Of a stretch of DNA of 64,000 nucleotides, positions 1 through 64,000 are shown piece by piece. The position numbers and the translations under genes are program-made. The notes below the pieces were generated by a model that was not told the DNA's origin, ran no database searches, and saw nothing but the letters and a program-made list of their open reading frames with translations. The DNA comes from a bacterium (GTDB lineage: Bacteria > Bacteroidota > Ignavibacteria > Kapaibacteriales > UBA7675). The stretch is from positions 1 through 64,000 of the forward strand of contig JAUIKM010000031.1 of assembly GCA_030430495.1 (NCBI GenBank), in the 5' to 3' direction. How positions within the stretch are numbered: position 1 is the stretch's first letter; every line of letters starts with the position of its first letter.

Positions 1-532
1 AAAATTTGACGCCGCGTGAATTCCTGTTGAAATATGGAAAACTCTGCGAGTTTCCCACATTCCAACAGGACAAATGTTAATAAGTTTTTCTAATTTCCCT
101 TGAAGCTAAGAAGGGGAAGTTTACAATGTTATAGGTAAATATCGGTGATTTTCTCGAATTCGTTCGTATTTTAATTAACTTATGAAAGTTGGATATTCCA
201 GAGTCAGTACGGTAGGCAAAAGTGCGACATGCAGACGGTTGTATTGCTCAAACCTAGTTCCGAGAAGAGTTACACGATATTATGTGATGATGTCAGCACG
301 GATCGTCCCGAATAGAGACAAAATCGCAATTTCGCAGTCAGAAGTTCTCTAATCTCCTAGGTCGCTAGGTCGCTAGGTCGCTAGGTCGCTAGGTCGTGAT
401 TATTAGTCAGAAGTACCAGCACGAAGCTTGTGATGAGCTTTACTTTGATTCCGTCAAATACATGAACTGAAGATTAAAAGAATGGGTAAATGGGAATCAA
501 GAATGATGAGTAGATTTGCGTAGTATTCCTAT
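1..532. other. AT-rich gene-free flank of the integrated element
   Basis: No convincing gene is visible. The segment is clearly AT-richer than the bulk of the window and contains one short tandem repeat (357-396). Together with the recombinase downstream it looks like the interior of an acquired element whose other end lies outside the window. Confidence 0.5.
357..396. repeat. Five tandem copies of an 8-bp unit
   Basis: The unit ctaggtcg is repeated five times without a mismatch. It lies in non-coding AT-rich sequence about 140 bp before the first small ORF. Perfect short arrays of this kind are prone to copy-number change by slippage. No function can be inferred. Confidence 0.9.
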
Positions 533-733
533 ATGCAGGCAGATGAAATAGCACATCAGATAAGATCAGATATCCGCAAACTTTTGGATCAAAATTTAGT
601 TAATCACAAACGTCCAGTCATTCAAACTCAAGCACAATTTCCCCCTAACGATCCAGAAAATCTCTGGCAAGACGTCTACGAACTGCTCGAATCATTCGAT
701 TGGTTTTTTGACTTTAAAGACAAAAACGAGTAG
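533..733 (+). CDS. Small acidic hypothetical protein upstream of the recombinase
   Basis: A 66-residue ORF with an ATG start and no recognised family. It has no signal peptide or membrane segment, and its second half is acidic and aromatic (ESFDWFFDF near the C-terminus). It ends 30 bp before the serine recombinase on the same strand, so the two could be co-transcribed. A 6-bp inverted repeat (732-737 with 754-759) lies between them. It may be a small accessory protein of the integrated element, perhaps a directionality factor, but that rests on position alone. It could also be a chance ORF. Confidence 0.5.
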   Translation: MQADEIAHQIRSDIRKLLDQNLVNHKRPVIQTQAQFPPNDPENLWQDVYELLESFDWFFDFKDKNE

Positions 734-763
734 GGAGAGTATAGTTACTTACCCTCCCTCAAA

Positions 764-2515
764 ATGATTCCATACAATTCGAAACACGTCAAGAATTCCG
801 TTCGTGTCGCCATTTATATCCGAGTCTCCACTAGAGATCAGGAAGCCGGATTTGGTCCCGAAATGCAAGAGCACGAGTTACTCAAACACGTCGAACGCAA
901 TTCTTACAAAGGATGGTACACGAGTCCCAAATGGCGATTCTTCGAGCAGGAATCAGGAAAAAATGATGCCCGTCCAGAATTACAACGACTCTTGAAAATG
1001 GCGGCTCACGGCGAGTTCGATGTCGTACTTGTCTGGGATATTAGCCGAATAAGCCGTGATCTACTGGATTTACTACACATGTTTGTCAAGCTGCGAAACC
1101 GTAGTGTCGGCTTTGCATCACTCAAAGAGGACATGGACTTTACAGGGCATTTTGGGAAGTTCGTTCTGCAAGTACTTGGTGCGATCGCAGAACTTGAATG
1201 GAACAAGATTCAGGAACGAACCTTTGAAGGCAAGCTCACCTCAGCTCGTGCCGGCAATTACATCTACGCCGCCCCCAAGTTTGGATACAAACGAGTCCCA
1301 AATGCAGACGGAAAAGGGCATAAACTAAAATTGCTGCCGGATGAAGCGGAAACAGTCAAGCAGATTTTCCATTGGTACGTGCGAGACAAGAAGGGACTCT
1401 CCGAGATAGCCTCTATATTCAACGAGACCAACCTGTCTAAGGGGCGATATTGTCATCCTCGAACCCGTGGTACCAAATGGACTGACAACACCATACGTGG
1501 CATCCTTAGCAGCGAGATTTACCGAGGTGTCTTCATTAGTAATAAGCGGTCACTCGTATCCCGGAAACCGAAACGCTACAGAGAAAACCCAGAAAACCAA
1601 TGGATCAAAACGCAAGTCGAGAGAGTGGTCTCCGATACACTGTTTTACCTTGCAAATCAGCGATTGGAAAGTGGGAATCGTGGTGCCAGAGGTGGTGGAA
1701 AGCGAGAATATATGTTAGCCGGAAAACTCTATGATCCGGTCACCCGGAAAGGATTTGTCGGCTACGAGTCAGCCAAGAAAACCAAGAACTACCGCCGCAA
1801 GAAAGTACCGGCTTCACTGAGCTTGGATGGACAAGAACACAAAACCATTAGTCTGGCCGAAAAAGACCTGGCTAAAACAGTCTGGTATTACATCAAAATG
1901 GTCGTGAATCAGCCACACAGGTTTATTGAATTGCACAGAAAAGCGGGAAACAACTCAAAAGTCAAACGTGCATTGGAGTCTGAGCAATTGATTTGGGAAT
2001 CTTCACTCAATCAGGCAACTGACCGAATTGACCGAGTACAAAATGACTTTTACGGCGGCCACATAGACGAAAATGAGCGAAACAACCGACGATCCAAACT
2101 CCAAAAGGATCGAGATTTGGCATTACGGAAACTTGGTGAAATCAAGCAGCGAATTTGTCAGATAAACAACTATGAAAAAGCTTGCTCATCTGTAAAGGCA
2201 TTTGGTAAGAACTTAGAGAGCCGATTGGATTTGGCGACTGATCAGGAAAAGAAAGCGTTGGTTCAATTGCTGGTAGAGAGGATTGAAATCAGCGACCATC
2301 GCACCCCAGAAGAATTCGTTCGTAAAGCGACAATCTTCTTTCGGTTCGAACTTGATAGCTCATCCAGCGGTGACGGTAAAGTTCGAATTGATTCACCTGA
2401 TTACGACGGCTCGCAAGGTGGTTTTAAGTCAAATTCCGATGGCATTGGCGAGGGAGAGCGGAAAGGTTATTATCTGTTTGAAGTGTATCATACCTTAATT
2501 AGGAAGCAGACGTAG
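764..2515 (+). CDS. Large serine recombinase (site-specific integrase)
   Basis: 583 residues. The N-terminal resolvase domain (about 14-165) has the nucleophile motif YIRVSTRDQ with Ser22, the WDISRISRD segment with conserved arginines, and the QERTFEGK helix end. A recombinase domain follows (about 170-290; GYKRV, TIRGILSSEIYRG), then a charged, probably coiled-coil C-terminal third (about 390-500). Large serine recombinases integrate and excise phages and islands using short att sites. The expected zinc ribbon after the recombinase domain (around 305-345) lacks its cysteine pairs. The gene ends 193 bp before the 3' end of tmRNA, a classic island target, and its composition is AT-richer than the genes beyond tmRNA. 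The ATG start has no obvious Shine-Dalgarno. Confidence 0.93.
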   Translation: MIPYNSKHVKNSVRVAIYIRVSTRDQEAGFGPEMQEHELLKHVERNSYKGWYTSPKWRFFEQESGKNDARPELQRLLKMAAHGEFDVVLVWDISRISRDLLDLLHMFVKLRNRSVGFASLKEDMDFTGHFGKFVLQVLGAIAELEWNKIQERTFEGKLTSARAGNYIYAAPKFGYKRVPNADGKGHKLKLLPDEAETVKQIFHWYVRDKKGLSEIASIFNETNLSKGRYCHPRTRGTKWTDNTIRGILSSEIYRGVFISNKRSLVSRKPKRYRENPENQWIKTQVERVVSDTLFYLANQRLESGNRGARGGGKREYMLAGKLYDPVTRKGFVGYESAKKTKNYRRKKVPASLSLDGQEHKTISLAEKDLAKTVWYYIKMVVNQPHRFIELHRKAGNNSKVKRALESEQLIWESSLNQATDRIDRVQNDFYGGHIDENERNNRRSKLQKDRDLALRKLGEIKQRICQINNYEKACSSVKAFGKNLESRLDLATDQEKKALVQLLVERIEISDHRTPEEFVRKATIFFRFELDSSSSGDGKVRIDSPDYDGSQGGFKSNSDGIGEGERKGYYLFEVYHTLIRKQT

Positions 2516-2630
2516 AACGACCGGAGTCCTTGAAACTCATGGCAGATTCAAGTCTACAGCGGTAAAGCTTTTAAATTTTTACTTAGAGAAGGATGGGGTT
2601 ACCAGACTCGAAGGCATTGCAATCGATAAA

Positions 2631-2651
2631 AATGTACGGATAATGTACGGA
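2631..2651. repeat. Pair of 10-bp direct repeats between recombinase and tmRNA
   Basis: The word aatgtacgga occurs at 2631-2640 and 2642-2651, separated by one base, in the non-coding strip between the recombinase stop and the tmRNA 3' end. Its position would suit an accessory site for recombinase or directionality-factor binding, but this is only inferred from location. Confidence 0.45.
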
Positions 2652-2657
2652 CTATAC

Positions 2658-2693
2658 ACAAAACCCCTGCAAATCATTGACCTGTAAGGGTTT
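2658..2693 (-). terminator. Probable tmRNA terminator
   Basis: Read on the minus strand just past the tmRNA 3' end, AAACCC and GGGTTT arms enclose about 21 nt and are followed by a short T run. The stem is modest, so this is a plausible but not strong intrinsic terminator. Confidence 0.5.
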
Positions 2694-2707
2694 ATAGCTA
2701 TCCCAAG

Positions 2708-3084
2708 TGGAGATGGCGGGAATCGAACCCGCGTCCAAAATGACTGCCCCGCGGCGTCTACATGCATAGTCGCTTTTTGAGGTTTCGCAGCGGTCCGGTC
2801 CAAACGACAGGAGGTACCACCGCTATCAACGAAAGGTTCTCGCGCTGCATCACGTTGACAAATGCAGGTCGCCAGCCCGTAAAGTCGTCACCCCGCATAC
2901 ACCTACGGGCGCATGTACACGGGATGGGCTATAGCCTGATTATCCTAAAAGGAAAATCACGCAGCCATTGCATAGTTGTAATTGCCAACTATAGGTTCGC
3001 CGGTAAAATTTACGTGGTCACCAACGAAGGCCACGGCATGCAACCAACGGCACATTGCCACTCTGTCGAAACCATGTCATCCCC
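2708..3084 (-). ncRNA. ssrA: Transfer-messenger RNA (tmRNA)
   Basis: tmRNA rescues stalled ribosomes by acting first as alanyl-tRNA and then as a short mRNA for a degradation tag. The minus strand begins GGGGATGACATGG then TTTCGACAG, the hallmark 5' end, and closes with a T-arm (GGTTCGATTCC) and acceptor CATCTCC plus discriminator A. The seven acceptor pairs match, with one G-U. CCA is not encoded. The tag frame (3001 down to 2957) reads GEPIVGNYNYAMAA then stop, so the resume codon is GGC. The gene is about 377 nt. Its 3' end faces the serine recombinase, consistent with use as an integration target. The 5' boundary is set by acceptor-stem pairing. Confidence 0.96.
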
Positions 3085-3268
3085 AATTTTCAAAGTGCGT
3101 CCATCCTTCAACCACCAATTTTACGCCGCCGAATCGCTCCGATCGGCACTTCGTCAATGGGTACGGATAGAAAAGCCTTGACGTTTGTGGGCATTCTTGC
3201 GTGTAGCGCCGTTTCGTGTTCGGCGCACTTTTTGTATTTTCCGCAACATTTTACGCAGGACCAAATAG

Positions 3269-4162
3269 ATGCACGTGGACAACCTATCAATGGACTTTAT
3301 TCGCAAGCTCGAAAATATCCAGGAACTGGCGACGCTGCCGACCGTGGCCTTCCGCATCCTGGAGCTGGTTGAAGACCCCAAAGCCACCATGGACGACATC
3401 AGCCAGGCCGTGGAAACCGACCCCTCGCTCACAGTCAAAATCCTGCGCGTCGCCAACTCGCCGCTCTACGGTTTTCGCACCGAGATTTCTTCCGTGCGCC
3501 AGGCCATCATTAGCCTGGGCCTCAACCGCATCTCCAATATCGTCGTCGGCGTGGCGCTTTTCACGAAATTTTTCAATACCTCCGCGCGGCAGAACGTGCA
3601 CATGCGCGAGTTCTGGCGCCATTCGACTTCGACCGGTATCGTGGCCAAATCGCTGGCGCGGCGGCTCAAAATCAGCTTCAACGAGCGCGAGTTCGTCGGC
3701 GGCCTGATCCACGACATCGGCAAAATGGTTATGATCCAGTACTTTCCCGAGCAGTACGATGCCGTGCTGAGCATCATTCGGGAACGACAGGTGCGCGACG
3801 TGGTCGCCGAGCGCGAGGTTTTCGGCGTCGACCACAACGTCGCGGGGCGCGCTCTGGCCAAAATGTGGCAGCTGCCGGCCGACCTGACGGACGTCATCGC
3901 CTCGCACTCAACCCTGCCCGAACTCAGCAACGCGCGCGACATTACCGCCGTGGTGCGCATCGCCGACCTGCTCTGCGAAATGTGGGGCGCCAGCTCGGAA
4001 GAGGGCATCCTGGAACTCGAACTGGAACGCGAACGCGCCTGGAACGTCCTCGCCAACATCCGCCCCGAACTGCAAGACCTGGACGTCGAAGTCTTCACCT
4101 TTGAACTCGAACAGGAATTCAAAAAAGCCGAACTCTTCATCAACCTCATGCTCGGCGACTGA
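3269..4162 (+). CDS. HDOD domain signalling protein
   Basis: 297 residues, nearly all one HDOD domain (about 10-215). This is a relative of HD phosphohydrolases that usually acts as a protein-interaction or regulatory module in signalling, motility or cell-cycle control. Family features include the LPTVAFRILELVEDP start, DPSLTVKILRVANSPLYGF, the AIISLGLNRISNIV helix and GGLIHDIGKMV. An HD pair (HDIGK) is present, but HDOD proteins generally lack a complete metal site. No receiver or GGDEF domain is attached, and no signal peptide is seen. The ATG has AGGA eight bases upstream. The gene stands alone between tmRNA and a gap, so its partner cannot be guessed. Confidence 0.9.
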   Translation: MHVDNLSMDFIRKLENIQELATLPTVAFRILELVEDPKATMDDISQAVETDPSLTVKILRVANSPLYGFRTEISSVRQAIISLGLNRISNIVVGVALFTKFFNTSARQNVHMREFWRHSTSTGIVAKSLARRLKISFNEREFVGGLIHDIGKMVMIQYFPEQYDAVLSIIRERQVRDVVAEREVFGVDHNVAGRALAKMWQLPADLTDVIASHSTLPELSNARDITAVVRIADLLCEMWGASSEEGILELELERERAWNVLANIRPELQDLDVEVFTFELEQEFKKAELFINLMLGD

Positions 4163-4780
4163 TTTCTCCACGTGATTTTCAGAGCTTCGCCGTGCGTTCC
4201 TCCGGCTTGCCTCATGAGCATCTTGTTCGTCGGCGGGGGAGAAACGTCGCGCCGCGCAGTTTTCAGCCTTTTTGTTCACAGCGCTTGTGCCGCAAGTCTC
4301 CCGCTTGTCGATGAATATGGCACGTTCAACCACGTAAAGCGCGACGTTCAGTTTTATCCATGCAGAAGTTAATGGCCGAAAGATTAATCTGTATTCGGCG
4401 CGCGCGGACCGGTCGCGGGCGCCTGATGGAGGTCACTGCTCTGTGGCATGCTGAACGAGCCCGCGCTGAAGCGGGTAAGGGAAGCTATATTGGTGGGTAT
4501 CGTTTTGGAAAGGTGGTGGTGTCGGGGTGGGTCCTTTGATCTCGCAAAAAAGTATTTAAACCAAAACTTCAAACCAGAAGTATAAAAACTTAAACAAAAA
4601 GAAACTCCACTCTTTAGTACTTCAGTCTCAGCCTTCCGGATCGAAACTCCGCGCACAACACGACAATACCCTGCGATCGCCGCATTGGCATCACTCCGGC
4701 TCAGCGACTTAACATCTCAGCAGACGACCTGAACAAACCTGAGATCGTCCCGGAAAAAGGCAACCTCTCGCAGCTCCCGT
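4163..4780. other. Intergenic gap, no gene recognised
   Basis: A 618-bp convergent gap between the HDOD gene and the S9 peptidase. I see no convincing coding or RNA gene. Part of it (around 4530-4640) is an A-rich stretch that vaguely resembles sequence in other gaps of this window, for example cgcaaaaa followed by TTAA-containing words. Confidence 0.5.
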
Positions 4781-7651
4781 CTATTCCCCCAGATACGGCT
4801 CGCCCGTTTGCCACCATGAAGGCGCAGGCCCGTCGTTCAGAAAGTGATCAAAAAACTGTTTAACACGAATCATGTAGTCGATCTGATTGCCGAACTCTTT
4901 CAGGTGATGCGGCTCGTTGTGGTACTGCAGCATCACACAGGGTTTGTTGAAGCGTCGCAACGCCAGGTACAACTCAACGCCCTGCGGCCATGGCACCGCG
5001 TCGTCTTTGTCGCCGAACATTATCATGAGCGGCGTGTTGATGCGGTCGGCGTAAAACACCGGCGAGTTTTCAATGTAGCGCATCGGTACGTCCCACAGGC
5101 TGCCGCCTATTCGACTCTGGTAGTGTTCGTACTGAAACTGACGCGCCAGGCCCGATCCCAACCGAATGCCGCTGTATGCGCTGGTCATATTGCCCACCGG
5201 AGCGCCCGCCAGCGCCGCCGCAAACATGTCCGACTGTGTGATGATATAAGCCGTTTGATAACCGCTCCAGGAATGTCCGTGAATGCCGACGCGCGCCGGA
5301 TCCGCAACCCCCATGTCGATTAACTTTTGCACGCCGGGGACGATGCAGCGCACCGCGGAAGGACCGGGATACCCAACTTCAAACTTCACATCCGGCACAA
5401 ACACACAGTAGCCGTTGGAAGCGTAGAATGAAGCCGAGAGCCCGTCGCTGATGCGCGGCAGCCAGAAGTCGTGCAGACGCCAGCTCCACAAGCGATAGAA
5501 ATACACAATCACAGGATATGTCTTGTCGGGATCGTAGTTGGCCGGTTTAATCAGCACGCCTTCCAGCGGCAGCCCGTCCAGACTGGTCCACTCAACCAGT
5601 TCGCTGCTGCCCCACAGTAAACTGTCGAGTTGCTGCTGACCGTTGGACACTTTGACTGGGTTCCTGAAGCGACTATCCGTGACCCACAGATCCGGAAACA
5701 CATCAAAACTTTCTTTTTTGAATACAATCAGGTCCGCGTCCGCGGCTTTCATCACGGAAGTGAAGCGCCTGTTCTCCGCCAGCAGCGTCCGCAGTTTGCC
5801 GCTGTTGATATTTAACTCGTGGAAACTGCTGCTCTTGCTTTTTTCACTGAAGGCCCGCAGCAGCAGGTTTTCCTTTGTATCTATCCACATCCGCAAACTG
5901 TCGGTATTGACAATGCCGAAGCGCTCCTGCGTTTCGCGTCCGTTTTGTGTTATTCGCTGCGGCGCGCCGCCCTTCGAAGGAAACATCCAGATGTCGAAGC
6001 GGTCCCGGATCAGAACGGCCTCGTCGTTCTGCGTCCAGCCCGCAACGTCATAACCCGGCGCGGGGCGCGGATAATCATGTGTTTCGTTGTAAAACGGCGT
6101 TGTTATTCCGGACGTCAGATTGCGCGTCGTCCCGGTTTTGTTGTCCCGTAAACTCCACGCCGAATCCAGATAAAACGCGGTATAATTCCCGCCCGGCGAA
6201 AGACTGATGTGATCCGACTCATCTTCAAAGTTGTTTAACAACAAGCGGCGTTTGCCCGTTTGCAGGTCAACTTCATACACGTCGTTAAACCAGCCGGCCC
6301 AGGTCGATTCGCGCAGATAGGGAAGTGAATTGAAGCCCAGCGCGCGCGTCGCATTCTGCGAACGCCGAATTGCCGGCATGCTGAGATCGGCCAGTTGAAC
6401 CACGCGATCGGTTTTGAGGTGGTAAACGGCGTCGTATAGATAATCATCTACGCGCTTCCACATCTTGCGCTGCTGTGGCGCAATCAGCGAGTCGGCCCAG
6501 TGCCACACGCTCAGCCCCGCATCCTCGCGGACCTTTTCTTTGTTAAACAAAGCGCTGCTGTCCTGATCCTTGTCTTTGTCCTCTTCGATTGCTGCCAGCC
6601 GGTCAATTTCACTGCGCGTAACGTGCACAAGTCCAAAATACAGGCGTTCGCCGTCCCGCGTCCACTGTAGCGTATTTTTAAACGGTAGTCTGAAGTCCGC
6701 GCCGATACTGGAAGACATGTCAATCTCTCGCGTGGAACTGCCCGGACGCCACAACATGAGTTTGCCGACGTTAATGTGTTCGTTGCTGTCTTCGGGACAC
6801 GCCAGGTACGCCAGATCGCCGCTGCGATTGTTCCATGCCAGGTGGTTGAAGTGCAGGTATGGCGCGCTGTGAATCGGCAGGACCGCGTCATCCCCGGGCC
6901 TGTCCAGCGGCTTGACCATCAGGGCGTTCTGCTCGCCGCTTTTGTCGGCAATTGCAAAAGCCAGGTAGCGCCCGGTGCTGTCGAACGCAAAACGAGTCAC
7001 ATTGTCGATAAACTCGCGCCGATTGCTGTTCAGGTCGATTAACAACAGACGTGAACCTGCGTTTTCTTCGCGCAGTTTTACCGAGCTGGAATCCGCCGCC
7101 GTGCTGTCCGGAACGGCGCTGCCGACACCGCTTGTATCCTGGTCCTTGTCTTTTTGTTTGTCTTTGCGTTTGGAATTTTCAGCCTTGTAAAAATGCAGTG
7201 CCAGCCAGCGCGAATCGTGCGAAAACGTCCGCTGCTGGACACTGTCAAAAGGCATCAGCGTATCGGCTTCGAGATTGACGAGCATCGCGCCGGGTTTGCC
7301 CTTGTCCCCGGAATCTTTAATCGACTCGCTGTACGGAATATCGACCTTGACGGCCGCCCAGGCTCCGTCGCGGCTGAACTCAATGTCGCTGCCGCGTTCG
7401 ACCTTCATCACTTTGTCCGATTCCAGGGACTTCAGCACTGCCGTCCGGTCGCCTCTGTCCGGCGTTTCCGACCAACCGATCCAACGTCCGTCGGCCGACG
7501 TCGCCGTCTGGCGAATGTCCGTGAAATGCATCATGTCTTCAATGCGCAGCGTGTCCTTTGCAGGCGCGGAAGAGCTGATCAACACAAGCGTCAGGAGAAA
7601 ACACAGCAGGCGCGGCCGGAGGGTGCGGCGCAAACTAATTCGGCGGGTCAT
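4781..7651 (-). CDS. Secreted S9 family peptidase (prolyl oligopeptidase-like)
   Basis: 956 residues with an N-terminal signal peptide (about 14-31, hydrophobic LLCFLLTLVLI ending near SAPA). An extended WD40-like propeller region follows, then a C-terminal alpha/beta-hydrolase domain (about 690-940). The catalytic triad is visible: Ser in GHSWSG, Asp in FGDKDDAVPW and His in NEPHHLKEF. S9 enzymes cleave short peptides, usually after proline or at dipeptide positions. The signal peptide places it in the periplasm or outside, probably for peptide scavenging. Two Lys/Asp-rich inserts (KDKQKDKDQD near residue 165 and EEDKDKDQD near 355) interrupt the propeller. It is longer than a typical S9B/S9C enzyme. 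It is a single-gene unit. Confidence 0.92.
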   Translation of the reverse strand: MTRRISLRRTLRPRLLCFLLTLVLISSSAPAKDTLRIEDMMHFTDIRQTATSADGRWIGWSETPDRGDRTAVLKSLESDKVMKVERGSDIEFSRDGAWAAVKVDIPYSESIKDSGDKGKPGAMLVNLEADTLMPFDSVQQRTFSHDSRWLALHFYKAENSKRKDKQKDKDQDTSGVGSAVPDSTAADSSSVKLREENAGSRLLLIDLNSNRREFIDNVTRFAFDSTGRYLAFAIADKSGEQNALMVKPLDRPGDDAVLPIHSAPYLHFNHLAWNNRSGDLAYLACPEDSNEHINVGKLMLWRPGSSTREIDMSSSIGADFRLPFKNTLQWTRDGERLYFGLVHVTRSEIDRLAAIEEDKDKDQDSSALFNKEKVREDAGLSVWHWADSLIAPQQRKMWKRVDDYLYDAVYHLKTDRVVQLADLSMPAIRRSQNATRALGFNSLPYLRESTWAGWFNDVYEVDLQTGKRRLLLNNFEDESDHISLSPGGNYTAFYLDSAWSLRDNKTGTTRNLTSGITTPFYNETHDYPRPAPGYDVAGWTQNDEAVLIRDRFDIWMFPSKGGAPQRITQNGRETQERFGIVNTDSLRMWIDTKENLLLRAFSEKSKSSSFHELNINSGKLRTLLAENRRFTSVMKAADADLIVFKKESFDVFPDLWVTDSRFRNPVKVSNGQQQLDSLLWGSSELVEWTSLDGLPLEGVLIKPANYDPDKTYPVIVYFYRLWSWRLHDFWLPRISDGLSASFYASNGYCVFVPDVKFEVGYPGPSAVRCIVPGVQKLIDMGVADPARVGIHGHSWSGYQTAYIITQSDMFAAALAGAPVGNMTSAYSGIRLGSGLARQFQYEHYQSRIGGSLWDVPMRYIENSPVFYADRINTPLMIMFGDKDDAVPWPQGVELYLALRRFNKPCVMLQYHNEPHHLKEFGNQIDYMIRVKQFFDHFLNDGPAPSWWQTGEPYLGE

Positions 7652-7858
7652 GGGAGTTCCAGCATCTGAATGTCACAATTGCACGAGTCTGAAACTACGC
7701 AAAAAAGCAGATTTTGCCGCCTGTTCCTGCGTGGCAGCATTGTCTGTTCATTGAGTGCGGCTTGAAAATTGGAACCGCAAACCCACAAAATCCACTACGT
7801 TCAGCGGAGAATATCGCCCGTTTACACTTTTGCGTTTTGTTAAATGGCGTGGCATCGT

Positions 7859-7906
7859 CATGTTGCACAGGTCGAATCAACCGGAAGATTCGGCCGTGCC
7901 GCACCG
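7859..7906. repeat. 48-bp dispersed repeat, copy 1
   Basis: Matches 13001-13048 at 38 of 48 positions without gaps. Both contain a short inverted repeat around CGAATC. Read from ATG, both encode a similar peptide (ML, SN, PE, SA and PHR shared), but the frames are not otherwise conserved. Confidence 0.6.
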
Positions 7907-8262
7907 GAGGAATCCCGCGATAGGGAAGGCGTATACCTCTCACGACCAACTCGAAAATCGAGGTCGCGGGAGCGTGCCCGAGGGTTGGGAGATCGCAAAA
8001 AAATGTTGGTCTGGTGGCGGCGGGGGCGGCCCTGGTGGGGCCGGGAGACCCGCCCTTCAAGTCTCAGAGTCTTTAAACAATAGCTTCAAGACTCTACAAC
8101 TTTTAACAAAGACTTCAGACTCGCGGGAGCCGAGCTGCTTAACAAATTGTCGCAGGCATACTTTTGCATTCGGCTGTTCACCGCACCAATCACACAACGT
8201 ATGACACAGATGTTCATCTCGCCAAGCTCGCCGCAGAATTGATTCTCTCGACCGCACTGATT

Positions 8263-8434
8263 CGCTTTGAGTCGCGTTCGCGCCTCAGGCTCGCTGGATT
8301 GTATTGCTGGTTGTGCCGCGAGAACAACGCGTTGCCGAATGAGTTCTCCGCGTGTTAACAATTGCACATTGGTCCGCAAAAACTCGCTTTGAGTCGCTTT
8401 CGCGCCTCAGGCTCGCTTGATTGTTTTGTTTGTC
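8263..8434. repeat. 44-bp direct repeat and dispersed-repeat core
   Basis: The segments 8263-8306 and 8385-8428 differ at only 3 of 44 bases. The second continues into ttgtttgtc and so carries the core shared with repeats at 13559, 23335, 29267, 32617, 40336, 53669 and 62217. It is non-coding. Confidence 0.75.
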
Positions 8435-8660
8435 ATGCAGTGTGGATTGTCACGTCGTTCAACAAGCGTCTGAAACATTGGGGCGCAGTGACTTAACGCT
8501 GCCTGCGCGACTTAACGCTTCCAGCCCGATGCCGAACAAAAGCTCAAAAGAGCCTGAGGGCAAGCGCAGCGCAGACCTCAAAGCGATCAGAATTCACGTG
8601 AGAAGTCCGCCATCAGCCGGAAAGTTAATCGCGCAAAGCCGCAAGCCCAGGCGTGCAAAG

Positions 8661-9347
8661 TCAACGCAAAGCCGCAAAAGCCTCAAGCGCATTTTCCACA
8701 AAGCGGCGCAGCATCACCGGGTCCTTGCGTCCGTCCGCGCCCTCCACGCCCGTGTGCACGTCCACGCCCGCCGGTCGCACCCGGCCAATGGCCTCCGCCA
8801 CGTTGTCGGCGTTCAGTCCGCCCGCCAGAATGACCGGTCGCGGGCTGTGCCGCACAAGTGAAGCGCTGACGTCCCAGTCGTGCGTTTGGCCCGTGGCGCC
8901 CGAAGCGCCCGTCGTCGGGTCAAAGGTGTCCGTGATGTAGCAGTCCACGTAGTCGCCGGAGGCCGAAATCATCTGCGTCAGCTCCGCGTCGGAGCGATGC
9001 ATGCCGATGACGAGGCTTTTGATCAGGAAGGCGTCGGGACGCAGCTCGCGCAGCCTGGCGATTTCATCGACTGCGATGTCGCCGTGCAGCTGCACCGCAT
9101 GTGTGTTGGTGATGCGCAGCAGTTCGTCCGTTTCGCGCGCCGTGGAGCAGTAGCAGATCAGCACCGGAACGACCTGTGCGGGCAGGCCGGCGACAATCCC
9201 GGCTACCTCGCTTTCGCTGCAATCCGGACGGTGAAAATCGAGGCGCTGCGGAAAGCCGATCATGTTGGCGCCCGCCTCGCAAATCAATGCGGCTTCGGCG
9301 CTGTCGTGCACGCCGGCAACCTGAATCAGGGGTGTTTTGATCTTCAT
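8661..9347 (-). CDS. trpF: Phosphoribosylanthranilate isomerase-like protein
   Basis: 228 residues forming a TIM barrel of the TrpF family. TrpF converts N-(5-phosphoribosyl)anthranilate to the ribulose form in tryptophan synthesis. Supporting features are AVQLHGD, the segment around YITDT with the expected general-acid Asp, a GATGQTHDW phosphate-site stretch (usually GGTGKTFDW), VILAGGLNADNV and GVDVHTGVEG. One key feature is missing: the family's KICG motif with catalytic Cys reads QVAG here, giving Ala at position 11. No other trp gene is nearby. It could be a divergent active TrpF, an enzyme repurposed to another substrate, or an inactive homologue. Family assignment is secure; function is less so. 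Confidence 0.75.
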   Translation of the reverse strand: MKIKTPLIQVAGVHDSAEAALICEAGANMIGFPQRLDFHRPDCSESEVAGIVAGLPAQVVPVLICYCSTARETDELLRITNTHAVQLHGDIAVDEIARLRELRPDAFLIKSLVIGMHRSDAELTQMISASGDYVDCYITDTFDPTTGASGATGQTHDWDVSASLVRHSPRPVILAGGLNADNVAEAIGRVRPAGVDVHTGVEGADGRKDPVMLRRFVENALEAFAALR

Positions 9348-9889
9348 GGAAATGCAAGATACGTTTCGGACGGTAAATTCTACGAGTCAGCCGCCAGATC
9401 GTGGAATTGAGCGACTTGGGCTTTCGGGCCTTGTATGCATGCTGCATATTTGCATCGTGATGAAAACGCAAGGCCAAACATACCGACTTTCAAGCGAACG
9501 GACGACGAGTCCGGCGAGGCCGCAACAGCGTTTGCAATCGAAAATTTCCGTCGAAGTGTGCGTGCGACCGGATTTGGATCAGGCCCGATTCGAATTCGGA
9601 ACCGGCGGCAGCGCATTAGCCGGCGCCATCAGCCCTGGTACGGGTTTGGCGCTGCTGCCGGCCGCGACGCACCAGGCGAATCTGGAGTCAGCTTTTATTC
9701 CCGGCGGTTATGTTTGCGCTTGAGCGACGCAAACAATCGACCGCGGGCGCAAGTTCTTTGATTGTTCCTCGATTGTCGAAGAAGCCGCGACTGGAGAGCG
9801 GGCGAGTGGACGCAACCATGATCGATTGCCCTGGAGCAACGACGTCATGCCCTCCGCGCAGTCTCCAGTCGCAAGGCGGCTCCAATCAC
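9348..9889. other. Intergenic sequence, no gene recognised
   Basis: Small open frames on both strands show no family resemblance. Nothing convincing is seen before the structured segment that starts near 9890. Confidence 0.45.
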
Positions 9890-10098
9890 AAGAAAATTCC
9901 TGTAGAGTATATGTGTTATTGAGGTTAAGGCGGCGGGGCGGTAGTTGTGGAATACCGACCCCGCGGGGAGCGAGCGTAATAGTGGGCGCGAAACTCCCGA
10001 TCAGATTCCTGTAGAATGAGAGAATAGTGGATTCAAGACGTAAAAACCGGACTTTCTGGCGAACTATAGTCGCCGCCCGAAAGTTCGGTTTTTTTATT
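9890..10098 (+). ncRNA. Candidate structured leader or small RNA before the LytS-type operon
   Basis: The stretch has no plausible ORF but folds well by eye. One hairpin pairs GCGGGGCGGTA (9933-9943) with TACCGACCCCGC (9953-9964), with one bulge. It ends in a strong terminator hairpin (10042-10093) followed by T-rich sequence. The word attcctgtagA occurs twice (about 9896 and 10004). It ends about 95 bp before the sensor kinase gene on the same strand, so it could be an attenuating leader or an independent small RNA. No known riboswitch class was recognised. Confidence 0.35.
10042..10098 (+). terminator. Strong intrinsic terminator with internal hairpin
   Basis: A 15-bp stem pairs 10042-10056 with 10079-10093, including one G-U pair, and runs into tttttatttt-like sequence. 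The loop carries its own hairpin (GGCGA with TCGCC). No protein gene ends just upstream, which is why a small RNA or leader is suspected. Confidence 0.75.
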
Positions 10099-10191
10099 TG
10101 ACTGCCGCAGGCGTAACTTGCGCCTCACGCCGCCCGTCAGGCTGCAACCACTGCCAGAGTTCGCAGAGTATGTACCGATACTGTACTGACG

Positions 10192-11286
10192 ATGAGTCGA
10201 GAGCGACCCAAGCCACGCGACGTAGCTGCTCTGCCGGAAGAGGTCAACCGCAATTGGCGGATCAAAATTCCGGGGGTGCTGACCGTAGCCCTGTTTATTC
10301 TGTTGATCGTTGATCTGGAACAAATCGACGGTGTGCACTACGTTCTGTCGGAAACATTCCTGCTGCGTATCACCTTTATCATTTTGATAACGCTGCTGGT
10401 GTGGGAGGGCAACTTTGCCATTTACCGCAGTTTTGACCGGCGCATGCCGTGGGAGCGCAATTCGCGGCGCCGCGTGCTGCTGCAGGCCGCGGTCAGTTCC
10501 GCCTACACGGTGGTGGCCATCGCCCTGCCGACGGTGCTGGCGGCCTCGCTGTTTCCTGACGGCCTGCAGTTTACCACCCGCGCCCTGATTCTGGGCATTT
10601 TCATGTCCGTCTGCATCAACGCCATCTATATTGGTTTTCAGTTTTTCGGCAACTGGCGCGCCAGCCAGACGGAAACCGAACAACTGAAACGTCAGAGTGC
10701 CGAATCGCGCTACGAAGCGCTGCGCAACCAGGTGAACCCGCACTTCCTGTTTAACAGCCTGAACACGCTGCTGACGCTCATCGAGGAAAATCCGCGCACG
10801 GCGATGCAGTTCACCGAAAAACTCGCCTCCGTCTACCGCAGTATCCTGCAGCTCAAAGACCGCGATTTCATCAGCGTGCGCGACGAACTCGAAGCCGTCG
10901 CGGGCTACATCTACCTGCTGGAACATCGCTTCGGCGACAAACTGCACGTCGAGATCGACGTGCCGGCCGAATACGAAGACTGTGAGATTGCGCCGCTGAC
11001 CCTGCAAATGCTCGTCGAAAATGCCGTCAAACACAACGTCGTGTCGCGCGAACATCACCTCCACATTTCCATCCGCGTGGCCGACGGCGAACGATTGCTC
11101 GTCAGTAACAACCGCCTGCCGCGGCGCAGCACGCGCGAGTCCGCCCGCAATTCCACGCGCGTCGGCCTGCAGAATATCAGGGAGCGCTACGAATTCCTCA
11201 ATGGTTCCGGCGTTGAAGTCATTTCAGACGAACGCGAATTCACCGTTTCCATTCCACTGCTGCGCAAACGGATCGTGAGCGTATGA
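10192..11286 (+). CDS. LytS/YehU-type sensor histidine kinase
   Basis: 364 residues. Four hydrophobic segments (about 25-42, 56-72, 98-120, 130-152) form the membrane sensor, followed by a His_kinase domain of the LytS/YehU type with phospho-acceptor His184 in NQVNPHFLFNSLN. An HATPase region follows (LQMLVENAVKHN; GLQNIRERYE). These kinases pair with LytTR regulators. The next gene is exactly that: its ATG overlaps this stop in an ATGA, so the two are translationally coupled. The signal sensed is unknown and no periplasmic sensor domain is evident. A terminator-bearing structured region lies upstream and may control the operon. Confidence 0.93.
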   Translation: MSRERPKPRDVAALPEEVNRNWRIKIPGVLTVALFILLIVDLEQIDGVHYVLSETFLLRITFIILITLLVWEGNFAIYRSFDRRMPWERNSRRRVLLQAAVSSAYTVVAIALPTVLAASLFPDGLQFTTRALILGIFMSVCINAIYIGFQFFGNWRASQTETEQLKRQSAESRYEALRNQVNPHFLFNSLNTLLTLIEENPRTAMQFTEKLASVYRSILQLKDRDFISVRDELEAVAGYIYLLEHRFGDKLHVEIDVPAEYEDCEIAPLTLQMLVENAVKHNVVSREHHLHISIRVADGERLLVSNNRLPRRSTRESARNSTRVGLQNIRERYEFLNGSGVEVISDEREFTVSIPLLRKRIVSV

Positions 11287-12104
11287 AAGTCCTGATTATC
11301 GAAGACGAAAGCCCGGCGGCACGCCGCCTGCAGAAACGGATAGAAGAACTCGAAACTTCGGCCGAAATCATCGCCGTGCTCGACTCCGTCGGCGACAGCG
11401 TCGAGTGGCTCAAAAACAACAGCGCACCGGATATTATCTTTTGCGACGTGGAGCTCTCCGACGGTCTGAGTTTTGAGATTTTTTCAAAAGTAGAGGTGGC
11501 CGTGCCGGTCATTTTTACCACGGCTTACGACGAGTACGCGCTGCGCGCCTTCCGCGTCAACAGCGTCGATTACCTGCTCAAACCGGTCGACGCTTCCGCG
11601 CTGGAGCAGGCTTTTGACAAGTGGCGCAAACACCACCAGACGGCCGGCACTGTCGTCAACGGATCGGCGCCGGACGAGGCGGAGGCCACGCCTCACAGCG
11701 GCCCGGCAAATCTGGCCGACAGGCTGGACCAGCTGATGAAGTCGATCCAGGCGCCGCACCGCGAATACAAACAGCGCTTCCTGATCAAAACCGGCCTGAA
11801 CTGGATTTCCCTGCACGTGGACCAGATCGCCTGGTTTACCACCGAGGACAAGGTTGTGCTGCTGTCGGACTTCGACGGCAATCGTTATCCGCTGTCGCAT
11901 TCGCTTGACGATCTGGACGGCATGCTGGACCCGGCGGCGTTTTTTCGCGTCAACCGCCAGTACATCGTCTCCTGGTCGGCGGTGCGCAGTGCGCAGTCCT
12001 ATTTTAATGGTAAATTGAAGCTCCGCATTCAGCCGCCGGTCGAAGACGGCGTTATCGTCAGTCGCGACCGCGCCGGCGCATTCAAGGAGTGGCTGGACCG
12101 CTGA
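11283..12104 (+). CDS. LytTR-family response regulator
   Basis: 273 residues. The N-terminal receiver has acidic IIEDE, phospho-acceptor Asp55 in FCDVEL, TTAYDEYALRAF and the conserved Lys in YLLKPV. A linker (about 125-160) leads to a C-terminal LytTR DNA-binding domain (about 170-270; KQRFLIKTG, FRVNRQYIV). LytTR regulators bind paired direct repeats in promoters. The overlap with the upstream kinase shows they form one two-component system. The target genes are unknown, and the adjacent RsmE gene is 72 bp downstream and probably only a neighbour. Confidence 0.95.
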   Translation: MKVLIIEDESPAARRLQKRIEELETSAEIIAVLDSVGDSVEWLKNNSAPDIIFCDVELSDGLSFEIFSKVEVAVPVIFTTAYDEYALRAFRVNSVDYLLKPVDASALEQAFDKWRKHHQTAGTVVNGSAPDEAEATPHSGPANLADRLDQLMKSIQAPHREYKQRFLIKTGLNWISLHVDQIAWFTTEDKVVLLSDFDGNRYPLSHSLDDLDGMLDPAAFFRVNRQYIVSWSAVRSAQSYFNGKLKLRIQPPVEDGVIVSRDRAGAFKEWLDR

Positions 12105-12176
12105 CCCGGCTTCTGCTCGAGCCTGGTTTGTTTAAGTTGAAACACACTCCGCACCCGGTTAAACAGGGAACGCGCA

Positions 12177-12869
12177 ATGGAGTGTCTGTACCTCGCCGAT
12201 CTGACCGAAACCCAAACCGACAACACGCTTACCGGCGATGAATTTAAACACGCGCGCGCTTTGCGATTGCGCGAGGGCGACGAAGTTCTGTTGAGCAATG
12301 GTCGCGGCCTGGCTGCGAGGGCCGTGGTTCGGTCGTTTTCCCGCGATCACCTGACCTGCACCGCATGTGAATTCCTGCCCGCCTTTGGAGAACAGGAGCA
12401 CGCTCACACTCTGGCCATCGGCGTTTTGCAGTCGCGCGAACGCTTCGAATTTGCGCTCGAAAAAGCCGTCGAACTCGGCGTTGCGGCGGTTGTTCCGCTA
12501 TTGACGGAATTCAGTCAGCGTGCGCGGCTGCGCCCCGACCGGCTGGAACACAAAATGCTGGCCGCCATGAAGCAGTGCAAACGCTCCGTTCTGCCGACGC
12601 TGCTTCCGGCCCTGTCATTGGCGGACTACCTGGCGGACTGTCAACACAACACTTTGGTTCTCTGCGATGCGGCGGGGGAGAGCACGCTGAGGAATTTGTC
12701 GAATCCGGCGGTTCTGCTGGTTGGTCCCGAGGGTGGTTTTTCGCCGGCGGAACGCAAGATGATTCTCTTGGATCGGCGCACGGTTTTGCTGGGACTGGGG
12801 CCGCGTCGTCTGCGTGCGGAGACGGCGGCGCTGACGGCGCTGGGGATAATAAACGCGGCCGGCGGTTGA
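12177..12869 (+). CDS. rsmE: 16S rRNA (uracil1498-N3)-methyltransferase RsmE
   Basis: 230 residues, a SPOUT methyltransferase that methylates N3 of U1498 in 16S rRNA of the assembled small subunit. Family signs are the N-terminal PUA-like region with HARALRLREGD, the central KAVELGVAAVVPLLTE, the KMLAAMKQCKRS helix, and the C-terminal knot with LLVGPEGGFSPAE and LRAETAAL. Length is close to the usual 230-250. AGGGA lies seven bases before the ATG. It is 72 bp behind the LytTR gene on the same strand and may share its transcript. Confidence 0.95.
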   Translation: MECLYLADLTETQTDNTLTGDEFKHARALRLREGDEVLLSNGRGLAARAVVRSFSRDHLTCTACEFLPAFGEQEHAHTLAIGVLQSRERFEFALEKAVELGVAAVVPLLTEFSQRARLRPDRLEHKMLAAMKQCKRSVLPTLLPALSLADYLADCQHNTLVLCDAAGESTLRNLSNPAVLLVGPEGGFSPAERKMILLDRRTVLLGLGPRRLRAETAALTALGIINAAGG

Positions 12870-13000
12870 GCACTGGTTTTGGTCTGGATGGTTTGATCGT
12901 TTGTTTCTGCGGCTGTGCGTTCACCCACGTTTAACTGACCGCCTGGCGGCGAAACCTGCCCGTTGGCGTTTTTGCGCTTGCAGGGTCGGAGGTGAGTATG

Positions 13001-13048
13001 CATGTTGTATTTGTCGAATCATCCGGAGGGTTCGGCTACGCCGCACCG
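13001..13048. repeat. 48-bp dispersed repeat, copy 2
   Basis: Gap-free match to 7859-7906 with ten mismatches. Downstream sequence in both places stays loosely similar (GC-rich, ggtggcggcggggg), suggesting the two gaps share a longer decayed ancestor. Confidence 0.6.
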
Positions 13049-13244
13049 AGATAGTCCCTGGGCGGGGGACGGTTGAGCCTGGCAGCACGCCGCGCAAATT
13101 GCGGACGGTGGGGCTGTGGAAATGGGTCGCAAAAATTGGGCAAAACGGACAGGTGGCGGCGGGGGAGTTGCGCCCCTTTGAGGGGCCGAAAACCGCCGAA
13201 TTTCAGCCAGAATCGCCGATTTTTACATGAGCGTCATCTTGGGT

Positions 13245-13402
13245 ACACCAGAAATCCAACCCGCTTGCGTCCGAAATCGAATTGGTTTGCACTTGAAATT
13301 CCACCGCCTTGCGCCGGAAAACGGCTTGTTTTTCGCCTGGAAAACCACGTGTCTTGCGCCTGGAAAACGGCTTGTTTCGCATCTGGGAAACGGCTTGTTT
13401 TT
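13245..13402. repeat. Degenerate tandem array of a 22-bp unit (about seven copies)
   Basis: Units start at 13245, 13267, 13289, 13311, about 13334, 13356 and 13378. The consensus is roughly gcgcctgGAAAacggcttgttt; the last four units are most alike. The period is not a multiple of three, so it is unlikely to encode a repeat protein. There are no spacers, so this is a minisatellite-like array and not a CRISPR. Confidence 0.8.
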
Positions 13403-13558
13403 CGCCTGCTGTCCTCGCGAGTCCCAACTGAATTTGTTCATTGCAAACGTCAGCATTGAACAATCGCAGACCCGCTCATTGCCGAACTTGGTGTCTCTGG
13501 CTTTTTGACTGACTTCCGGCTGCTTTACTCTGCGGAATCGCGCCTGCTGTGCACTGAT

Positions 13559-13790
13559 CGCTTTGACCCGCTGCCGCGGTTCAGGCTCGCTTGATTTTTT
13601 GTTTGTCACGGAGAGTCAAACCCGAATGCATCGAGCCTGGCTCAAGTCTCTCAGCCGAAAGTTTAAAGCCTGTCTCAGGCCCCGCAGGCGGTGCGAATCC
13701 TCACAGACTCGTGTGTTTAAGTCTTCAGTCTCGCTGACAAACAAAAGCAAAAAGCAAGCCGGCCGCTCAGCGGAAGGCGAAGCGCTCAAG
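13559..13790. repeat. Inverted-arm dispersed element (about 232 bp)
   Basis: The left arm (13559-13607) ends in ttttttgtttgtc. The right arm (13736-13790) starts with gacaaacaaaag and ends agcgctcaag. The arms are imperfect inverted repeats, as in the 190-bp elements at 23335, 29267 and 32617. It is non-coding and MITE-like in structure; no transposase is present in the window. Confidence 0.6.
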
Positions 13791-13880
13791 GTTCATGCAG
13801 ACAAGGGTTAAGTGCGTCCGCGCGCCGCCGAGAGCCAAACTCAACGGCGGCAACAGAGCCGGAAGTCAATGGCGACTTGT

Positions 13881-15737
13881 TTAACTCTCGTCGCGCAGCG
13901 AGCGGATTTTCTCGCGCATTTCCTGCAGCAGCGTTGAATCGGGGTAGTTAACCAGAATATTCGTGTAGGCTTCGATGGCTTTGTCCGTCGCGTTTTCCGC
14001 CAGCCAGGTGTCGCCAATAAGAGCGTAGGCTTTGTCGCCGTAAATCGTTTCGGGATATTGTGTTAACAGCGCTTCCAGCGAAGTGCGCGCCGCGCCGTAC
14101 AGGCCGTCGCGTGCGTCCAGCTCGCCGATGCGCAGCAGCGCCAGCTCGCCCAGAGCGCTCTGTGCGGCATCCTGCGCCGTCTGCTGAAACAGCTTGCGCG
14201 CCTCGTCGTCGCGCGACTGGCGCTCGCGCAGAATCGCCTTGGCAAAGATTTTAATGTGCTCCTTTGCGCCCTCGTCCGGATTCTCGCCAAAGAGCAGCAG
14301 GCGGTTGAGCGCATCGTTGGCGATGTCCTTGTCCGAATCGTTCGCCAGGCCGCTGTAGGCCAGCGTGGCGGAGTCGAGCGAACCGCGGTAAAACAACAAC
14401 TCGGCCAGCTCAAAACGCGCCTGCTTAACCTGATCGTCAAACTTGCGAAACTGTTTCTGCATTTTTTGAAACGTCTGCTCGGCCTCGTCCAGCCGGTCTT
14501 CCTCCAGATACAGACGCCCCAGCGCCAGCGCTCCGTCGGCTGCGACCGACTTGTTGCCGTAATTGGCCATGAGCGTCCGGTATTCTTCGGCGGCGCGTTC
14601 CAGGTTGTTTAAGTAGTGGTGGTTGAGATTTGCCAGTCCGTACTGCGCCTCGGCGGCGAACTTGGACTTGGGAAATTCCTTGAGAATGCGCTCGTAGCGG
14701 CTGATGATTTCGCGAACTTCTTCCTCGCTGAATTTGCCGCCTTCGGCCATGCGCTGTTCCATCGCCTGAGCGTAGCCGTAGAGCGCCGAATGCACGTGCG
14801 GATTTTTACTCTGTCCCATTTCAATAATGCGACCGAACGCCTTGATAGCGATGTCGTATCGGCCGTCGCGCGCCACCTGATTGCCAAAACGCAGCATCTG
14901 GCGGCCGTCGCCGCCGTTGAGTTCGTCGATGCGCACAAACACGTCGAATGCCTTGTCGTAATCTTCGATCTGGCGCAGATACCATTCATACACTTCCAGA
15001 ATGACCTGGTCGCGGCTGCCTTCTGCGGCGGCGGACAGTACCTCGCCGGATTCCGCTATGCCGCGTTCGTTGACCAGATAGGCGGAGATGCGACCCTGAG
15101 CCAACGGCAGGTTGCCGGTCTGTTCGAGCAGCGTCATGACCTCGCGCGCGCCCTCGCGGTAATTGCCGACCGCGCCGTACAGCTGGCTCAGGTCGTTGGA
15201 AAAGGTCTGCGGGCGTCCGCTGCGTTTGCGGCCGAGCAGCAGCGTTTGGATCGCCTGGTCAAACAGGCGGTTGTCGATCTGGGCCTGCGCAATGGCCGAA
15301 TAGGAGTCGATATTGTCGCTGTTCAGCGCCAGGCCGTCTTCCCACGCCTGAAAGGCCTGGTCGGTTTGTCCGAGCTTCCACAGCAGATTGCCGTTGAGCG
15401 CGTAGAGCTCCGGCTGCTGTTGTTTTACGGCCTGTTCACCGACGATCGGCTGGAGTTCGCCGTAGCGTTGCAGTTCCATCAGCGTGCGTTCCACCGCGCT
15501 GTAAACCTGGTCGTACTGCGGGTTGTCGTTGTACAGCTCCAGGTAGAGGCGCGCCGCATCGTCCAGATTGCCGGCCTGTTCGTAGGACTGCGCCAGGCGG
15601 TATTTGCGTTCGGCGGTACTCTGCATCGCCGCGGCTTGCACGGTGAATAAACAGGTCAGTACGATCACTGTCGACAGAACGCCGAAGCGCAGATATGGTG
15701 CGAATGCAGCTGCTGATGTATGCTGTGTAGTATTCAT
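13881..15737 (-). CDS. TPR-repeat protein with N-terminal signal/anchor
   Basis: 618 residues. A hydrophobic segment (about 17-37, ending QAAAM) is a signal peptide or anchor, so the protein is probably periplasmic. The rest is helical tetratricopeptide-like repeats: QSYEQAGNLDDAARLYLELYNDNP near 50-70, AQYGLANLNHHYLNNLERAAEEYRTL near 365, and C-terminal TQYPETIYGDKAYALIGDTWL. The C-terminal repeats resemble those of YbgF/CpoB- or BamD-like scaffolds. TPR proteins hold partners together, but no specific complex is indicated. It lies 109 bp downstream of the M24 peptidase on the same strand and may share its transcript. Confidence 0.85.
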   Translation of the reverse strand: MNTTQHTSAAAFAPYLRFGVLSTVIVLTCLFTVQAAAMQSTAERKYRLAQSYEQAGNLDDAARLYLELYNDNPQYDQVYSAVERTLMELQRYGELQPIVGEQAVKQQQPELYALNGNLLWKLGQTDQAFQAWEDGLALNSDNIDSYSAIAQAQIDNRLFDQAIQTLLLGRKRSGRPQTFSNDLSQLYGAVGNYREGAREVMTLLEQTGNLPLAQGRISAYLVNERGIAESGEVLSAAAEGSRDQVILEVYEWYLRQIEDYDKAFDVFVRIDELNGGDGRQMLRFGNQVARDGRYDIAIKAFGRIIEMGQSKNPHVHSALYGYAQAMEQRMAEGGKFSEEEVREIISRYERILKEFPKSKFAAEAQYGLANLNHHYLNNLERAAEEYRTLMANYGNKSVAADGALALGRLYLEEDRLDEAEQTFQKMQKQFRKFDDQVKQARFELAELLFYRGSLDSATLAYSGLANDSDKDIANDALNRLLLFGENPDEGAKEHIKIFAKAILRERQSRDDEARKLFQQTAQDAAQSALGELALLRIGELDARDGLYGAARTSLEALLTQYPETIYGDKAYALIGDTWLAENATDKAIEAYTNILVNYPDSTLLQEMREKIRSLRDES

Positions 15738-15846
15738 GGTCGTTGTCGCGATAGAAGAAAATCAAGCACAGGGCGGCCGTCCGCCGACCGCACAAAGAGT
15801 GCCGACGTACGAATCACCATCCGCATTTGATGCATTCAATTTGACC

Positions 15847-17067
15847 TCAGTTTGCCGGCGCCGTGATGTCGAAAGGCGCTCCCATCAGCGGGACAATCGA
15901 TTTCTGCGCGGGGCCGCCCGTTACCACTACCTTGCGGTCGGGCATGATCACAATGTCGACTTCGGTGCGCAGGCCGATGTCGTTCTGCAGGTAGATGCCG
16001 GGTTCGATCGAAAAGGTCGTGCCGGGCAGGATTTCGCGGGTGTCGTGTGTTTCGAAATTGTCGAGGTTGGCGCCCGAGCCATGAGTTTCGCGCGTGATGC
16101 TGTGGCCGGTGCGGTGCACAAAAGCCGCGTCGTAACCGGCCTCGTTGACGATGCGCCGCGCGATGTCGTCCAGTTCAAACCCGCGTACCGCCTTGCCGGC
16201 CGGTATGTTGTCGTTGAGGTGTTCAATCACGGCGTCGCGCGCCTGTGCAATGACGCCGAACAGTTGTTCCGGGCGCTTCGGCACTTCCTCGCCGGCAAAC
16301 GCCATCCAGGTGATGTCGCTGTAAAAGCCGCTTTCGCGGGCCGGCCGCGCCCACATGTCGAGCAGCACCACGTCGCCCGGCAGAATGTTGGCGCTGTCGT
16401 TTTTCTGCGGCGCATAGTGCGGGTTGGCGGCATGCGGACCGATTGCCACAATCGGCGGGTGATCCGTTTCCAGGTGCAGTTCGTGCATTTTTGCCACGAT
16501 GTGCTGCTGCACGGCATACTCCGTTGTCGAGCGTTTGCCTGCCAGTTCGCGGCGCAGGAATTCCAGACCGCTCTGCATACAACTGCGGAGGGCATCCGCG
16601 CCGCGAAGGGTCGATTCCAGCTCCGAGGCTTTCATCACCGCGGTACAATGCTGCGCAATGTCCGCCGAGCTGCTGATTTCCGCTCCCAGCTCGCGCAGGA
16701 ATTCCAGCGTGCCGGCGTCGACTTTTGAGGCGACGGGAATATCGTTATTGGGCGAGTACTCCATCGCCAGGCGCGGAAACTGCCGCACGACTCTGGCCAC
16801 AGCCTCGTGCCATTCCTCGTGTGTGCTGTAGGGAATTTCATCGGCATCGACGTGCGCCAGCGTATGCGCTTCGATGCGGGAAACCAGCTTGAGCGCTCGT
16901 CCATTTTTGGGAATGACTACCATGAAGCGGCGCGTGCAGTGCGCGTCCGGTCTGAGCCCGAGCACCTGCCACGCAATGGAGTTCATGCCGCGGAAATCGT
17001 ACATCGCCCAGGCGTCGACGTCGAAGTTCTGGAGAATAGCCTGAATGTTGCTGAAGGAATGAAACAT
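15847..17067 (-). CDS. M24 family metallopeptidase (Xaa-Pro aminopeptidase-like)
   Basis: 406 residues. The N-terminal creatinase-like domain (about 1-150) precedes a pita-bread catalytic domain with all five expected metal ligands: Asp in LLDMWA, Asp in SDITWM, His in RTGHSI, Glu in SIEPGI and Glu in LRTEVDI. Such enzymes remove N-terminal residues before proline or hydrolyse dipeptides in the cytoplasm. No signal peptide is present. The ATG start at 17067 fits the family. Its upstream side abuts the relic of the meaB 3' end, so its natural promoter region may have been altered by that insertion. Confidence 0.93.
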   Translation of the reverse strand: MFHSFSNIQAILQNFDVDAWAMYDFRGMNSIAWQVLGLRPDAHCTRRFMVVIPKNGRALKLVSRIEAHTLAHVDADEIPYSTHEEWHEAVARVVRQFPRLAMEYSPNNDIPVASKVDAGTLEFLRELGAEISSSADIAQHCTAVMKASELESTLRGADALRSCMQSGLEFLRRELAGKRSTTEYAVQQHIVAKMHELHLETDHPPIVAIGPHAANPHYAPQKNDSANILPGDVVLLDMWARPARESGFYSDITWMAFAGEEVPKRPEQLFGVIAQARDAVIEHLNDNIPAGKAVRGFELDDIARRIVNEAGYDAAFVHRTGHSITRETHGSGANLDNFETHDTREILPGTTFSIEPGIYLQNDIGLRTEVDIVIMPDRKVVVTGGPAQKSIVPLMGAPFDITAPAN

Positions 17068-17159
17068 AACCGGACTGTCCGACAGATAAATTCACAAGGT
17101 ACAATGCGTTAAAAATACAGTGTTTTCGCGGAAACGCCAGTTTGTTATTCGGCGCGCAC

Positions 17160-17290
17160 TCAGGGGAGCTTCCCGTTCAATTTTTGGCGCAGCTCCTCGA
17201 CAATCGCCTCCACCGCGGCATGCGGACTGATGACTCCTTCGCGCACGGCTTGTTCTCTTGTTTGCCACTGAGTTTGAAGCCGCGAGTACT
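17160..17290 (-). pseudogene. Relic of the meaB 3' end
   Basis: On the minus strand this reads QTQWQTREQAVREGV and onward to a stop at 17160, matching the last ~40 residues of the intact MeaB encoded at 19217-20212. Its own ending is slightly different (QKLNGKLP). Upstream, a two-base deletion relative to meaB destroys the frame and homology fades near 17290. The 85 bp 17188-17272 are identical to 19239-19323. It is a gene fragment left by duplication or by integration at the meaB 3' end. Confidence 0.85.
17188..17272. repeat. 85-bp direct repeat, distal copy
   Basis: Identical over 85 bp to 19239-19323. Flanking bases diverge but remain partly alignable on both sides, so the copies come from related, not identical, meaB alleles. 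Confidence 0.95.
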
Positions 17291-17316
17291 TGCACCATGT
17301 TCAGGCGTCGCGCCGC

Positions 17317-17868
17317 TCAATCGAAAGTGCGCAGTGTGTCGACAAACAGGTTGAAACTGCGAGAGTTATTGTTCTCAAGCGGAAGTGTTGGTCCCAGCAC
17401 TCTGGAGCTCGCTATTTTGGAGTAATTTGGCAGGAGGCGTTTTAACCTGATCGAAGGTTTCAAATCCGAGTCGGGATGAGTCGCAATCTTCCTGGGTACT
17501 TTGTGTAAGGCTTTTTTTATTCCCAGTATTTTCATCGTGGCCGTAAGATTGCCCAAATACCAGGATTCAAGTTCGCGGCAAACGATCCGAACGATCGACT
17601 CCGGATGGCGCGAATGCCTGCAAAGTTCAAGCAGGTCGCGCTTTAGATTCATGCAGTCGTTGGCGTCTTGATCGTGCAGGACAATAAAGCGCTCTACAAG
17701 CGAATGATCCCATGCTCGCAGTTTGCGGGGAAGCGACTTTCTAAGTGCGCTCTTGCCAGGATGAGGAATGATTTCATATCTATTCTCGTCCTGAAAGAAT
17801 CGCGGTAGAAACCCCTTGAGAAAAGCCTCCATTGACGGTTCTTCCGTCAGGAAAATCAATTGTTTCAA
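17317..17868 (-). CDS. DUF4276 family protein (Toprim-like putative nuclease)
   Basis: About 183 residues from a TTG at 17868. This start overlaps the ATPase stop in TTGA and has AAGGGAG upstream; a farther TTG at 17904 is less likely. It resembles DUF4276: LTEEPSMEAFL (acidic Glu9/Glu10), VLHDQDANDC with a D-x-D pair (Asp66, Asp68) and the characteristic CRELESWYLG. The acidic layout suggests a Toprim-like metal site. DUF4276 genes commonly sit next to SMC/RecF-like ATPases in putative defence loci, analogous to the ATPase/Toprim pairs of OLD and PARIS systems. A role as effector nuclease is inferred. The segment is AT-richer than flanking housekeeping genes. Confidence 0.75.
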   Translation of the reverse strand: MKQLIFLTEEPSMEAFLKGFLPRFFQDENRYEIIPHPGKSALRKSLPRKLRAWDHSLVERFIVLHDQDANDCMNLKRDLLELCRHSRHPESIVRIVCRELESWYLGNLTATMKILGIKKALHKVPRKIATHPDSDLKPSIRLKRLLPNYSKIASSRVLGPTLPLENNNSRSFNLFVDTLRTFD

Positions 17869-19052
17869 TTCGGATCCGCTCCCTTGAATCGCTTCTCTTT
17901 CCAAAGCCAGCCGGGTTGATCGCCTTCATCAACAAGTCTGACAAGCAACGGGTTTTGGTTGGCCCGGTGCACAGATGTGAAACCACTGGTCTTTTCAAGC
18001 CAGAAAATGTTGTCGATGTCGACTGCGTTCAGAAAGTCCGGAGAGTGCGTTGAGACAAACACCTGGCCGCCGTTTCTCGCATACACTTCAAAATCTTCGG
18101 CCAGCTCAAGCAGCAGAGAAGGGTACAGTTGATTTTCGGGTTCTTCTACGCAAAGAAGCGGATGCGGCTGCGGATCGTACAGCAGGATAAGATAGGCGAA
18201 CATCTTAATAGTGCCGTCGGACACGTACTTATCTATGAACGGTCTGTCGAAAGAGTCGTCCTGAAATTTGAGTATGAGTTCGCCATTCTCCATCGGAATA
18301 GCCTTGACATTTTCGATGCCCGGCACGCGAGACTTCATGCGTTCAATGATTCTGTCAAACGATTTCCGGTGATTCTCAAAAATGTAGTTTGCCACCAGTG
18401 GCAGATTGTCGCCAGAAACGGAAAGGTGTTCGGCATGCCCCGAATCTTTGGAGCCTCTTGCCTCGCTGATGTGGAAGTCGGACACATGCCATTTTTCTAT
18501 CAATTGCCTGAATGCGCTTGCAGCTTTAAATCGCTGAAATTGCCCCAGTCCTTTGATTGCAAGAATATCCTGGGCGTCGAGTTCCTGCTCCTCTCGCTCG
18601 AGTTCTTCATCTTCTTTGTTAAAGTCGTCCTCGTTAACAATCGCATAACCTTTGCCTTTTCTGAAGTCGAGGAAATGGAATGGCGAGCCGTGTCTGCCGC
18701 GCTTGTAGCGCAGAATTTCGCGTTTAACAATCGGTTTGGATTTAACAGTGATGATATTCAGAACGTATGTTACTAAACGGTCGACGCCGCCAATTTCCAT
18801 CCGAAATTTTATTTCGAATTCGATAGATTCTTGCTCTCTCCCGCGACTGATTACTTCACTAAACCCACCTCGTCGCTGCAATGCATTACGCACATTGTGC
18901 ACCAGACAGTCGCGTAAAAATCCAAAGACATCAAACAGTGTCGTTTTACCACTGCCATTTGCGCCGATAAAGACACAAAATCGAGGTATATCTTTAATAG
19001 TGACATCTTTAAATGCCCGGAAATTCTTTACGGTCAAAGACTCTATCTGCAT
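17865..19052 (-). CDS. AAA/ABC-type ATPase (SMC/RecF-like, RloA/OLD-like)
   Basis: 395 residues. I chose the ATG at 19052 because GGAAGGG lies just upstream and the protein then opens with MQIESLTVKNFRAFKDV, the usual start of this family. Walker A is GANGSGKT (30-37). Walker B and its glutamate lie in LLCVEEPENQLYP, followed by the D-loop/His region FVSTHSPDFL. The middle is acidic (DDFNKEDEELEREEQELD), probably a hairpin insertion. Such ATPases sense phage or DNA structures and control a linked effector. The DUF4276 gene overlaps its stop, so the pair is one operon. Both genes sit between duplicated meaB ends, pointing to horizontal gain. Phage defence is an inference. Confidence 0.85.
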   Translation of the reverse strand: MQIESLTVKNFRAFKDVTIKDIPRFCVFIGANGSGKTTLFDVFGFLRDCLVHNVRNALQRRGGFSEVISRGREQESIEFEIKFRMEIGGVDRLVTYVLNIITVKSKPIVKREILRYKRGRHGSPFHFLDFRKGKGYAIVNEDDFNKEDEELEREEQELDAQDILAIKGLGQFQRFKAASAFRQLIEKWHVSDFHISEARGSKDSGHAEHLSVSGDNLPLVANYIFENHRKSFDRIIERMKSRVPGIENVKAIPMENGELILKFQDDSFDRPFIDKYVSDGTIKMFAYLILLYDPQPHPLLCVEEPENQLYPSLLLELAEDFEVYARNGGQVFVSTHSPDFLNAVDIDNIFWLEKTSGFTSVHRANQNPLLVRLVDEGDQPGWLWKEKRFKGADPN

Positions 19053-19216
19053 AACGATGTCCCTTCCGGGGTGAACGCGACTAATCGAGAAAACCGATCC
19101 CGAATATAAGCAAAAAGCCTCTGCGGCGGTCAAACATTTGCAAGCCAAATAGTGGCTGAATTGCGTTCAATCAGGTCGAATACGACAGTAGCGTCAGAGC
19201 AGGCGAATATTTGTCG

Positions 19217-20212
19217 TCAATGCCGATTCAGCTTCTCCCGCAGCTCCTCGACAATCGCCTCCACCGCGGCATGCGGACTGATGACTCCTTCGCGCACGGC
19301 TTGTTCTCTTGTTTGCCACTGAGCCTGAAGTCCCGCGTCTTCGAGCAGGACTTCGAGTATTTCGGTTTTCAGCAGGTCGTTGAACCACTGCGTGGCTTGT
19401 ACGCGCCGCCGCGCGTCGATCAGGCCGCGGCGCGCCTGCGCAAAAAAGTTGTCGAGTTGTTCGTGCACGGCGTCGAGGCCCTGCCGGCGCAGGGCGCTGC
19501 ACAGCAGCACGGGAACCGTCCACTCGTCCGAATTGGCCTGCAACATGTGCAGCGCCGTCAGCAATTGCTGCCGCGCGCGCCGCGCCGCCGGGTCTTTGGG
19601 ATCGTCGACTTTGTTGATGATCACGATGTCGATCACTTCCATGATGCCGCGTTTGATGCCTTGCAGCTCGTCGCCGGCGTTGGCCAGGCAGAGCAGCAGG
19701 AAACAGTCGACCATGCGCGCCGCGGCGACTTCGGACTGGCCGACGCCGACGGTTTCGATGATGATCGTGTCGTAGCCCGCGGCTTCGCACAGCAGCATGC
19801 TTTCGCGCGTCGTGCGCGCCACGCCGCCGAGTGCGCCGCCGCTGGGAGTGGGGCGGATGAAAGCGTTTTCGTGGCGCGCCAGCACCGGCATGCGTGTCTT
19901 GTCGCCCAGGATGCTGCCGCCCGTGCGCTCCGAACTCGGATCGATCGACAGCACCGCGACCTTGCCGCCTTTTTCTATCACCGATATGCCGAAGACGTCG
20001 ATGAAGGTACTTTTGCCCACGCCGGGAACGCCGCTGACGCCGATGCGCCGCGCCTTGCCGCCGTCGCCGCGCAGCATATCCAGCAGGCGGTGTGCGTCCG
20101 CGCGGTCCTGCGCGCGGCTGCTTTCCACCAGCGAGATGCCTTTGGCGAGGGCGCGCCGTTCGCCTCGGCGAATCGCGGGCGCCAGTTCATTTGGTGTTAA
20201 CCTGCGTTTCAT
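19217..20212 (-). CDS. meaB: Methylmalonyl-CoA mutase-associated GTPase MeaB
   Basis: 331 residues, a G3E-type P-loop GTPase that protects and reloads B12-dependent methylmalonyl-CoA mutase. Visible motifs are the P-loop GVPGVGKSTFID, SIDPSSERTGGSILGD, the switch/Walker B stretch IIIETVGVGQSE and the base-recognition INKVDD. The C-terminal dimerisation helices are present. It lies 148 bp downstream of the mutase on the same strand and belongs to that unit. Its last 85 coding bases up to codon ~297-325 are duplicated at 17188-17272, so the present 3' end may be either original or brought in by the neighbouring cassette. Confidence 0.96.
   Translation of the reverse strand: MKRRLTPNELAPAIRRGERRALAKGISLVESSRAQDRADAHRLLDMLRGDGGKARRIGVSGVPGVGKSTFIDVFGISVIEKGGKVAVLSIDPSSERTGGSILGDKTRMPVLARHENAFIRPTPSGGALGGVARTTRESMLLCEAAGYDTIIIETVGVGQSEVAAARMVDCFLLLCLANAGDELQGIKRGIMEVIDIVIINKVDDPKDPAARRARQQLLTALHMLQANSDEWTVPVLLCSALRRQGLDAVHEQLDNFFAQARRGLIDARRRVQATQWFNDLLKTEILEVLLEDAGLQAQWQTREQAVREGVISPHAAVEAIVEELREKLNRH
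19239..19323. repeat. 85-bp direct repeat, meaB copy
   Basis: Lies inside the 3' part of intact meaB and is identical to 17188-17272. It also contains cttgttctcttgtttgcc, which by chance or descent resembles the core of the window's dispersed intergenic repeats. Confidence 0.95.
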
Positions 20213-20360
20213 ACCCGGCAGTATAATAGTTGTTTTATCGCTGTAGACTCGACGACAGATGGCAAACTGTCAACGCGTCGCCAGGCGGCTGTTCACGGAC
20301 TGTTGTGTTTAATACTTCTATCCCGGCGATTAACAAAATAATCAGCCTGAAGAGAATTGT

Positions 20361-22526
20361 TTAATCGGCGTCCTGCGCCACCTGACGTATGCGTTCCAGG
20401 ATGCGCTGCGCGGCTTCCTGAATATTCGTCGCCGTGCCGAAGATTTCGTGTGCGCCGGCCTGGTACAGGAAGTCGTAGTCCTGCCGCGGTATCACGCCGC
20501 CGACCACGACAACAACGTCGTCGGCCTGTAGTTTGTTTAACTCTTCCACCAGTTGCGGCACCAGCGTTTTATGTCCGGCGGCCAGCGTCGAAATGCCGAC
20601 GACGTGCACGTCGTTTTCGACCGCCTGGCGCGCGGCTTCGGCCGGCGTCTGGAAGAGCGGCCCCATGTCGACGTCAAAACCAAGGTCGGCAAATGCCGTG
20701 GCGATGATACGTGCGCCGCGGTCGTGTCCGTCCTGGCCCAGTTTTGCGACGAGGATGCGCGGCCTGCGACCGAATTCGGACTTAAACTGCTCGATCTCAT
20801 CGTGCAAGGCGTTAAACTCTTTGTTGTTCGAATAGGAGCTTGCGTAGACGCCGCTGATCAGTTCGGACCGCGCTTCAAAACGGCCAAATACTTTTTCCAT
20901 CGCATCGGAAATCTCACCGAGCGTGGCGCGCGCTTTGGCCGCTTCGACGGCCAGTTCGAGCAGGTTGGCCTTGTTTTCCGCGCCCTGCGTGATGGCCTGC
21001 AGCGCGGCGTCGACGGCGGCCTGGTCGCGCGTGGCGCGCAGTTGTTTAAGTCGGTTGACCTGGTCTTCGCGCACGGCCTGGTTGTCGATTTCGCGCACCT
21101 CGTAGTTGGCGTCGTCTTCAACCTGATATTTGTTAACGCCGACAATGGTCTCCGCGCCCTGTTCGATTCTGGCCTGGCGGCGTGCAGCGGATTCCTCGAT
21201 GCGCGCTTTGGGCATGCCGGCCTCGATTGCGCTCGTCATGCCGCCGAGTTCATCGACTTCGCGCATCAGCTGCTGCGCGTGTTTAACAAGCGAATCCGTC
21301 AGTGATTCAATGTAATACGAGCCGCCCAGCGGGTCGATAACCGATGTGATGTTGCTCTCCTCGGCCAGAATCAGCTGTGTGTTGCGCGCTATCCGCGCCG
21401 AAAAATCGGTCGGCAGCGCAATCGCCTCATCAAAAGAATTAGTGTGCAGCGACTGCGTGCCGCCCAGCACCGCGGCCATCGCTTCGATGGTTGTGCGCAC
21501 AACGTTGTTGTAGGGATCCTGTTCGGTCAGGCTCCAGCCCGAAGTCTGGCAGTGCGTGCGCAGCATCAGCGAACGCGGATTCTTGGGGTTAAACTGCTTC
21601 ATATTTTGCGCCCACAGCGTCCGCGCGGCGCGCAGCTTGGCGATTTCCATGAAGAAGTTCATGCCGATTCCGAAGAAGAAGGAGAGGCGCGGCGCAAAGG
21701 CATCCACGTCCAGTCCGCGGCTGATGGCCTGTTTAACATATTCCAGGCCGTCCGCCAGCGTAAAAGCCAGCTCCTGCACGGCGTCGGCGCCCGCTTCGTG
21801 CATGTGGTAACCGCTGATGCTGATGCTGTTGAAGCGCGGCATGAATTTGCTTGTGTATTCTATGATGTCGCCGACTATCCGCATCGAGGGCGCAGGCGGA
21901 TAGATAAAGGTGTTGCGCACCATGAATTCTTTCAGGATGTCGTTCTGGATCGTCCCGCTCAGCTGCTCGGTCTTGACGCCTTGTTCCTGCCCGGCGGCGA
22001 TAAACATGGCCATGATCGGAATTACGGCGCCGTTCATCGTCATTGAAACGGACATTTTGTCGAGCGGAATCTGATCGAACAGCACCTTCATGTCTTCGAT
22101 GCTGTCGATCGCCACGCCGGCTTTACCCACGTCGCCGACGACGCGTTCGTGGTCGCTGTCGTAGCCGCGGTGCGTCGCCAGGTCAAATGCCACGGAGAGG
22201 CCTTTTTGTCCGGCGGCCAGGTTGCGGCGGTAGAAGGCATTCGATTCCTGCGCGGTGGAGAACCCGGCGTACTGGCGGATGGTCCAGGGGCGGTTGGCGT
22301 ACATGGTGGCGTAGGGCCCGCGCGTGTAGGGGAAAAACCCGGGCAGGCCGGCTTGCAGCTCCAGTGCGGCCAGGTCGGCGGCGGTGTAGAGCGCTTTCTG
22401 CGCAAATCCCTCCGGTAGTTGTCGTTCCAGATCGTCGACGGAGCGATTTTTCAGCTCGGCATCGGCGTGTTTGCGCCATTCTTCCATGGAGTTCTGTTGC
22501 GTGCTGTTGTCCGTTGACTGCGCCAT
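20361..22526 (-). CDS. scpA: Methylmalonyl-CoA mutase, catalytic (large) subunit
   Basis: 721 residues from an ATG preceded by GGCAGGAG. It interconverts (R)-methylmalonyl-CoA and succinyl-CoA through adenosylcobalamin radicals in propionate metabolism. The barrel begins near [13 protein letters not shown] and continues through [14 protein letters not shown] and [14 protein letters not shown]. The B12-binding domain (about 585-715) has the DGHDRG motif that supplies the lower-axial His, then [14 protein letters not shown] and VVVGGVIP. No small-subunit gene is adjacent, so it may be homodimeric or have its partner elsewhere. meaB follows on the same strand. Confidence 0.97.
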
Positions 22527-23334
22527 TTGTTTCTCCTGCCTGTATTCTGCGCCTGGAGTACGCCGTGTTTGTACCGGGTTGACGAGCAAAAATACAAAAT
22601 TCGGGGCAGCCGCCCGATGCGTCTCCGTCCGGACCGGTATCCCGCAGGTTTTGCGAGCGTGCCAATGTCGTTTGCGCGGCTCGTCCTGTCCATACTTGCG
22701 ACCGTTCAGGGGCGCTGCGTGGACGTTCAACCGCGTTTTGGGCTGCGTTCAGTTTTTTATGGATGGAATTGGCGTCGGGGTTTTGTAGCCTTGGGGAATA
22801 GCGAGGAAGCGTGCACGCTGCGCAGGCGTCGACGGGATGTCGGCGCTGGAAAAATGACGGGCTTCGGGCCGGGATCTGCTGGGATCTGAGGATTTCAGGC
22901 GGACGGGGAGCTCGTGGGTTGCAGGAGAAAAAATTTGGAGGTGGAGCGAGGGGGTGGGCCCATGGTGGATCAAGCGCGAGCTGCGCCAAAAATTTTGAAC
23001 TCCCGTTCGTCACGCAATCCCGCCCGATTAACACGAAACCCACGCCGTTTAAACTTTTTGACTTGTTTTGTGCGGATTGCCGCTATCCGTCGCAGCGAAC
23101 TCACGTGATTATTACGCATTCCAATTTTTCGCAGCGGCTCAAGGATCAACCTGCCGACATGTTCAACGCAGTACTGATTTGGCGTTCTTATGTGACAACT
23201 GTCGCACTTTATCAGCTTCATCACTCTCTGTTCTGATAACGCCTGACGGATTTCTGACCATCTATACATTTGGCGCACAGTTGGTTTTTCGCTCCGGCAT
23301 TGAGACGTTTTAAGCTGACTGCATTTCTACAGCT

Positions 23335-23524
23335 GATCCCCGAGCGCTTCGCCGCCTCATTCATTCGTCGGCTTGCTCTTTCCTCTTGTTAACCTCCGCA
23401 CGCCAAACCCGAAGTCCCACAGTCGGTCCAGTGACGTACCCGAACCTCAAAACCTGAAGTCTGCGCGACAAACAAAAGAGTCATAAAGCAAGCCGCAAGT
23501 GGAGCGCAGCGGCGCTGCAATTCA
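23335..23524 (+). repeat. 190-bp dispersed element R1
   Basis: About 97% identical to R2 (29267-29456) over the same 190 bp and closely related to R3 (32617-32801). The left part (gagcgcttcgcc to ggcttgctc) and the right part (gacaaacaaaag to agcaagccgc) form imperfect inverted arms. It lies upstream of the Cys-rich/T9SS operon, in the same orientation as R2 and R3. Confidence 0.9.
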
Positions 23525-23992
23525 GACATTATTTCAGCTTCCAGTCGCAAACATGATCAATATTCCTGGCATTTATCAATTTGTATTGGAAAGCCCAGGA
23601 ATTTGGAATTCTAACGTCCAACTGAAGAAACTGATCGTTCAGGTTAAATATCAGGCCGTTGAGAAAATGTTATTAGTTTACGCGTAATGTTATTGATAAG
23701 GATAGTGGATGAGCAGTGACGCTATTTTGGTCATATTGTTACAAGCGAATGGAGAGTCAGTCTATCTGAAATGCGAACCACCATATGCTTTGGAACGAGC
23801 AACACAAAGAGCCGGTCATCCTTGAAAACCCGCTTTGATTCTCGGCTTGCAGCGTGTCAAGTCTGAGCACTTGTTGAAATTGCCGGGCGCGAAAGACTGT
23901 AGGTAGTGGCGCTTTTTAATCTACACAGTCACGAGAATATTTCTTCCAGACCCGAATAATTTTCTTGCAGTTCCGAAAGTTTTCATACATTA

Positions 23993-24026
23993 CCGGATCA
24001 ATTCAAATTGATCCGGCATTCTTTTT
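23993..24026 (+). terminator. Hairpin followed by T run
   Basis: CCGGATCAATT (23993-24003) pairs with AATTGATCCGG (24006-24016), then cattcttttt. It has the form of an intrinsic terminator. No gene ends just upstream, so it may close an unseen transcript or insulate the operon downstream. Confidence 0.5.
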
Positions 24027-24455
24027 AATGAATATACTTGGGTTTGATAGCCCGAAAAAGTGATTGAAAGTTGTAGTCGGATCGATTGTAATCACAACCA
24101 ATGAGGCCCAGGGCATGTACTTGCATCACTGCCAACAATTGCAAGACTTCCTCACGAACAATCTGTTGTTCTTACACGAATATCGGAATAATACCGCTCC
24201 GATTGTCGAGGACCGGACAATCTTCGGATCGTCGAATTCACTGCCAATATGAACACCGGAGCAACCGTTCCCAACTGAAACCTGCCAAGTGGGATTTCGT
24301 TCGCTCCAGGTACAACCACTGTTTGCGTAGTCGACAAAAACACCCCGACTGATAGATCGGGACCGCTGTTCTATTGCCGGTGTAGATCTAATTGCTCCGG
24401 CCGGTTCAGCATATTAAACTATTCAACTTGTTAAACAGTCACCTTGTTGAAACTC

Positions 24456-25025
24456 ATGAAACTATTAAGAAACTATTCAAAAAACGCGAGACTGATGCGT
24501 CCACAGATCGTTTTGCTGTTAAGTTTACTAGCCTTCTTAACTCATGTCCCGCAATCCTCAGCCCAATCTCCTTGCACAGATGTCTGTACGGGGAAACCCT
24601 GGCTCATTACCCGCTATATGCACGAATTCTCGCCCGGTTGTTTTGTTGAAATTATTTATGAATGGAGGATGTGCGGCACTGCCCCCGATTTTGACTTTGA
24701 AGTGTATATCACTGAAATTAATCTCATTACAGAGTGTTATGAGTGCGAAGCTGAATTCCTGGCAAAGTCGATTTCCGGATGGATATTTGATGCGCGCACT
24801 CTGGTCTCCGGCAACAGTAATGTTTTGAATCTTGCACCTGGCGACTTAACAATTGCGTGGGCTAAATGCTGGATCAACGGCAACCCCAAAAGCTGGACAA
24901 ATTGCGGCGGTCCACCGTGTTGTGAGCGCGACATCCCCGCCTGGACACCCGGCAATCACGGCGATGAAACGGTATCGGACCCCGGAGCCTGCAGCGCACC
25001 TGATTGCCAGGAGGTGTGCGAATGA
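24456..25025 (+). CDS. Secreted cysteine-rich protein, paralogue 1
   Basis: 189 residues from the ATG at 24456; a TTG four codons earlier is possible. A signal peptide (LLLSLLAFLTHVPQSSAQ, about 19-36) directs it to the envelope or outside. The mature part has many cysteines, including CTDVC, ECYEC, GPPCC and a terminal CSAPDCQEVC, which suggests disulfide bonds. No family is recognised. It aligns by cysteine spacing and local motifs with the next gene, so the two are paralogues. There is no T9SS sorting domain. The stop overlaps the next start (ATGA). Lower GC than the housekeeping genes nearby. Confidence 0.75.
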   Translation: MKLLRNYSKNARLMRPQIVLLLSLLAFLTHVPQSSAQSPCTDVCTGKPWLITRYMHEFSPGCFVEIIYEWRMCGTAPDFDFEVYITEINLITECYECEAEFLAKSISGWIFDARTLVSGNSNVLNLAPGDLTIAWAKCWINGNPKSWTNCGGPPCCERDIPAWTPGNHGDETVSDPGACSAPDCQEVCE

Positions 25026-25708
25026 GATATCCAATACTTAAACGAAGCAATTCAATTGCTCGACGCGCCACCGTGCTCCGCGATGTTAATATTGCACCTA
25101 AGTCCGCCGGAGCGCGCTTCCCGTTCCGTCGTTTGTTCTTGATATTGTTCGGTTTAACCACCCTTGTATTAAATGTTAACTCTGGCATGGCGCAGTGCAA
25201 TGACCCCGATCTGTGCGGCGTCGACAGTACGGAATACCGCGTCAGAACTATTGTCATTGATGGGTGCATATTACGTGTCTATTACAATGTCTTTATGTGC
25301 GATGGTGTGTGTTCACTAACCATCGACAGTGTTGACTATCCTCAACTTGCAACGTCGTGCTCCGGTTGTGTCAATGACTTAAACACCGTGCTTTTCGATG
25401 CAATACGACTGCAGTTGGTTCTGCACGGGTCGTATTTTACGACATGTTGGGTCCAGCCGAATATACAGATCGTAACTCGTTACCCGAGTTGCTGGCGAAC
25501 CTCTACAAGCGGCGGCGGCGGCGGTGGCTCGACTATCTATTTACGGCCATGTTCAGAGCTTCCTTGCTGCGTTGTCATTGAAGATGTGATTACGGATGCA
25601 AGCGGCAAGATTGTTGCCACGGAAGAAGTCGGCAGATCTGTCAATCCCGATATTCCGTATGAATGTGAAGCGTTTGGGGGGGCAGGATGCACAGATATTT
25701 GCCGCTAG
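25022..25708 (+). CDS. Secreted cysteine-rich protein, paralogue 2
   Basis: 228 residues from ATG 25022, preceded by a strong AGGAGGTG and overlapping the previous stop. A basic N-terminus leads to a hydrophobic signal segment (about 38-54, ending NSGMAQ). The mature protein repeats the cysteine layout of paralogue 1: GCILRVYYNVFMC against GCFVEIIYEWRMC, SCSGC against ECYEC, ELPCC against GPPCC, and CTDIC near the end. A run of six glycines (about 163-168) is a flexible linker. Function is unknown. Translational coupling on both sides implies the three proteins are needed in fixed ratio. Confidence 0.75.
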   Translation: MRYPILKRSNSIARRATVLRDVNIAPKSAGARFPFRRLFLILFGLTTLVLNVNSGMAQCNDPDLCGVDSTEYRVRTIVIDGCILRVYYNVFMCDGVCSLTIDSVDYPQLATSCSGCVNDLNTVLFDAIRLQLVLHGSYFTTCWVQPNIQIVTRYPSCWRTSTSGGGGGGSTIYLRPCSELPCCVVIEDVITDASGKIVATEEVGRSVNPDIPYECEAFGGAGCTDICR

Positions 25709-28700
25709 TCAAACCCGCTCGCAGGATCGTCAGTTGTGTTCAATGGCGCACATTGGAGGTGCAGTCCAAGTGCAATGCCGTCAGTTGCGCTGAGAATGGA
25801 AGGGGTGTTCTGTTTAAAACGCTGGGCCCGCTATTAAACGGGGCTCTTGCTGCGATGATACTAGGCGTTTTAACATTTGCGCTGCCGGCAAACTCCTATT
25901 CTCAACTTCAAACAAACTGGTGGTACTTTGGAAATCGTGCTGGGTTAACATTTATGGATGAGGGGCCGATTGCCGATTCATCCGGTATGTTGATCAGCGG
26001 TGAAAATTGTACGTCTTATTCAGACCCATGCACCGGAGAACTGTTGCTGTACTCCAACGGCCGCACCATATGGGACTCGCAACATCAAATTATTGTTAAC
26101 GGCGACGGTTTACTCGGCGCGGGAACAACCTCTCAAGGGGTACTGCTTATTCCATCGCCCGAGTCCCCTGACAAAATGTTTTGTTTTACCGCCGGACCAT
26201 CATCGAGCGGTATTGTGGATTTTGATCCGAGGGTGGCGGTTTCAGTTGTGGAGCGCGCCGGTGAGTCCCGCAATTGGAGAGTCAGCAACAAAAACATCGT
26301 TGTACTGGATTCCACTGCGGAGAAACTTGCCGCAACCCAAACTTGTGACGGCCGAGGTTATTGGGTGGCTGCACACCATATCAGACTCAATACATTTTTT
26401 ATACTCAGATTGGATGAAACAGGCAACTATACAGATTTTCAAAGATTTGATGGAATCGGACATCAACCGCAAAGCAATGTTGAAATTGAGCCCCTGTCGA
26501 ACTGGCACTATCGAATCGGGGGAATGAAATTCTCACCGGATGGAAAATATTTGTGCCTCGTTTCGAATCGGGCGAATTTTGTCGAGCTATTCAGATTTGA
26601 CAATAAGACGGGGGAGCTAAGCGATCCAATTCTGCTGTCGAATGTGGACTCAGAGGGTATCAAAAAACCCTACAGCTGTGCATTTTCTTCAAACAGTAAG
26701 ATACTGTACGTTTCCAGAGGGTTTGACAGACATCTGAGCCAGTACGATCTCAGCACCTACGATTATCAGGCCATTCGCAATTCCTTGTATCCTGTTTACA
26801 TGGATGCCGAGACTATCAGTTTTTCCAATGAATTTCACGCTATGCAACTGGCACGGGACGGGAGAATATACTACACTGACATTGATCATCTGGACGTTAT
26901 TGCCAATCCAAATGAAGCGGGGGCGGCCTGCAAGTATTTGGACAGTGCAGTGTATCTCATGGGACGCGGAACAAATTCTTCGCTTCCATCTTTTGTGGAT
27001 TCCTGGCTCGCCACGCCTCCCGATGCCGGGCTGGAATGTGCTAAGCCGCATGTCAAGTTCAGCCTGGATACTTTGATATGCGCCGGGCAGTATCTGCAGG
27101 TTGAAAATCTGACGCGAAGAAATCCTCAGTCCTGGCAATGGACGTTTGAAGGAGGAATTCCGGCAAGCTTTGAAGGAGCCAACCCTCCGGCAATATTGTT
27201 CCCAAATCCGGGAATGTTTTTTGTCAGCCTGATTGCGACAAACGACAATGGTAGCGACTCTTTGTCGGCCGCGATCAAAGTCGTAGCGACTCCCGAAGTT
27301 AGCCTGGGACCAGACCTGACTATTTGCCGCGGGCAGTCCGTGACGTTGAGTGCCTCCGGCGCGGATCGGTACGAATGGGTGCCTCAGGTTGGCATAACAT
27401 CCCCAAAAGATCCGGTCCAGACACTCTCACCGGAAACGACCACTCAGTATATCGTTAAAGGTTGGAGTATTCTGGACTGTGAATCTTTAGACACCATCAA
27501 TGTTAACGTGCGAGATAGATTGGTCGCCGAAGCAGGGCCCGATGTAAATATTTGTCTTGGTGAATCTACAGTTTTGCAAGGGTCGGGAGGTAGCACATAC
27601 CTATGGTCCCCTGCAGATGGATTGAGTGATATTAACTCTCCAAATCCGATCGCCGCGCCGGCTCAGACGACTATGTATCATTTGCGCGTCGGAAGTGGAG
27701 ATTGTGAATCGCGCGATTCCGTTCTTGTAGAGGTCCATCTTCCTCCGGTCATCGTTACTTCTCCGGATCAGACAATCTGCCCCGGAGATACGATAACATT
27801 GACCGCCGCCGGAGGACAGAATATCAGATGGGCGGAAAGCGCGTCACTTTCAAGCCTCAGCGGATCTTCCACGCTGGCTGCTCCCGGTAAAACTGAAACC
27901 TTCAAGGTCTTTGCCATCAACGAGTATGGCTGCACCGACAGTGCGGAAGTTACGATCAATGTTGAAGCCCCTTTTGATATTTTGGTGGACTATCCCGATT
28001 CTGTCTGCTCGAGCAGCGAATTCAAACTGTCTGCCTCCGGGGCCGACGAATATGAATGGCGGCCGCAAGATCTTTTTGATGATCCATTTTCACCAAACCC
28101 AACAGCACGAGTCGGCAGTTCTCAAATGTTAACTGTTATCGGGAAACGCGGCACTTGTAAACAAACTGTTGAAATCCCGATTAACATATTACCCAAAACT
28201 TCGATTGAACTCAATCCTCTGTATCAAATTTGCGCCGGCGAGTCAGTGAAAATTGAAGCTGCGGGCGCGGCGGCCTATTCCTGGAGTCCCGCAACCGGCC
28301 TTGATAATCCCAACAGTGCATCTCCGACTGCAAGTCCCACAGAATCAACAGTTTACACCGTTGTTGGAGTGGATGTCAATGGATGTGAGACGCTGGCAGG
28401 CACAACCGAAGTTCGGGTCAGTAACAACACCGAAATAGTAGTTGCGGCGGACAATGCAAATGTGACTCCTGCAAGACCGGGTGAGTCCAGAACAATCGTA
28501 ATTTCACTTTCTGGAGAGCAAACACAGATTGAATCGCTCGACATACAGAGTATCGAATTCCGACTGAACTTTCCGGTCAATGGACTGAGACTTGGTGACA
28601 TAATAAACTCGGAACAGTCCGGATGGAGTTGGGAGATTGTTAATGGTGAATCAGGGCAGGGTGGAGCTTTGATACGAGGGGCTGGTTCTTCCCGCCTTGC

Positions 28701-29142
28701 CGGCGGTCCGCTCATGTCATTGGAGTTCACCGTATTTCAGCACAAGTTTGACTCACTTGCAGCAAAAATTGGTATTTCATCGGATATCGAAACAAGTGAT
28801 TGCGGTCGGGTAGAAACCCATGGAACTTCGATACCTTTAAGTCCGCTCTGCCTCAATGACAGCCGTGTTTTTCAACTGTCGGGAATTCCGTTCAGCATTA
28901 AATCTCCCGAACCACATCCTTCCTCTGGTGAAGTTGAAATCAACTATTCTATAGCCATTAACGCCCACACAACGCTGGAAGTGCACAACTCCATTGGCTC
29001 GCGTGTGGCCAAACTGGTTGATAACAATCTTGTAGCAGGCTACTACAGCGAATCCGTCACCGGTCTGGCGCCGGGAGTGTATTTCATAACGCTTAAGTCG
29101 GGGCCATTCTTCGAAACCGTGACAATTGTCGTTCAAGAGTAG
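25687..29142 (+). CDS. Large T9SS-secreted multidomain protein (propeller, PKD, Ig-like repeats)
   Basis: 1151 residues, starting inside the previous gene after GGGGGGCAGG. A hydrophobic signal (about 46-68) follows an unusually long basic N-region, so the true start could be later. Order: beta-propeller-like region (75-450; KFSPDGKYLCLVSN), a PKD domain (about 460-540; ending FVSLIATNDNGSDS), five Ig-like repeats of ~75 residues (540-910; each with C-x-G-x(4)-L-x-A-x-G), a cohesin-like beta domain (915-1060), and a C-terminal type A sorting domain (1075-1151; VAKLVDNNLVAGYY, GVYFITL). The sorting domain sends it through T9SS to the cell surface. It may present or bind the two Cys-rich proteins. 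Confidence 0.85.
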   Translation: MHRYLPLVKPARRIVSCVQWRTLEVQSKCNAVSCAENGRGVLFKTLGPLLNGALAAMILGVLTFALPANSYSQLQTNWWYFGNRAGLTFMDEGPIADSSGMLISGENCTSYSDPCTGELLLYSNGRTIWDSQHQIIVNGDGLLGAGTTSQGVLLIPSPESPDKMFCFTAGPSSSGIVDFDPRVAVSVVERAGESRNWRVSNKNIVVLDSTAEKLAATQTCDGRGYWVAAHHIRLNTFFILRLDETGNYTDFQRFDGIGHQPQSNVEIEPLSNWHYRIGGMKFSPDGKYLCLVSNRANFVELFRFDNKTGELSDPILLSNVDSEGIKKPYSCAFSSNSKILYVSRGFDRHLSQYDLSTYDYQAIRNSLYPVYMDAETISFSNEFHAMQLARDGRIYYTDIDHLDVIANPNEAGAACKYLDSAVYLMGRGTNSSLPSFVDSWLATPPDAGLECAKPHVKFSLDTLICAGQYLQVENLTRRNPQSWQWTFEGGIPASFEGANPPAILFPNPGMFFVSLIATNDNGSDSLSAAIKVVATPEVSLGPDLTICRGQSVTLSASGADRYEWVPQVGITSPKDPVQTLSPETTTQYIVKGWSILDCESLDTINVNVRDRLVAEAGPDVNICLGESTVLQGSGGSTYLWSPADGLSDINSPNPIAAPAQTTMYHLRVGSGDCESRDSVLVEVHLPPVIVTSPDQTICPGDTITLTAAGGQNIRWAESASLSSLSGSSTLAAPGKTETFKVFAINEYGCTDSAEVTINVEAPFDILVDYPDSVCSSSEFKLSASGADEYEWRPQDLFDDPFSPNPTARVGSSQMLTVIGKRGTCKQTVEIPINILPKTSIELNPLYQICAGESVKIEAAGAAAYSWSPATGLDNPNSASPTASPTESTVYTVVGVDVNGCETLAGTTEVRVSNNTEIVVAADNANVTPARPGESRTIVISLSGEQTQIESLDIQSIEFRLNFPVNGLRLGDIINSEQSGWSWEIVNGESGQGGALIRGAGSSRLAGGPLMSLEFTVFQHKFDSLAAKIGISSDIETSDCGRVETHGTSIPLSPLCLNDSRVFQLSGIPFSIKSPEPHPSSGEVEINYSIAINAHTTLEVHNSIGSRVAKLVDNNLVAGYYSESVTGLAPGVYFITLKSGPFFETVTIVVQE

Positions 29143-29735
29143 TGCTTGTAAATCCATTGACATCACGGGCTGGTGCTTTCATCCATTGGCGGCCACCTTC
29201 TATTCCGTGTCCCAGAGAAGGACATGAACGGTGCATTCCGCCCTTTTTCACGCTGCATACTACAAGGATCCCCGAGCGCTTCGCCGCCTCATTCATTCGT
29301 CGGCTTGCTCTTTCCTCTTGTTAACCTCCGCACGCCAAACCCGAAGTCCCACAGTCGGTCCAGCGACGCACACGAACCTCAAAACCTGAAGTCTGCGTGA
29401 CAAACAAAAAAGTCATAAAGCAAGCCGCAAGTGGAGCGCAGCGGCGCTGCAATTCAAGTCAATCGTGGCGAGTCATGGCGGCTCAAACGACAAAGGTCTT
29501 CATTCGCTCCTTGCGCCGGTAATCCGCGATGCGCAGGGCAGTTTGAATTTCGGACCGGCGGCGACGCCACGATTGCATGACCAGGCATGAGCGCCGGTTC
29601 GGGCCGTGAAGTTTGACGTTGCATACTATTGAGCGATTTGTTACATTGACCATCCCCGTTCAAGCAACTGCGCCCGCCGTATCTCCGTCCCACGAGTATT
29701 ACGCACAATGCGCGGCGCACACTCTGAGTATTTTT
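29143..29735. other. Gap between two T9SS genes
   Basis: Holds repeat R2 (29267-29456). The remaining ~280 bp before the next ATG show no gene. An in-frame TTG at 29613 would extend the next protein upstream, but it would bury the signal peptide. Confidence 0.5.
29267..29456 (+). repeat. 190-bp dispersed element R2
   Basis: Differs from R1 at about five positions over 190 bp with no gap, so the two copies are recent. It lies directly after the operon ending at 29142. Confidence 0.92.
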
Positions 29736-32594
29736 ATGCTTTTTGTTAAGCCCTTGCATGGCCTGAAGCGCTATGCGATCATGTGCGCTTGTTTACCGGC
29801 GCTGATTGTGTTCTGGCTGCCTCGTGCACTCGCCGGGCAGGAACTGCTGCATACATTCAACGATAATCTCCCTAAACGGCACAGTACTGTGACTTCCGTC
29901 ATTGCCGATGACGACCACTTTTATTACGCCGGTCGTTCTTCGGCACAGTGCGGTCCACGGCATTTTGTAGGCTGTGTGGATGCCGACGGGATCGAAGTCT
30001 GGAGCACGCTGGATCAGGAAATCAAGTTGGGGCGCGTAGATCAATTGCGTGTGCTGGAAGGCAGTCTGTTTGTCGGCGTGACGTTTGATGCCGCATCCTA
30101 CTCGGCCACACCTGATCGGGCAGGGCTGTACAAAGTTGATCCGGCAAGCGGCGAAATCGAGTGGTTTCAGATTGTCGGGAACGAAGGAGACACCGGCAGC
30201 GCCGCGCAGATCCTGGCATACAACGAAGAAATGTTAATCTTCTATTCGCGGAGCAGCGACCTGCAAATAAATCGATTGCGATTTATCGATGTTGCAAACG
30301 GAGAAATTCTTCGCTCGGCGGACCTGACCGACGCGTCGTACAATACAGGCGTTAACATTGCCGCCGACAGCCAGGGCGCCGTGTATTTCAATTTCACGGA
30401 TGGACTCGTTAAACTGGATGGGGCGTCGACCGATCTGAGCGAGACATTGTGGGAGTTTCGTACGCCGGATTTGCAGACTGTCGGCGTGATTGAAGACATG
30501 TTTATTACTGCGAGTGGTCGCCTGTATTGTTTGACTTCTCTGGGCGAAGCTCTCGAGCTGGACACGGAAACCGGCGAATTGATCAATCAATTCGACTTTA
30601 CCAATCTCGATGAGGTCGTGTACGTCGCCGACAAAGATTTTGACGGGCACAACTTGTACTGCACCTGGCAGACCGCTGCGAGATCAGGAGATTCGCTCAA
30701 TGTCAGCAAGCTGGACCTCGAATCGGGGCGTCTGGAATGGCGGACGCGTGTGGGGTTTGCAGCGCAGGGTGTAATGTCGCGTTCGCTGGTATTGGGCGAT
30801 GACAATACACTGCTGCTTAACGGCGACCTGTTCAATGAAGAACCTGTACCTCAATCGATTGGGATATCGCGGCTGGACGTTGTCAATGGCGCGATAGATA
30901 CGCAGTACACGATTGAATCGGACAACGGATTAATCTTGTCGACCCTGAGCAGAAGCGGCGATGCAATTCGACTGTTTAACAATGTCATCGAGGAAGCGCC
31001 ATTCAGTGTTTTTACCCATATTGAGTCTCGCCGACTCAATGCCGCGGGTATACCCGAGGGGGATAGTCGGATGTATGCCGGACGTGCGGCCTTCCCGTCC
31101 GCCGTGCTGCAGATGATTAACGCCGGTGAGCAAGTCATCCAGCTTCGCCAGGTCGGGTCTTCCGTGGCCGTTGTCTGGCTGGACAAAGAGCTGAACATCG
31201 AGTACGGCACGCTTCTGCCGCAGTCCAACAACATCGCCACCGGCGCGCGCATGGCGGTTAACTCCCTGGGGCAGGTTGCAGTTACAGCCGGGTTACAATG
31301 GTGGCAAGAGCCGAGTGAAGAACGCGCCGCGCCCGGGTACAAAATTGGTCCGCTACCCGACCGTTATAATATCCATTTGTTAAGTGCCGGCGGTGAAATC
31401 CTGCGCTCGTTTTTTGGACAGGGTGAAATTGGCGGGTATTGGCTCAGAGACATCGTCAGCGATGGGGTTAACTTTTATACGGCCCGGATCAATGGGCAGG
31501 GCCAACACAGCGAAAACAATGTGCAGATTCTCCGAATAAACCCGGAGGGAATCGAAACCCGGGCGCTGTCCGTCGTGAAGCTGGGCAGTCTGTCAAATAG
31601 TCGCAATTTTATCGCGCACGAAAACAGAGTGTTGTTTGCCGGCGCAGTGCAGGATCAGCGTGGACGGGTGTGGGAAATCAACACAGCGGACTTCAGCATC
31701 GATCCTCTGCTCGATTGGCCAGACTGTGAAGAGGTCGCCACAATCGCGGTTAACGGAAGCCGTACAACACTGGCGTGTAGATTTCAAGGCCGGGCCGAAA
31801 TTGTTCACATCGATCTGGAGTCGGCGGATATTCTGTGGCGTCAGCGTCTCGACCAGGACGATCAGGTGCTCTACCTTTTTGCGCACAACCAGAAAGTTTA
31901 TACACTCGGGAACAAACTGAACCTGGATTCGGACTGTCTGGATTTCAGTATTGGCCGCATTGATGTTAACAGCGGAGAGTTTGATTGGATTAAACTGCGA
32001 CCCTGCGATGGTGGGCCGAGTCCGCAAGTGTTTTTCGCGGATATGAAAGAAGATGAAATTGCCGTCGGCGGCAGACTGCACCACAACCCGATTGACGGCC
32101 GCGCGCATTTTTTTGTCATGCGTCTTGATCCGGAGGGCCGCGAGCGCGATTTTTACGTCATAGACTATCCCGAATCGGTCCCCGCACCCATTGGCGAATT
32201 TGATCCCGGCCCGGTGTTTTATGCGCCAGACGGTTCTTTGCTCTATACCATTCAGCAGCGCTTTGATGACGATTGTTACCGGAGCGCCGCAGTGTACCGG
32301 CTGGACCCTGTCACCGCCGTTGCGGGAGAACAACAGGAGAGTTTTAATCGCCTTGCCATTTTTCCGAATCCGGCCGAAGGGGCGGCCCGACTGGTGTTTG
32401 ACGGACTTGCCGGAACTGTTTACACAGTCGAAGTGCAGGATCTGTTGGGGCGCGTCATGTTAAACAGGCGCGTTGTGCTGGAGCATCCATCGTCCGGCAT
32501 TCCTCTCGACCTGACGCATTTTTCGCGCGGAACCTACACCGTGCGCATCAATGGAGCAGGGCGGAGCCGGCAGGCGGTGCTGAATAAACAGTGA
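29736..32594 (+). CDS. T9SS-secreted beta-propeller protein
   Basis: About 952 residues from the ATG at 29736, which gives a proper signal peptide (cleavage near ALAGQ). The body is a series of PQQ/WD-like blade motifs (for example GLYKVDPASGEIEWF, ALELDTETGELINQF, VSKLDLESGRLEWR) spread over ~850 residues, suggesting one or more propellers. The last ~75 residues are a type A sorting domain (LAIFPNPAEGAARLVF to GTYTVRI). Substrate or ligand is unknown. It is a single-gene unit flanked by R2 and R3 in the same orientation. Confidence 0.85.
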   Translation: MLFVKPLHGLKRYAIMCACLPALIVFWLPRALAGQELLHTFNDNLPKRHSTVTSVIADDDHFYYAGRSSAQCGPRHFVGCVDADGIEVWSTLDQEIKLGRVDQLRVLEGSLFVGVTFDAASYSATPDRAGLYKVDPASGEIEWFQIVGNEGDTGSAAQILAYNEEMLIFYSRSSDLQINRLRFIDVANGEILRSADLTDASYNTGVNIAADSQGAVYFNFTDGLVKLDGASTDLSETLWEFRTPDLQTVGVIEDMFITASGRLYCLTSLGEALELDTETGELINQFDFTNLDEVVYVADKDFDGHNLYCTWQTAARSGDSLNVSKLDLESGRLEWRTRVGFAAQGVMSRSLVLGDDNTLLLNGDLFNEEPVPQSIGISRLDVVNGAIDTQYTIESDNGLILSTLSRSGDAIRLFNNVIEEAPFSVFTHIESRRLNAAGIPEGDSRMYAGRAAFPSAVLQMINAGEQVIQLRQVGSSVAVVWLDKELNIEYGTLLPQSNNIATGARMAVNSLGQVAVTAGLQWWQEPSEERAAPGYKIGPLPDRYNIHLLSAGGEILRSFFGQGEIGGYWLRDIVSDGVNFYTARINGQGQHSENNVQILRINPEGIETRALSVVKLGSLSNSRNFIAHENRVLFAGAVQDQRGRVWEINTADFSIDPLLDWPDCEEVATIAVNGSRTTLACRFQGRAEIVHIDLESADILWRQRLDQDDQVLYLFAHNQKVYTLGNKLNLDSDCLDFSIGRIDVNSGEFDWIKLRPCDGGPSPQVFFADMKEDEIAVGGRLHHNPIDGRAHFFVMRLDPEGRERDFYVIDYPESVPAPIGEFDPGPVFYAPDGSLLYTIQQRFDDDCYRSAAVYRLDPVTAVAGEQQESFNRLAIFPNPAEGAARLVFDGLAGTVYTVEVQDLLGRVMLNRRVVLEHPSSGIPLDLTHFSRGTYTVRINGAGRSRQAVLNKQ

Positions 32595-32616
32595 AATGCA
32601 ATGTTCCGGCTGAACT

Positions 32617-32801
32617 CCGAGCGCTTCGCCGCCTCATACATTCGTCGGCTTGCTTTTTCCTCTTGTTAACATTCGAACGCCAAACCGGAAGTCCCACAGT
32701 CGGTCCGGTGACGTACACGAGTCTCCAAGCCTGAAGTCTGCGCGACAAACAAAAAAGTCATAAAGCAAGCCGCAAGTGAAGCGCAGCGGCGCTGCAATGC
32801 A
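32617..32801 (+). repeat. 185-bp dispersed element R3
   Basis: Aligns over its full length with R1 and R2, with more substitutions (for example attcgaac for cctccgcac). It begins 23 bp after the stop of the T9SS gene. Confidence 0.88.
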
Positions 32802-32858
32802 AGCCACAAGCCAAAGAGTGAAGTTGAAGTCGCAAATCTGCCAATGTTAAACGCCGGG

Positions 32859-35390
32859 TTAACGCTCATCCCGCGCCGGAACGAGGTGCAGCGTTTCGTC
32901 AAAGCCGGGGTGGTGGCTGCGCGACATCGGAATAGTCGCAAAGCCGCCGGTGCGCCACAGCTGCATCTGGTTGGCGTAGTGCGGGCTCAGCGCCTGGCCC
33001 GAGTTGCCGCCCGGCAGAATCGTCCGCACCACCGAGTCGCGCATGTCCGCCACAAAACGCATCGACGTGGCCGTGCGCACCGTGTAGGGATCGTAAAAAC
33101 GCCACTCGCTGTTGTTGATCGTCGTGACGTTGCCGTCGGCGGGAAAAGGCCCGATGTTAACCAGCGTGCGCATCGCCGCCTGCTCGCCGAAGAGGTGCGG
33201 CACTTCGACCTGGTGAATGGCGCCCCAGTTCCAGGAAGGCGCGTCGTCGCTGTCCATATCCTGCCGCAGTTGTTTAATCGCGGCGTGGAAAGCGCGGCGT
33301 ATGATGGCGTCGCGTTCTTCCTTTTCCAGCGTGCGCCGGTCGTCGAACCAGGGATTGTCGGCCTCGTGGGCGAACTGCAAAATCAGACGCATCGGCACGT
33401 TGCTGACAAAAGTCAGCTTGTAATAAAGTTGGTCTCCCAGCTCATCGTGAAAAGTCTCATAAACCAGGCGCTCCAGCAAAACGTTAAATATTGCGGCGGC
33501 GGCACTGCCGCTGTGCATCGAATAATCCCACTGGTTTAAAAGGGTTATCGCCGCGCGCTCGGTCTCGTCGTAGTCGCGGGTTTCGGCGATCAAACTATCG
33601 CTCAGCGCCCGTGTTAATATTGGCGTTAATTCGCGGGCGTGTGGAGATATCAGGTCCATCTGCATAAAACTCACGTCCGCCGCGGTGTAAATGTCCAACT
33701 GTGAAAGTAACTCGTCGATGCGGCGCGCGCGCGAACTCGGCTCCCACAACGCGCTCACGTGAAAGGGCAGCTTGCGCGAAGTAAGATTGTTGGCGCTGAA
33801 GACGTAGGGGCGCTCGGGATTGTAGAGATGCGGCAGGTCCGTCGGCGGATGCATGCCCTGCCAGTCTTCTTCCGCCACCCAGCCGCGCGCGGGCAGGTTT
33901 GGATTGTTGCTGCCGCGCCTGGGCACATTGGCCGCGGGCGCCACGCCGACATTTCCGGCCGTATCCGCGTAGGAAAAGTTAAGTGCGGGCGTGGTGAAAA
34001 TGCTGAGCGCGCGCAGAAAACGATCCCAGTTGTGCGCTTTTTGCAGGCGGTACATCGCCAGAATTTCATCGCTCATTTCATAACCGGTCCAGCGGAAACT
34101 GAGCGCTTTACGACGGTAAAAAGCCGCGGCGCCCGTGTCCGCCCGCGCCTCCGTCATTACCAGCTCGGGATGCCGAAACAGGTGAGCGTCGGAAATGAGC
34201 GCCGAGCGCTCCGTGGAGCGAATGCGAATCACCGCCGGAATCGAGTCCTTCACCTGGATCGTGTCCGTCCGAAATTTAAACTCGGCCGTCTCGCTTTCGC
34301 TGATGTAATAACGCCGGCGATTGCTCGTGTCCAGCTTCTCCACGAACAGGTCGCAGTCGTCCAGCATGATGTTCGTCACGCCCCAGGCAATGGCGTCGTT
34401 GCGCCCGACCACGACAAAGGGAAGTCCCGGAATGGTCAATCCGGCGGCGTTGATGCCGGGGGAAGTCAGGTGCGCCTGATACCACCGTGGCGGCATCATC
34501 AGCGTCAGGTGCGGGTCGTTGGCCAGGATGGCCCGTTTGTCATTTCCGGCCGCACGCACCGCCCAGGAATTGCTGCCGGCCGCCGTGCCTTTAATGCCGT
34601 AGTACTCGCGCACGTACTGCCATGTCTCCGCAACTGCGCCGTCAAACTCCGGGGGAGTGTATTGCGGTGTTTTTTCAAAGCCGATTTTGTTTGTCAATGT
34701 GCCGGAAGCCGGCGGGTTGTCCACGTCCGTCACGGTGGGCGCGTCGGCGGGCCAGCGCGGGATCAGCTCTTCGGCGATGCCGCTGCCGTAGCGCGCGGCC
34801 ACCTCGCCGAGGGCGGCGTCGGTCCAGAATGAAAGGCACATTTCCCAGGACATCAGGCGGCCCAGAATCAGCGAGTGTTCGCCTTTCCAGTCTTCCGGTT
34901 CGTAACCAAGCGCGTCAAATTCAAAGGGCAGGCGCTCGCGATGTTCGGCCAGCCAGGCATTCACGCCGCGCGCATAGGCGTCCAGCGCCATCCTTGAGTC
35001 GTCGCTGATAAAACGGTACAATCTGGCCGCCGTGCCCGCAAAATCGACATGCCGCGTGAAGACATCGACGTCCAGCGCATCGCGCCCCAATATTTCCGCC
35101 AGCCGCCCCTGACCGTAGCGCCGCCCCAGGTCGAGTTGCCACATGCGGTCCTGGGCGTGCGCGTATCCGACGCCGAAAAAGAGGTCTTCATCGCTGGCGG
35201 CGATGATGTGCGGAATGCCGTAGCGGTTGCGGTGGATGTGAACGGAATCGCGAATGCCCTCCACCGTTGTTTCGCCGTCGCGCAGCGGCAGGGAGCGCGT
35301 GGCGAGATTGATCACAAACCACGAGCCCGCGCCGATCAGGATAAGTGCGGCAAATACGATGCCCGCGGTGGTTTTGAAAACTCTGCGCAT
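32859..35390 (-). CDS. Penicillin acylase family N-terminal-nucleophile hydrolase
   Basis: 843 residues with an N-terminal membrane or signal segment (about 8-30). The family precursor is cut autocatalytically into alpha and beta chains. The expected nucleophile is Ser273 in GSNSWAV, the new N-terminus of the beta chain. Other marks are RNRYGIPHI and GYAHAQDRMWQLDL in the alpha chain and NDPHL and GVTNIMLDDCDLF in the beta chain. Members hydrolyse penicillins, acyl-homoserine lactones or other N-acyl amides in the periplasm; the substrate here is open. The epimerase gene upstream ends 18 bp away on the other side of the start and on the same strand, so co-transcription is likely. Confidence 0.93.
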   Translation of the reverse strand: MRRVFKTTAGIVFAALILIGAGSWFVINLATRSLPLRDGETTVEGIRDSVHIHRNRYGIPHIIAASDEDLFFGVGYAHAQDRMWQLDLGRRYGQGRLAEILGRDALDVDVFTRHVDFAGTAARLYRFISDDSRMALDAYARGVNAWLAEHRERLPFEFDALGYEPEDWKGEHSLILGRLMSWEMCLSFWTDAALGEVAARYGSGIAEELIPRWPADAPTVTDVDNPPASGTLTNKIGFEKTPQYTPPEFDGAVAETWQYVREYYGIKGTAAGSNSWAVRAAGNDKRAILANDPHLTLMMPPRWYQAHLTSPGINAAGLTIPGLPFVVVGRNDAIAWGVTNIMLDDCDLFVEKLDTSNRRRYYISESETAEFKFRTDTIQVKDSIPAVIRIRSTERSALISDAHLFRHPELVMTEARADTGAAAFYRRKALSFRWTGYEMSDEILAMYRLQKAHNWDRFLRALSIFTTPALNFSYADTAGNVGVAPAANVPRRGSNNPNLPARGWVAEEDWQGMHPPTDLPHLYNPERPYVFSANNLTSRKLPFHVSALWEPSSRARRIDELLSQLDIYTAADVSFMQMDLISPHARELTPILTRALSDSLIAETRDYDETERAAITLLNQWDYSMHSGSAAAAIFNVLLERLVYETFHDELGDQLYYKLTFVSNVPMRLILQFAHEADNPWFDDRRTLEKEERDAIIRRAFHAAIKQLRQDMDSDDAPSWNWGAIHQVEVPHLFGEQAAMRTLVNIGPFPADGNVTTINNSEWRFYDPYTVRTATSMRFVADMRDSVVRTILPGGNSGQALSPHYANQMQLWRTGGFATIPMSRSHHPGFDETLHLVPARDER

Positions 35391-35408
35391 GCCGGTTCCG
35401 CCCGTCGA

Positions 35409-36392
35409 TTAAAGCCAGTCCGCGTCGCGGTAAAACTTTGCCGTTGCGGCGATGCCGTCTTCCAGACTCCACTGCTGATTGTAGCCGAAGTCCCGCCGCG
35501 CCTTCTCCGTCGAGCAGATCCAATAGGTCTGGACGATGTCGCGACCTTTCTCAAAGTCGAGCACCGGCGGTTTTTTGGCGAAGCGGCCAAAAAAGCCGGA
35601 AATGCCGGCAATTGTCTTGACCAGCGGATGCGGCAGGCGCAGCGTGCGGAAGGAGTCGCGTCCGAGCGCCGCCGCGGCGACATTGCCGATCTGCGGCCAG
35701 GTGTAGAATTCGTCGGAGCTGACGTAGTAAATCCGGCCGCGTGTGTTGTCGGACTCGGCTGCGTCGATAATGCCGCGCGCCAGATCGTCGACGTAGACCA
35801 GGCTGACGTACTTTTCATCAAAACCGATCAGGGGCACCAGGCCTTTGTTGACCGTCTGGAAAAAACTCAGAATGGCCGTGTCGCGCGGTCCGTAGACGGC
35901 GGGAGGGCGGACGATGGTCCAGGGAATGTCGTCGGTCGCGGTCACGACTTCTTCCGCGGCTTTTTTGCTGCGGCCATAGGTTGTGATGGGATCGTTGGGC
36001 ATGTCCTCGCGCCGCGGCGTATCCAGCGAGGTCGCCGGTCCGGCGACGGCCATGCTGCTGACGTGCAGGAAGCGTTTGAGCGGCGGATTTTCACGGCGCA
36101 CGGCGTCCAGCAGGTTGCGCGTGCCGTCGCGATTGCCGCGCATGAATTCGGCTTCGTCGCGCGCCGCCGTCAGGCCGGCGCAGTGAACAATCAGGTCTGC
36201 GTCCCGCACCGCCGGCCGCAGCGATTCGGCGTCGGAGAGCGAACCTTCCACGCGGCGCACATCCAGTTTTTCCAGCCAGCGCAGGCTGCTGGTTGCGCGC
36301 GTCAGGCAGCGGACGGCATAACCGCGGCGCAGTAAGTGTTCGGCTACATGGCTGCCGACAAAGCCGGTTGCACCCGTTACCAGAGCTTGCAT
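35409..36392 (-). CDS. NAD(P)-dependent epimerase/dehydratase (extended SDR)
   Basis: 327 residues from the ATG at 36392, which starts directly with the Rossmann motif MQALVTGATGFVGSH (GxxGxxG). The active-site pattern is SSMAVAG followed by YGRSKKAAEE (YxxxK), and the second half has IVRPPAVYGPRD. Such proteins modify nucleotide sugars, flavonoid-like or steroid-like substrates, so the exact reaction is open. The acylase gene starts 18 bp downstream on the same strand. The divergent neighbour makes nucleotide sugar, a weak hint toward surface polysaccharide work. Confidence 0.9.
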   Translation of the reverse strand: MQALVTGATGFVGSHVAEHLLRRGYAVRCLTRATSSLRWLEKLDVRRVEGSLSDAESLRPAVRDADLIVHCAGLTAARDEAEFMRGNRDGTRNLLDAVRRENPPLKRFLHVSSMAVAGPATSLDTPRREDMPNDPITTYGRSKKAAEEVVTATDDIPWTIVRPPAVYGPRDTAILSFFQTVNKGLVPLIGFDEKYVSLVYVDDLARGIIDAAESDNTRGRIYYVSSDEFYTWPQIGNVAAAALGRDSFRTLRLPHPLVKTIAGISGFFGRFAKKPPVLDFEKGRDIVQTYWICSTEKARRDFGYNQQWSLEDGIAATAKFYRDADWL

Positions 36393-36725
36393 GGGGCGGA
36401 ATTCCTCGAGCTGTTTCCCGGACTGTGAAGCATTGTGAGAGCACAACGTCAACGGTCGCAAAAATAGTGCGTTGCCGTCACAAGAAAAAGCCGACGGCCC
36501 GTGCGGCGCTGCCTTCGTCTTGGTAAAAAATCATATATTCGCCCGTCCACGTTTCACTTGGAAGGCCCGATTCCACGGGCATTTCCTTCAGTGTATGCAA
36601 CCCGACGGAACACCTCTCCGACCGTAAAGGCGCCCGCGGGCTCCGCGGACGGACCTGTGCGGTGAAGCGTCGACTGCTCCTTTCAAAAGTCGTTTTGTTT
36701 AATCCCTCAAAAGCGATGTGAGCAC
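36393..36725. other. Divergent promoter region
   Basis: 333 bp between the epimerase (minus) and the nucleotidyltransferase (plus). Two GC-rich CCGCGG words lie near 36640-36655. No gene or clear promoter boxes are recognised. Confidence 0.45.
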
Positions 36726-39227
36726 ATGAAAAAAGCGGTAATAATGGCCGGCGGTTTTGGAACGCGCCTGCGTCCGATCACGAGCAACCTGCCCAAGCCG
36801 ATGGTCCCGATGTTGAACGTTCCGATGATGGAGCACATCGTCAACCTGCTCAAACGGCACAACATCACCGACGTTCTGTCATTGCTGTACTACCAGCCCG
36901 AGAAAATTACCGGCTATTTCGGCAACGGCGCCGCTTTTGATGTTAACATGGAATACAAGCTGGCGCAGGCCGACTACGGCACCGCCGGCGCCGTGCGCTA
37001 CGCCGCCGACAAACTGGACGAGCGGTTTATCATAATCAGCGGCGACGTGCTGACGGATTTTAACCTTGAGGAAGCGCTCGCATTTCACCAGCGCAAAAAA
37101 GCGCAGGCGACAATTGTCTTAACTAAAGCCCAGGTGCCGCTGCAGTTCGGCATCGTCATGACGGACGACGAAGGCCGCATCACGCGTTTTCTGGAGAAAC
37201 CGTCCTGGGGCGAGGTTTTCACCGACACGATCAATACGGGCATTTACATCCTCGAGCCCGAAGTGCTCGACCTGATTCCCTACCAGAAAGAATTTGACTT
37301 CTCGAAAGATCTCTTTCCGATGATGCTCGAGAAGAATCTGGCGCTGTATGGGTACGTCGCCGAAGGCTACTGGGCCGACGTCGGCAACCTCAACCAGTAC
37401 CAGGAGGCGCACGACGACGCTCTGGCCGGTCGCGTCAAGGTTCAGCACAAAGGTCGCAAACAGGGCGGCGCGTACATCGCCGAATCGGCCGAAGTGGACG
37501 ACTCGGCTCAGCTGAACGGCAATATTCTGATCGGCGAAAACAGCAAGATCGGCGCCGGCGCGCAGATCACCGATTCCGTCATCGGCGACGGCGTGTCTGT
37601 CGGCGCAGGTGCGCGCGTCGTCAACTCGATTATCTGGAACCGCGTGCACATCGGCGTGCAGGCGGAGCTGACCGCGGACGTCATTTGCGACGACACCCGC
37701 ATCGGCGATCACGTGACCATCGCGGAAAACGTTTTCATTGCCGACGCCTGTGAAATCGGCGACCACGCCGCGCTGCATTCGAACATCAAACTCTGGCCGA
37801 ACAAACAGGTAGAGCCCTACGCCATTGTCACGCGCAGCATGGTACAGGAAGAGAAGTGGCTGCGCGAGCTGTTCTCCAATGCGCGCGTCACCGGTCTGTC
37901 CAACATTGAGATGATCCCGGAGTTCGGCGCCAAGTTCGGTGCGGCATTGGGCAATTCGCTCGGCGCGGGCGCCACGGTTGTCGCCGGTCGCGACGCCAAT
38001 CCGGCTTCGCGGATGGTCAAACGCGCCATTACGACCGGTCTGATGTCGGTCGGCGTCAATGTCACGGACGTGCAGGATCTGCCCCTGCCGCTGACGCGTC
38101 AGCGCATGATGGACGGCAGCGCCGTTGGCGGAATCCACGTGCGCCGTTCGCCGCACCTGCCGAATCACATCGACATCATCCTGATGAATGCCGAGGGGCG
38201 CGACTTCAAGACCGCGCAGACCAAAAAGATCGAGCGCCTCTTTTTTGGCGAGGACATCAAGCGCGTAGCGTCGGACAAGATCGGGATCATCCATTATCCG
38301 GAGCGCACCTATAAAAGTTATCTGGAGCGCTTCCGCAGCAATCTGAATGTCGATGCGATTAAAGAGCGCAATTTCAGCATCGCCGTCGACTATTCTTACG
38401 GCATGTCGGCAGCGATTTTCCCGCGCATTCTGGGCGAGCTGAATTGCTCGGCAATTGGTCTCAACGCCTATGTCGATCCCGAGCGTTCCACGCGCACACA
38501 GGCGGATACGGAGCGCGCGCAGGCCGAGCTCAGCACTTTGATGGAGTCGCTGCGCCTTGAGCTGGGCGTCATCATGGAGCCGGCGGTTGAAAAAATCGCA
38601 CTTGTCGATTCCAGCGGGCGCTGGTATTCCTCACAGCGCCTGGTCTCGATCGTTACCAAGCTGTTTCTGCTGACGCACGCCGATCGCGAGCCCTACAAAA
38701 TTGCAGTCCCCGTCTCGGCGACGGGTGAAATCGACATGATGGCGGCGGAGCACGACGTCGAGGTACTGCGCGTCAAAAATTCGCATTCGGCCATGATGGA
38801 TGCGACGCTTACCGACGGCGTTCTGTACGTCGGCGGCACCCGCGCCGGATTTATCTTTGCCGACTTTTTCTTTGCGGCGGACGCGATGTTCACAGCCGGA
38901 AAGATTCTCGAGATGCTGGTTGTCAGCGGCAAAACACTGGCCCAGGTAGACGACATGATTCCCGTCAGGGCGCAGGCGCGTCGGGAAATTCCATGTCCCT
39001 GGGAGAGCAAGGGCACAGTCATGCGCGAGGCGATGGAGTACAGCGAGGGCAAAGATCGCCAACTCATCGACGGCGTCAAGGTATTTGAGGGCGAACGCTC
39101 CGTCCTGCTGCTGCCCGACCGCGAGAAGGCGATTTTCCACGTCATAGCGGAGGCCGACAGCCAGACGCAGGCCGAAGAATTTGCCGATCACTACGCCGGA
39201 CGGGTCGCGGGCTGGCGCGACCAATAA
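36726..39227 (+). CDS. Sugar-phosphate nucleotidyltransferase fused to a phosphohexomutase-like domain
   Basis: 833 residues. The N-terminal nucleotidyltransferase (1-235) has MAGGFGTRLRPIT and PKPMVPM, typical of mannose-1-phosphate guanylyltransferases. A left-handed helix of hexapeptide repeats follows (about 250-370). The rest (385-833) is a phosphohexomutase fold. The mutase looks inactive: the phosphoserine loop reads HVRRSPHLP rather than TASHNP, and the metal loop reads VDSSGRW rather than DxDxDR. This fusion occurs in several phyla and is annotated as GDP-mannose pyrophosphorylase. The product would feed glycan synthesis. An EIIA-type gene follows 65 bp later. Confidence 0.88.
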   Translation: MKKAVIMAGGFGTRLRPITSNLPKPMVPMLNVPMMEHIVNLLKRHNITDVLSLLYYQPEKITGYFGNGAAFDVNMEYKLAQADYGTAGAVRYAADKLDERFIIISGDVLTDFNLEEALAFHQRKKAQATIVLTKAQVPLQFGIVMTDDEGRITRFLEKPSWGEVFTDTINTGIYILEPEVLDLIPYQKEFDFSKDLFPMMLEKNLALYGYVAEGYWADVGNLNQYQEAHDDALAGRVKVQHKGRKQGGAYIAESAEVDDSAQLNGNILIGENSKIGAGAQITDSVIGDGVSVGAGARVVNSIIWNRVHIGVQAELTADVICDDTRIGDHVTIAENVFIADACEIGDHAALHSNIKLWPNKQVEPYAIVTRSMVQEEKWLRELFSNARVTGLSNIEMIPEFGAKFGAALGNSLGAGATVVAGRDANPASRMVKRAITTGLMSVGVNVTDVQDLPLPLTRQRMMDGSAVGGIHVRRSPHLPNHIDIILMNAEGRDFKTAQTKKIERLFFGEDIKRVASDKIGIIHYPERTYKSYLERFRSNLNVDAIKERNFSIAVDYSYGMSAAIFPRILGELNCSAIGLNAYVDPERSTRTQADTERAQAELSTLMESLRLELGVIMEPAVEKIALVDSSGRWYSSQRLVSIVTKLFLLTHADREPYKIAVPVSATGEIDMMAAEHDVEVLRVKNSHSAMMDATLTDGVLYVGGTRAGFIFADFFFAADAMFTAGKILEMLVVSGKTLAQVDDMIPVRAQARREIPCPWESKGTVMREAMEYSEGKDRQLIDGVKVFEGERSVLLLPDREKAIFHVIAEADSQTQAEEFADHYAGRVAGWRDQ

Positions 39228-39291
39228 TCCGTCGCTGAGACCGTCGACGCGGCATGCAATTTTACGAACCGAATCTCTGGCCGAAAACCTT

Positions 39292-39762
39292 ATGCGGATT
39301 GCCGACGCACTGAATATCGAGTCGATCGACGCCAACGTCGATCTCGACAGCAAAAACGACGTCTTGCTGCATCTGGTCGACCTTATCGGCAAAGCCGGCG
39401 TGGTCACGGATATTGATAAAGTTCGCGACGTTATTTTCAAGCGCGAAGAGATTATGTCGACCGGTGTGGGGCAGGGTTTTGCCGTGCCTCACGCCAAGAC
39501 CAATGCCGTCAACAAAACTTCGGCGGCGCTGCTTACGCTGTCACAACCGGTCGACTACCAGTCGCTCGACAATCAGCCGGTGCAAATTGTGATTATGCTG
39601 GTTGGCCCCGAGGATGCATTCAGCGCGCATCTTCGTTTGCTTTCGCGCATTTCACGTCTGATGACCGATTCCGAATTCAGGACCAGGCTGGCTGCCGCCG
39701 GCAGCGCGCAGGAGCTCTACCAGTGCATCGACGACGAGGAATCGCGCAAACTCGACCTTTGA
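39292..39762 (+). CDS. PTS EIIA-type (PtsN-like) domain protein
   Basis: 156 residues from ATG 39292; an upstream in-frame TTG at 39181 overlaps the previous gene and is less likely. It is a fructose/nitrogen-type EIIA domain: KNDVLLHLVDLIGKAG, FKREEIMSTGVGQGFAVPHAKT with the phospho-accepting His, and IVIMLVGPEDAFSAHLRLLSRISRLM. Members take phosphate from HPr or NPr and act in regulation more than in transport when no EIIB/EIIC gene is near, as here. It may be co-transcribed with the nucleotidyltransferase gene. Confidence 0.88.
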   Translation: MRIADALNIESIDANVDLDSKNDVLLHLVDLIGKAGVVTDIDKVRDVIFKREEIMSTGVGQGFAVPHAKTNAVNKTSAALLTLSQPVDYQSLDNQPVQIVIMLVGPEDAFSAHLRLLSRISRLMTDSEFRTRLAAAGSAQELYQCIDDEESRKLDL

Positions 39763-40905
39763 TTCTGTGCGTTCCAGGCAGATTTCTCACCGTGTTTTGG
39801 GTTGTGCGGCCGCATGACCGCCGGATTATTCCCTCCCGTTTTTGACTGTTGTCGGCACCGAGCGATCTACGGATGATCGCTCCGGGTTAGTTGAACTCCT
39901 GAATGTCTGACGCTTGCATCGCCTGGCCGCGGATACCCTGCGCCGACGGCTTATCAGTTCCTTTTGTTCGTTGCCGAGACTGAAGTTGTGCGCTTGCCTG
40001 TCCGTCTGCTCCATTTGTTGCTAGTTGTTGTTTTCCGTGTGACGTCGTGAGGCGGCAAATTGGCCGGGAATTATGCGTTTCCACCGCCCACGTCGGCTTC
40101 TCTTTGGAGCAAGGTGCAACGCTGCGCGCGGAAATCAATGGCTAAAAAACTGAGCGTCGTGTATTGTTGTCCAGGCGGGCCGGATTTCCGCACAATCGCA
40201 TTTGAAGTGAAGTGAATGTCTGTGTACCGCATTAAATGACGGCAGCCGCTTCTTTTCCGGCGTACAATTCCTGAGTTCCGAACGCTCAGCCGCAAGTCTT
40301 TGAACCGGCTGTCAACCGCCGAGCCCCGCATTCGTCGGCAAACAAAAAATCAAGCGAGCCTGAGGCGCGCCGGCGGCTCAAAGCGAGAAGAGAGTAAGGA
40401 AAAGCGAACAAACCCGACGCTTTACATCGAAGAGCCGCCCAGGATAGAAACCGCAGTCTGAAGAATTCACGTCCCGCAGAACAAGACTGAACGGGTGAAT
40501 TGAACGCTGAACGCGCGCAAAAAATCGACTGATCGCAAAAATGTTCAGCGCCTGCTGCCGCCAGAATTGAAGCGCCGCGCCGCTGCCGTCCCAACCCAAA
40601 CCCGGCCGCAAAATGAGTTGGTCCGCCAACTATCCACAATCTATCCGCCAACTTTTGTCGTGGAGCTTTTGTAGTACACACCAGAAACGGGAAGGAAAAA
40701 GAGTCGCGTCCGCCAGGGTAACACCGACGGCGGGCGATGGCAGGCAAGAGAAGATGTGTGGGTGTGATACGGAAAAGCTGCGATCCGCTTCGGTGGAACG
40801 TGGCTTTTCCGCGTTTTTGTTGAACAGGTGCGCTCAAACAGGCGTCATTTGGCAGCATTTAGTAATTTGCGGCATCGTATTCGACTGATCTGAAAGGGTG
40901 GAAAG
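39763..40905. other. 1.1-kb gap without a supported gene
   Basis: Contains a hairpin of eight pairs (39860-39882, GAGCGATC with GATCGCTC, no T run) and one copy of the dispersed repeat core (40336-40385). Open frames are present on both strands but look like non-coding sequence. Confidence 0.5.
40336..40385 (-). repeat. Dispersed-repeat arm
   Basis: Reads ggcaaacaaaaaatcaagcg then agcctgaggcg, the reverse-oriented arm seen at 8391-8434 and 13559-13607. A convincing partner arm is not seen nearby. Confidence 0.55.
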
Positions 40906-41295
40906 ATGAAGCGTTTATCAATTCTGTGCTGTGTTCTGGGACTGCTGCTGACCGTTTCCTGTGCCGACGAATCCGATCCCGTTGGTACGCCGGCGCTGTT
41001 TGTCCGGGCCCACAACCTGTCAACAACGGCATTCACATCACTGGTGTTGAGTTTTCGCGATGGTCGTCAGGAAGTCTATGGCGCGCTTGCGGCCGATGAG
41101 GAAACGCGCTTTCGCGAGGTGGATGAGGCCTACCCGGTGGTTGGAGTGACAGTTGAAGCGGAAGGCGAAGTCTACCAGTTTACGCCGGCCGACTACTCGA
41201 TTTACGATCCGCTCGACATCGGCAACTACACCTATGAACTGGAACTGGACGTCGATCAGAATTCCGTGATTGTGACGCTTGTTACGGAAGAATAA
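40906..41295 (+). CDS. Small lipoprotein
   Basis: 129 residues with a type II signal peptide: hydrophobic LCCVLGLLLTV then lipobox TVSC (Cys19). It is therefore anchored to the inner or outer membrane by lipid. The mature part is acidic, with beta-strand character (FTSLVLSFRDG, YTYELELDVD). No family is recognised. AGGGTGG lies seven bases before the ATG. It faces the SpoT-like gene, with 21 bp between the two stops. Confidence 0.8.
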   Translation: MKRLSILCCVLGLLLTVSCADESDPVGTPALFVRAHNLSTTAFTSLVLSFRDGRQEVYGALAADEETRFREVDEAYPVVGVTVEAEGEVYQFTPADYSIYDPLDIGNYTYELELDVDQNSVIVTLVTEE

Positions 41296-41316
41296 AGCGA
41301 CTTAAACAGATTAACA

Positions 41317-41928
41317 TCACGAGAAAAACTTTGAACCCTCTTTCTGCAGCTGATCTGCCAGATAGCGCAGATTGGCGTCATTGGAATTGCGCGCCAACGG
41401 CGTGTAGCGCTCAATTGTATCGTTAACGTATTTGATCGGATTGCGTTTAAGGTTAAACTCCAGACAGCGAAAGTTGTCCAGGCGCGCAGCCAGACGGATC
41501 AGCACGCAGTCCTGGCTGGCGTGGCGCAGCTGTTCCACGTGTTCGCGGTCCACCACGTCGGGTAGCTCGCGCTGACGGCTCAGGTCCTTCGTCAGCGTTT
41601 CAACAATGTAAGCCACGTATGAGCCGAAGTTGTATTCCAGCACGTTCTTCGAAACGGTATCCGAATCCTCCAGGACGTCGTGCAGCAGTGCGGCGCAAAG
41701 GGAGTCGGTGTCGTAAATGTCAAGTTCGTTCAGGACGATTCCGCAGACGCGGGTGATGTGGTAGAACCAGGGGCTGCCGTCTTTGCGGTCCAGCGGCGCG
41801 TGGACGTTCTCCGCCAGTTCGTAGGCGCTTTCCACCTTTGTTAACTCGACCGGATTGATGCGGTGTTTAAGTGCGGCCACCAATTCCGTGCGCGAGAGAA
41901 AAGTCATGTTGTAGGGGACAGTACTCAT
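41317..41928 (-). CDS. Stand-alone RelA/SpoT-type HD hydrolase
   Basis: 203 residues from ATG 41928. The HD domain matches the (p)ppGpp hydrolase part of SpoT: WFYHITRVCGIV supplies the first His, LLHDVLEDSDT gives the HD pair and the ED motif, followed by FGSYVAYIVETLTKDL and VLIRLAARLDNFRCLE (SpoT: LADRLHNMRTL). No synthetase, TGS or ACT domain is present, so it resembles small alarmone hydrolases (MESH1-like). It would trim (p)ppGpp or a related nucleotide in the cytoplasm; this is inferred from the family. It is convergent with a lipoprotein gene and 108 bp downstream of the recN start side. Confidence 0.85.
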   Translation of the reverse strand: MSTVPYNMTFLSRTELVAALKHRINPVELTKVESAYELAENVHAPLDRKDGSPWFYHITRVCGIVLNELDIYDTDSLCAALLHDVLEDSDTVSKNVLEYNFGSYVAYIVETLTKDLSRQRELPDVVDREHVEQLRHASQDCVLIRLAARLDNFRCLEFNLKRNPIKYVNDTIERYTPLARNSNDANLRYLADQLQKEGSKFFS

Positions 41929-42036
41929 ACGATTCCGCCGGGAACTGTTAACAGCCTTGCAGGCCAAAAAGACACTTGACGTTTTGTCGGCACGCCCTGG
42001 TCCGGAGTCCTGCGTGCGAAAAAACGCTTTGTTGTT

Positions 42037-43749
42037 TTACTCAACCAACATCAGCTCGCGGGCGCTGGCCAGCGAGGCATCCGAAATTTTTTCACCGCTC
42101 AGCAGGCGGGCGACTTCGCGCGTACGATCGTCGCTTTCCAGGGCCTGGACATGCACCTTGACCAGGCCTTTTTTGTTTTCCTTACGGACTAAAATATGAC
42201 GGTCGGCGAGCGCCGCTATTTGCGGCAGGTGTGTAATCGACAGAATCTGACGGCTGCCGGCCAGAGACTTCATTGCGCGACCGACCTTCTGCGCGATGCC
42301 GCCGCTGATGCCCGTGTCGATTTCATCAAAGACCAGCGTGGCGACGTGATCGCCGGCGGCGACCATCGATTTGAGCGCCAGCATAATGCGCGAGATCTCG
42401 CCGCCGGACGCCGTTTTGGCGAGCGGGCGAACATCCATACCGGGGTTGGTGGCCACGTAGAATTCGACCGTGTCCAGCCCGTGATTCCAGGCCTGCACTT
42501 TTTTTCCGCCGCTTTTGACCCAGACGCCGTCGTCGCCGGCAGTCTGGTTCTGGCCGATGCGGACTTCAAACTGCGCGTGTTTGATGCCCAGCTCCCGCAT
42601 GCTGCGCGCCACGGACTGCGCCAGCTTCTGACCTGTGGTCCGACGCATCTTAGTCAGGTCCGCTCCGCGCCGGGCGACGTCTTCGCGTGCGGCGTCGATT
42701 CTGTCGCGGCAGGCGGCGATTTCATCTTCAAAGTGCTCGGTAAGGCGCAGTTCCTCGCGCAGGCGCGCGCGCTCGCTGAAGACTTCTTTCATGCTGCCGA
42801 AGCGCTTGCGCAGCGCCTGCAACTGCATTGAGCGCTCGCGCATTTCCTCCAGTCGCTCGCGGTCAAAATCGATGGCGTCGTTGTAGGCGCGGGCGAAACG
42901 GGCAATTTCCTCGACGGCGACGAGGGCGCTGCTGCACTCGTCGCGCTGAGCGGCGAATTCCGGGTCGAGCTCGCTGAGGTCTTCGAGTTTGTCGCGCAGG
43001 CCGGAGAGGACGTCGTGAACCGCGCCGTCGTTTTCGTAGAGCTGATCGGCGATGACCTGGGTCTGCTCAAAAATAAGCTCGGCATTTTCGCGCAGTTTAA
43101 TGTCCTGCTCAAGTTCCTCCAGCTCGTTTTCACCCGGATCGACGTCTTCAATCTCGCGCAGGCGGAAGCGGCTGAAATCTTCCTGTGCGCGCAATTCGCG
43201 TTCGCGTTCGGTGAGGGTTTTAAGTTCGCGAGCGGCGGCGGTCAGTGAGCGGTAGGCGGTGCGGTAGCGCTCCTGCGCCGCTTCGGTCTCCGCCAGGCGG
43301 TCCAGCAGGCCGCGGTGCAGTTCCGGGCGCAACAATGATTGATGATCGTGCTGGCCGTGGAAGTCGATGAGCATGGCGCCCAGTTCGCGCACAAGCGCCT
43401 GCGTCGCCGGCCGGTCGTTGACAAACGACCGCGATCCGCCGCGCCGCGTGATTTCGCGTCGAACAAACAACTCGCCGCTGTCTACCTCCGGTTCGAGGTC
43501 GTTATTGCGCAGGAATGCGGCGATGTCGGTGTTGTTTTCAACCAGAAACGTCCCGTCGATGACGGCTTTGGCAGCGCCATCGCGCACGGCTTCGGCGCGG
43601 CGACGCGCACCGAGCAGGGCGAGCATGCCGTCGACAATAATCGATTTGCCTGCGCCGGTTTCACCGGTGATGATCGTCAGACCGGAGGACAGATCGATTT
43701 CGACCCGGTCGATCAGGGCAAAGTTTTCGATACGGAGAAATTGAAGCAT
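42037..43749 (-). CDS. recN: DNA repair protein RecN
   Basis: 570 residues, an SMC-like ATPase for double-strand-break repair. It begins MLQFLRIENFALID with Walker A GETGAGKS (29-36). A long coiled-coil middle is split by a hinge region (about 150-380), and the C-terminal half has the signature TASGGEISR, Walker B LVFDEIDTGISGG and the THLPQIAAL segment. Length and order are normal. It is a monocistronic-looking gene, and no LexA-type box was identified by eye in the 152-bp upstream gap. Confidence 0.97.
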   Translation of the reverse strand: MLQFLRIENFALIDRVEIDLSSGLTIITGETGAGKSIIVDGMLALLGARRRAEAVRDGAAKAVIDGTFLVENNTDIAAFLRNNDLEPEVDSGELFVRREITRRGGSRSFVNDRPATQALVRELGAMLIDFHGQHDHQSLLRPELHRGLLDRLAETEAAQERYRTAYRSLTAAARELKTLTERERELRAQEDFSRFRLREIEDVDPGENELEELEQDIKLRENAELIFEQTQVIADQLYENDGAVHDVLSGLRDKLEDLSELDPEFAAQRDECSSALVAVEEIARFARAYNDAIDFDRERLEEMRERSMQLQALRKRFGSMKEVFSERARLREELRLTEHFEDEIAACRDRIDAAREDVARRGADLTKMRRTTGQKLAQSVARSMRELGIKHAQFEVRIGQNQTAGDDGVWVKSGGKKVQAWNHGLDTVEFYVATNPGMDVRPLAKTASGGEISRIMLALKSMVAAGDHVATLVFDEIDTGISGGIAQKVGRAMKSLAGSRQILSITHLPQIAALADRHILVRKENKKGLVKVHVQALESDDRTREVARLLSGEKISDASLASARELMLVE

Positions 43750-43901
43750 ACAAGCTCGGCAATCAGCTTTGATTCACCTGGCGGTCCCGCCCGCCGTTCA
43801 CGCCACCTGCAAATATACACAGTCGGGGCGCATCAACAGCGTCATTCCATCCGCAGGCTCAAATGAATTGCCGGGCCGTGTGCGGGGAAGGTCCCGGACG
43901 C

Positions 43902-46565
43902 TCAATGCATGATGTGCAGCAAACAGCTTTCAGTGCGTCCGTCGGGACGTCGCAGCAGCAGGAGGTACTGCCCCGAAGCGATGTCGGCCGTGCGCAGTTG
44001 CTCGCGGTGGCTGCCGGCAGATCGGTATTCGCGCAGAAACTCGCGCGTCAGGTCGCCGGTAAGAGAGCGCAGCTGCAACCGAACTTCACCGTCGATTTCC
44101 GTGTCGAACGCCACCTCGGTCCCGCTTGCGGCAGGATTTGCGCCGCTGACGGTCATAAGTGCGCCGGGAGACAGAATCACGATTCTGGTTGTGATGCAGC
44201 TGCCGTCGATCTCCAATCGTCCATTGCTGAACGTCGTATTGGACGCGCCGCAGCCCACCCATTCGAGATCGAGCAGTTCCACGTCGGTGGCGTGAACGGC
44301 ATCGGCCAGCAACAGAAAGTCAAGATTGAGCGGCAGGTCGGTGCGGAAACCGCGGATGCGCGCAGTTTCGTATTCGCCGGAGCGCTGCACGCTGACGAGT
44401 TCCAGGCCGGCGGGAGTCTGCAACAGTGCCGCGGGATATTGCAGATAGCGCAGACTGATTTCAAATTCGTCCGGCGTACAGCCCGGGTCGTTGTTGCCGC
44501 TCAGCGCCGCATCCAGCGTCAGTTGCACGGTTACGCCCGCGGCGCCGGCGGCGTCCGTCAGACTGAACTCGACCGCGGATTCGAGGAACTCCACCGTAAC
44601 CGGCTCCGAATTGAGCACGCAGCCGGCTTCCGTCGTCACCGAAACACTGTATTCTCCCGGTTCGCTGACAAGCAAAAATTGGCTGTTGCTGTTGCCGGGC
44701 GTCCAGGAATAGTCCGCAAATCCGTCGGGAGCGCTCAGCGTAGTCTGCGGGCGGCAGGTGCAGAGGCTCAGGTCGCCTTCTATCGCCAGGGGCGTGTCGC
44801 GTATTGTCAATTGCGCGTCGGTAAAATCAACGTCAAAATCGCAACTGTTGACGGCGGCCGATTCGAACTGTAATTGACCCGTTCGGGCGTCGCTCGCGGG
44901 GCAGACCGCAAAGTTGAGGCGGCCCGGAATATCGTTCTCCAGCGTCGCGGTAAAACGTATTTCCAGGCGGCCGCCGTTGACCTGTGTATTCATCACGGCC
45001 AGATCGTCCGCGCCGAGAAAGTCAACCAGATCGTCGTCAACGCTCACCGTAACATCGACAATGGGAGCGGCACAACCGGCGAGGGGAAAAGGGCCCTCGT
45101 ATTCAACGGGAACAGAAATATTCATTCCGACGTCGACCGTCTGATCCGGCATCCGGAGCTCGATTGCGGGCCTGTTCAGTTCAATTTCCACCGGCTCCGA
45201 ATCGTAACTGCAGCCGGCTTCGTCCACCGCGGTAACGTAGTAGCTGCCCGATTGCGCCACCTCAATACTTCTTTCTGTTTCGCCACCGGGATTCCAGCGA
45301 TACGACACAAAGCCGTCCGAAGCTGTGAGTTGCGCCGTTCCGAGACATGGGCACTCCTCCTGGACCACCTGAATAGTCAGTTCGGGCGATTCGCCGCCGT
45401 AGGGAACGGTGTGGTACTGCACCGGGTCGGTCATGCCGAAACCGCCGTCGAGCAGGCCGCCCAGGTTTAGCCGGCGCATCGGCGCGGCGGGCAGATCGGG
45501 GTCGTCAAAGACGATAATATTTTCCTGACCGGCGACGTAGACCTTGCCGTCCGGCCCCAGTTCGATACTGCCCGGCAGGCGGTCGTAGTCGTATTTGTGC
45601 TGCGTCAGGCCGTTGTCCAGCTCGACCTGATAAATGGTGTTGGCGGCGAAGTAAAAGTGCGTCAGGTAGAGTTTAGTGCCGTCGGGCGAGAACTCCAGGC
45701 CGCCGGGCGCTCGGAAGAGATCGAGGAATCCGTCGCGCGGGATCGTGATTTCCAGCTGGTTGGCGCGTTCCTGCGTGGTGGGTTCGTAGTCGAACACCAG
45801 CGCGCGGCCCGAGCCGTTGAACGCCATGCCGACTTTGCCTTCGTGGAATTCCAGTTCGCCGCGGCCGCTGAAGCTGGAAGGCTCGGCGTAGTTGAACAGG
45901 ATTTCGCGCTCGCGGAACCCGTCGGCGTCGAAAATGCGCGTCGTAAAAGCGTCGATTGCCATGTCGTATTGCAGCAGGAGGTAGCGGTCGTATATGTCGG
46001 TGCAGGGATTGCGCAGGGCGATGACTTCCATGCCTTCGGCCGGGCGATCGCCGTCTTGGCCGATCAGCACGTTGATGGCGCGCATGCCGCCCGTGCCGCC
46101 GTTCATATTCAGGTCGACGATCGAGTAGTAGCTGTGCGACTGGTCGATGCGGAAGGTTTCGTCGACGAAGTTTGTATGCAGGACGTAAAACACGCCGTCT
46201 TCACCCGGCACGGGGCAGATGATGCTTTCGACGGCCGACTGATGTGCCAGAATCTGGTCGGAGCCGGGAATCATGGTTCCGTCCGGCAGGAAAATGCCCC
46301 TGGTTTCGGATGTAATCGGGAGCGGGAGGGACAGCCAGAAAATCATGTTGCCGTCGGCGTCCTCGGCATGGGCCACGCATTCAAATCCCGAGCGGCCCAA
46401 TCCGCCGAATTGCGGCGTGCCGCTGCGGTAATCGACGATGATGGACTGGACCGCGCTGACGGCGAGTTGCTGCATGCGACTCTGCGCCGGAGCCCTGTGA
46501 TTTGCCGCGGAGAGGATGAAAAGCACACAAATCAGTGCGTGGACAAAAGACTGCTTGGCTCTCAA
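43902..46565 (-). CDS. T9SS-secreted protein with propeller and Ig-like regions
   Basis: 887 residues from a TTG at 46565, the only start that keeps the signal peptide (LICVLFILSAANHRAPAQ). The N-terminal half (to ~430) is propeller-like (GGLEFSPDGTKLYLTHF, LGPDGKVYVAGQ). Two Ig-like/SprB-type repeats follow, with the pattern LTASDGFVSYRWNPGG and LSAPDGFADYSWTPGN. Cysteine pairs (CPCLG, CTCRP) precede the repeats. The last ~80 residues are a T9SS sorting domain ending in HIMH. Function unknown; cell-surface or secreted location is expected. Divergent from the hybrid kinase gene across 263 bp. Confidence 0.8.
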   Translation of the reverse strand: MRAKQSFVHALICVLFILSAANHRAPAQSRMQQLAVSAVQSIIVDYRSGTPQFGGLGRSGFECVAHAEDADGNMIFWLSLPLPITSETRGIFLPDGTMIPGSDQILAHQSAVESIICPVPGEDGVFYVLHTNFVDETFRIDQSHSYYSIVDLNMNGGTGGMRAINVLIGQDGDRPAEGMEVIALRNPCTDIYDRYLLLQYDMAIDAFTTRIFDADGFREREILFNYAEPSSFSGRGELEFHEGKVGMAFNGSGRALVFDYEPTTQERANQLEITIPRDGFLDLFRAPGGLEFSPDGTKLYLTHFYFAANTIYQVELDNGLTQHKYDYDRLPGSIELGPDGKVYVAGQENIIVFDDPDLPAAPMRRLNLGGLLDGGFGMTDPVQYHTVPYGGESPELTIQVVQEECPCLGTAQLTASDGFVSYRWNPGGETERSIEVAQSGSYYVTAVDEAGCSYDSEPVEIELNRPAIELRMPDQTVDVGMNISVPVEYEGPFPLAGCAAPIVDVTVSVDDDLVDFLGADDLAVMNTQVNGGRLEIRFTATLENDIPGRLNFAVCPASDARTGQLQFESAAVNSCDFDVDFTDAQLTIRDTPLAIEGDLSLCTCRPQTTLSAPDGFADYSWTPGNSNSQFLLVSEPGEYSVSVTTEAGCVLNSEPVTVEFLESAVEFSLTDAAGAAGVTVQLTLDAALSGNNDPGCTPDEFEISLRYLQYPAALLQTPAGLELVSVQRSGEYETARIRGFRTDLPLNLDFLLLADAVHATDVELLDLEWVGCGASNTTFSNGRLEIDGSCITTRIVILSPGALMTVSGANPAASGTEVAFDTEIDGEVRLQLRSLTGDLTREFLREYRSAGSHREQLRTADIASGQYLLLLRRPDGRTESCLLHIMH

Positions 46566-46828
46566 TGTTACAATTCCGAAATGTTTGTAAATTGCCGGGG
46601 ACAGGCGCGGTTATCAGGACCCGTTCAATGTGATTTCCATGCTAAAGTAGCAAAGCCGCGAGACTTCACCAGATTCACTTCGCTCACGGTCGACAATAGC
46701 ATTGACAATCGATCCTGTTGTTTGCTGTCCGTTCACGTGCACGGCAACGTTCGGAGAAGGCGAAAGGACTTAATTGACGCCGGCGGCATGTCGTCAGAAA
46801 CAGACCGCCGAGCAGGGGCCCGGGGGCA
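46566..46828. other. Divergent promoter region
   Basis: 263 bp between a T9SS gene and the hybrid kinase. No known operator is seen. The GGGGG just before the kinase ATG serves as Shine-Dalgarno. Confidence 0.4.
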
Positions 46829-49800
46829 ATGAGCGACTACAACAATGTTGAAATAGGGCACAGACTACTGCGTGATCAGGTGAGGCGCCACCTGGCATCC
46901 AGTGATGTTACCGACCCCGGCATCGCCGCACTGCTGCACGAAGTCGAGGCGACCTATCGCTATCTGGAACGCCGCAGAAAATCGCACATCTTTAAGGCAG
47001 AAGAGACGGCAAGCGCCACAGAGTCGCAGGGCATCGCCTACCGCGCGCTGATACATGACAAACGCATCTTCAATTCCTATTCCTCCGCGCTCGACATTCT
47101 GCTTGCCGGCACCAAATCATCCAGCGAATTCGACGAAGATTTTTCCATCGACGATTTTATTCATCCGGAGGACGCGCTCGACGTGCGCGTCGCCATTCGC
47201 GACGCCCTTGCCGGTCGCGGCGAGTTTGCCCTGGAGTACCGTCTGATCGGTCGCGGCGGTCTGAATATCTACGTGCGCGATGAGGCAACTGTCAGCAGCA
47301 AAGATGGCGACCTTGTCGTCAGCGGCGTCATTACCGATCTGACGGAGCAGGCGCTGGCGGCCGAAATGAAAGCCGCGTCCGAAAGTCTGCTGGCGCGACT
47401 GAAAGCGCGGGACGTCCGGCTGACGTTTCTGGCGGACGTCGACCAGTACGGTCAGGCGGTGCTGGCCAGGGGAGACCGCGGATTTGACCGCAGTTTCAAC
47501 GTCAACAGCGCCAACCAGCGGGGGCAATCGCTGGAACGACTGGGTCGTAACTCGCGTCGGCGGCCGCTCGACAGAGTGGCGGAGGAGTGCGAGACATGCA
47601 TTGAAACGCGCGCCACGGTGGAAACGACGCTCGAATTAAGCGGGCCGTCGGGCAACGAGGAAATCCGTTTGATCCTGGAGCCGCAGCTCGGCTCGCTCGG
47701 CTCCGTCGTCCGCATTTCCGGTCTGGCGGTGAACGCGGGCAACGCGGCACGACGCACGGCCACCTCATATGACGAGCTGCGCATTCTGCGAATGGCGCTG
47801 GAAGGCAGCGGCGACGGCGTGTGGGATTGGAATGTCGATACCGGACAGTTGAGTCTTTCGCAGACATGGCTGAACAATCTTGGATATGCGCCGGGCAATG
47901 CGCCCGACTCCGTGAATCAGTGGCTGCGCATGGTGCACCGCGAAGACGTCGGCGCCGTGATGCAATCGGTGCGGCTTGCCGGCGCGGGCATCAGCGACCG
48001 CATTACGATGGAATATCGCTTGCGGCGCGCCGACGACAACTACGCCTGGCTGCTGACGCGCGGGCGGGTGGTTGAGCGCCATGCCGATGGCTTGCCGCGT
48101 CGGATCATCGGAATTCACGCGATCATCACGCGGCAGCGCGAGGCGGAAGAACGCGTGCGCAAGGCCGAGGCGAAAGGCCGCGCCATTATAGCCGCACTGC
48201 CGGATCTGATTTTCCATCTGGACGGCGAGGGCGTGGTGATCGATTTCCACGCGTCGCTCGAACCGCCGGCTTTGTTGCAGCCGACGAGTTATTTCGGAGC
48301 AAAACTCAGCAGCATCATGCCGGCTGAGAGCGCGGCAGAGTTTGAACAAAAACTTGCCCTGGCGAGCGAGACCAACGAACTTCAGGTAATGGAGTTTTGT
48401 CTGGACGGCAAGGGCGACGGCAAGCTGATATTTGAGGCGCGCGTGCGCCTGACCACGCTGCACGAGTTTCTTGTCATCGTGCGCGATATTACGGAATCGC
48501 GGCGGGTTCAGGAGAATCTGGAGCGCAGCCAGTCGCAGTTGCTTGAAGCGCATCGACTGGCGCGAATCGGCTCGTGGACTTTCGATGCCGGCAGGGTCGG
48601 GATCGTCTGGTCGGAAACGCTGTTCGAAATTTTCGGAGTTGCTTCCGACTCCGGTCCGATGACCTCGGAGCGCTACAACCAGCTCATTCACCCGGAAGAC
48701 CGCGATTGGCTGCGGGAAACGCTCTCGATGGCGGCGGCGACGGGATCGGCGTATGAGGTGGAGCACCGCATCATTCGTCCCGATGGAATGATTCGCACGA
48801 TTGAAGCGCGCGGCAAAGCTGTGCTCAATGCGGAGAATCAGATCGTGCGCATGCAAGGCACGGCGCAGGACATCACCGAGCAGAAAATGGCGGAGCAGGA
48901 ATTGCGCCAGGCAAAAGAAGAAGCCGAGCGCGCCAGCCGCGTCAAATCCGAGTTTTTCGCCACGATGAGCCACGAAATCCGCACGCCAATGAACGGCGTC
49001 GTCGGATCGGCCGAGCTGCTGGCGCAAACGCGGCTGAGCCCGGAACAGCGCGAGTACGTCTCCACGGTCCAGGCCAGCAGCCGGTCCCTGCAAGCTCTGA
49101 TTGAAGATATTCTGGATTTTTCCAAGATAGAATCCGGCAAACTCGTGCTGGAACAGGCCGAGGTGGACCTTGTCCTGTTGATTGACGATGCGCTCAACGT
49201 GCTGGCGCCGGCCGCTTTTGAAAAAGAGCTGGAGCTGGTGTTTACCCACGGTGACAAGTTTCCCGACGTGGTCATCGGCGATCCGACGCGTCTGCGTCAG
49301 CTGATGATGAACCTGCTGTCGAACGCCGTCAAGTTCACGCTGGAAGGGCATGTTCACATTCATCTGAACTGTGAGCCTTGCGGCGAAGACAAGCTGCGTT
49401 TAACATGTGAGGTTTACGATACGGGCATCGGCATTCCGGAAGCCGACCGCGGCGGTTTGTTTAAAGCCTTTCAACAGGTTGATTCCTCGATGACGCGGCG
49501 TTTCGGCGGTGCGGGTCTGGGGCTTGCCATCTGCAATCGCCTGGTGCAATTGATGAAAGGCGAAATCGGCATGCGCCCCAATGACGACGGCGGCTCCGTT
49601 TTCTGGTTTGTCGTTGAGCTGAAAGCGGCTATGGGCGCGGCTGCGCAGCAAGCACTGCCGCCGCTGAAAAAGGCGAATGCCGTCCTGATGGACTGTCATC
49701 AGTTCAGTCGTAAAACCACCAGCGAAGTTTTAAAGCAAATGGGAATCAGTGTGCGCGCTTTTGATTCGGCTGCGCAGTTAAACACCATTCTCAAAAGCGG

Positions 49801-50455
49801 CGCCCCGCTGGACCTGTTGATCTTCAGTTGCGCCTTTGAGCGCAGCAATCTCCTGATGGTTCTGCGCAAAATGCGCAGCGACAAAAGACGATTTAAGATC
49901 CTGCTCCTGATTTACGGGCACACGCTCAAGACATTCGGCCGCGAGGATCAGGATCTCTACGATGCAATCATTATCAAGCCGCTGCGCCTGCGGCGGCTGC
50001 AGGAAGAAGTGCATCGTCTGCTGATAGATGAAAAAAGCGTGAAAACGCCGCCGGTTGCAGCGCAGGGGTCGCTGGACCGGAACCTGAGGGTTCTCGTGGT
50101 CGACGACAGCGCCGTCAACCGCAAGATTATCATGGCGATGTTGCAGAAGCTCGGTCTGAAACCCGCGGCAGTGTGCAGTGGGTTTGAGGCGCTTGATCAC
50201 CTGGGCGAACACTCCGTCGACATTGTCTTTATGGATGTTCAGATGCCCGGGATGGACGGCATGGAGACGACCAGAAAAATTCTGGAGCAGATTGAGGATC
50301 AATCCGAAGCGCCGCGCATTATCGCAATGACGGCCAACACCTCCGAGGAAGATCGACAGCACTGCTTTGAGGTCGGAATGGTCGATTTTATCTCAAAACC
50401 GGTACGCCCGCCGGCTATCCGAAATGCGCTGCAAAGCTGGGGGCACAGCTCCTGA
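46829..50455 (+). CDS. Multi-PAS hybrid sensor histidine kinase
   Basis: 1208 residues with no membrane segment, so cytoplasmic. The N-terminal ~700 residues hold about four PAS-like domains, several with PAC-type ends ([35 protein letters not shown]). HisKA has His715 in [15 protein letters not shown]. The ATPase domain has [10 protein letters not shown] and [10 protein letters not shown] degenerate receiver (about 945-1070) has Ser in place of the phospho-Asp (LLIFSCAF). The final receiver is intact, with Asp1136 in VFMDVQMPG. Autophosphorylation then intramolecular transfer to Asp1136 is expected. No separate regulator gene is near. The ECF sigma gene follows 160 bp later. Confidence 0.94.
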
Positions 50456-50479
50456 GACTCGAACAACTGCTCACCCGTC

Positions 50480-50503
50480 GACAAACAAAAGCGGATTTAA
50501 AGG
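50480..50503. repeat. Short repeat shared with 61560-61584
   Basis: The word gacaaacaaaagcggattta recurs at 61560 with one change. It starts with the gacaaacaaaa core of the larger dispersed elements. Both copies lie in short gaps just before or after regulatory genes. Confidence 0.6.
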
Positions 50504-50615
50504 GAGCGCAACATGCGCGATGTGACAAACCGGGGAGCTGCCGGTCTCTGTCACAAGTCGCAGGCGTGTATGGCGTCCGGCGGCAATCAAAATACGGGGT
50601 GAGCGGCGACGGCGA

Positions 50616-51179
50616 ATGAAGAAAGACTTCAAAATACTGACGGACAACGAGCTCTTCATCGAACTTGGCGGCGAACGCGCCACGGCCCTGGTGGCCTTTG
50701 AAGAGCTGTATTCGCGCCACTCCCGTCGAATTTTCACCTATATCCTGCGCATCCTCGGCGATGAATTCCAGGCCGAAGACGTCTACCAGGAAACATTTGC
50801 CCGTCTGTATTCCAGCGCCCGCGAAAAGCGCACCGTCCACAACGTCACATCCTACCTGTTCCGCATTGCGCGCAATCTGTGCCTGAATGAAAAGCGAAAA
50901 AAAGATAATCAGAACGTCACGTTCGAAGAGTTTCGCTTTGCCGTTCGCGACGAGAACTACGAGTCGACGGAGCTGCTGCGCCTGGTGAACATGGCCCTGG
51001 AGATGTTGCAGGAGGAATACCGCGAGGCTTTTGTGCTGCGCGAACACGTCGGCCTGTCGTACAATGAAATTGCCGAGGTCGTCGGAACGACGATGCCGGT
51101 TATCCGCACGCGCATTTACCGCGCCAAACAGAAAATCAGAGCGATCCTTGCGCCATATGTCGAGGATCTCCAAAAATGA
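50616..51179 (+). CDS. ECF-type RNA polymerase sigma factor
   Basis: 187 residues. Region 2 is FEELYSRHSRRIFTYI with EDVYQETFARLY, and region 4 is REAFVLREHVGLSYNEIAEVVG with VIRTRIYRAKQKIR. There is no region 1 or 3, as in ECF sigma factors. It would direct RNA polymerase to a small stress or envelope regulon. The next gene, 32 bp downstream on the same strand, begins with an anti-sigma-like domain, the standard arrangement. The ATG lies in a GC-rich leader with gagcggcgacggcga ahead of it and no strong Shine-Dalgarno. Confidence 0.95.
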   Translation: MKKDFKILTDNELFIELGGERATALVAFEELYSRHSRRIFTYILRILGDEFQAEDVYQETFARLYSSAREKRTVHNVTSYLFRIARNLCLNEKRKKDNQNVTFEEFRFAVRDENYESTELLRLVNMALEMLQEEYREAFVLREHVGLSYNEIAEVVGTTMPVIRTRIYRAKQKIRAILAPYVEDLQK

Positions 51180-51211
51180 GTTCAAAAGAACAATGACATA
51201 CATTGAATATC

Positions 51212-52525
51212 ATGGATAACTTCAATTCATACTCCAGTTCCGAGCAATTGACGGCGCTCCTCGACGGTGAACTGAACGGGGCCGACGCCGGCACGCTGTT
51301 TCTGGAGATGGCCAACAACCCGGAGTTGCAGACCGAGCTGATTCATCAGGTTAGTCTGCGCAATTCGATCCAGAACGGATTGGTGGAACCGCCGGCGTAT
51401 CTGAAAGCCGGTATTATCGAGTCGATCGGTTTGGCCGAGACTGCGGGCGTCGCAAGCGCTTCGGTCGGTCTGATGGCGGGAATCAAACAACTGGCGGCTT
51501 CCAAAGCCGCAGCCATGCTGGGTTCGGCTCTGCTGGCCACGCTGCTGACCTCCGCGCTGTTTATGATCAATTCGGATATGGACAATGGCGGCCTGGCTAT
51601 GGGCACGAAGGTTGAAGAACAGGCCGTCGGTCAGGAAATTGCACTCGCAGCGCATGCCGCCGGCGAATCGCTCGACCTGGCTTCCGCGCTGGCACTGGAC
51701 GATATCCTGAAAATCAGCAAAGCTTATGCGGGCGACCGCAACAGCAACGCTTCGGCCGGTCGGAATTACGACGGGGGCAGCTTTGCCGCAAACGCAGGCG
51801 GCGGAGCGGGAGCTTTCGCAGGTCAGGAACGCGCGCACAGCCACACACATCCGCTCGACAGCGACCCGCTGCACGGCACGGCTTCGATCAGCGATCTGAT
51901 CGTTCGCGCGCTGGCCAAGCAACCCAGGGAACCGGCGGCTTTCCGCTCGATCGTGGTCGGCGACGTCAGCTACAGCAGCAACGTCACGGGCATGGGGCAG
52001 AACGCCAAGAACATCCTGAGTTTCTTTGAGCCGACGGACACGGGCCTCGAAGTGCAGCTGCGCGGATTCTCCGGTCACTACTTCACTGAAATTGACGTCC
52101 CGGCCAAGAGCGACCCCGTGCTCAACAACCTGAGCATGGCCGTGCTCGCGCCGATCGATGAACACTGGTCCGTGGGCCTGGAGGCGGGTCAGGAGACCTT
52201 CAATCAGAGCTACACGGAAAACAGCGAACTTGAGATTCTGCTGCACGAGCAGAAATACATCGGCGGATGGATCGCGGCAGCCCTGCAATACCGCACGGCG
52301 CCGGTAGAGTCGCTCAAGGACCTGCGATTCTTTGTGCGCGCCGCCGGCGGCGGAACCGAGCAGGGACCGATCGGTCGCATGCTGCTGGGTACGGAATACG
52401 CTCTGGGCGATCGCGTCTCAATGATTGGCGGCGTTGAAGGTTCGACGATGATGTACCGTTTCCAAAACGAAAGTCACTTCTCCAGTAAACTGGCTCTGAC
52501 CTATGGTCTGGCGTTTAAACTCTGA
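51212..52525 (+). CDS. Anti-sigma-like protein with a C-terminal outer-membrane beta-barrel-like domain
   Basis: 437 residues from ATG 51212. The first ~60 residues (SSEQLTALLDGEL, MANNPELQTELIHQVSL) look like the cytoplasmic part of an FCB-type anti-sigma factor without the zinc motif. A membrane helix follows (about 100-119, LGSALLATLLTSALFMI). A Gly/Ala/Ser-rich linker (about 125-275) leads to ~160 residues of alternating beta strands (SMAVLAPIDEHWSVGLEAG; MLLGTEYALGDRVSMIGGVEG) ending in LALTYGLAFKL, like the last strand of a small porin-like barrel. It follows the ECF sigma gene. A trans-envelope sensor is my inference; the barrel call is by pattern only. Confidence 0.7.
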   Translation: MDNFNSYSSSEQLTALLDGELNGADAGTLFLEMANNPELQTELIHQVSLRNSIQNGLVEPPAYLKAGIIESIGLAETAGVASASVGLMAGIKQLAASKAAAMLGSALLATLLTSALFMINSDMDNGGLAMGTKVEEQAVGQEIALAAHAAGESLDLASALALDDILKISKAYAGDRNSNASAGRNYDGGSFAANAGGGAGAFAGQERAHSHTHPLDSDPLHGTASISDLIVRALAKQPREPAAFRSIVVGDVSYSSNVTGMGQNAKNILSFFEPTDTGLEVQLRGFSGHYFTEIDVPAKSDPVLNNLSMAVLAPIDEHWSVGLEAGQETFNQSYTENSELEILLHEQKYIGGWIAAALQYRTAPVESLKDLRFFVRAAGGGTEQGPIGRMLLGTEYALGDRVSMIGGVEGSTMMYRFQNESHFSSKLALTYGLAFKL

Positions 52526-52574
52526 CAACAGCGACGCCGGCGTTGACACAAATGTTAAACGGCCGGCGTCTTTG

Positions 52575-53315
52575 ATGTGGTTCTTTCTGCCGCTGCTTTT
52601 GCTCTTTGCGGCGGCGACCTCCTGCGAATCACCGATGGATGTTGACGCGAATCGCACGACGCGTTCGCTTGACGACCAGAACGACAACACCGACCAGATT
52701 GAATTTGACCGATCCGTTTTATCGTTCGACTTCACGGAGCGCCATTCCAAGCGGCGTTCTTCCCTGACGATGCGCAACACGGGAATCGAACCGGTGATGA
52801 TTCACACACTGGAAATCGACTCCAACGTGTTTAAGATCGACCTCACGACTCTGCCCGAATTTCCTTTTGAACTTGCGCCCAAAGGGCACCCGGCTTCGAT
52901 CAAGACATTTGATGTACTGTTCAGTCCGATCGAATTCGGCGACTACCTCGGCAACCTGCGCGTTAACAAAAAAGAGGCCGTCAAAGTCGTGGTCAACGGC
53001 ATTTCCCCGCAGGTATCCATTAAGGACCTGACCTTCGGGACGGTCGACGGCATTGAAGTTCAAAGCTCTTTTATCCAGAATCACGGCGAAACCGACATCG
53101 TGATTTCTGACGCAATCGTCGCTTTTCCGATCGGCATTTTCACTCCCTCCGGTTTGCCGGAATTTCCGCTGCGCCTCAAGGGCGGACTCTCGGCGTCTTT
53201 TCAGGTCAGATTTGAACCGCAATCCGCCAATCTTGTCAAGGGCCGCATCGAATTTTTGATTGACGGCGCCGACTACGTCGACAATGTCTGTGAACTCAAC
53301 GGCCGCGGCCGCTGA
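52575..53315 (+). CDS. Lipoprotein with ASH-like (Ig-like) domains
   Basis: 246 residues from the ATG at 52575. An alternative ATG at 52503 overlaps the preceding gene and would give 270 residues with a long N-region. The signal peptide WFFLPLLLLFAAATSC has a lipobox with Cys17. The mature part has a short acidic linker, then two beta-sandwich units of the ASPM/SPD-2/Hydin kind seen in choice-of-anchor proteins: SLTMRNTGIEPVMI with FDVLFSPIEFGDYLGNLRV, and SSFIQNHGETDIVI with FQVRFEPQSANLVKGRIEF. It is probably the third gene of the sigma/anti-sigma unit and might be a periplasmic or surface partner. Confidence 0.75.
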   Translation: MWFFLPLLLLFAAATSCESPMDVDANRTTRSLDDQNDNTDQIEFDRSVLSFDFTERHSKRRSSLTMRNTGIEPVMIHTLEIDSNVFKIDLTTLPEFPFELAPKGHPASIKTFDVLFSPIEFGDYLGNLRVNKKEAVKVVVNGISPQVSIKDLTFGTVDGIEVQSSFIQNHGETDIVISDAIVAFPIGIFTPSGLPEFPLRLKGGLSASFQVRFEPQSANLVKGRIEFLIDGADYVDNVCELNGRGR

Positions 53316-53433
53316 GCTCGATTTGGATCGTCGATGGGAGCTGATCGGTTGACTTTTTAGCTTCCTCTAGTCACATCGTTGTTAACGTGACATTGCCTTT
53401 GTCGCCGACCGGGTTCCTGACCAATACCAAATC

Positions 53434-53719
53434 CATTTTTGTTTGCCACCGAGTTTGAAGTCTCAGGTCACCAAGCAGTCTCAAATCTCTCGGCTGAAAG
53501 CAAGAACGCCAGGTGTTAAGTTCGGTGTCAGGCATACTCCTGCGTGGAGTATTCTGCTTATTCACATTTAGAATCACAATCAATATTGACAGCCTGAACC
53601 TCCGGATTGTAGCCCGACGGCAATCAGTGAAAACTCGACGTTCAACAACTGATTGCCAGGTTCTCAATGACAAACAAAAGAGAAAAACAAGCCGCCGAGT
53701 TTAGCGAGGAGGCGAAGTG
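53434..53719. repeat. Degenerate dispersed element after the lipoprotein gene
   Basis: The right arm (53669-53719) reads gacaaacaaaagagaaaaac then aagccgcc. The left side has ttttgtttgcc followed by accgagtttgaag. The latter closely matches sequence next to the meaB relic (17262-17280). The rest of the 53316-53740 gap shows no gene. Confidence 0.5.
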
Positions 53720-53740
53720 TCTGCCCGGCAAAGTGTGAAG

Positions 53741-54925
53741 TTAACCGCCCTGAGCGGACGGTTGCGTGCGGACTGCCGCGACGTAGTACGCCGTGCTGAG
53801 CGCAGCCACCAGCGCCATGACGTTTAAACCCCAACTGAAACTGAACCACTGCATCAGGTAGCCGCCGATGAGCGGGCCGATCCAGGTGCCGGCGGCGTAG
53901 GCCACGTTAAACGCGGCAAAGGCACCGGCGTACCCGATGTTGTGAACGTCGGCAATGTCCGTCAAGGCCGGCAGCGTCGGTGCGAAAAACATGGCAAAGG
54001 CGATCCCGAAGAGGGCCATGACGACGCCTGAAACTACAAGTGATGTTTCGAGCGCGATCAAAGGATAAATGGCGATGGAGCCGACAGCGCCGATGAGGAT
54101 AATACGCTTGCGATCCAGACGATCCGAGAGTTTGCCCGCAAGCGGGTTGACAATGGTCGTGCATATACTTAACACAGCGAACAGCCAGGCAATCTCGCCC
54201 GGCGTTGCCTTAAACACTTCGGTGACAAACAGCGGCAGGGTCGGCTCAACCATTGCGATCATGGCCGTGCCGCCGCAGACCATCACGAGCAAGCTGAATC
54301 CACGGCGGTCGCGCATTAGTGGACGGAGTGAGGACGAATGTTTAACTTCACGTCGCGGTTCGCGGATGATAAAAAGCCAGGCAAACAGGTTGAGTGTTAA
54401 CGCGCCGATCAAGGTATAAAAGGGAAATGAATAACCGCCGATTTCGTACAACCAGGCGCCGAGCAGCGGGCCGATTAAAAAACCAAACGACGCGACCGAA
54501 AACAATGCGCCCAGAACACCGCCGCGTTCATCGGGCGGATGTACGTCCGCCGCCAGAGCAAGACCGGCCGACCAGGTGGCCGCGGCCGCCATGCCCTGCA
54601 GCGCCCGCGCCGCAAAGAGCAACCAGTAATTTTCGGCAACGGCGTACAACAGCGTGCCGAAAATTAACAATGCCAGGCCGGCGATCGTCGGGATGCGGCG
54701 TCCGATCGTGTCGGCCAGCCGGCCGGAAAAAGGCGCGGCAATGGACAGCGTCAAAGCGTACATCGCAAACAGCAGGCCTACCATGCCTTCCTCTGCGCCG
54801 TAGAGTTTGGCCTGCGCCGGGAGAATCGGAATGACGATGCTGTACATCACCATGTCCAGAAACAGCGTCAGGGCCACGACGATATCGATGCGGCGATGGC
54901 GGTTAAACGGATGCGATGCTGCCAT
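53741..54925 (-). CDS. MFS transporter, DHA1 (drug:H+ antiporter) type
   Basis: 394 residues with about 12 hydrophobic helices. The loop 2-3 signature is GRLADTIGRR, and loop 8-9 has its counterpart GKLSDRLDRKR. Helix 5 has GFLIGPLLGAWL, similar to the antiporter motif C. Family members export drugs or small metabolites across the inner membrane by proton exchange. The gene begins 14 bp after tolC and so forms the end of the marR-adaptor-RND-tolC operon, suggesting co-regulation by MarR. Substrate unknown. Confidence 0.93.
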   Translation of the reverse strand: MAASHPFNRHRRIDIVVALTLFLDMVMYSIVIPILPAQAKLYGAEEGMVGLLFAMYALTLSIAAPFSGRLADTIGRRIPTIAGLALLIFGTLLYAVAENYWLLFAARALQGMAAAATWSAGLALAADVHPPDERGGVLGALFSVASFGFLIGPLLGAWLYEIGGYSFPFYTLIGALTLNLFAWLFIIREPRREVKHSSSLRPLMRDRRGFSLLVMVCGGTAMIAMVEPTLPLFVTEVFKATPGEIAWLFAVLSICTTIVNPLAGKLSDRLDRKRIILIGAVGSIAIYPLIALETSLVVSGVVMALFGIAFAMFFAPTLPALTDIADVHNIGYAGAFAAFNVAYAAGTWIGPLIGGYLMQWFSFSWGLNVMALVAALSTAYYVAAVRTQPSAQGG

Positions 54926-54939
54926 GAACTCCAGCCGGT

Positions 54940-56307
54940 TTACTGGTCGACGGAGATGCGGCCGAGCAGTTGTTCCAGGCGCGCGCGGCTGATCAGAGCC
55001 TGAAAACGCGCCGTAATGAGTGTGTTCTGGACGTTGACAATGTTAATCTGCGCATCGCGAAACTCCAGCGAGGTGCTTAAACCCAGGCGGTTGCGTTCCT
55101 CCTGAATGTCGAGGTAACGACGCGCAGCGCTCAGGTTTTCCTCTTCAAGCTCAACCAGTTCCAGTCGTTTAACATAGGTCAGGTAGAGCTCGCGCACCAG
55201 GCCTTCGATACGGATCTGCGTCTTTTCCAACTCCAGCATTGCATTGTTGCGTTCGATCTCTGCGTTCTGCTGTGTAATCTGATCGCGGAAACCGTTAAAC
55301 AGATTGTAGCTGAGATTGAGCGAAACGCGCGAGTCCAGGCTGGTCAGTTCCTCGGTATTCGACGCGCCGGGGAAGGGCAGCGGGTTGTCGGTTGTCGTGC
55401 TGCGATCCGACCAGGCGTAGGAAGCATTCAGTGCAAGACGCGGGTAAGAAGCGGCCTGCGCCAACTCGATGTCGCGTTCGGCCAGCATGATTGTCTGGCG
55501 CGCCAGCGCCAGTTGACTGTTGCGTTCGCGCGCGGCGTTTAACACCTGGTCAAGGCTTTCGTTCAGCGGCTGCGGGCTGGCCGGATCGGCTACGTAGAAT
55601 TCCGTCTCCGGCGCGCGACCCAGCAGGATGTTCAACTCTTTTTTGGCCACTGCCAACGACAATTCGCGTTCGAGCACAAGCGAGCGATCGTTGTTGTACG
55701 ACACTTCCGCGTTGTACAACTGGCTCGACGTTATCCCGCCGAGGTCGTTGCGCACCTTTTCGCGTTCCAGCCGCGCCGCGGAAATCTCACGCGATTCGCG
55801 GGCTACGTCCAGCAGCGCGCGCCGGCTGACGGTCTGGTAGTACTGCTGCAGGATGGCGACGGCCTGATTCTCGAGCAGGTCGCGCGTGCGCTGCCGACTG
55901 AGAGTTTCGAGTTGTTCGTAGCGGCGATTGTTAATGAACATTCTGAAACCGTCGAACAAGGTCCAGTTGAGCGCCAGCTGCGCGCTGAAAGCCGTCACGT
56001 CGCTGACGCCGCCGCGGAAGGACACGTTGGCTTCCTGATCGGAGTTGGAGAGTTCGGCTGCCGCGCTTGCATCCAGCGTCGGCAGGAAACCAGCGCGACC
56101 AAGACCGCGATTGTTGACGGCGGTCGTGTCGGCATTGCGCTGAATCCGCACGTCGAAGTTGTTTAACAGGCCGATGCGAATTGCCTCGGCCGGCTGGAGT
56201 GTGTCCTGTGCGACAAGCGCGGGAGCGCCGGATGACAGGATTGTCAACAGAGTCAGCAGTGTGACGGGCAGAAGGCTGCGCATGTATTTGTTTATTCCTC
56301 GGTTCAT
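54940..56307 (-). CDS. TolC family outer-membrane efflux channel
   Basis: 455 residues from the ATG at 56307, which overlaps the RND stop in ATGA and has GAGGAGGG upstream. The signal peptide ends near ALVAQ. The two internally repeated OEP halves are seen: QLALNWTLFDGFRMFINNRRYEQ in the first and SRVSLNLSYNLFNGFRDQITQ in the second, with long helical segments between them. It provides the outer-membrane duct for the RND pump encoded just upstream. Confidence 0.95.
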   Translation of the reverse strand: MNRGINKYMRSLLPVTLLTLLTILSSGAPALVAQDTLQPAEAIRIGLLNNFDVRIQRNADTTAVNNRGLGRAGFLPTLDASAAAELSNSDQEANVSFRGGVSDVTAFSAQLALNWTLFDGFRMFINNRRYEQLETLSRQRTRDLLENQAVAILQQYYQTVSRRALLDVARESREISAARLEREKVRNDLGGITSSQLYNAEVSYNNDRSLVLERELSLAVAKKELNILLGRAPETEFYVADPASPQPLNESLDQVLNAARERNSQLALARQTIMLAERDIELAQAASYPRLALNASYAWSDRSTTTDNPLPFPGASNTEELTSLDSRVSLNLSYNLFNGFRDQITQQNAEIERNNAMLELEKTQIRIEGLVRELYLTYVKRLELVELEEENLSAARRYLDIQEERNRLGLSTSLEFRDAQINIVNVQNTLITARFQALISRARLEQLLGRISVDQ

Positions 56308-59300
56308 TTTTGGCCCTCCTCGTCCAGATCGTCGCTCCAATGGCCGCCGCTAACTGAGCCGCTATTGCTGTTTGATGACTTCCCACCGGAAGCGCCGTCG
56401 GCATGTGCCGCGGCAAGTTCCTTGCCGTTGATTTCGCGTTCCATCGATTCGTAACTGGCGATTTCGCGCGCGGCGGGCTCGACCGACTCGGGCGTCGGCG
56501 TGCGGCCGTTGTACACCCAATTCCAGAAACGCGAAACGCCGAAGCGGAACTCGTTCAGAATGACAAATCCTGCAGGCAGCATGACGAGCAAAATCAGCGT
56601 GCCGAAAATCAGACCGTAAGCGACGGAAACCGCCATCGGAATCAGGAACTGCGCCTGGCGGCTCTTTTCCATGATGATCGGAGCAAGGCCGAGCGCCGTC
56701 GTCAGCGTGGTTAACAAAATCGGCCGCAGGCGCGCCAGACCGGCGTCGCGCACGGCATCGCGAACCCGCATGCCTTCGCGCAGATTGCGATTGATTTTGT
56801 CAATCAACACAATACTGTCGTTAACAATAATCCCGGAAAGCGCGATGACGCCGTAAATCGAAAGGATGTTTAACTGGATGCCGGCCACGTGGTGGCCCCA
56901 GATAGCGCCGAGAATGCCGAAGGGAATCAGCGACATCACGAGCAGCGCCTGCCATGCGGATCGGAAGACAACAACAATGATGAGGAAGATGCCTACAAAT
57001 GCGAGCGGAAAAGCTCTCTGCATCGAGGCAAACTGTTTGTTGCGGTCGCGGCTCTGGCCCTCAAAGGAGGCGCGCACGCCGGGTGTGCTTTTCAGGATCT
57101 CCGGCACGATCTGTCCGCTTACCTTGGCCAGAATCGGCGGCAGGTCGTCATTGATGTCCGCCAGGGCCGCTTCGACTTTGACCTCGCGCATGCGGTTCAG
57201 GCGATTTATCTGACTGAGCCCGCGTTCCAGCGAGTAGGTCGCCAGTTCGGAGAAGGGATATTCCGCGCCGTCGGCCGTGCGGATGCGCATGCGATCGATA
57301 AAGCCGAGCGAGGCGCGATCCGTGTTGTTGTAGCGTACCCACACGCGGATTTCGTCGCGGCCGCGCTGTATGCGCTGCACTTCCTCGCCGAAGAAACCCT
57401 GACGCACCTGTCCGGCGACGTCGCGCAGAGTTAAACCGAGCGCATGCGCCCGCGGTTTCAGCGTGATGTCGATCTCGCGGCGGCCGTCGCGTCCCGTCTC
57501 CGTGACGTCTTTTAACTCCGGCATTTTCTCCAGCGCGGTTTTTAACTTGTTGCGCGCCAGGTTGAGTTCGGCCGGATTTGTGCCGAGCAGGCTGACGGAA
57601 ATCGGTTTGCCGAAGAAACTCGTGCGGCCAAAGGAAATATTCTGCACGCCGGACAGCGGCCCCACGGCGGCGCGCAGGCGGCCGGCGATAGCCATGGATT
57701 CCATGTCGCGCTGTTCGCCGTCGAGCAGGAGCAGGTCCAGTTTGCCCGTGTGGCTGCCGGTCTCGCCGAAGTCGTTGGAGCCGACGTCCAGGCGCGCGCC
57801 GATGACGATGTCCTTGCCGTCGGCGCGTTCGGCTTTTAACTCCTCGTTTAACTTCCAGGCGGCGTTCTCAATCAGCGTCAGAATCGAGTCCGTATCGCGC
57901 TCCTGCCGCCCTTCAACAAGTGAAATGTTAACCGGCAGGTTGTCGCCGTCGATGAAGGGGAAAAAAGTTGCGCGAATGACGCCCGTGCCGAGCAGGGCGA
58001 TTGTGACGATAAACAAACCGATCGGCGCGACGACCATGCTGTAACGCCATGTAATCGCAAAGTCGAGAGTCGGGCCGTATATCCGGTTCGTCACGAAGTC
58101 GATGAACTTCTCAATGGCCTTGCGAACCTTGCCGTCCTGATTGTGCGGCCGCAGACCTTTTGAGTGCGCCAGGTGGCCGGGCAGGATGAAAAATGCTTCA
58201 ACAAGTGAGAACATCAGCGAGGCGATGACGACCAGCGCCATGTGCCAGATGAACTTGCCGAGGAAACCATCGAGAAAGAAAAAGGGCATGAATGCCAGCA
58301 CCGTCGTCAGGATCGACGTCGTCACCGGGCCGATGACTTCCATCGTGCCTTCCACCGCGGCGCGGAACGGCGGCAAACCTTTCTCAAATTTGGCGTAGAT
58401 GTTTTCGCCGACGACAATTGCGTCATCGACCAGAATACCGATCACGATGATCATCCCGAAAGTCGAGATGACGTTAATCGTTATGCCGCTGAGAAACGCG
58501 ACGATGAACATGCCGGCAAAAGAGAAGGGAATCCCGACGGACACCCAGCCGGCGATGCGCAGGTTCATGAAAAAACTGAGCGCAATGATTACGAAAACGA
58601 GGCCGTAGAGCCCGTTGCTCATCAGGAGATCGATGCGCTGGCGCAGGCCGATCGTCTGGTCGTCGATTACTTCGGCGACGACGACGGGATTGGTCGCGTT
58701 AAAATCGGAGACGAGGTTTTCAACTTCGTCGACGATGTCGATGATGTCTTCGCTGCGCGTTTTCTGAACGTTTAACACAACCGCCGTGCGCTGGTTGTAG
58801 CGCGTGCGGTCGGGCACGTCTTCCCAGCGTTCTTTCAGCTCGGCCACGTCGCCCAGGCGCACGACGGTGCCGTCGGGGTTGGCGCGCACGACGAGGTGGG
58901 CGAGTTCGGAGGCGTGGTAATTGCGTCCGCGCGCGCGGATCAGGATTTCCTCGTCGGCGGTTTCAATCTTGCCGCCGGAAATGTTGACGTTGGACTCGGC
59001 GATGGCACGTGAGATCTCGCTGAACGTCAGGTTGTAGCGCTGCAGGTCGGATTCGGAGACTTCAACCGAGAACTCGAGTTTGGGCAGCCCGGAGACTTGC
59101 ACCTGCGAGATCTGATCGGTGGCCAGCATGCGGTCCCGCAGATCCTCGACGATGTACTTCATGTTAACAAGGTCGGCGTCCCCGTAGATGGCCACGGAGG
59201 CGGCGTTGCGGCGAAAGGTCTGCTCGAATACGACTGGTTTTTCCGCGCCGACGGGAAAGGAGTTGATGCGGTCCACCGCGTTTTTCACGTCGGTTAACAC

Positions 59301-59612
59301 CTTGTCCAATTCCGCGTCGGTCAGGATTTCGATCGTCACCTGGCCGAAGTTCTCACGCGAGACGGAGGTGACGCGTTCGACGCCTTCGAGGCCGTCGACG
59401 TTCTCTTCAATTTTTAACACGACGCCTTCTTCCACTTCTTCGGGGGAAGCGCCGGGATACGCCACCTGGATAAAGATCTGATTGGGCGGAATCTCGGGGA
59501 AGAAGGCAAATTTCATGCTGAACATCGCGATCAGGCCGAACACAAAGATGCTGAACATCAGCAGGTTCGACAGGACCGGATAGCGCACAAACAGGGTGAT
59601 GATTGACTTCAT
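56304..59612 (-). CDS. RND efflux transporter, AcrB/HAE family inner-membrane pump
   Basis: 1102 residues. The two repeated halves each start with a membrane helix and large periplasmic loop. TM4 carries the proton-relay acids in GILVDDAIVVGENIYAKFEKG; the second half has GIIVNDSIVLIDKINR. Early markers are FPEIPPNQIFIQVAYPGASPEEVE. A Ser/Gly/Asn-rich cytoplasmic tail of ~50 residues (GGKSSNSNSGSVSGG) is extra. It forms a tripartite pump with the adaptor (overlap ATGA upstream) and TolC (overlap ATGA downstream), so the three are tightly coupled. Substrates cannot be predicted. Confidence 0.97.
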   Translation of the reverse strand: MKSIITLFVRYPVLSNLLMFSIFVFGLIAMFSMKFAFFPEIPPNQIFIQVAYPGASPEEVEEGVVLKIEENVDGLEGVERVTSVSRENFGQVTIEILTDAELDKVLTDVKNAVDRINSFPVGAEKPVVFEQTFRRNAASVAIYGDADLVNMKYIVEDLRDRMLATDQISQVQVSGLPKLEFSVEVSESDLQRYNLTFSEISRAIAESNVNISGGKIETADEEILIRARGRNYHASELAHLVVRANPDGTVVRLGDVAELKERWEDVPDRTRYNQRTAVVLNVQKTRSEDIIDIVDEVENLVSDFNATNPVVVAEVIDDQTIGLRQRIDLLMSNGLYGLVFVIIALSFFMNLRIAGWVSVGIPFSFAGMFIVAFLSGITINVISTFGMIIVIGILVDDAIVVGENIYAKFEKGLPPFRAAVEGTMEVIGPVTTSILTTVLAFMPFFFLDGFLGKFIWHMALVVIASLMFSLVEAFFILPGHLAHSKGLRPHNQDGKVRKAIEKFIDFVTNRIYGPTLDFAITWRYSMVVAPIGLFIVTIALLGTGVIRATFFPFIDGDNLPVNISLVEGRQERDTDSILTLIENAAWKLNEELKAERADGKDIVIGARLDVGSNDFGETGSHTGKLDLLLLDGEQRDMESMAIAGRLRAAVGPLSGVQNISFGRTSFFGKPISVSLLGTNPAELNLARNKLKTALEKMPELKDVTETGRDGRREIDITLKPRAHALGLTLRDVAGQVRQGFFGEEVQRIQRGRDEIRVWVRYNNTDRASLGFIDRMRIRTADGAEYPFSELATYSLERGLSQINRLNRMREVKVEAALADINDDLPPILAKVSGQIVPEILKSTPGVRASFEGQSRDRNKQFASMQRAFPLAFVGIFLIIVVVFRSAWQALLVMSLIPFGILGAIWGHHVAGIQLNILSIYGVIALSGIIVNDSIVLIDKINRNLREGMRVRDAVRDAGLARLRPILLTTLTTALGLAPIIMEKSRQAQFLIPMAVSVAYGLIFGTLILLVMLPAGFVILNEFRFGVSRFWNWVYNGRTPTPESVEPAAREIASYESMEREINGKELAAAHADGASGGKSSNSNSGSVSGGHWSDDLDEEGQK

Positions 59613-60811
59613 TCGCGCACCTCCGCTTCGGTCTCGGGCTGTTCAGCCGTTTCCGTTGCGGCGGCAGCGCCATTTGCGGCGGCGGCGGTCGTGGCGGTCG
59701 AACGCACCGGCATGCCGTCGTAGGCGCCCTGCAGTACGTCCGTTACGACGGTGTCGCCGTCCTGCAACCCGCCGCGCACGATGAGTTTGTCGTTCAGGCT
59801 GCGACCAATCTGAACTTCGCGCGTCAGCAGCGTCCCATTGTCAACCACGTAGACATAGCGGTTTTCATAGACGGCTTTGCGCGGGACCATGACGGAGGCG
59901 GGAATTGCTTTGCCGCCGAAGCTGGCCTGCAGGAAAACGCCGTCGTAGAGTTTGTTGCGATCCATGCTGCTGATCGAGAGATAGACGGGCACCGACTGCG
60001 TGCGGTCGTCGATGACGTCGCCGACGCGCAGGATGCGGCCTTGCCACTGTCCTTCGATTTCACTGGAGCTCAACATCACACTTGCGTCGCGATCGATGGC
60101 TGCGACATTTTCGGCCGGCACGGAGACTTCAACCTCGAGCTGATCCAGGCTGATGATGCGTCCCAGGCGCGTTCCCGCCCGCACGGTGGAGCCGACGCGC
60201 AGGTCGGTGCTCACGATTGAACCGTTAAACGGCGCGCGGATCGTGTGTTTTTCCAGGTCGATTTCGAGGCGCTTGATCGAGAAGTACAGTTTGTACACGT
60301 CAAAGCGCGAGAGAAACAGTTTAATCTTTTGGTTGGACGCCGGCGGTAACTCCGCCAGTTCCGACTCGAAATTGCAGGCGTTGAAGTAGCGTTCCCAGAC
60401 CGGAAACTCATTGGGGAAGTCAATTTTGATTTCCGGCAGGACAGTTGCGAGTGCGTTCAGGTAGTCGCTCTTGGTGCTGTTGAGGTTCAGCTGCGCCTGC
60501 CGGCTGTCGATGCGCAGCAGCACGTCGTTTTTGCGGAAACTTTGTCCGGGGATAAACCGGATGTCGCCCGCCTGGAGGCTGCCTTCCACTTCGCTGATCA
60601 GGTCGACCGGGCTGGCGGAAACCAGTTTGCCGAAGGCCTCGATCGGATAGGCGTTGTCGGTGGGGTGCACGGTTTGCGTGTGCACGAGCTTAATGGTTTG
60701 CGGCGGCGCGGGCCGTTCTTCTTCCTGGAACATGCGGAAAATTGCTCCTCCGATCAGAATACAGGCCGCGACTATCACCAGCGGAATCAGGATCTGGAAA
60801 AAGAGTTTCAT
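59609..60811 (-). CDS. RND efflux periplasmic adaptor (membrane fusion protein)
   Basis: 400 residues. An N-terminal anchor (about 5-26) is followed by a lipoyl-like half (VDLISEVEGSLQ), a short helical hairpin region, the second lipoyl half (IRAPFNGSIVSTDLRVGSTV), beta-barrel and membrane-proximal parts (VPRKAVYENRYVYVVDNG, LIVRGGLQDGDTVVTD). The C-terminus is Ala/Glu-rich. It links pump and TolC across the periplasm. The stop overlaps the RND start. marR ends 187 bp upstream. Confidence 0.95.
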   Translation of the reverse strand: MKLFFQILIPLVIVAACILIGGAIFRMFQEEERPAPPQTIKLVHTQTVHPTDNAYPIEAFGKLVSASPVDLISEVEGSLQAGDIRFIPGQSFRKNDVLLRIDSRQAQLNLNSTKSDYLNALATVLPEIKIDFPNEFPVWERYFNACNFESELAELPPASNQKIKLFLSRFDVYKLYFSIKRLEIDLEKHTIRAPFNGSIVSTDLRVGSTVRAGTRLGRIISLDQLEVEVSVPAENVAAIDRDASVMLSSSEIEGQWQGRILRVGDVIDDRTQSVPVYLSISSMDRNKLYDGVFLQASFGGKAIPASVMVPRKAVYENRYVYVVDNGTLLTREVQIGRSLNDKLIVRGGLQDGDTVVTDVLQGAYDGMPVRSTATTAAAANGAAAATETAEQPETEAEVRE

Positions 60812-60843
60812 GTTTTGTTTAATGTCTCGTTCTGAGTGACGTG

Positions 60844-60865
60844 CCGGAATGGTTAAACATTCCGG
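60844..60865. promoter_or_regulatory. 8-bp inverted repeat between marR and the adaptor gene
   Basis: CCGGAATG and CATTCCGG flank a six-base GTTAAA loop. There is no T run, so it is not an obvious terminator. It may be a regulator-binding site or an mRNA processing hairpin. Confidence 0.4.
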
Positions 60866-60997
60866 TTGAAAATTTGGGGAATGTTGCGATTGTGTCGACT
60901 GTTGTGCGCCGGAGCGGGCGGGTTAAACAGCCTTCGCGCTGTTGTGTTGGATTGACCGGTCGTTTGCGTGTTGAACAAAAGGTGTCGTTTTAAAGAA

Positions 60998-61486
60998 TCA
61001 GGTCGAGTCCTGTTTGTCGTTCAGGTAGACCTGCCGTAAAACCTTGCGCACGGTCGCAAGGTCGTCGCTGGAGATGCCGCTGGTCACACCGACCTGGGCC
61101 GCCTTGACGATGGGGAACAACTCGTCGAGCAGCGCATTGCCGCTCGCGGTCAGGAAAACTTTTTTCTGGCGGCGGTCGTGTTCGTCGGTGGCGCGCCGCA
61201 CCAGGTCTCGCCGTTCCAGGCCTTCCAGCAGGCGCGTCACGCTGGTTTTGTCTTTGCAGGCACAGTCGACCAGGTGCGCCTGCGGCAGTCCGTCGTTGAG
61301 ACTGATGTCTTTCATCAGGCCCCACTGTTCAATCGTCAGCTCGTGTCCCGCCTGCACAAAGGCGCGGTTGATGCGGTTCACAAGCGTGCGGTTGGCGCGC
61401 GCCAGTTGGTAGCCAAAGGACTGCTCGCGCTCGTACAACGCGCCTTCTTCGCACTGGTCCCGGATGCCGAGATGCTGTGTTTCCAA
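60998..61486 (-). CDS. MarR-family transcriptional regulator
   Basis: 162 residues from a TTG at 61486, with GAGGCGAGG upstream. A farther TTG (61564) would place a 22-bp palindrome inside the gene and gives a length above normal. The winged-helix part has LTIEQWGLMKDIS, KTSVTRLLEGLERRDLVRR and the wing DEHDRRQKKVFLTASG. MarR proteins repress their own operon and release DNA when they bind small phenolic or toxic molecules. The palindrome at 61499-61520 is the likely operator. The adaptor-RND-tolC-MFS genes downstream are the expected targets. Confidence 0.92.
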   Translation of the reverse strand: METQHLGIRDQCEEGALYEREQSFGYQLARANRTLVNRINRAFVQAGHELTIEQWGLMKDISLNDGLPQAHLVDCACKDKTSVTRLLEGLERRDLVRRATDEHDRRQKKVFLTASGNALLDELFPIVKAAQVGVTSGISSDDLATVRKVLRQVYLNDKQDST

Positions 61487-61498
61487 CGACCTCGCCTC

Positions 61499-61520
61499 AA
61501 TTGTTGCATATTCAACTATT
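61499..61520. promoter_or_regulatory. Probable MarR operator
   Basis: The 22 bases have the form AATnGTTGnATATnCAACnATT, a palindrome whose only mismatches are the four n positions. It sits 12 bp before the chosen marR start codon, as expected for an autoregulatory site. Confidence 0.6.
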
Positions 61521-61598
61521 GCAAACTTAGGCAAAGCGACTTTTGTCTGCAAACACAATGACAAACAGAAGCGGATTTAAAAGGATTTTTCAGGGTAA

Positions 61599-62111
61599 CT
61601 ACCACGCGCCGGCGTAACCGATTCCATAGGGGGCCGAAGCGGCTTGCACGAGGCCGTGCTGCAGTCTGAGCAGTTGGCGCAGGTGCAGCAGATCGTGGGC
61701 GACCCAGGCGTGGAGCAGGTCGCCGCAGGAAAGGCGGCCGAATTCGGGGTGTTCGTGGTAGCGTTCCAGCACTTCGTCGTCCAGACTGCGCAGCCAGCGC
61801 AGCGACGTGGCGCGCTCCTGCATAAAAAGGCGCAGCACCAGTTCCATTTCCTGTTTGTTGAGGCGCGCGGCTTTGACGGCGGCATCGACGTCCAGCGGCG
61901 GAAAATCGAGGCCGGGGCGGTAGATGATGAGTTCCATGCGCGGGCGGAAGTCCTGCTGTTCTTCCAGCAGCAGATGGCCGACCACTTCGACAATGGACCA
62001 TTTGTCCGGCGCGGGTTGTTTAACGGCATCGGCGGGGTCGACGCCTTCGGCAAACACGCGGATCATTTCGGCGCTGCGTTCGAGCTGAGCGGCGGCTTGT
62101 TCAATCGTCAT
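61599..62111 (-). CDS. DinB/YfiT-like family protein
   Basis: 170 residues forming a four-helix DinB-like fold. The metal-site histidines are probably in VVGHLLLEEQQDF and AHDLLHLRQLL, with WSIVEV before the first as in the family. DinB-like proteins include thiol-dependent S-transferases (bacillithiol or mycothiol) and proteins of unknown function. No signal peptide. It lies upstream of marR on the same strand with a 112-bp gap that holds the operator, so it is probably a separate unit. Confidence 0.88.
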   Translation of the reverse strand: MTIEQAAAQLERSAEMIRVFAEGVDPADAVKQPAPDKWSIVEVVGHLLLEEQQDFRPRMELIIYRPGLDFPPLDVDAAVKAARLNKQEMELVLRLFMQERATSLRWLRSLDDEVLERYHEHPEFGRLSCGDLLHAWVAHDLLHLRQLLRLQHGLVQAASAPYGIGYAGAW

Positions 62112-62216
62112 GTAAAGTCTCCGGTTACGTGCTCTGTTTCAGCGCGAAATTTACGCATTATTTTGTTTTTGGGGGGATTGGAAGAGCGAGTGTTTCGGAC
62201 GTGGGACGGCCTTCAT

Positions 62217-62263
62217 GAGCGCTTCGCCCCGCGGACGCGGCTTGCTTTTTTCTTTTGTTTGTC
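62217..62263 (+). repeat. Dispersed-repeat arm
   Basis: gagcgcttcgcc, then cgcggcttgc, then ttttttcttttgtttgtc: the forward arm of the 190-bp elements, standing alone between the DinB-like gene and the small membrane protein gene. Confidence 0.65.
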
Positions 62264-62351
62264 GGCGGGAGGAAAGGCGGAGTGGTGCAGGCTTGTCAAC
62301 AAGTGAAACACCCCCGACGCATCGCATCAGGGGTATCTCAAAAGTCACTGT

Positions 62352-62612
62352 TTAATTTACCATGCCAGGCGTCGAGTGAGAGATTTGCTTTTTCACGCGA
62401 ATTGTCAGTAGAACAATGCAAAGCGCCATGGCAAACAAGTGAGCGGTGCGGTAAACTTCATCGCTGATTGAATTGGCAAGAAAGTAGCCGGCCGCCGCTG
62501 AAAGGTAAATAATGGCAATCAGTTGAAATGGCGGATTGTTCCATTTGTCGCGCATAAAAAATGCCAGAGCGCCAAACAGCAAAATCAATGCAACTATGAT
62601 AAATGTGGACAC
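62352..62612 (-). CDS. Small three-helix membrane protein
   Basis: 86 residues from a GTG at 62612 with GGAG upstream. Hydrophobic segments at about 3-19, 31-47 and 57-73 make it an inner-membrane protein. The tail is basic, then polar (RVKKQISHSTPG). No family recognised. It follows the Cys-rich lipoprotein gene by 87 bp on the same strand. Small membrane proteins in this position often act as immunity or chaperone partners, which is only a suggestion here. Confidence 0.65.
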   Translation of the reverse strand: MSTFIIVALILLFGALAFFMRDKWNNPPFQLIAIIYLSAAAGYFLANSISDEVYRTAHLFAMALCIVLLTIRVKKQISHSTPGMVN

Positions 62613-62699
62613 GATGTATTTCTCCGAATTTTGTGGTTTAATTCATGTAGCGTTAATGTAAAATAGAAGGTTGGTAAAAAATTGAAGGCGAATTGGCAA

Positions 62700-63425
62700 T
62701 TAGTCGCCGATACAGGAGCCTCCTCCTCCGATCTCAATATCACGTCCACAGGCATCTTCGACCCATCCACCGCTACAAAAGCCGCAAATTGCGGCATAAG
62801 CGCACAACCAGTAAATGAATGGTCCCGTGCCCGCACATGCCACGAGAGTCGCAAAAAATGGTCCCCACTGACAGTTGACTTCGTTTGCCGTCGCCAGAAT
62901 TGTGCTGGAAGGTGTTTTTTCATTTACCTGTTCCGCGGTTGTTTCCACAACAGGCAGCATGTAGTAGTCAAAGTTGTCAAAAAACTGGTTAGTGGATACT
63001 TCATAGTCCGGCATCACGATTTCCTCGGCGCACAATTCAAGTTCCGGAAAAGCATTGATCAGGCCTTGCCTGTGGTACGTCAGAATAGAGTCGAGGGAAT
63101 CAACCTGAGTCTGAGATAGCTGCAACAGTGAGCGTATCAGAGTTTCATCATTGGCAAGATAGGCATCCCTTAGCTCGTCAATATCCGGACCTACTTCGAG
63201 CACGTATTCCGACATCTCGTTTCGAAACGACAAAAGTCCCTGGGCATGTGAATTGTTGAGAATTTCATCACCAATTGCCAGAGGATTACCGCGTCCTGAC
63301 TCATTGTCTTTAGTCGGTGCTATGGGCTCATCGGTAGAACTGCAAGAAGACAGTCCGCTGCAAGTGACAATCAGAATGGTAATAATATTAACTATGGACG
63401 CTGTTTTAAGCAAAATCGGCTTCAT
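62700..63425 (-). CDS. Lipoprotein with hydrophobic cysteine-rich C-terminus
   Basis: 241 residues, ATG with GGAG six bases upstream. The lipobox LSSC places the lipidated Cys at 28. The middle (50-170) is acidic and helical. The last ~60 residues change character: seven cysteines (185, 197, 208, 214, 217, 226, 238) in a hydrophobic, Gly/Ala-rich stretch (FIYWLCAYAAICGFCSGG). This recalls Cys-rich bacteriocin-like peptides such as halocin C8 that are made as the tail of a larger precursor, but the likeness is by eye. The function is unknown. A small membrane protein gene follows. Confidence 0.75.
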   Translation of the reverse strand: MKPILLKTASIVNIITILIVTCSGLSSCSSTDEPIAPTKDNESGRGNPLAIGDEILNNSHAQGLLSFRNEMSEYVLEVGPDIDELRDAYLANDETLIRSLLQLSQTQVDSLDSILTYHRQGLINAFPELELCAEEIVMPDYEVSTNQFFDNFDYYMLPVVETTAEQVNEKTPSSTILATANEVNCQWGPFFATLVACAGTGPFIYWLCAYAAICGFCSGGWVEDACGRDIEIGGGGSCIGD

Positions 63426-64000
63426 GTTTACTCCGAATTGTTATAAGTAGACTACGTGGTTACCGCGCCAAAGACTTTTATTGATGCGCGATAAAGAGAG
63501 CAAAGTAAGAGTGTTCTGTGTGACTGTTCGTTTCTCACCTGGGAATTTGTAAAGAGTTCCTCCTGCACTATTGTTTATTGTTGAAGAAAAGTTGAGCTTT
63601 GATTCAGGGGCATTTTATTTGGACTGAATTGTAAGATGCTGGTGTATCCAATCCCGAAAACACCCTATATCAAAGCTTCCGGTATATAACGAACTATGGT
63701 AATTCATTGAACGTCTTGGGTTGAAATAGTAAAATCACCGACAAAGTTACATCGACTATATGATGAAACTGAAAAAGTAGATGTCGAGATTCCATTTAAG
63801 TGCTTCTGCTTGACTATTGGTACTCTCTGCACTGTCGACGAACTCAGACACTCAAAGTACGGTTTTTCGAACTTTGATCTGACTGATTCCTGAGAATTTT
63901 ACCGGAATTCAGCAATAACAGAGCAAATTGATGCCTTGGCAGGATGAACAGCAGCCGTCGACGAAAAATTCTTGAAGTTCTCTTCAAACAAGCTGGGCCA
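63426..64000. other. AT-rich right edge, no gene recognised
   Basis: 575 bp, AT-richer than most of the window. No convincing ORF or RNA gene is seen. It may belong to an acquired segment continuing beyond the window. Confidence 0.45.

Follow-up and report, generated by a model that had tools for sequence, protein, structure and literature searches.

The window analysed here is a 64,000-nucleotide stretch of bacterial DNA from a source genome of 5.6 Mb in 80 contigs. Three consecutive genes on its forward strand form the cassette under study. The first, at 50616–51179 (ATG to stop), encodes an ECF sigma factor of 187 amino acids with the Pfam domains Sigma70_r2 (1.9e-16) and Sigma70_r4_2 (4.2e-12). 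Its stop codon is separated from the start of the second gene (51212–52525) by 32 bp in the ORF list, as an earlier preliminary description of this DNA had it. The second gene encodes a 437-residue protein which, on the basis of the ORF, an AlphaFold2 model and alignments of 20 and 89 relatives, we predict to be an envelope-spanning anti-sigma factor. The third, at 52575–53315 (ATG to stop), encodes a lipoprotein of 246 amino acids, and a putative ECF promoter lies ahead of all three at 50522–50546. Upstream of the cassette, on the same strand, the window carries a gene for a hybrid histidine kinase (46829–50455), with PAS, HisKA, HATPase and two receiver domains in Pfam; upstream of the ECF gene of the related locus L009, the sequence also resembles the end of a histidine kinase. 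The long flanking ORFs of the opposite strand are MFS-, TolC- and RND-like, by reading only.

Taken alone, the 437-residue protein has no match in Pfam, NCBIfam or PHROGs. Its AlphaFold2 model, built with 44 homologues, begins with a helical N-domain (residues 1–75, 51212–51436), whose helices fall between residues 9 and 71 and whose block pLDDT is 89–94 over residues 11–50. A membrane helix follows at residues 98–121 (51503–51574), close to the 100–119 given in the preliminary description and supported by hydropathy across the 89 relatives. Residues from about 130 to 275 are modelled at low confidence (pLDDT mostly 42–52), in keeping with the long flexible linker that had been proposed; from this and from composition, rich in Ala, Gly, Ser and Asp, we predict a mostly disordered periplasmic tether of 155 residues (122–276, 51575–52039). 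The remainder of the chain (residues 277–437, 52040–52522) contains eight high-confidence strands within 280–436, with block pLDDT of 87–98, and ends in LALTYGLAFKL, the terminal strand of the roughly 160-residue barrel already suspected from the residue pattern.

Soluble periplasmic domains are common among membrane anti-sigma factors, and a soluble beta structure at the C-terminus would make this protein an ordinary inner-membrane anti-sigma factor. Soluble barrels, namely avidin and PsbO, do occur in the list of structure matches, at Z 9–11, but they rank below outer-membrane barrels, which are the best matches at Z 14–16 (NspA 15.1, OprF 15.1, OmpA 14.7, PagL 14.6). The model is a closed barrel and not the soluble sandwich against which the preliminary description had set its own reading, and the last residue is F, L or Y in 85 of 89 relatives, as in outer-membrane barrels. 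The C-terminal domain is thus confidently predicted to be a closed 8-stranded outer-membrane barrel of the OmpA/NspA/OprF fold; a soluble periplasmic domain is disfavoured by the model, and we regard it as highly improbable.

The anti-sigma character ascribed to the N-terminus is borne out by two kinds of comparison. When searched against 177,635 distinct PDB sequences, the N-terminal profile returns three matches, RseA (0.005), RsiW (0.0055) and DdvA (0.18), all of them anti-sigma factors. When the N-domain is folded alone, Foldseek rows 1–16 are likewise all anti-sigma factors (MucA, RseA, RsiW, DdvA, RslA), although these matches are weak, with E-values of 0.3 and above and Z of 7 at most. 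Among 44 family members, RseA_N is found in 6 and an NCBI anti-sigma model in 8; neither Pfam nor NCBIfam matches the N-domain of the window protein taken by itself. We therefore class it as an RseA/RsiW-type class I anti-sigma domain, on profile matches and on structural matches with weak E-values. Like class I factors of this type, the protein has a helical cytoplasmic domain, a single transmembrane helix and a gene beside that of its cognate ECF factor. Unlike them, it continues not into a soluble periplasmic domain but into a tether and an outer-membrane barrel. Class I anti-sigma domains have been surveyed: they occur next to just 6% of Bacteroidetes ECFs, and barrels are not mentioned in the main text of that study (PMC7406223).

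The same layout is shared by 89 non-identical relatives, and this is more than chance, bearing in mind that the aligned relatives were selected for being full-length. A TM-like segment is present in 89 of 89, with a median start at residue 99, and the mean net charge is +1.5 ahead of it and −0.9 after it, which indicates that the N-terminus is inside. The tether has a median length of 143 residues and falls within 111–173 residues in 90% of the relatives. Judged from the length of an extended chain, the roughly 155 residues in the window protein should be long enough to cross the periplasm. Computation thus supports an architecture in which anti-sigma domain, TM helix, tether and outer-membrane barrel are predicted to be joined in one polypeptide. 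The structural part of the earlier proposal, that a single protein spans the envelope, stands in this form; the other part, that it reports outer-membrane state to the sigma factor, we infer.

The family is widespread within the order. Its profile matches 99 of 99 sampled genomes; every one of the 41 genera is represented, and a single genome can hold as many as 17 matches, with divergent barrels. A single-protein search of the genome of a relative from the same family (G001) gives 25 matches, some of which are parts of one gene. Across a phylum-wide sample of 296 genomes, the matches listed outside the order cover the N-domain only, with a few exceptions from the same class. The named matches include Kapaibacterium, Ignavibacteria and Bacteroidetes/Chlorobi MAGs, and NCBI now files Kapaibacterium in Bacteroidota. 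The window thus comes from the Kapabacteria, a little-studied group, or from a close relative of it. Two cassettes (L069, L077) lie on contigs labelled Ectothiorhodospiraceae and Desulfobulbaceae; these are probably misnamed bins, and otherwise horizontal transfer. Three loci from other families of the same class (L158, L159, L160) have an ECF gene followed by a protein that matches the family profile partly or mostly. These proteins may stand between plain anti-sigma factors and the barrel fusion as intermediate forms.

Linkage to the sigma gene is equally consistent. In related loci, which were collected through the ECF sigma alignment, each of the 45 ECF relatives with at least 36% identity has an anti-sigma/barrel gene directly downstream, so that homologues with the same domain order do recur beside ECF genes; more distant ECFs have no full-length anti-sigma/barrel protein. 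Pairwise distances of the ECF factor correlate with those of the N-domain (r = 0.72) and of the barrel (r = 0.65), and the bootstrap interval of the difference (N-domain minus barrel) is 0.015–0.151. The ECF factor hence tracks the N-domain better than the barrel, as expected if the N-domain is the part that binds sigma.

Upstream of related ECF genes, a two-box consensus, GTAAC-N16-TGTTA, recurs. The dyad GTAAC-N17-GTTA is present in 20 of 86 upstream sequences and in none of the shuffled sequences. The window and its closest relative, L009, share the variant GTGAC-N16-GGTC with an equal spacer; in the window the −35 box GTGAC occupies 50522–50526 and the −10 box GGTC occupies 50543–50546, with 16 bases between them. 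Within its own genome, this variant has one exact match, that of its own operon, with no excess over the control, and the four matches with two mismatches are not above the reversed-pattern control; for this reason, no regulon can be called. At six loci (L074, L073, L087, L091, L044, L038), a −10-like box precedes the sigma domain by only about 4–15 bases, and their transcripts may therefore be leaderless or nearly so.

The third gene matches its earlier description as a downstream lipoprotein with ASH-like domains. The window protein has the lipobox AATSC and weak matches to Cep192_D4/ASH, HYDIN and choice_anch_D (choice-of-anchor D), and L009 carries a homologue at the same position. By a permissive count that takes in a few false calls, a lipoprotein-like ORF follows the anti-sigma/barrel gene in 71 of 90 loci. 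The bodies of these lipoproteins vary: they are ASH-like in the window and L009, VWA in L066 and TIG in L060, and many have no detectable similarity past residue 60. What they share is a short peptide after the cysteine, C-x-S-P-L-D-[VI]-D-[TA]-[PN]-R (CxSPLDxDxPR in short form), represented in the window by CESPMDVDANR at 52623–52655. Among the 71, the serine is conserved in 32, the proline in 36, the aspartate in 34 and the arginine in 34. At three loci (L085, 5916–8564; L232, 4100–5422; L067, near 6573), one anti-sigma/barrel gene is followed by a row of two or three lipoproteins, most of which carry the post-cysteine motif.

A profile of the motif, run over seven whole genomes, gives 11 matches with E under 0.01. 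All 11 lie downstream of an anti-sigma/barrel gene or a barrel on the same strand: in ten cases no other gene intervenes, and the eleventh match is the second member of a tandem lipoprotein pair. Because third genes served to train the profile, this result speaks to specificity and not to sensitivity; a flank-based control was contaminated by genes from the same cassettes and was set aside. We also considered whether the motif is a general lipoprotein sorting signal, and rejected this: the profile, trained as it was on third genes, has no confident matches elsewhere in the seven genomes.

One of the pairs is informative in another way. On contig C25 of the window's own genome (L230, 4652–6442), a barrel of the same family has a signal-peptide-like start and lacks the anti-sigma domain. 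A motif-bearing lipoprotein comes next, and no sigma or anti-sigma gene was found within the 9 kb examined. The existence of this stand-alone pair points to a functional partnership of barrel and lipoprotein. It also indicates that the barrel can have a role of its own, as would be the case if the fusion protein were cleaved once exported, leaving an ordinary anti-sigma factor in the inner membrane and an independent barrel in the outer membrane, with no leash between them. We think cleavage of this kind quite unlikely, given that the fusion is kept full-length in 89 of 89 aligned relatives (which were selected as such) and in top matches from many genera of the order, and that the tether keeps to 111–173 residues in 90% of relatives.

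An outer-membrane barrel, an inner-membrane anti-sigma factor and an ECF sigma factor form the same chain in FecA–FecR–FecI. In that system the receptor and FecR are separate, whereas here a single polypeptide carries an 8-stranded barrel. No TonB-dependent receptor or separate FecR was found beside the window sigma gene, in the cassette or the long flanking ORFs. A closer parallel is provided by the Dma proteins of B. thetaiotaomicron, which consist of an N-terminal anti-sigma region, one TM helix, a long disordered tether and a C-terminal barrel (PMC13088901). Dma1 and Dma2, but not Dma3, are encoded beside ECF21 sigma genes, and the dma2 gene is part of a three-gene operon (PMC13088901). 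Loss of Dma raises the output of outer-membrane vesicles through the sigma factor, and a dma2 deletion takes effect by way of its sigma factor, das2 (PMC13088901). The preliminary description had stated that no system of this form was known; since Dma has this domain order beside ECF genes and has already been described (PMC13088901), that statement is not right.

The Kapabacterial protein has its domain order in common with Dma, and its gene is likewise adjacent to an ECF gene, 32 bp downstream in the window and directly downstream in 45 of 45 related loci. The Dma family is described as confined to Bacteroidota (PMC13088901), and the near relatives of the window protein, Kapaibacterium MAGs, also belong there. 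The parts themselves differ. We compared the family with ten Dma-like proteins of Bacteroidia, identified by a match to PF13568 and a neighbouring ECF gene; hhalign gives probabilities of 2.4% for the full profile, 0.2% for the N-domain and 6.2% for the barrel, so that the profile comparison detects no homology in either domain. The TM segment lies near residue 55 in the Dma-like proteins and near residue 99 in the Kapabacterial family. The Dma-like N-termini do not match RseA or RsiW, in contrast to the RseA/RsiW-type domain seen here. PF13568, which the Dma-like proteins do match, was tried as the barrel family and has no match in the window protein or the other members scanned. The Kapabacterial third gene is, in addition, a lipoprotein with a cassette-specific motif. 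In a tree of sigma factors, the Das-like sigmas of Bacteroidia form their own group (SH-aLRT 100), but a joint group with the Kapabacterial sigmas is not rejected (p-AU 0.333). The Kapabacterial protein is a counterpart of Dma; with no homology detectable to the ten Dma-like proteins, it appears to be a variant built from different parts and possibly assembled independently, by convergence. At one Proteiniphilum locus (L200), a NigD-like lipoprotein gene (3429–4187; NigD_C 7.7e-41) lies upstream of the ECF and Dma-like genes, which recalls the dma1–nigD1 link in Bacteroides.

We consider it likely that the three products of the operon are an ECF sigma factor, its cognate anti-sigma leash spanning both membranes, and a lipoprotein, and that a change at the outer membrane frees the sigma factor to drive its own operon. 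The anti-sigma N-terminus would hold the sigma factor at the inner membrane, the TM helix would anchor the protein, the disordered tether of about 155 residues would cross the periplasm, and the 8-stranded barrel would sit in the outer membrane. The input may lie in the barrel, through its occupancy or its assembly, or in the state of the lipoprotein; the lipoprotein, which may use its post-cysteine peptide to dock on the barrel, is a probable source of input. The signal would then pass along the tether, probably through proteolysis on the periplasmic side, and the freed sigma factor would transcribe its own operon from the GTGAC-N16-GGTC promoter. This model is favoured because of the predicted fold and domain order, the exclusively anti-sigma matches of the N-domain, the ECF linkage in 45 of 45 loci, the correlation of ECF and N-domain distances, the two-box promoter and the cassette-specific motif, and because the analogous Dma2–Das2 pair acts sigma-dependently (PMC13088901). 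Computation supports the architecture, the fold, the gene linkage, the conserved promoter element and the lipoprotein motif.

The main rival to this model is that the barrel binds no ligand and reports only whether BAM can fold it. Upon failed assembly, the barrel would stay in the periplasm, the protein would be degraded and sigma would be freed; this would resemble the RseA response, except that the reporter substrate and the anti-sigma factor would be fused in one chain. The N-domain is indeed of RseA type, RseA responds to unfolded outer-membrane proteins (PMC8103513), and no ligand site was identified. However, up to 17 profile matches per genome, with divergent barrels, suggest different inputs, as does the conserved cassette-specific lipoprotein motif, rather than one general assembly state; moreover, a barrel–lipoprotein pair exists without sigma or anti-sigma. 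For these reasons we hold a pure assembly sensor to be unlikely. A bolder version of the leash model can be entertained tentatively, though we think it somewhat doubtful: a modular surface sensor, in which lipoproteins of exchangeable body use a fixed post-cysteine peptide to dock into or onto the barrel, their state setting sigma release. Such a sensor would have arisen independently of Dma and would be a main envelope-sensing device of the whole order.

The sigma-leash architecture itself is already known from the Dma proteins of Bacteroides. What is new is the presence of the family in 99 of 99 sampled genomes of the order, often in multiple copies; the anti-sigma/barrel neighbour of 45 of 45 sigma relatives at 36% identity or more; the recurrent two-box ECF-type promoter, with its variant at the window operon; and the third-gene lipoprotein, with its varied body and fixed post-cysteine peptide. 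A sigma factor tied directly to the outer membrane is thus not peculiar to Bacteroides, and is universal in the 99 sampled Kapabacteria genomes. The Kapabacterial version apparently uses a different anti-sigma domain and a different barrel, a possible case of convergence, and the cassette-specific lipoprotein peptide is a concrete candidate for the sensor input of such systems.
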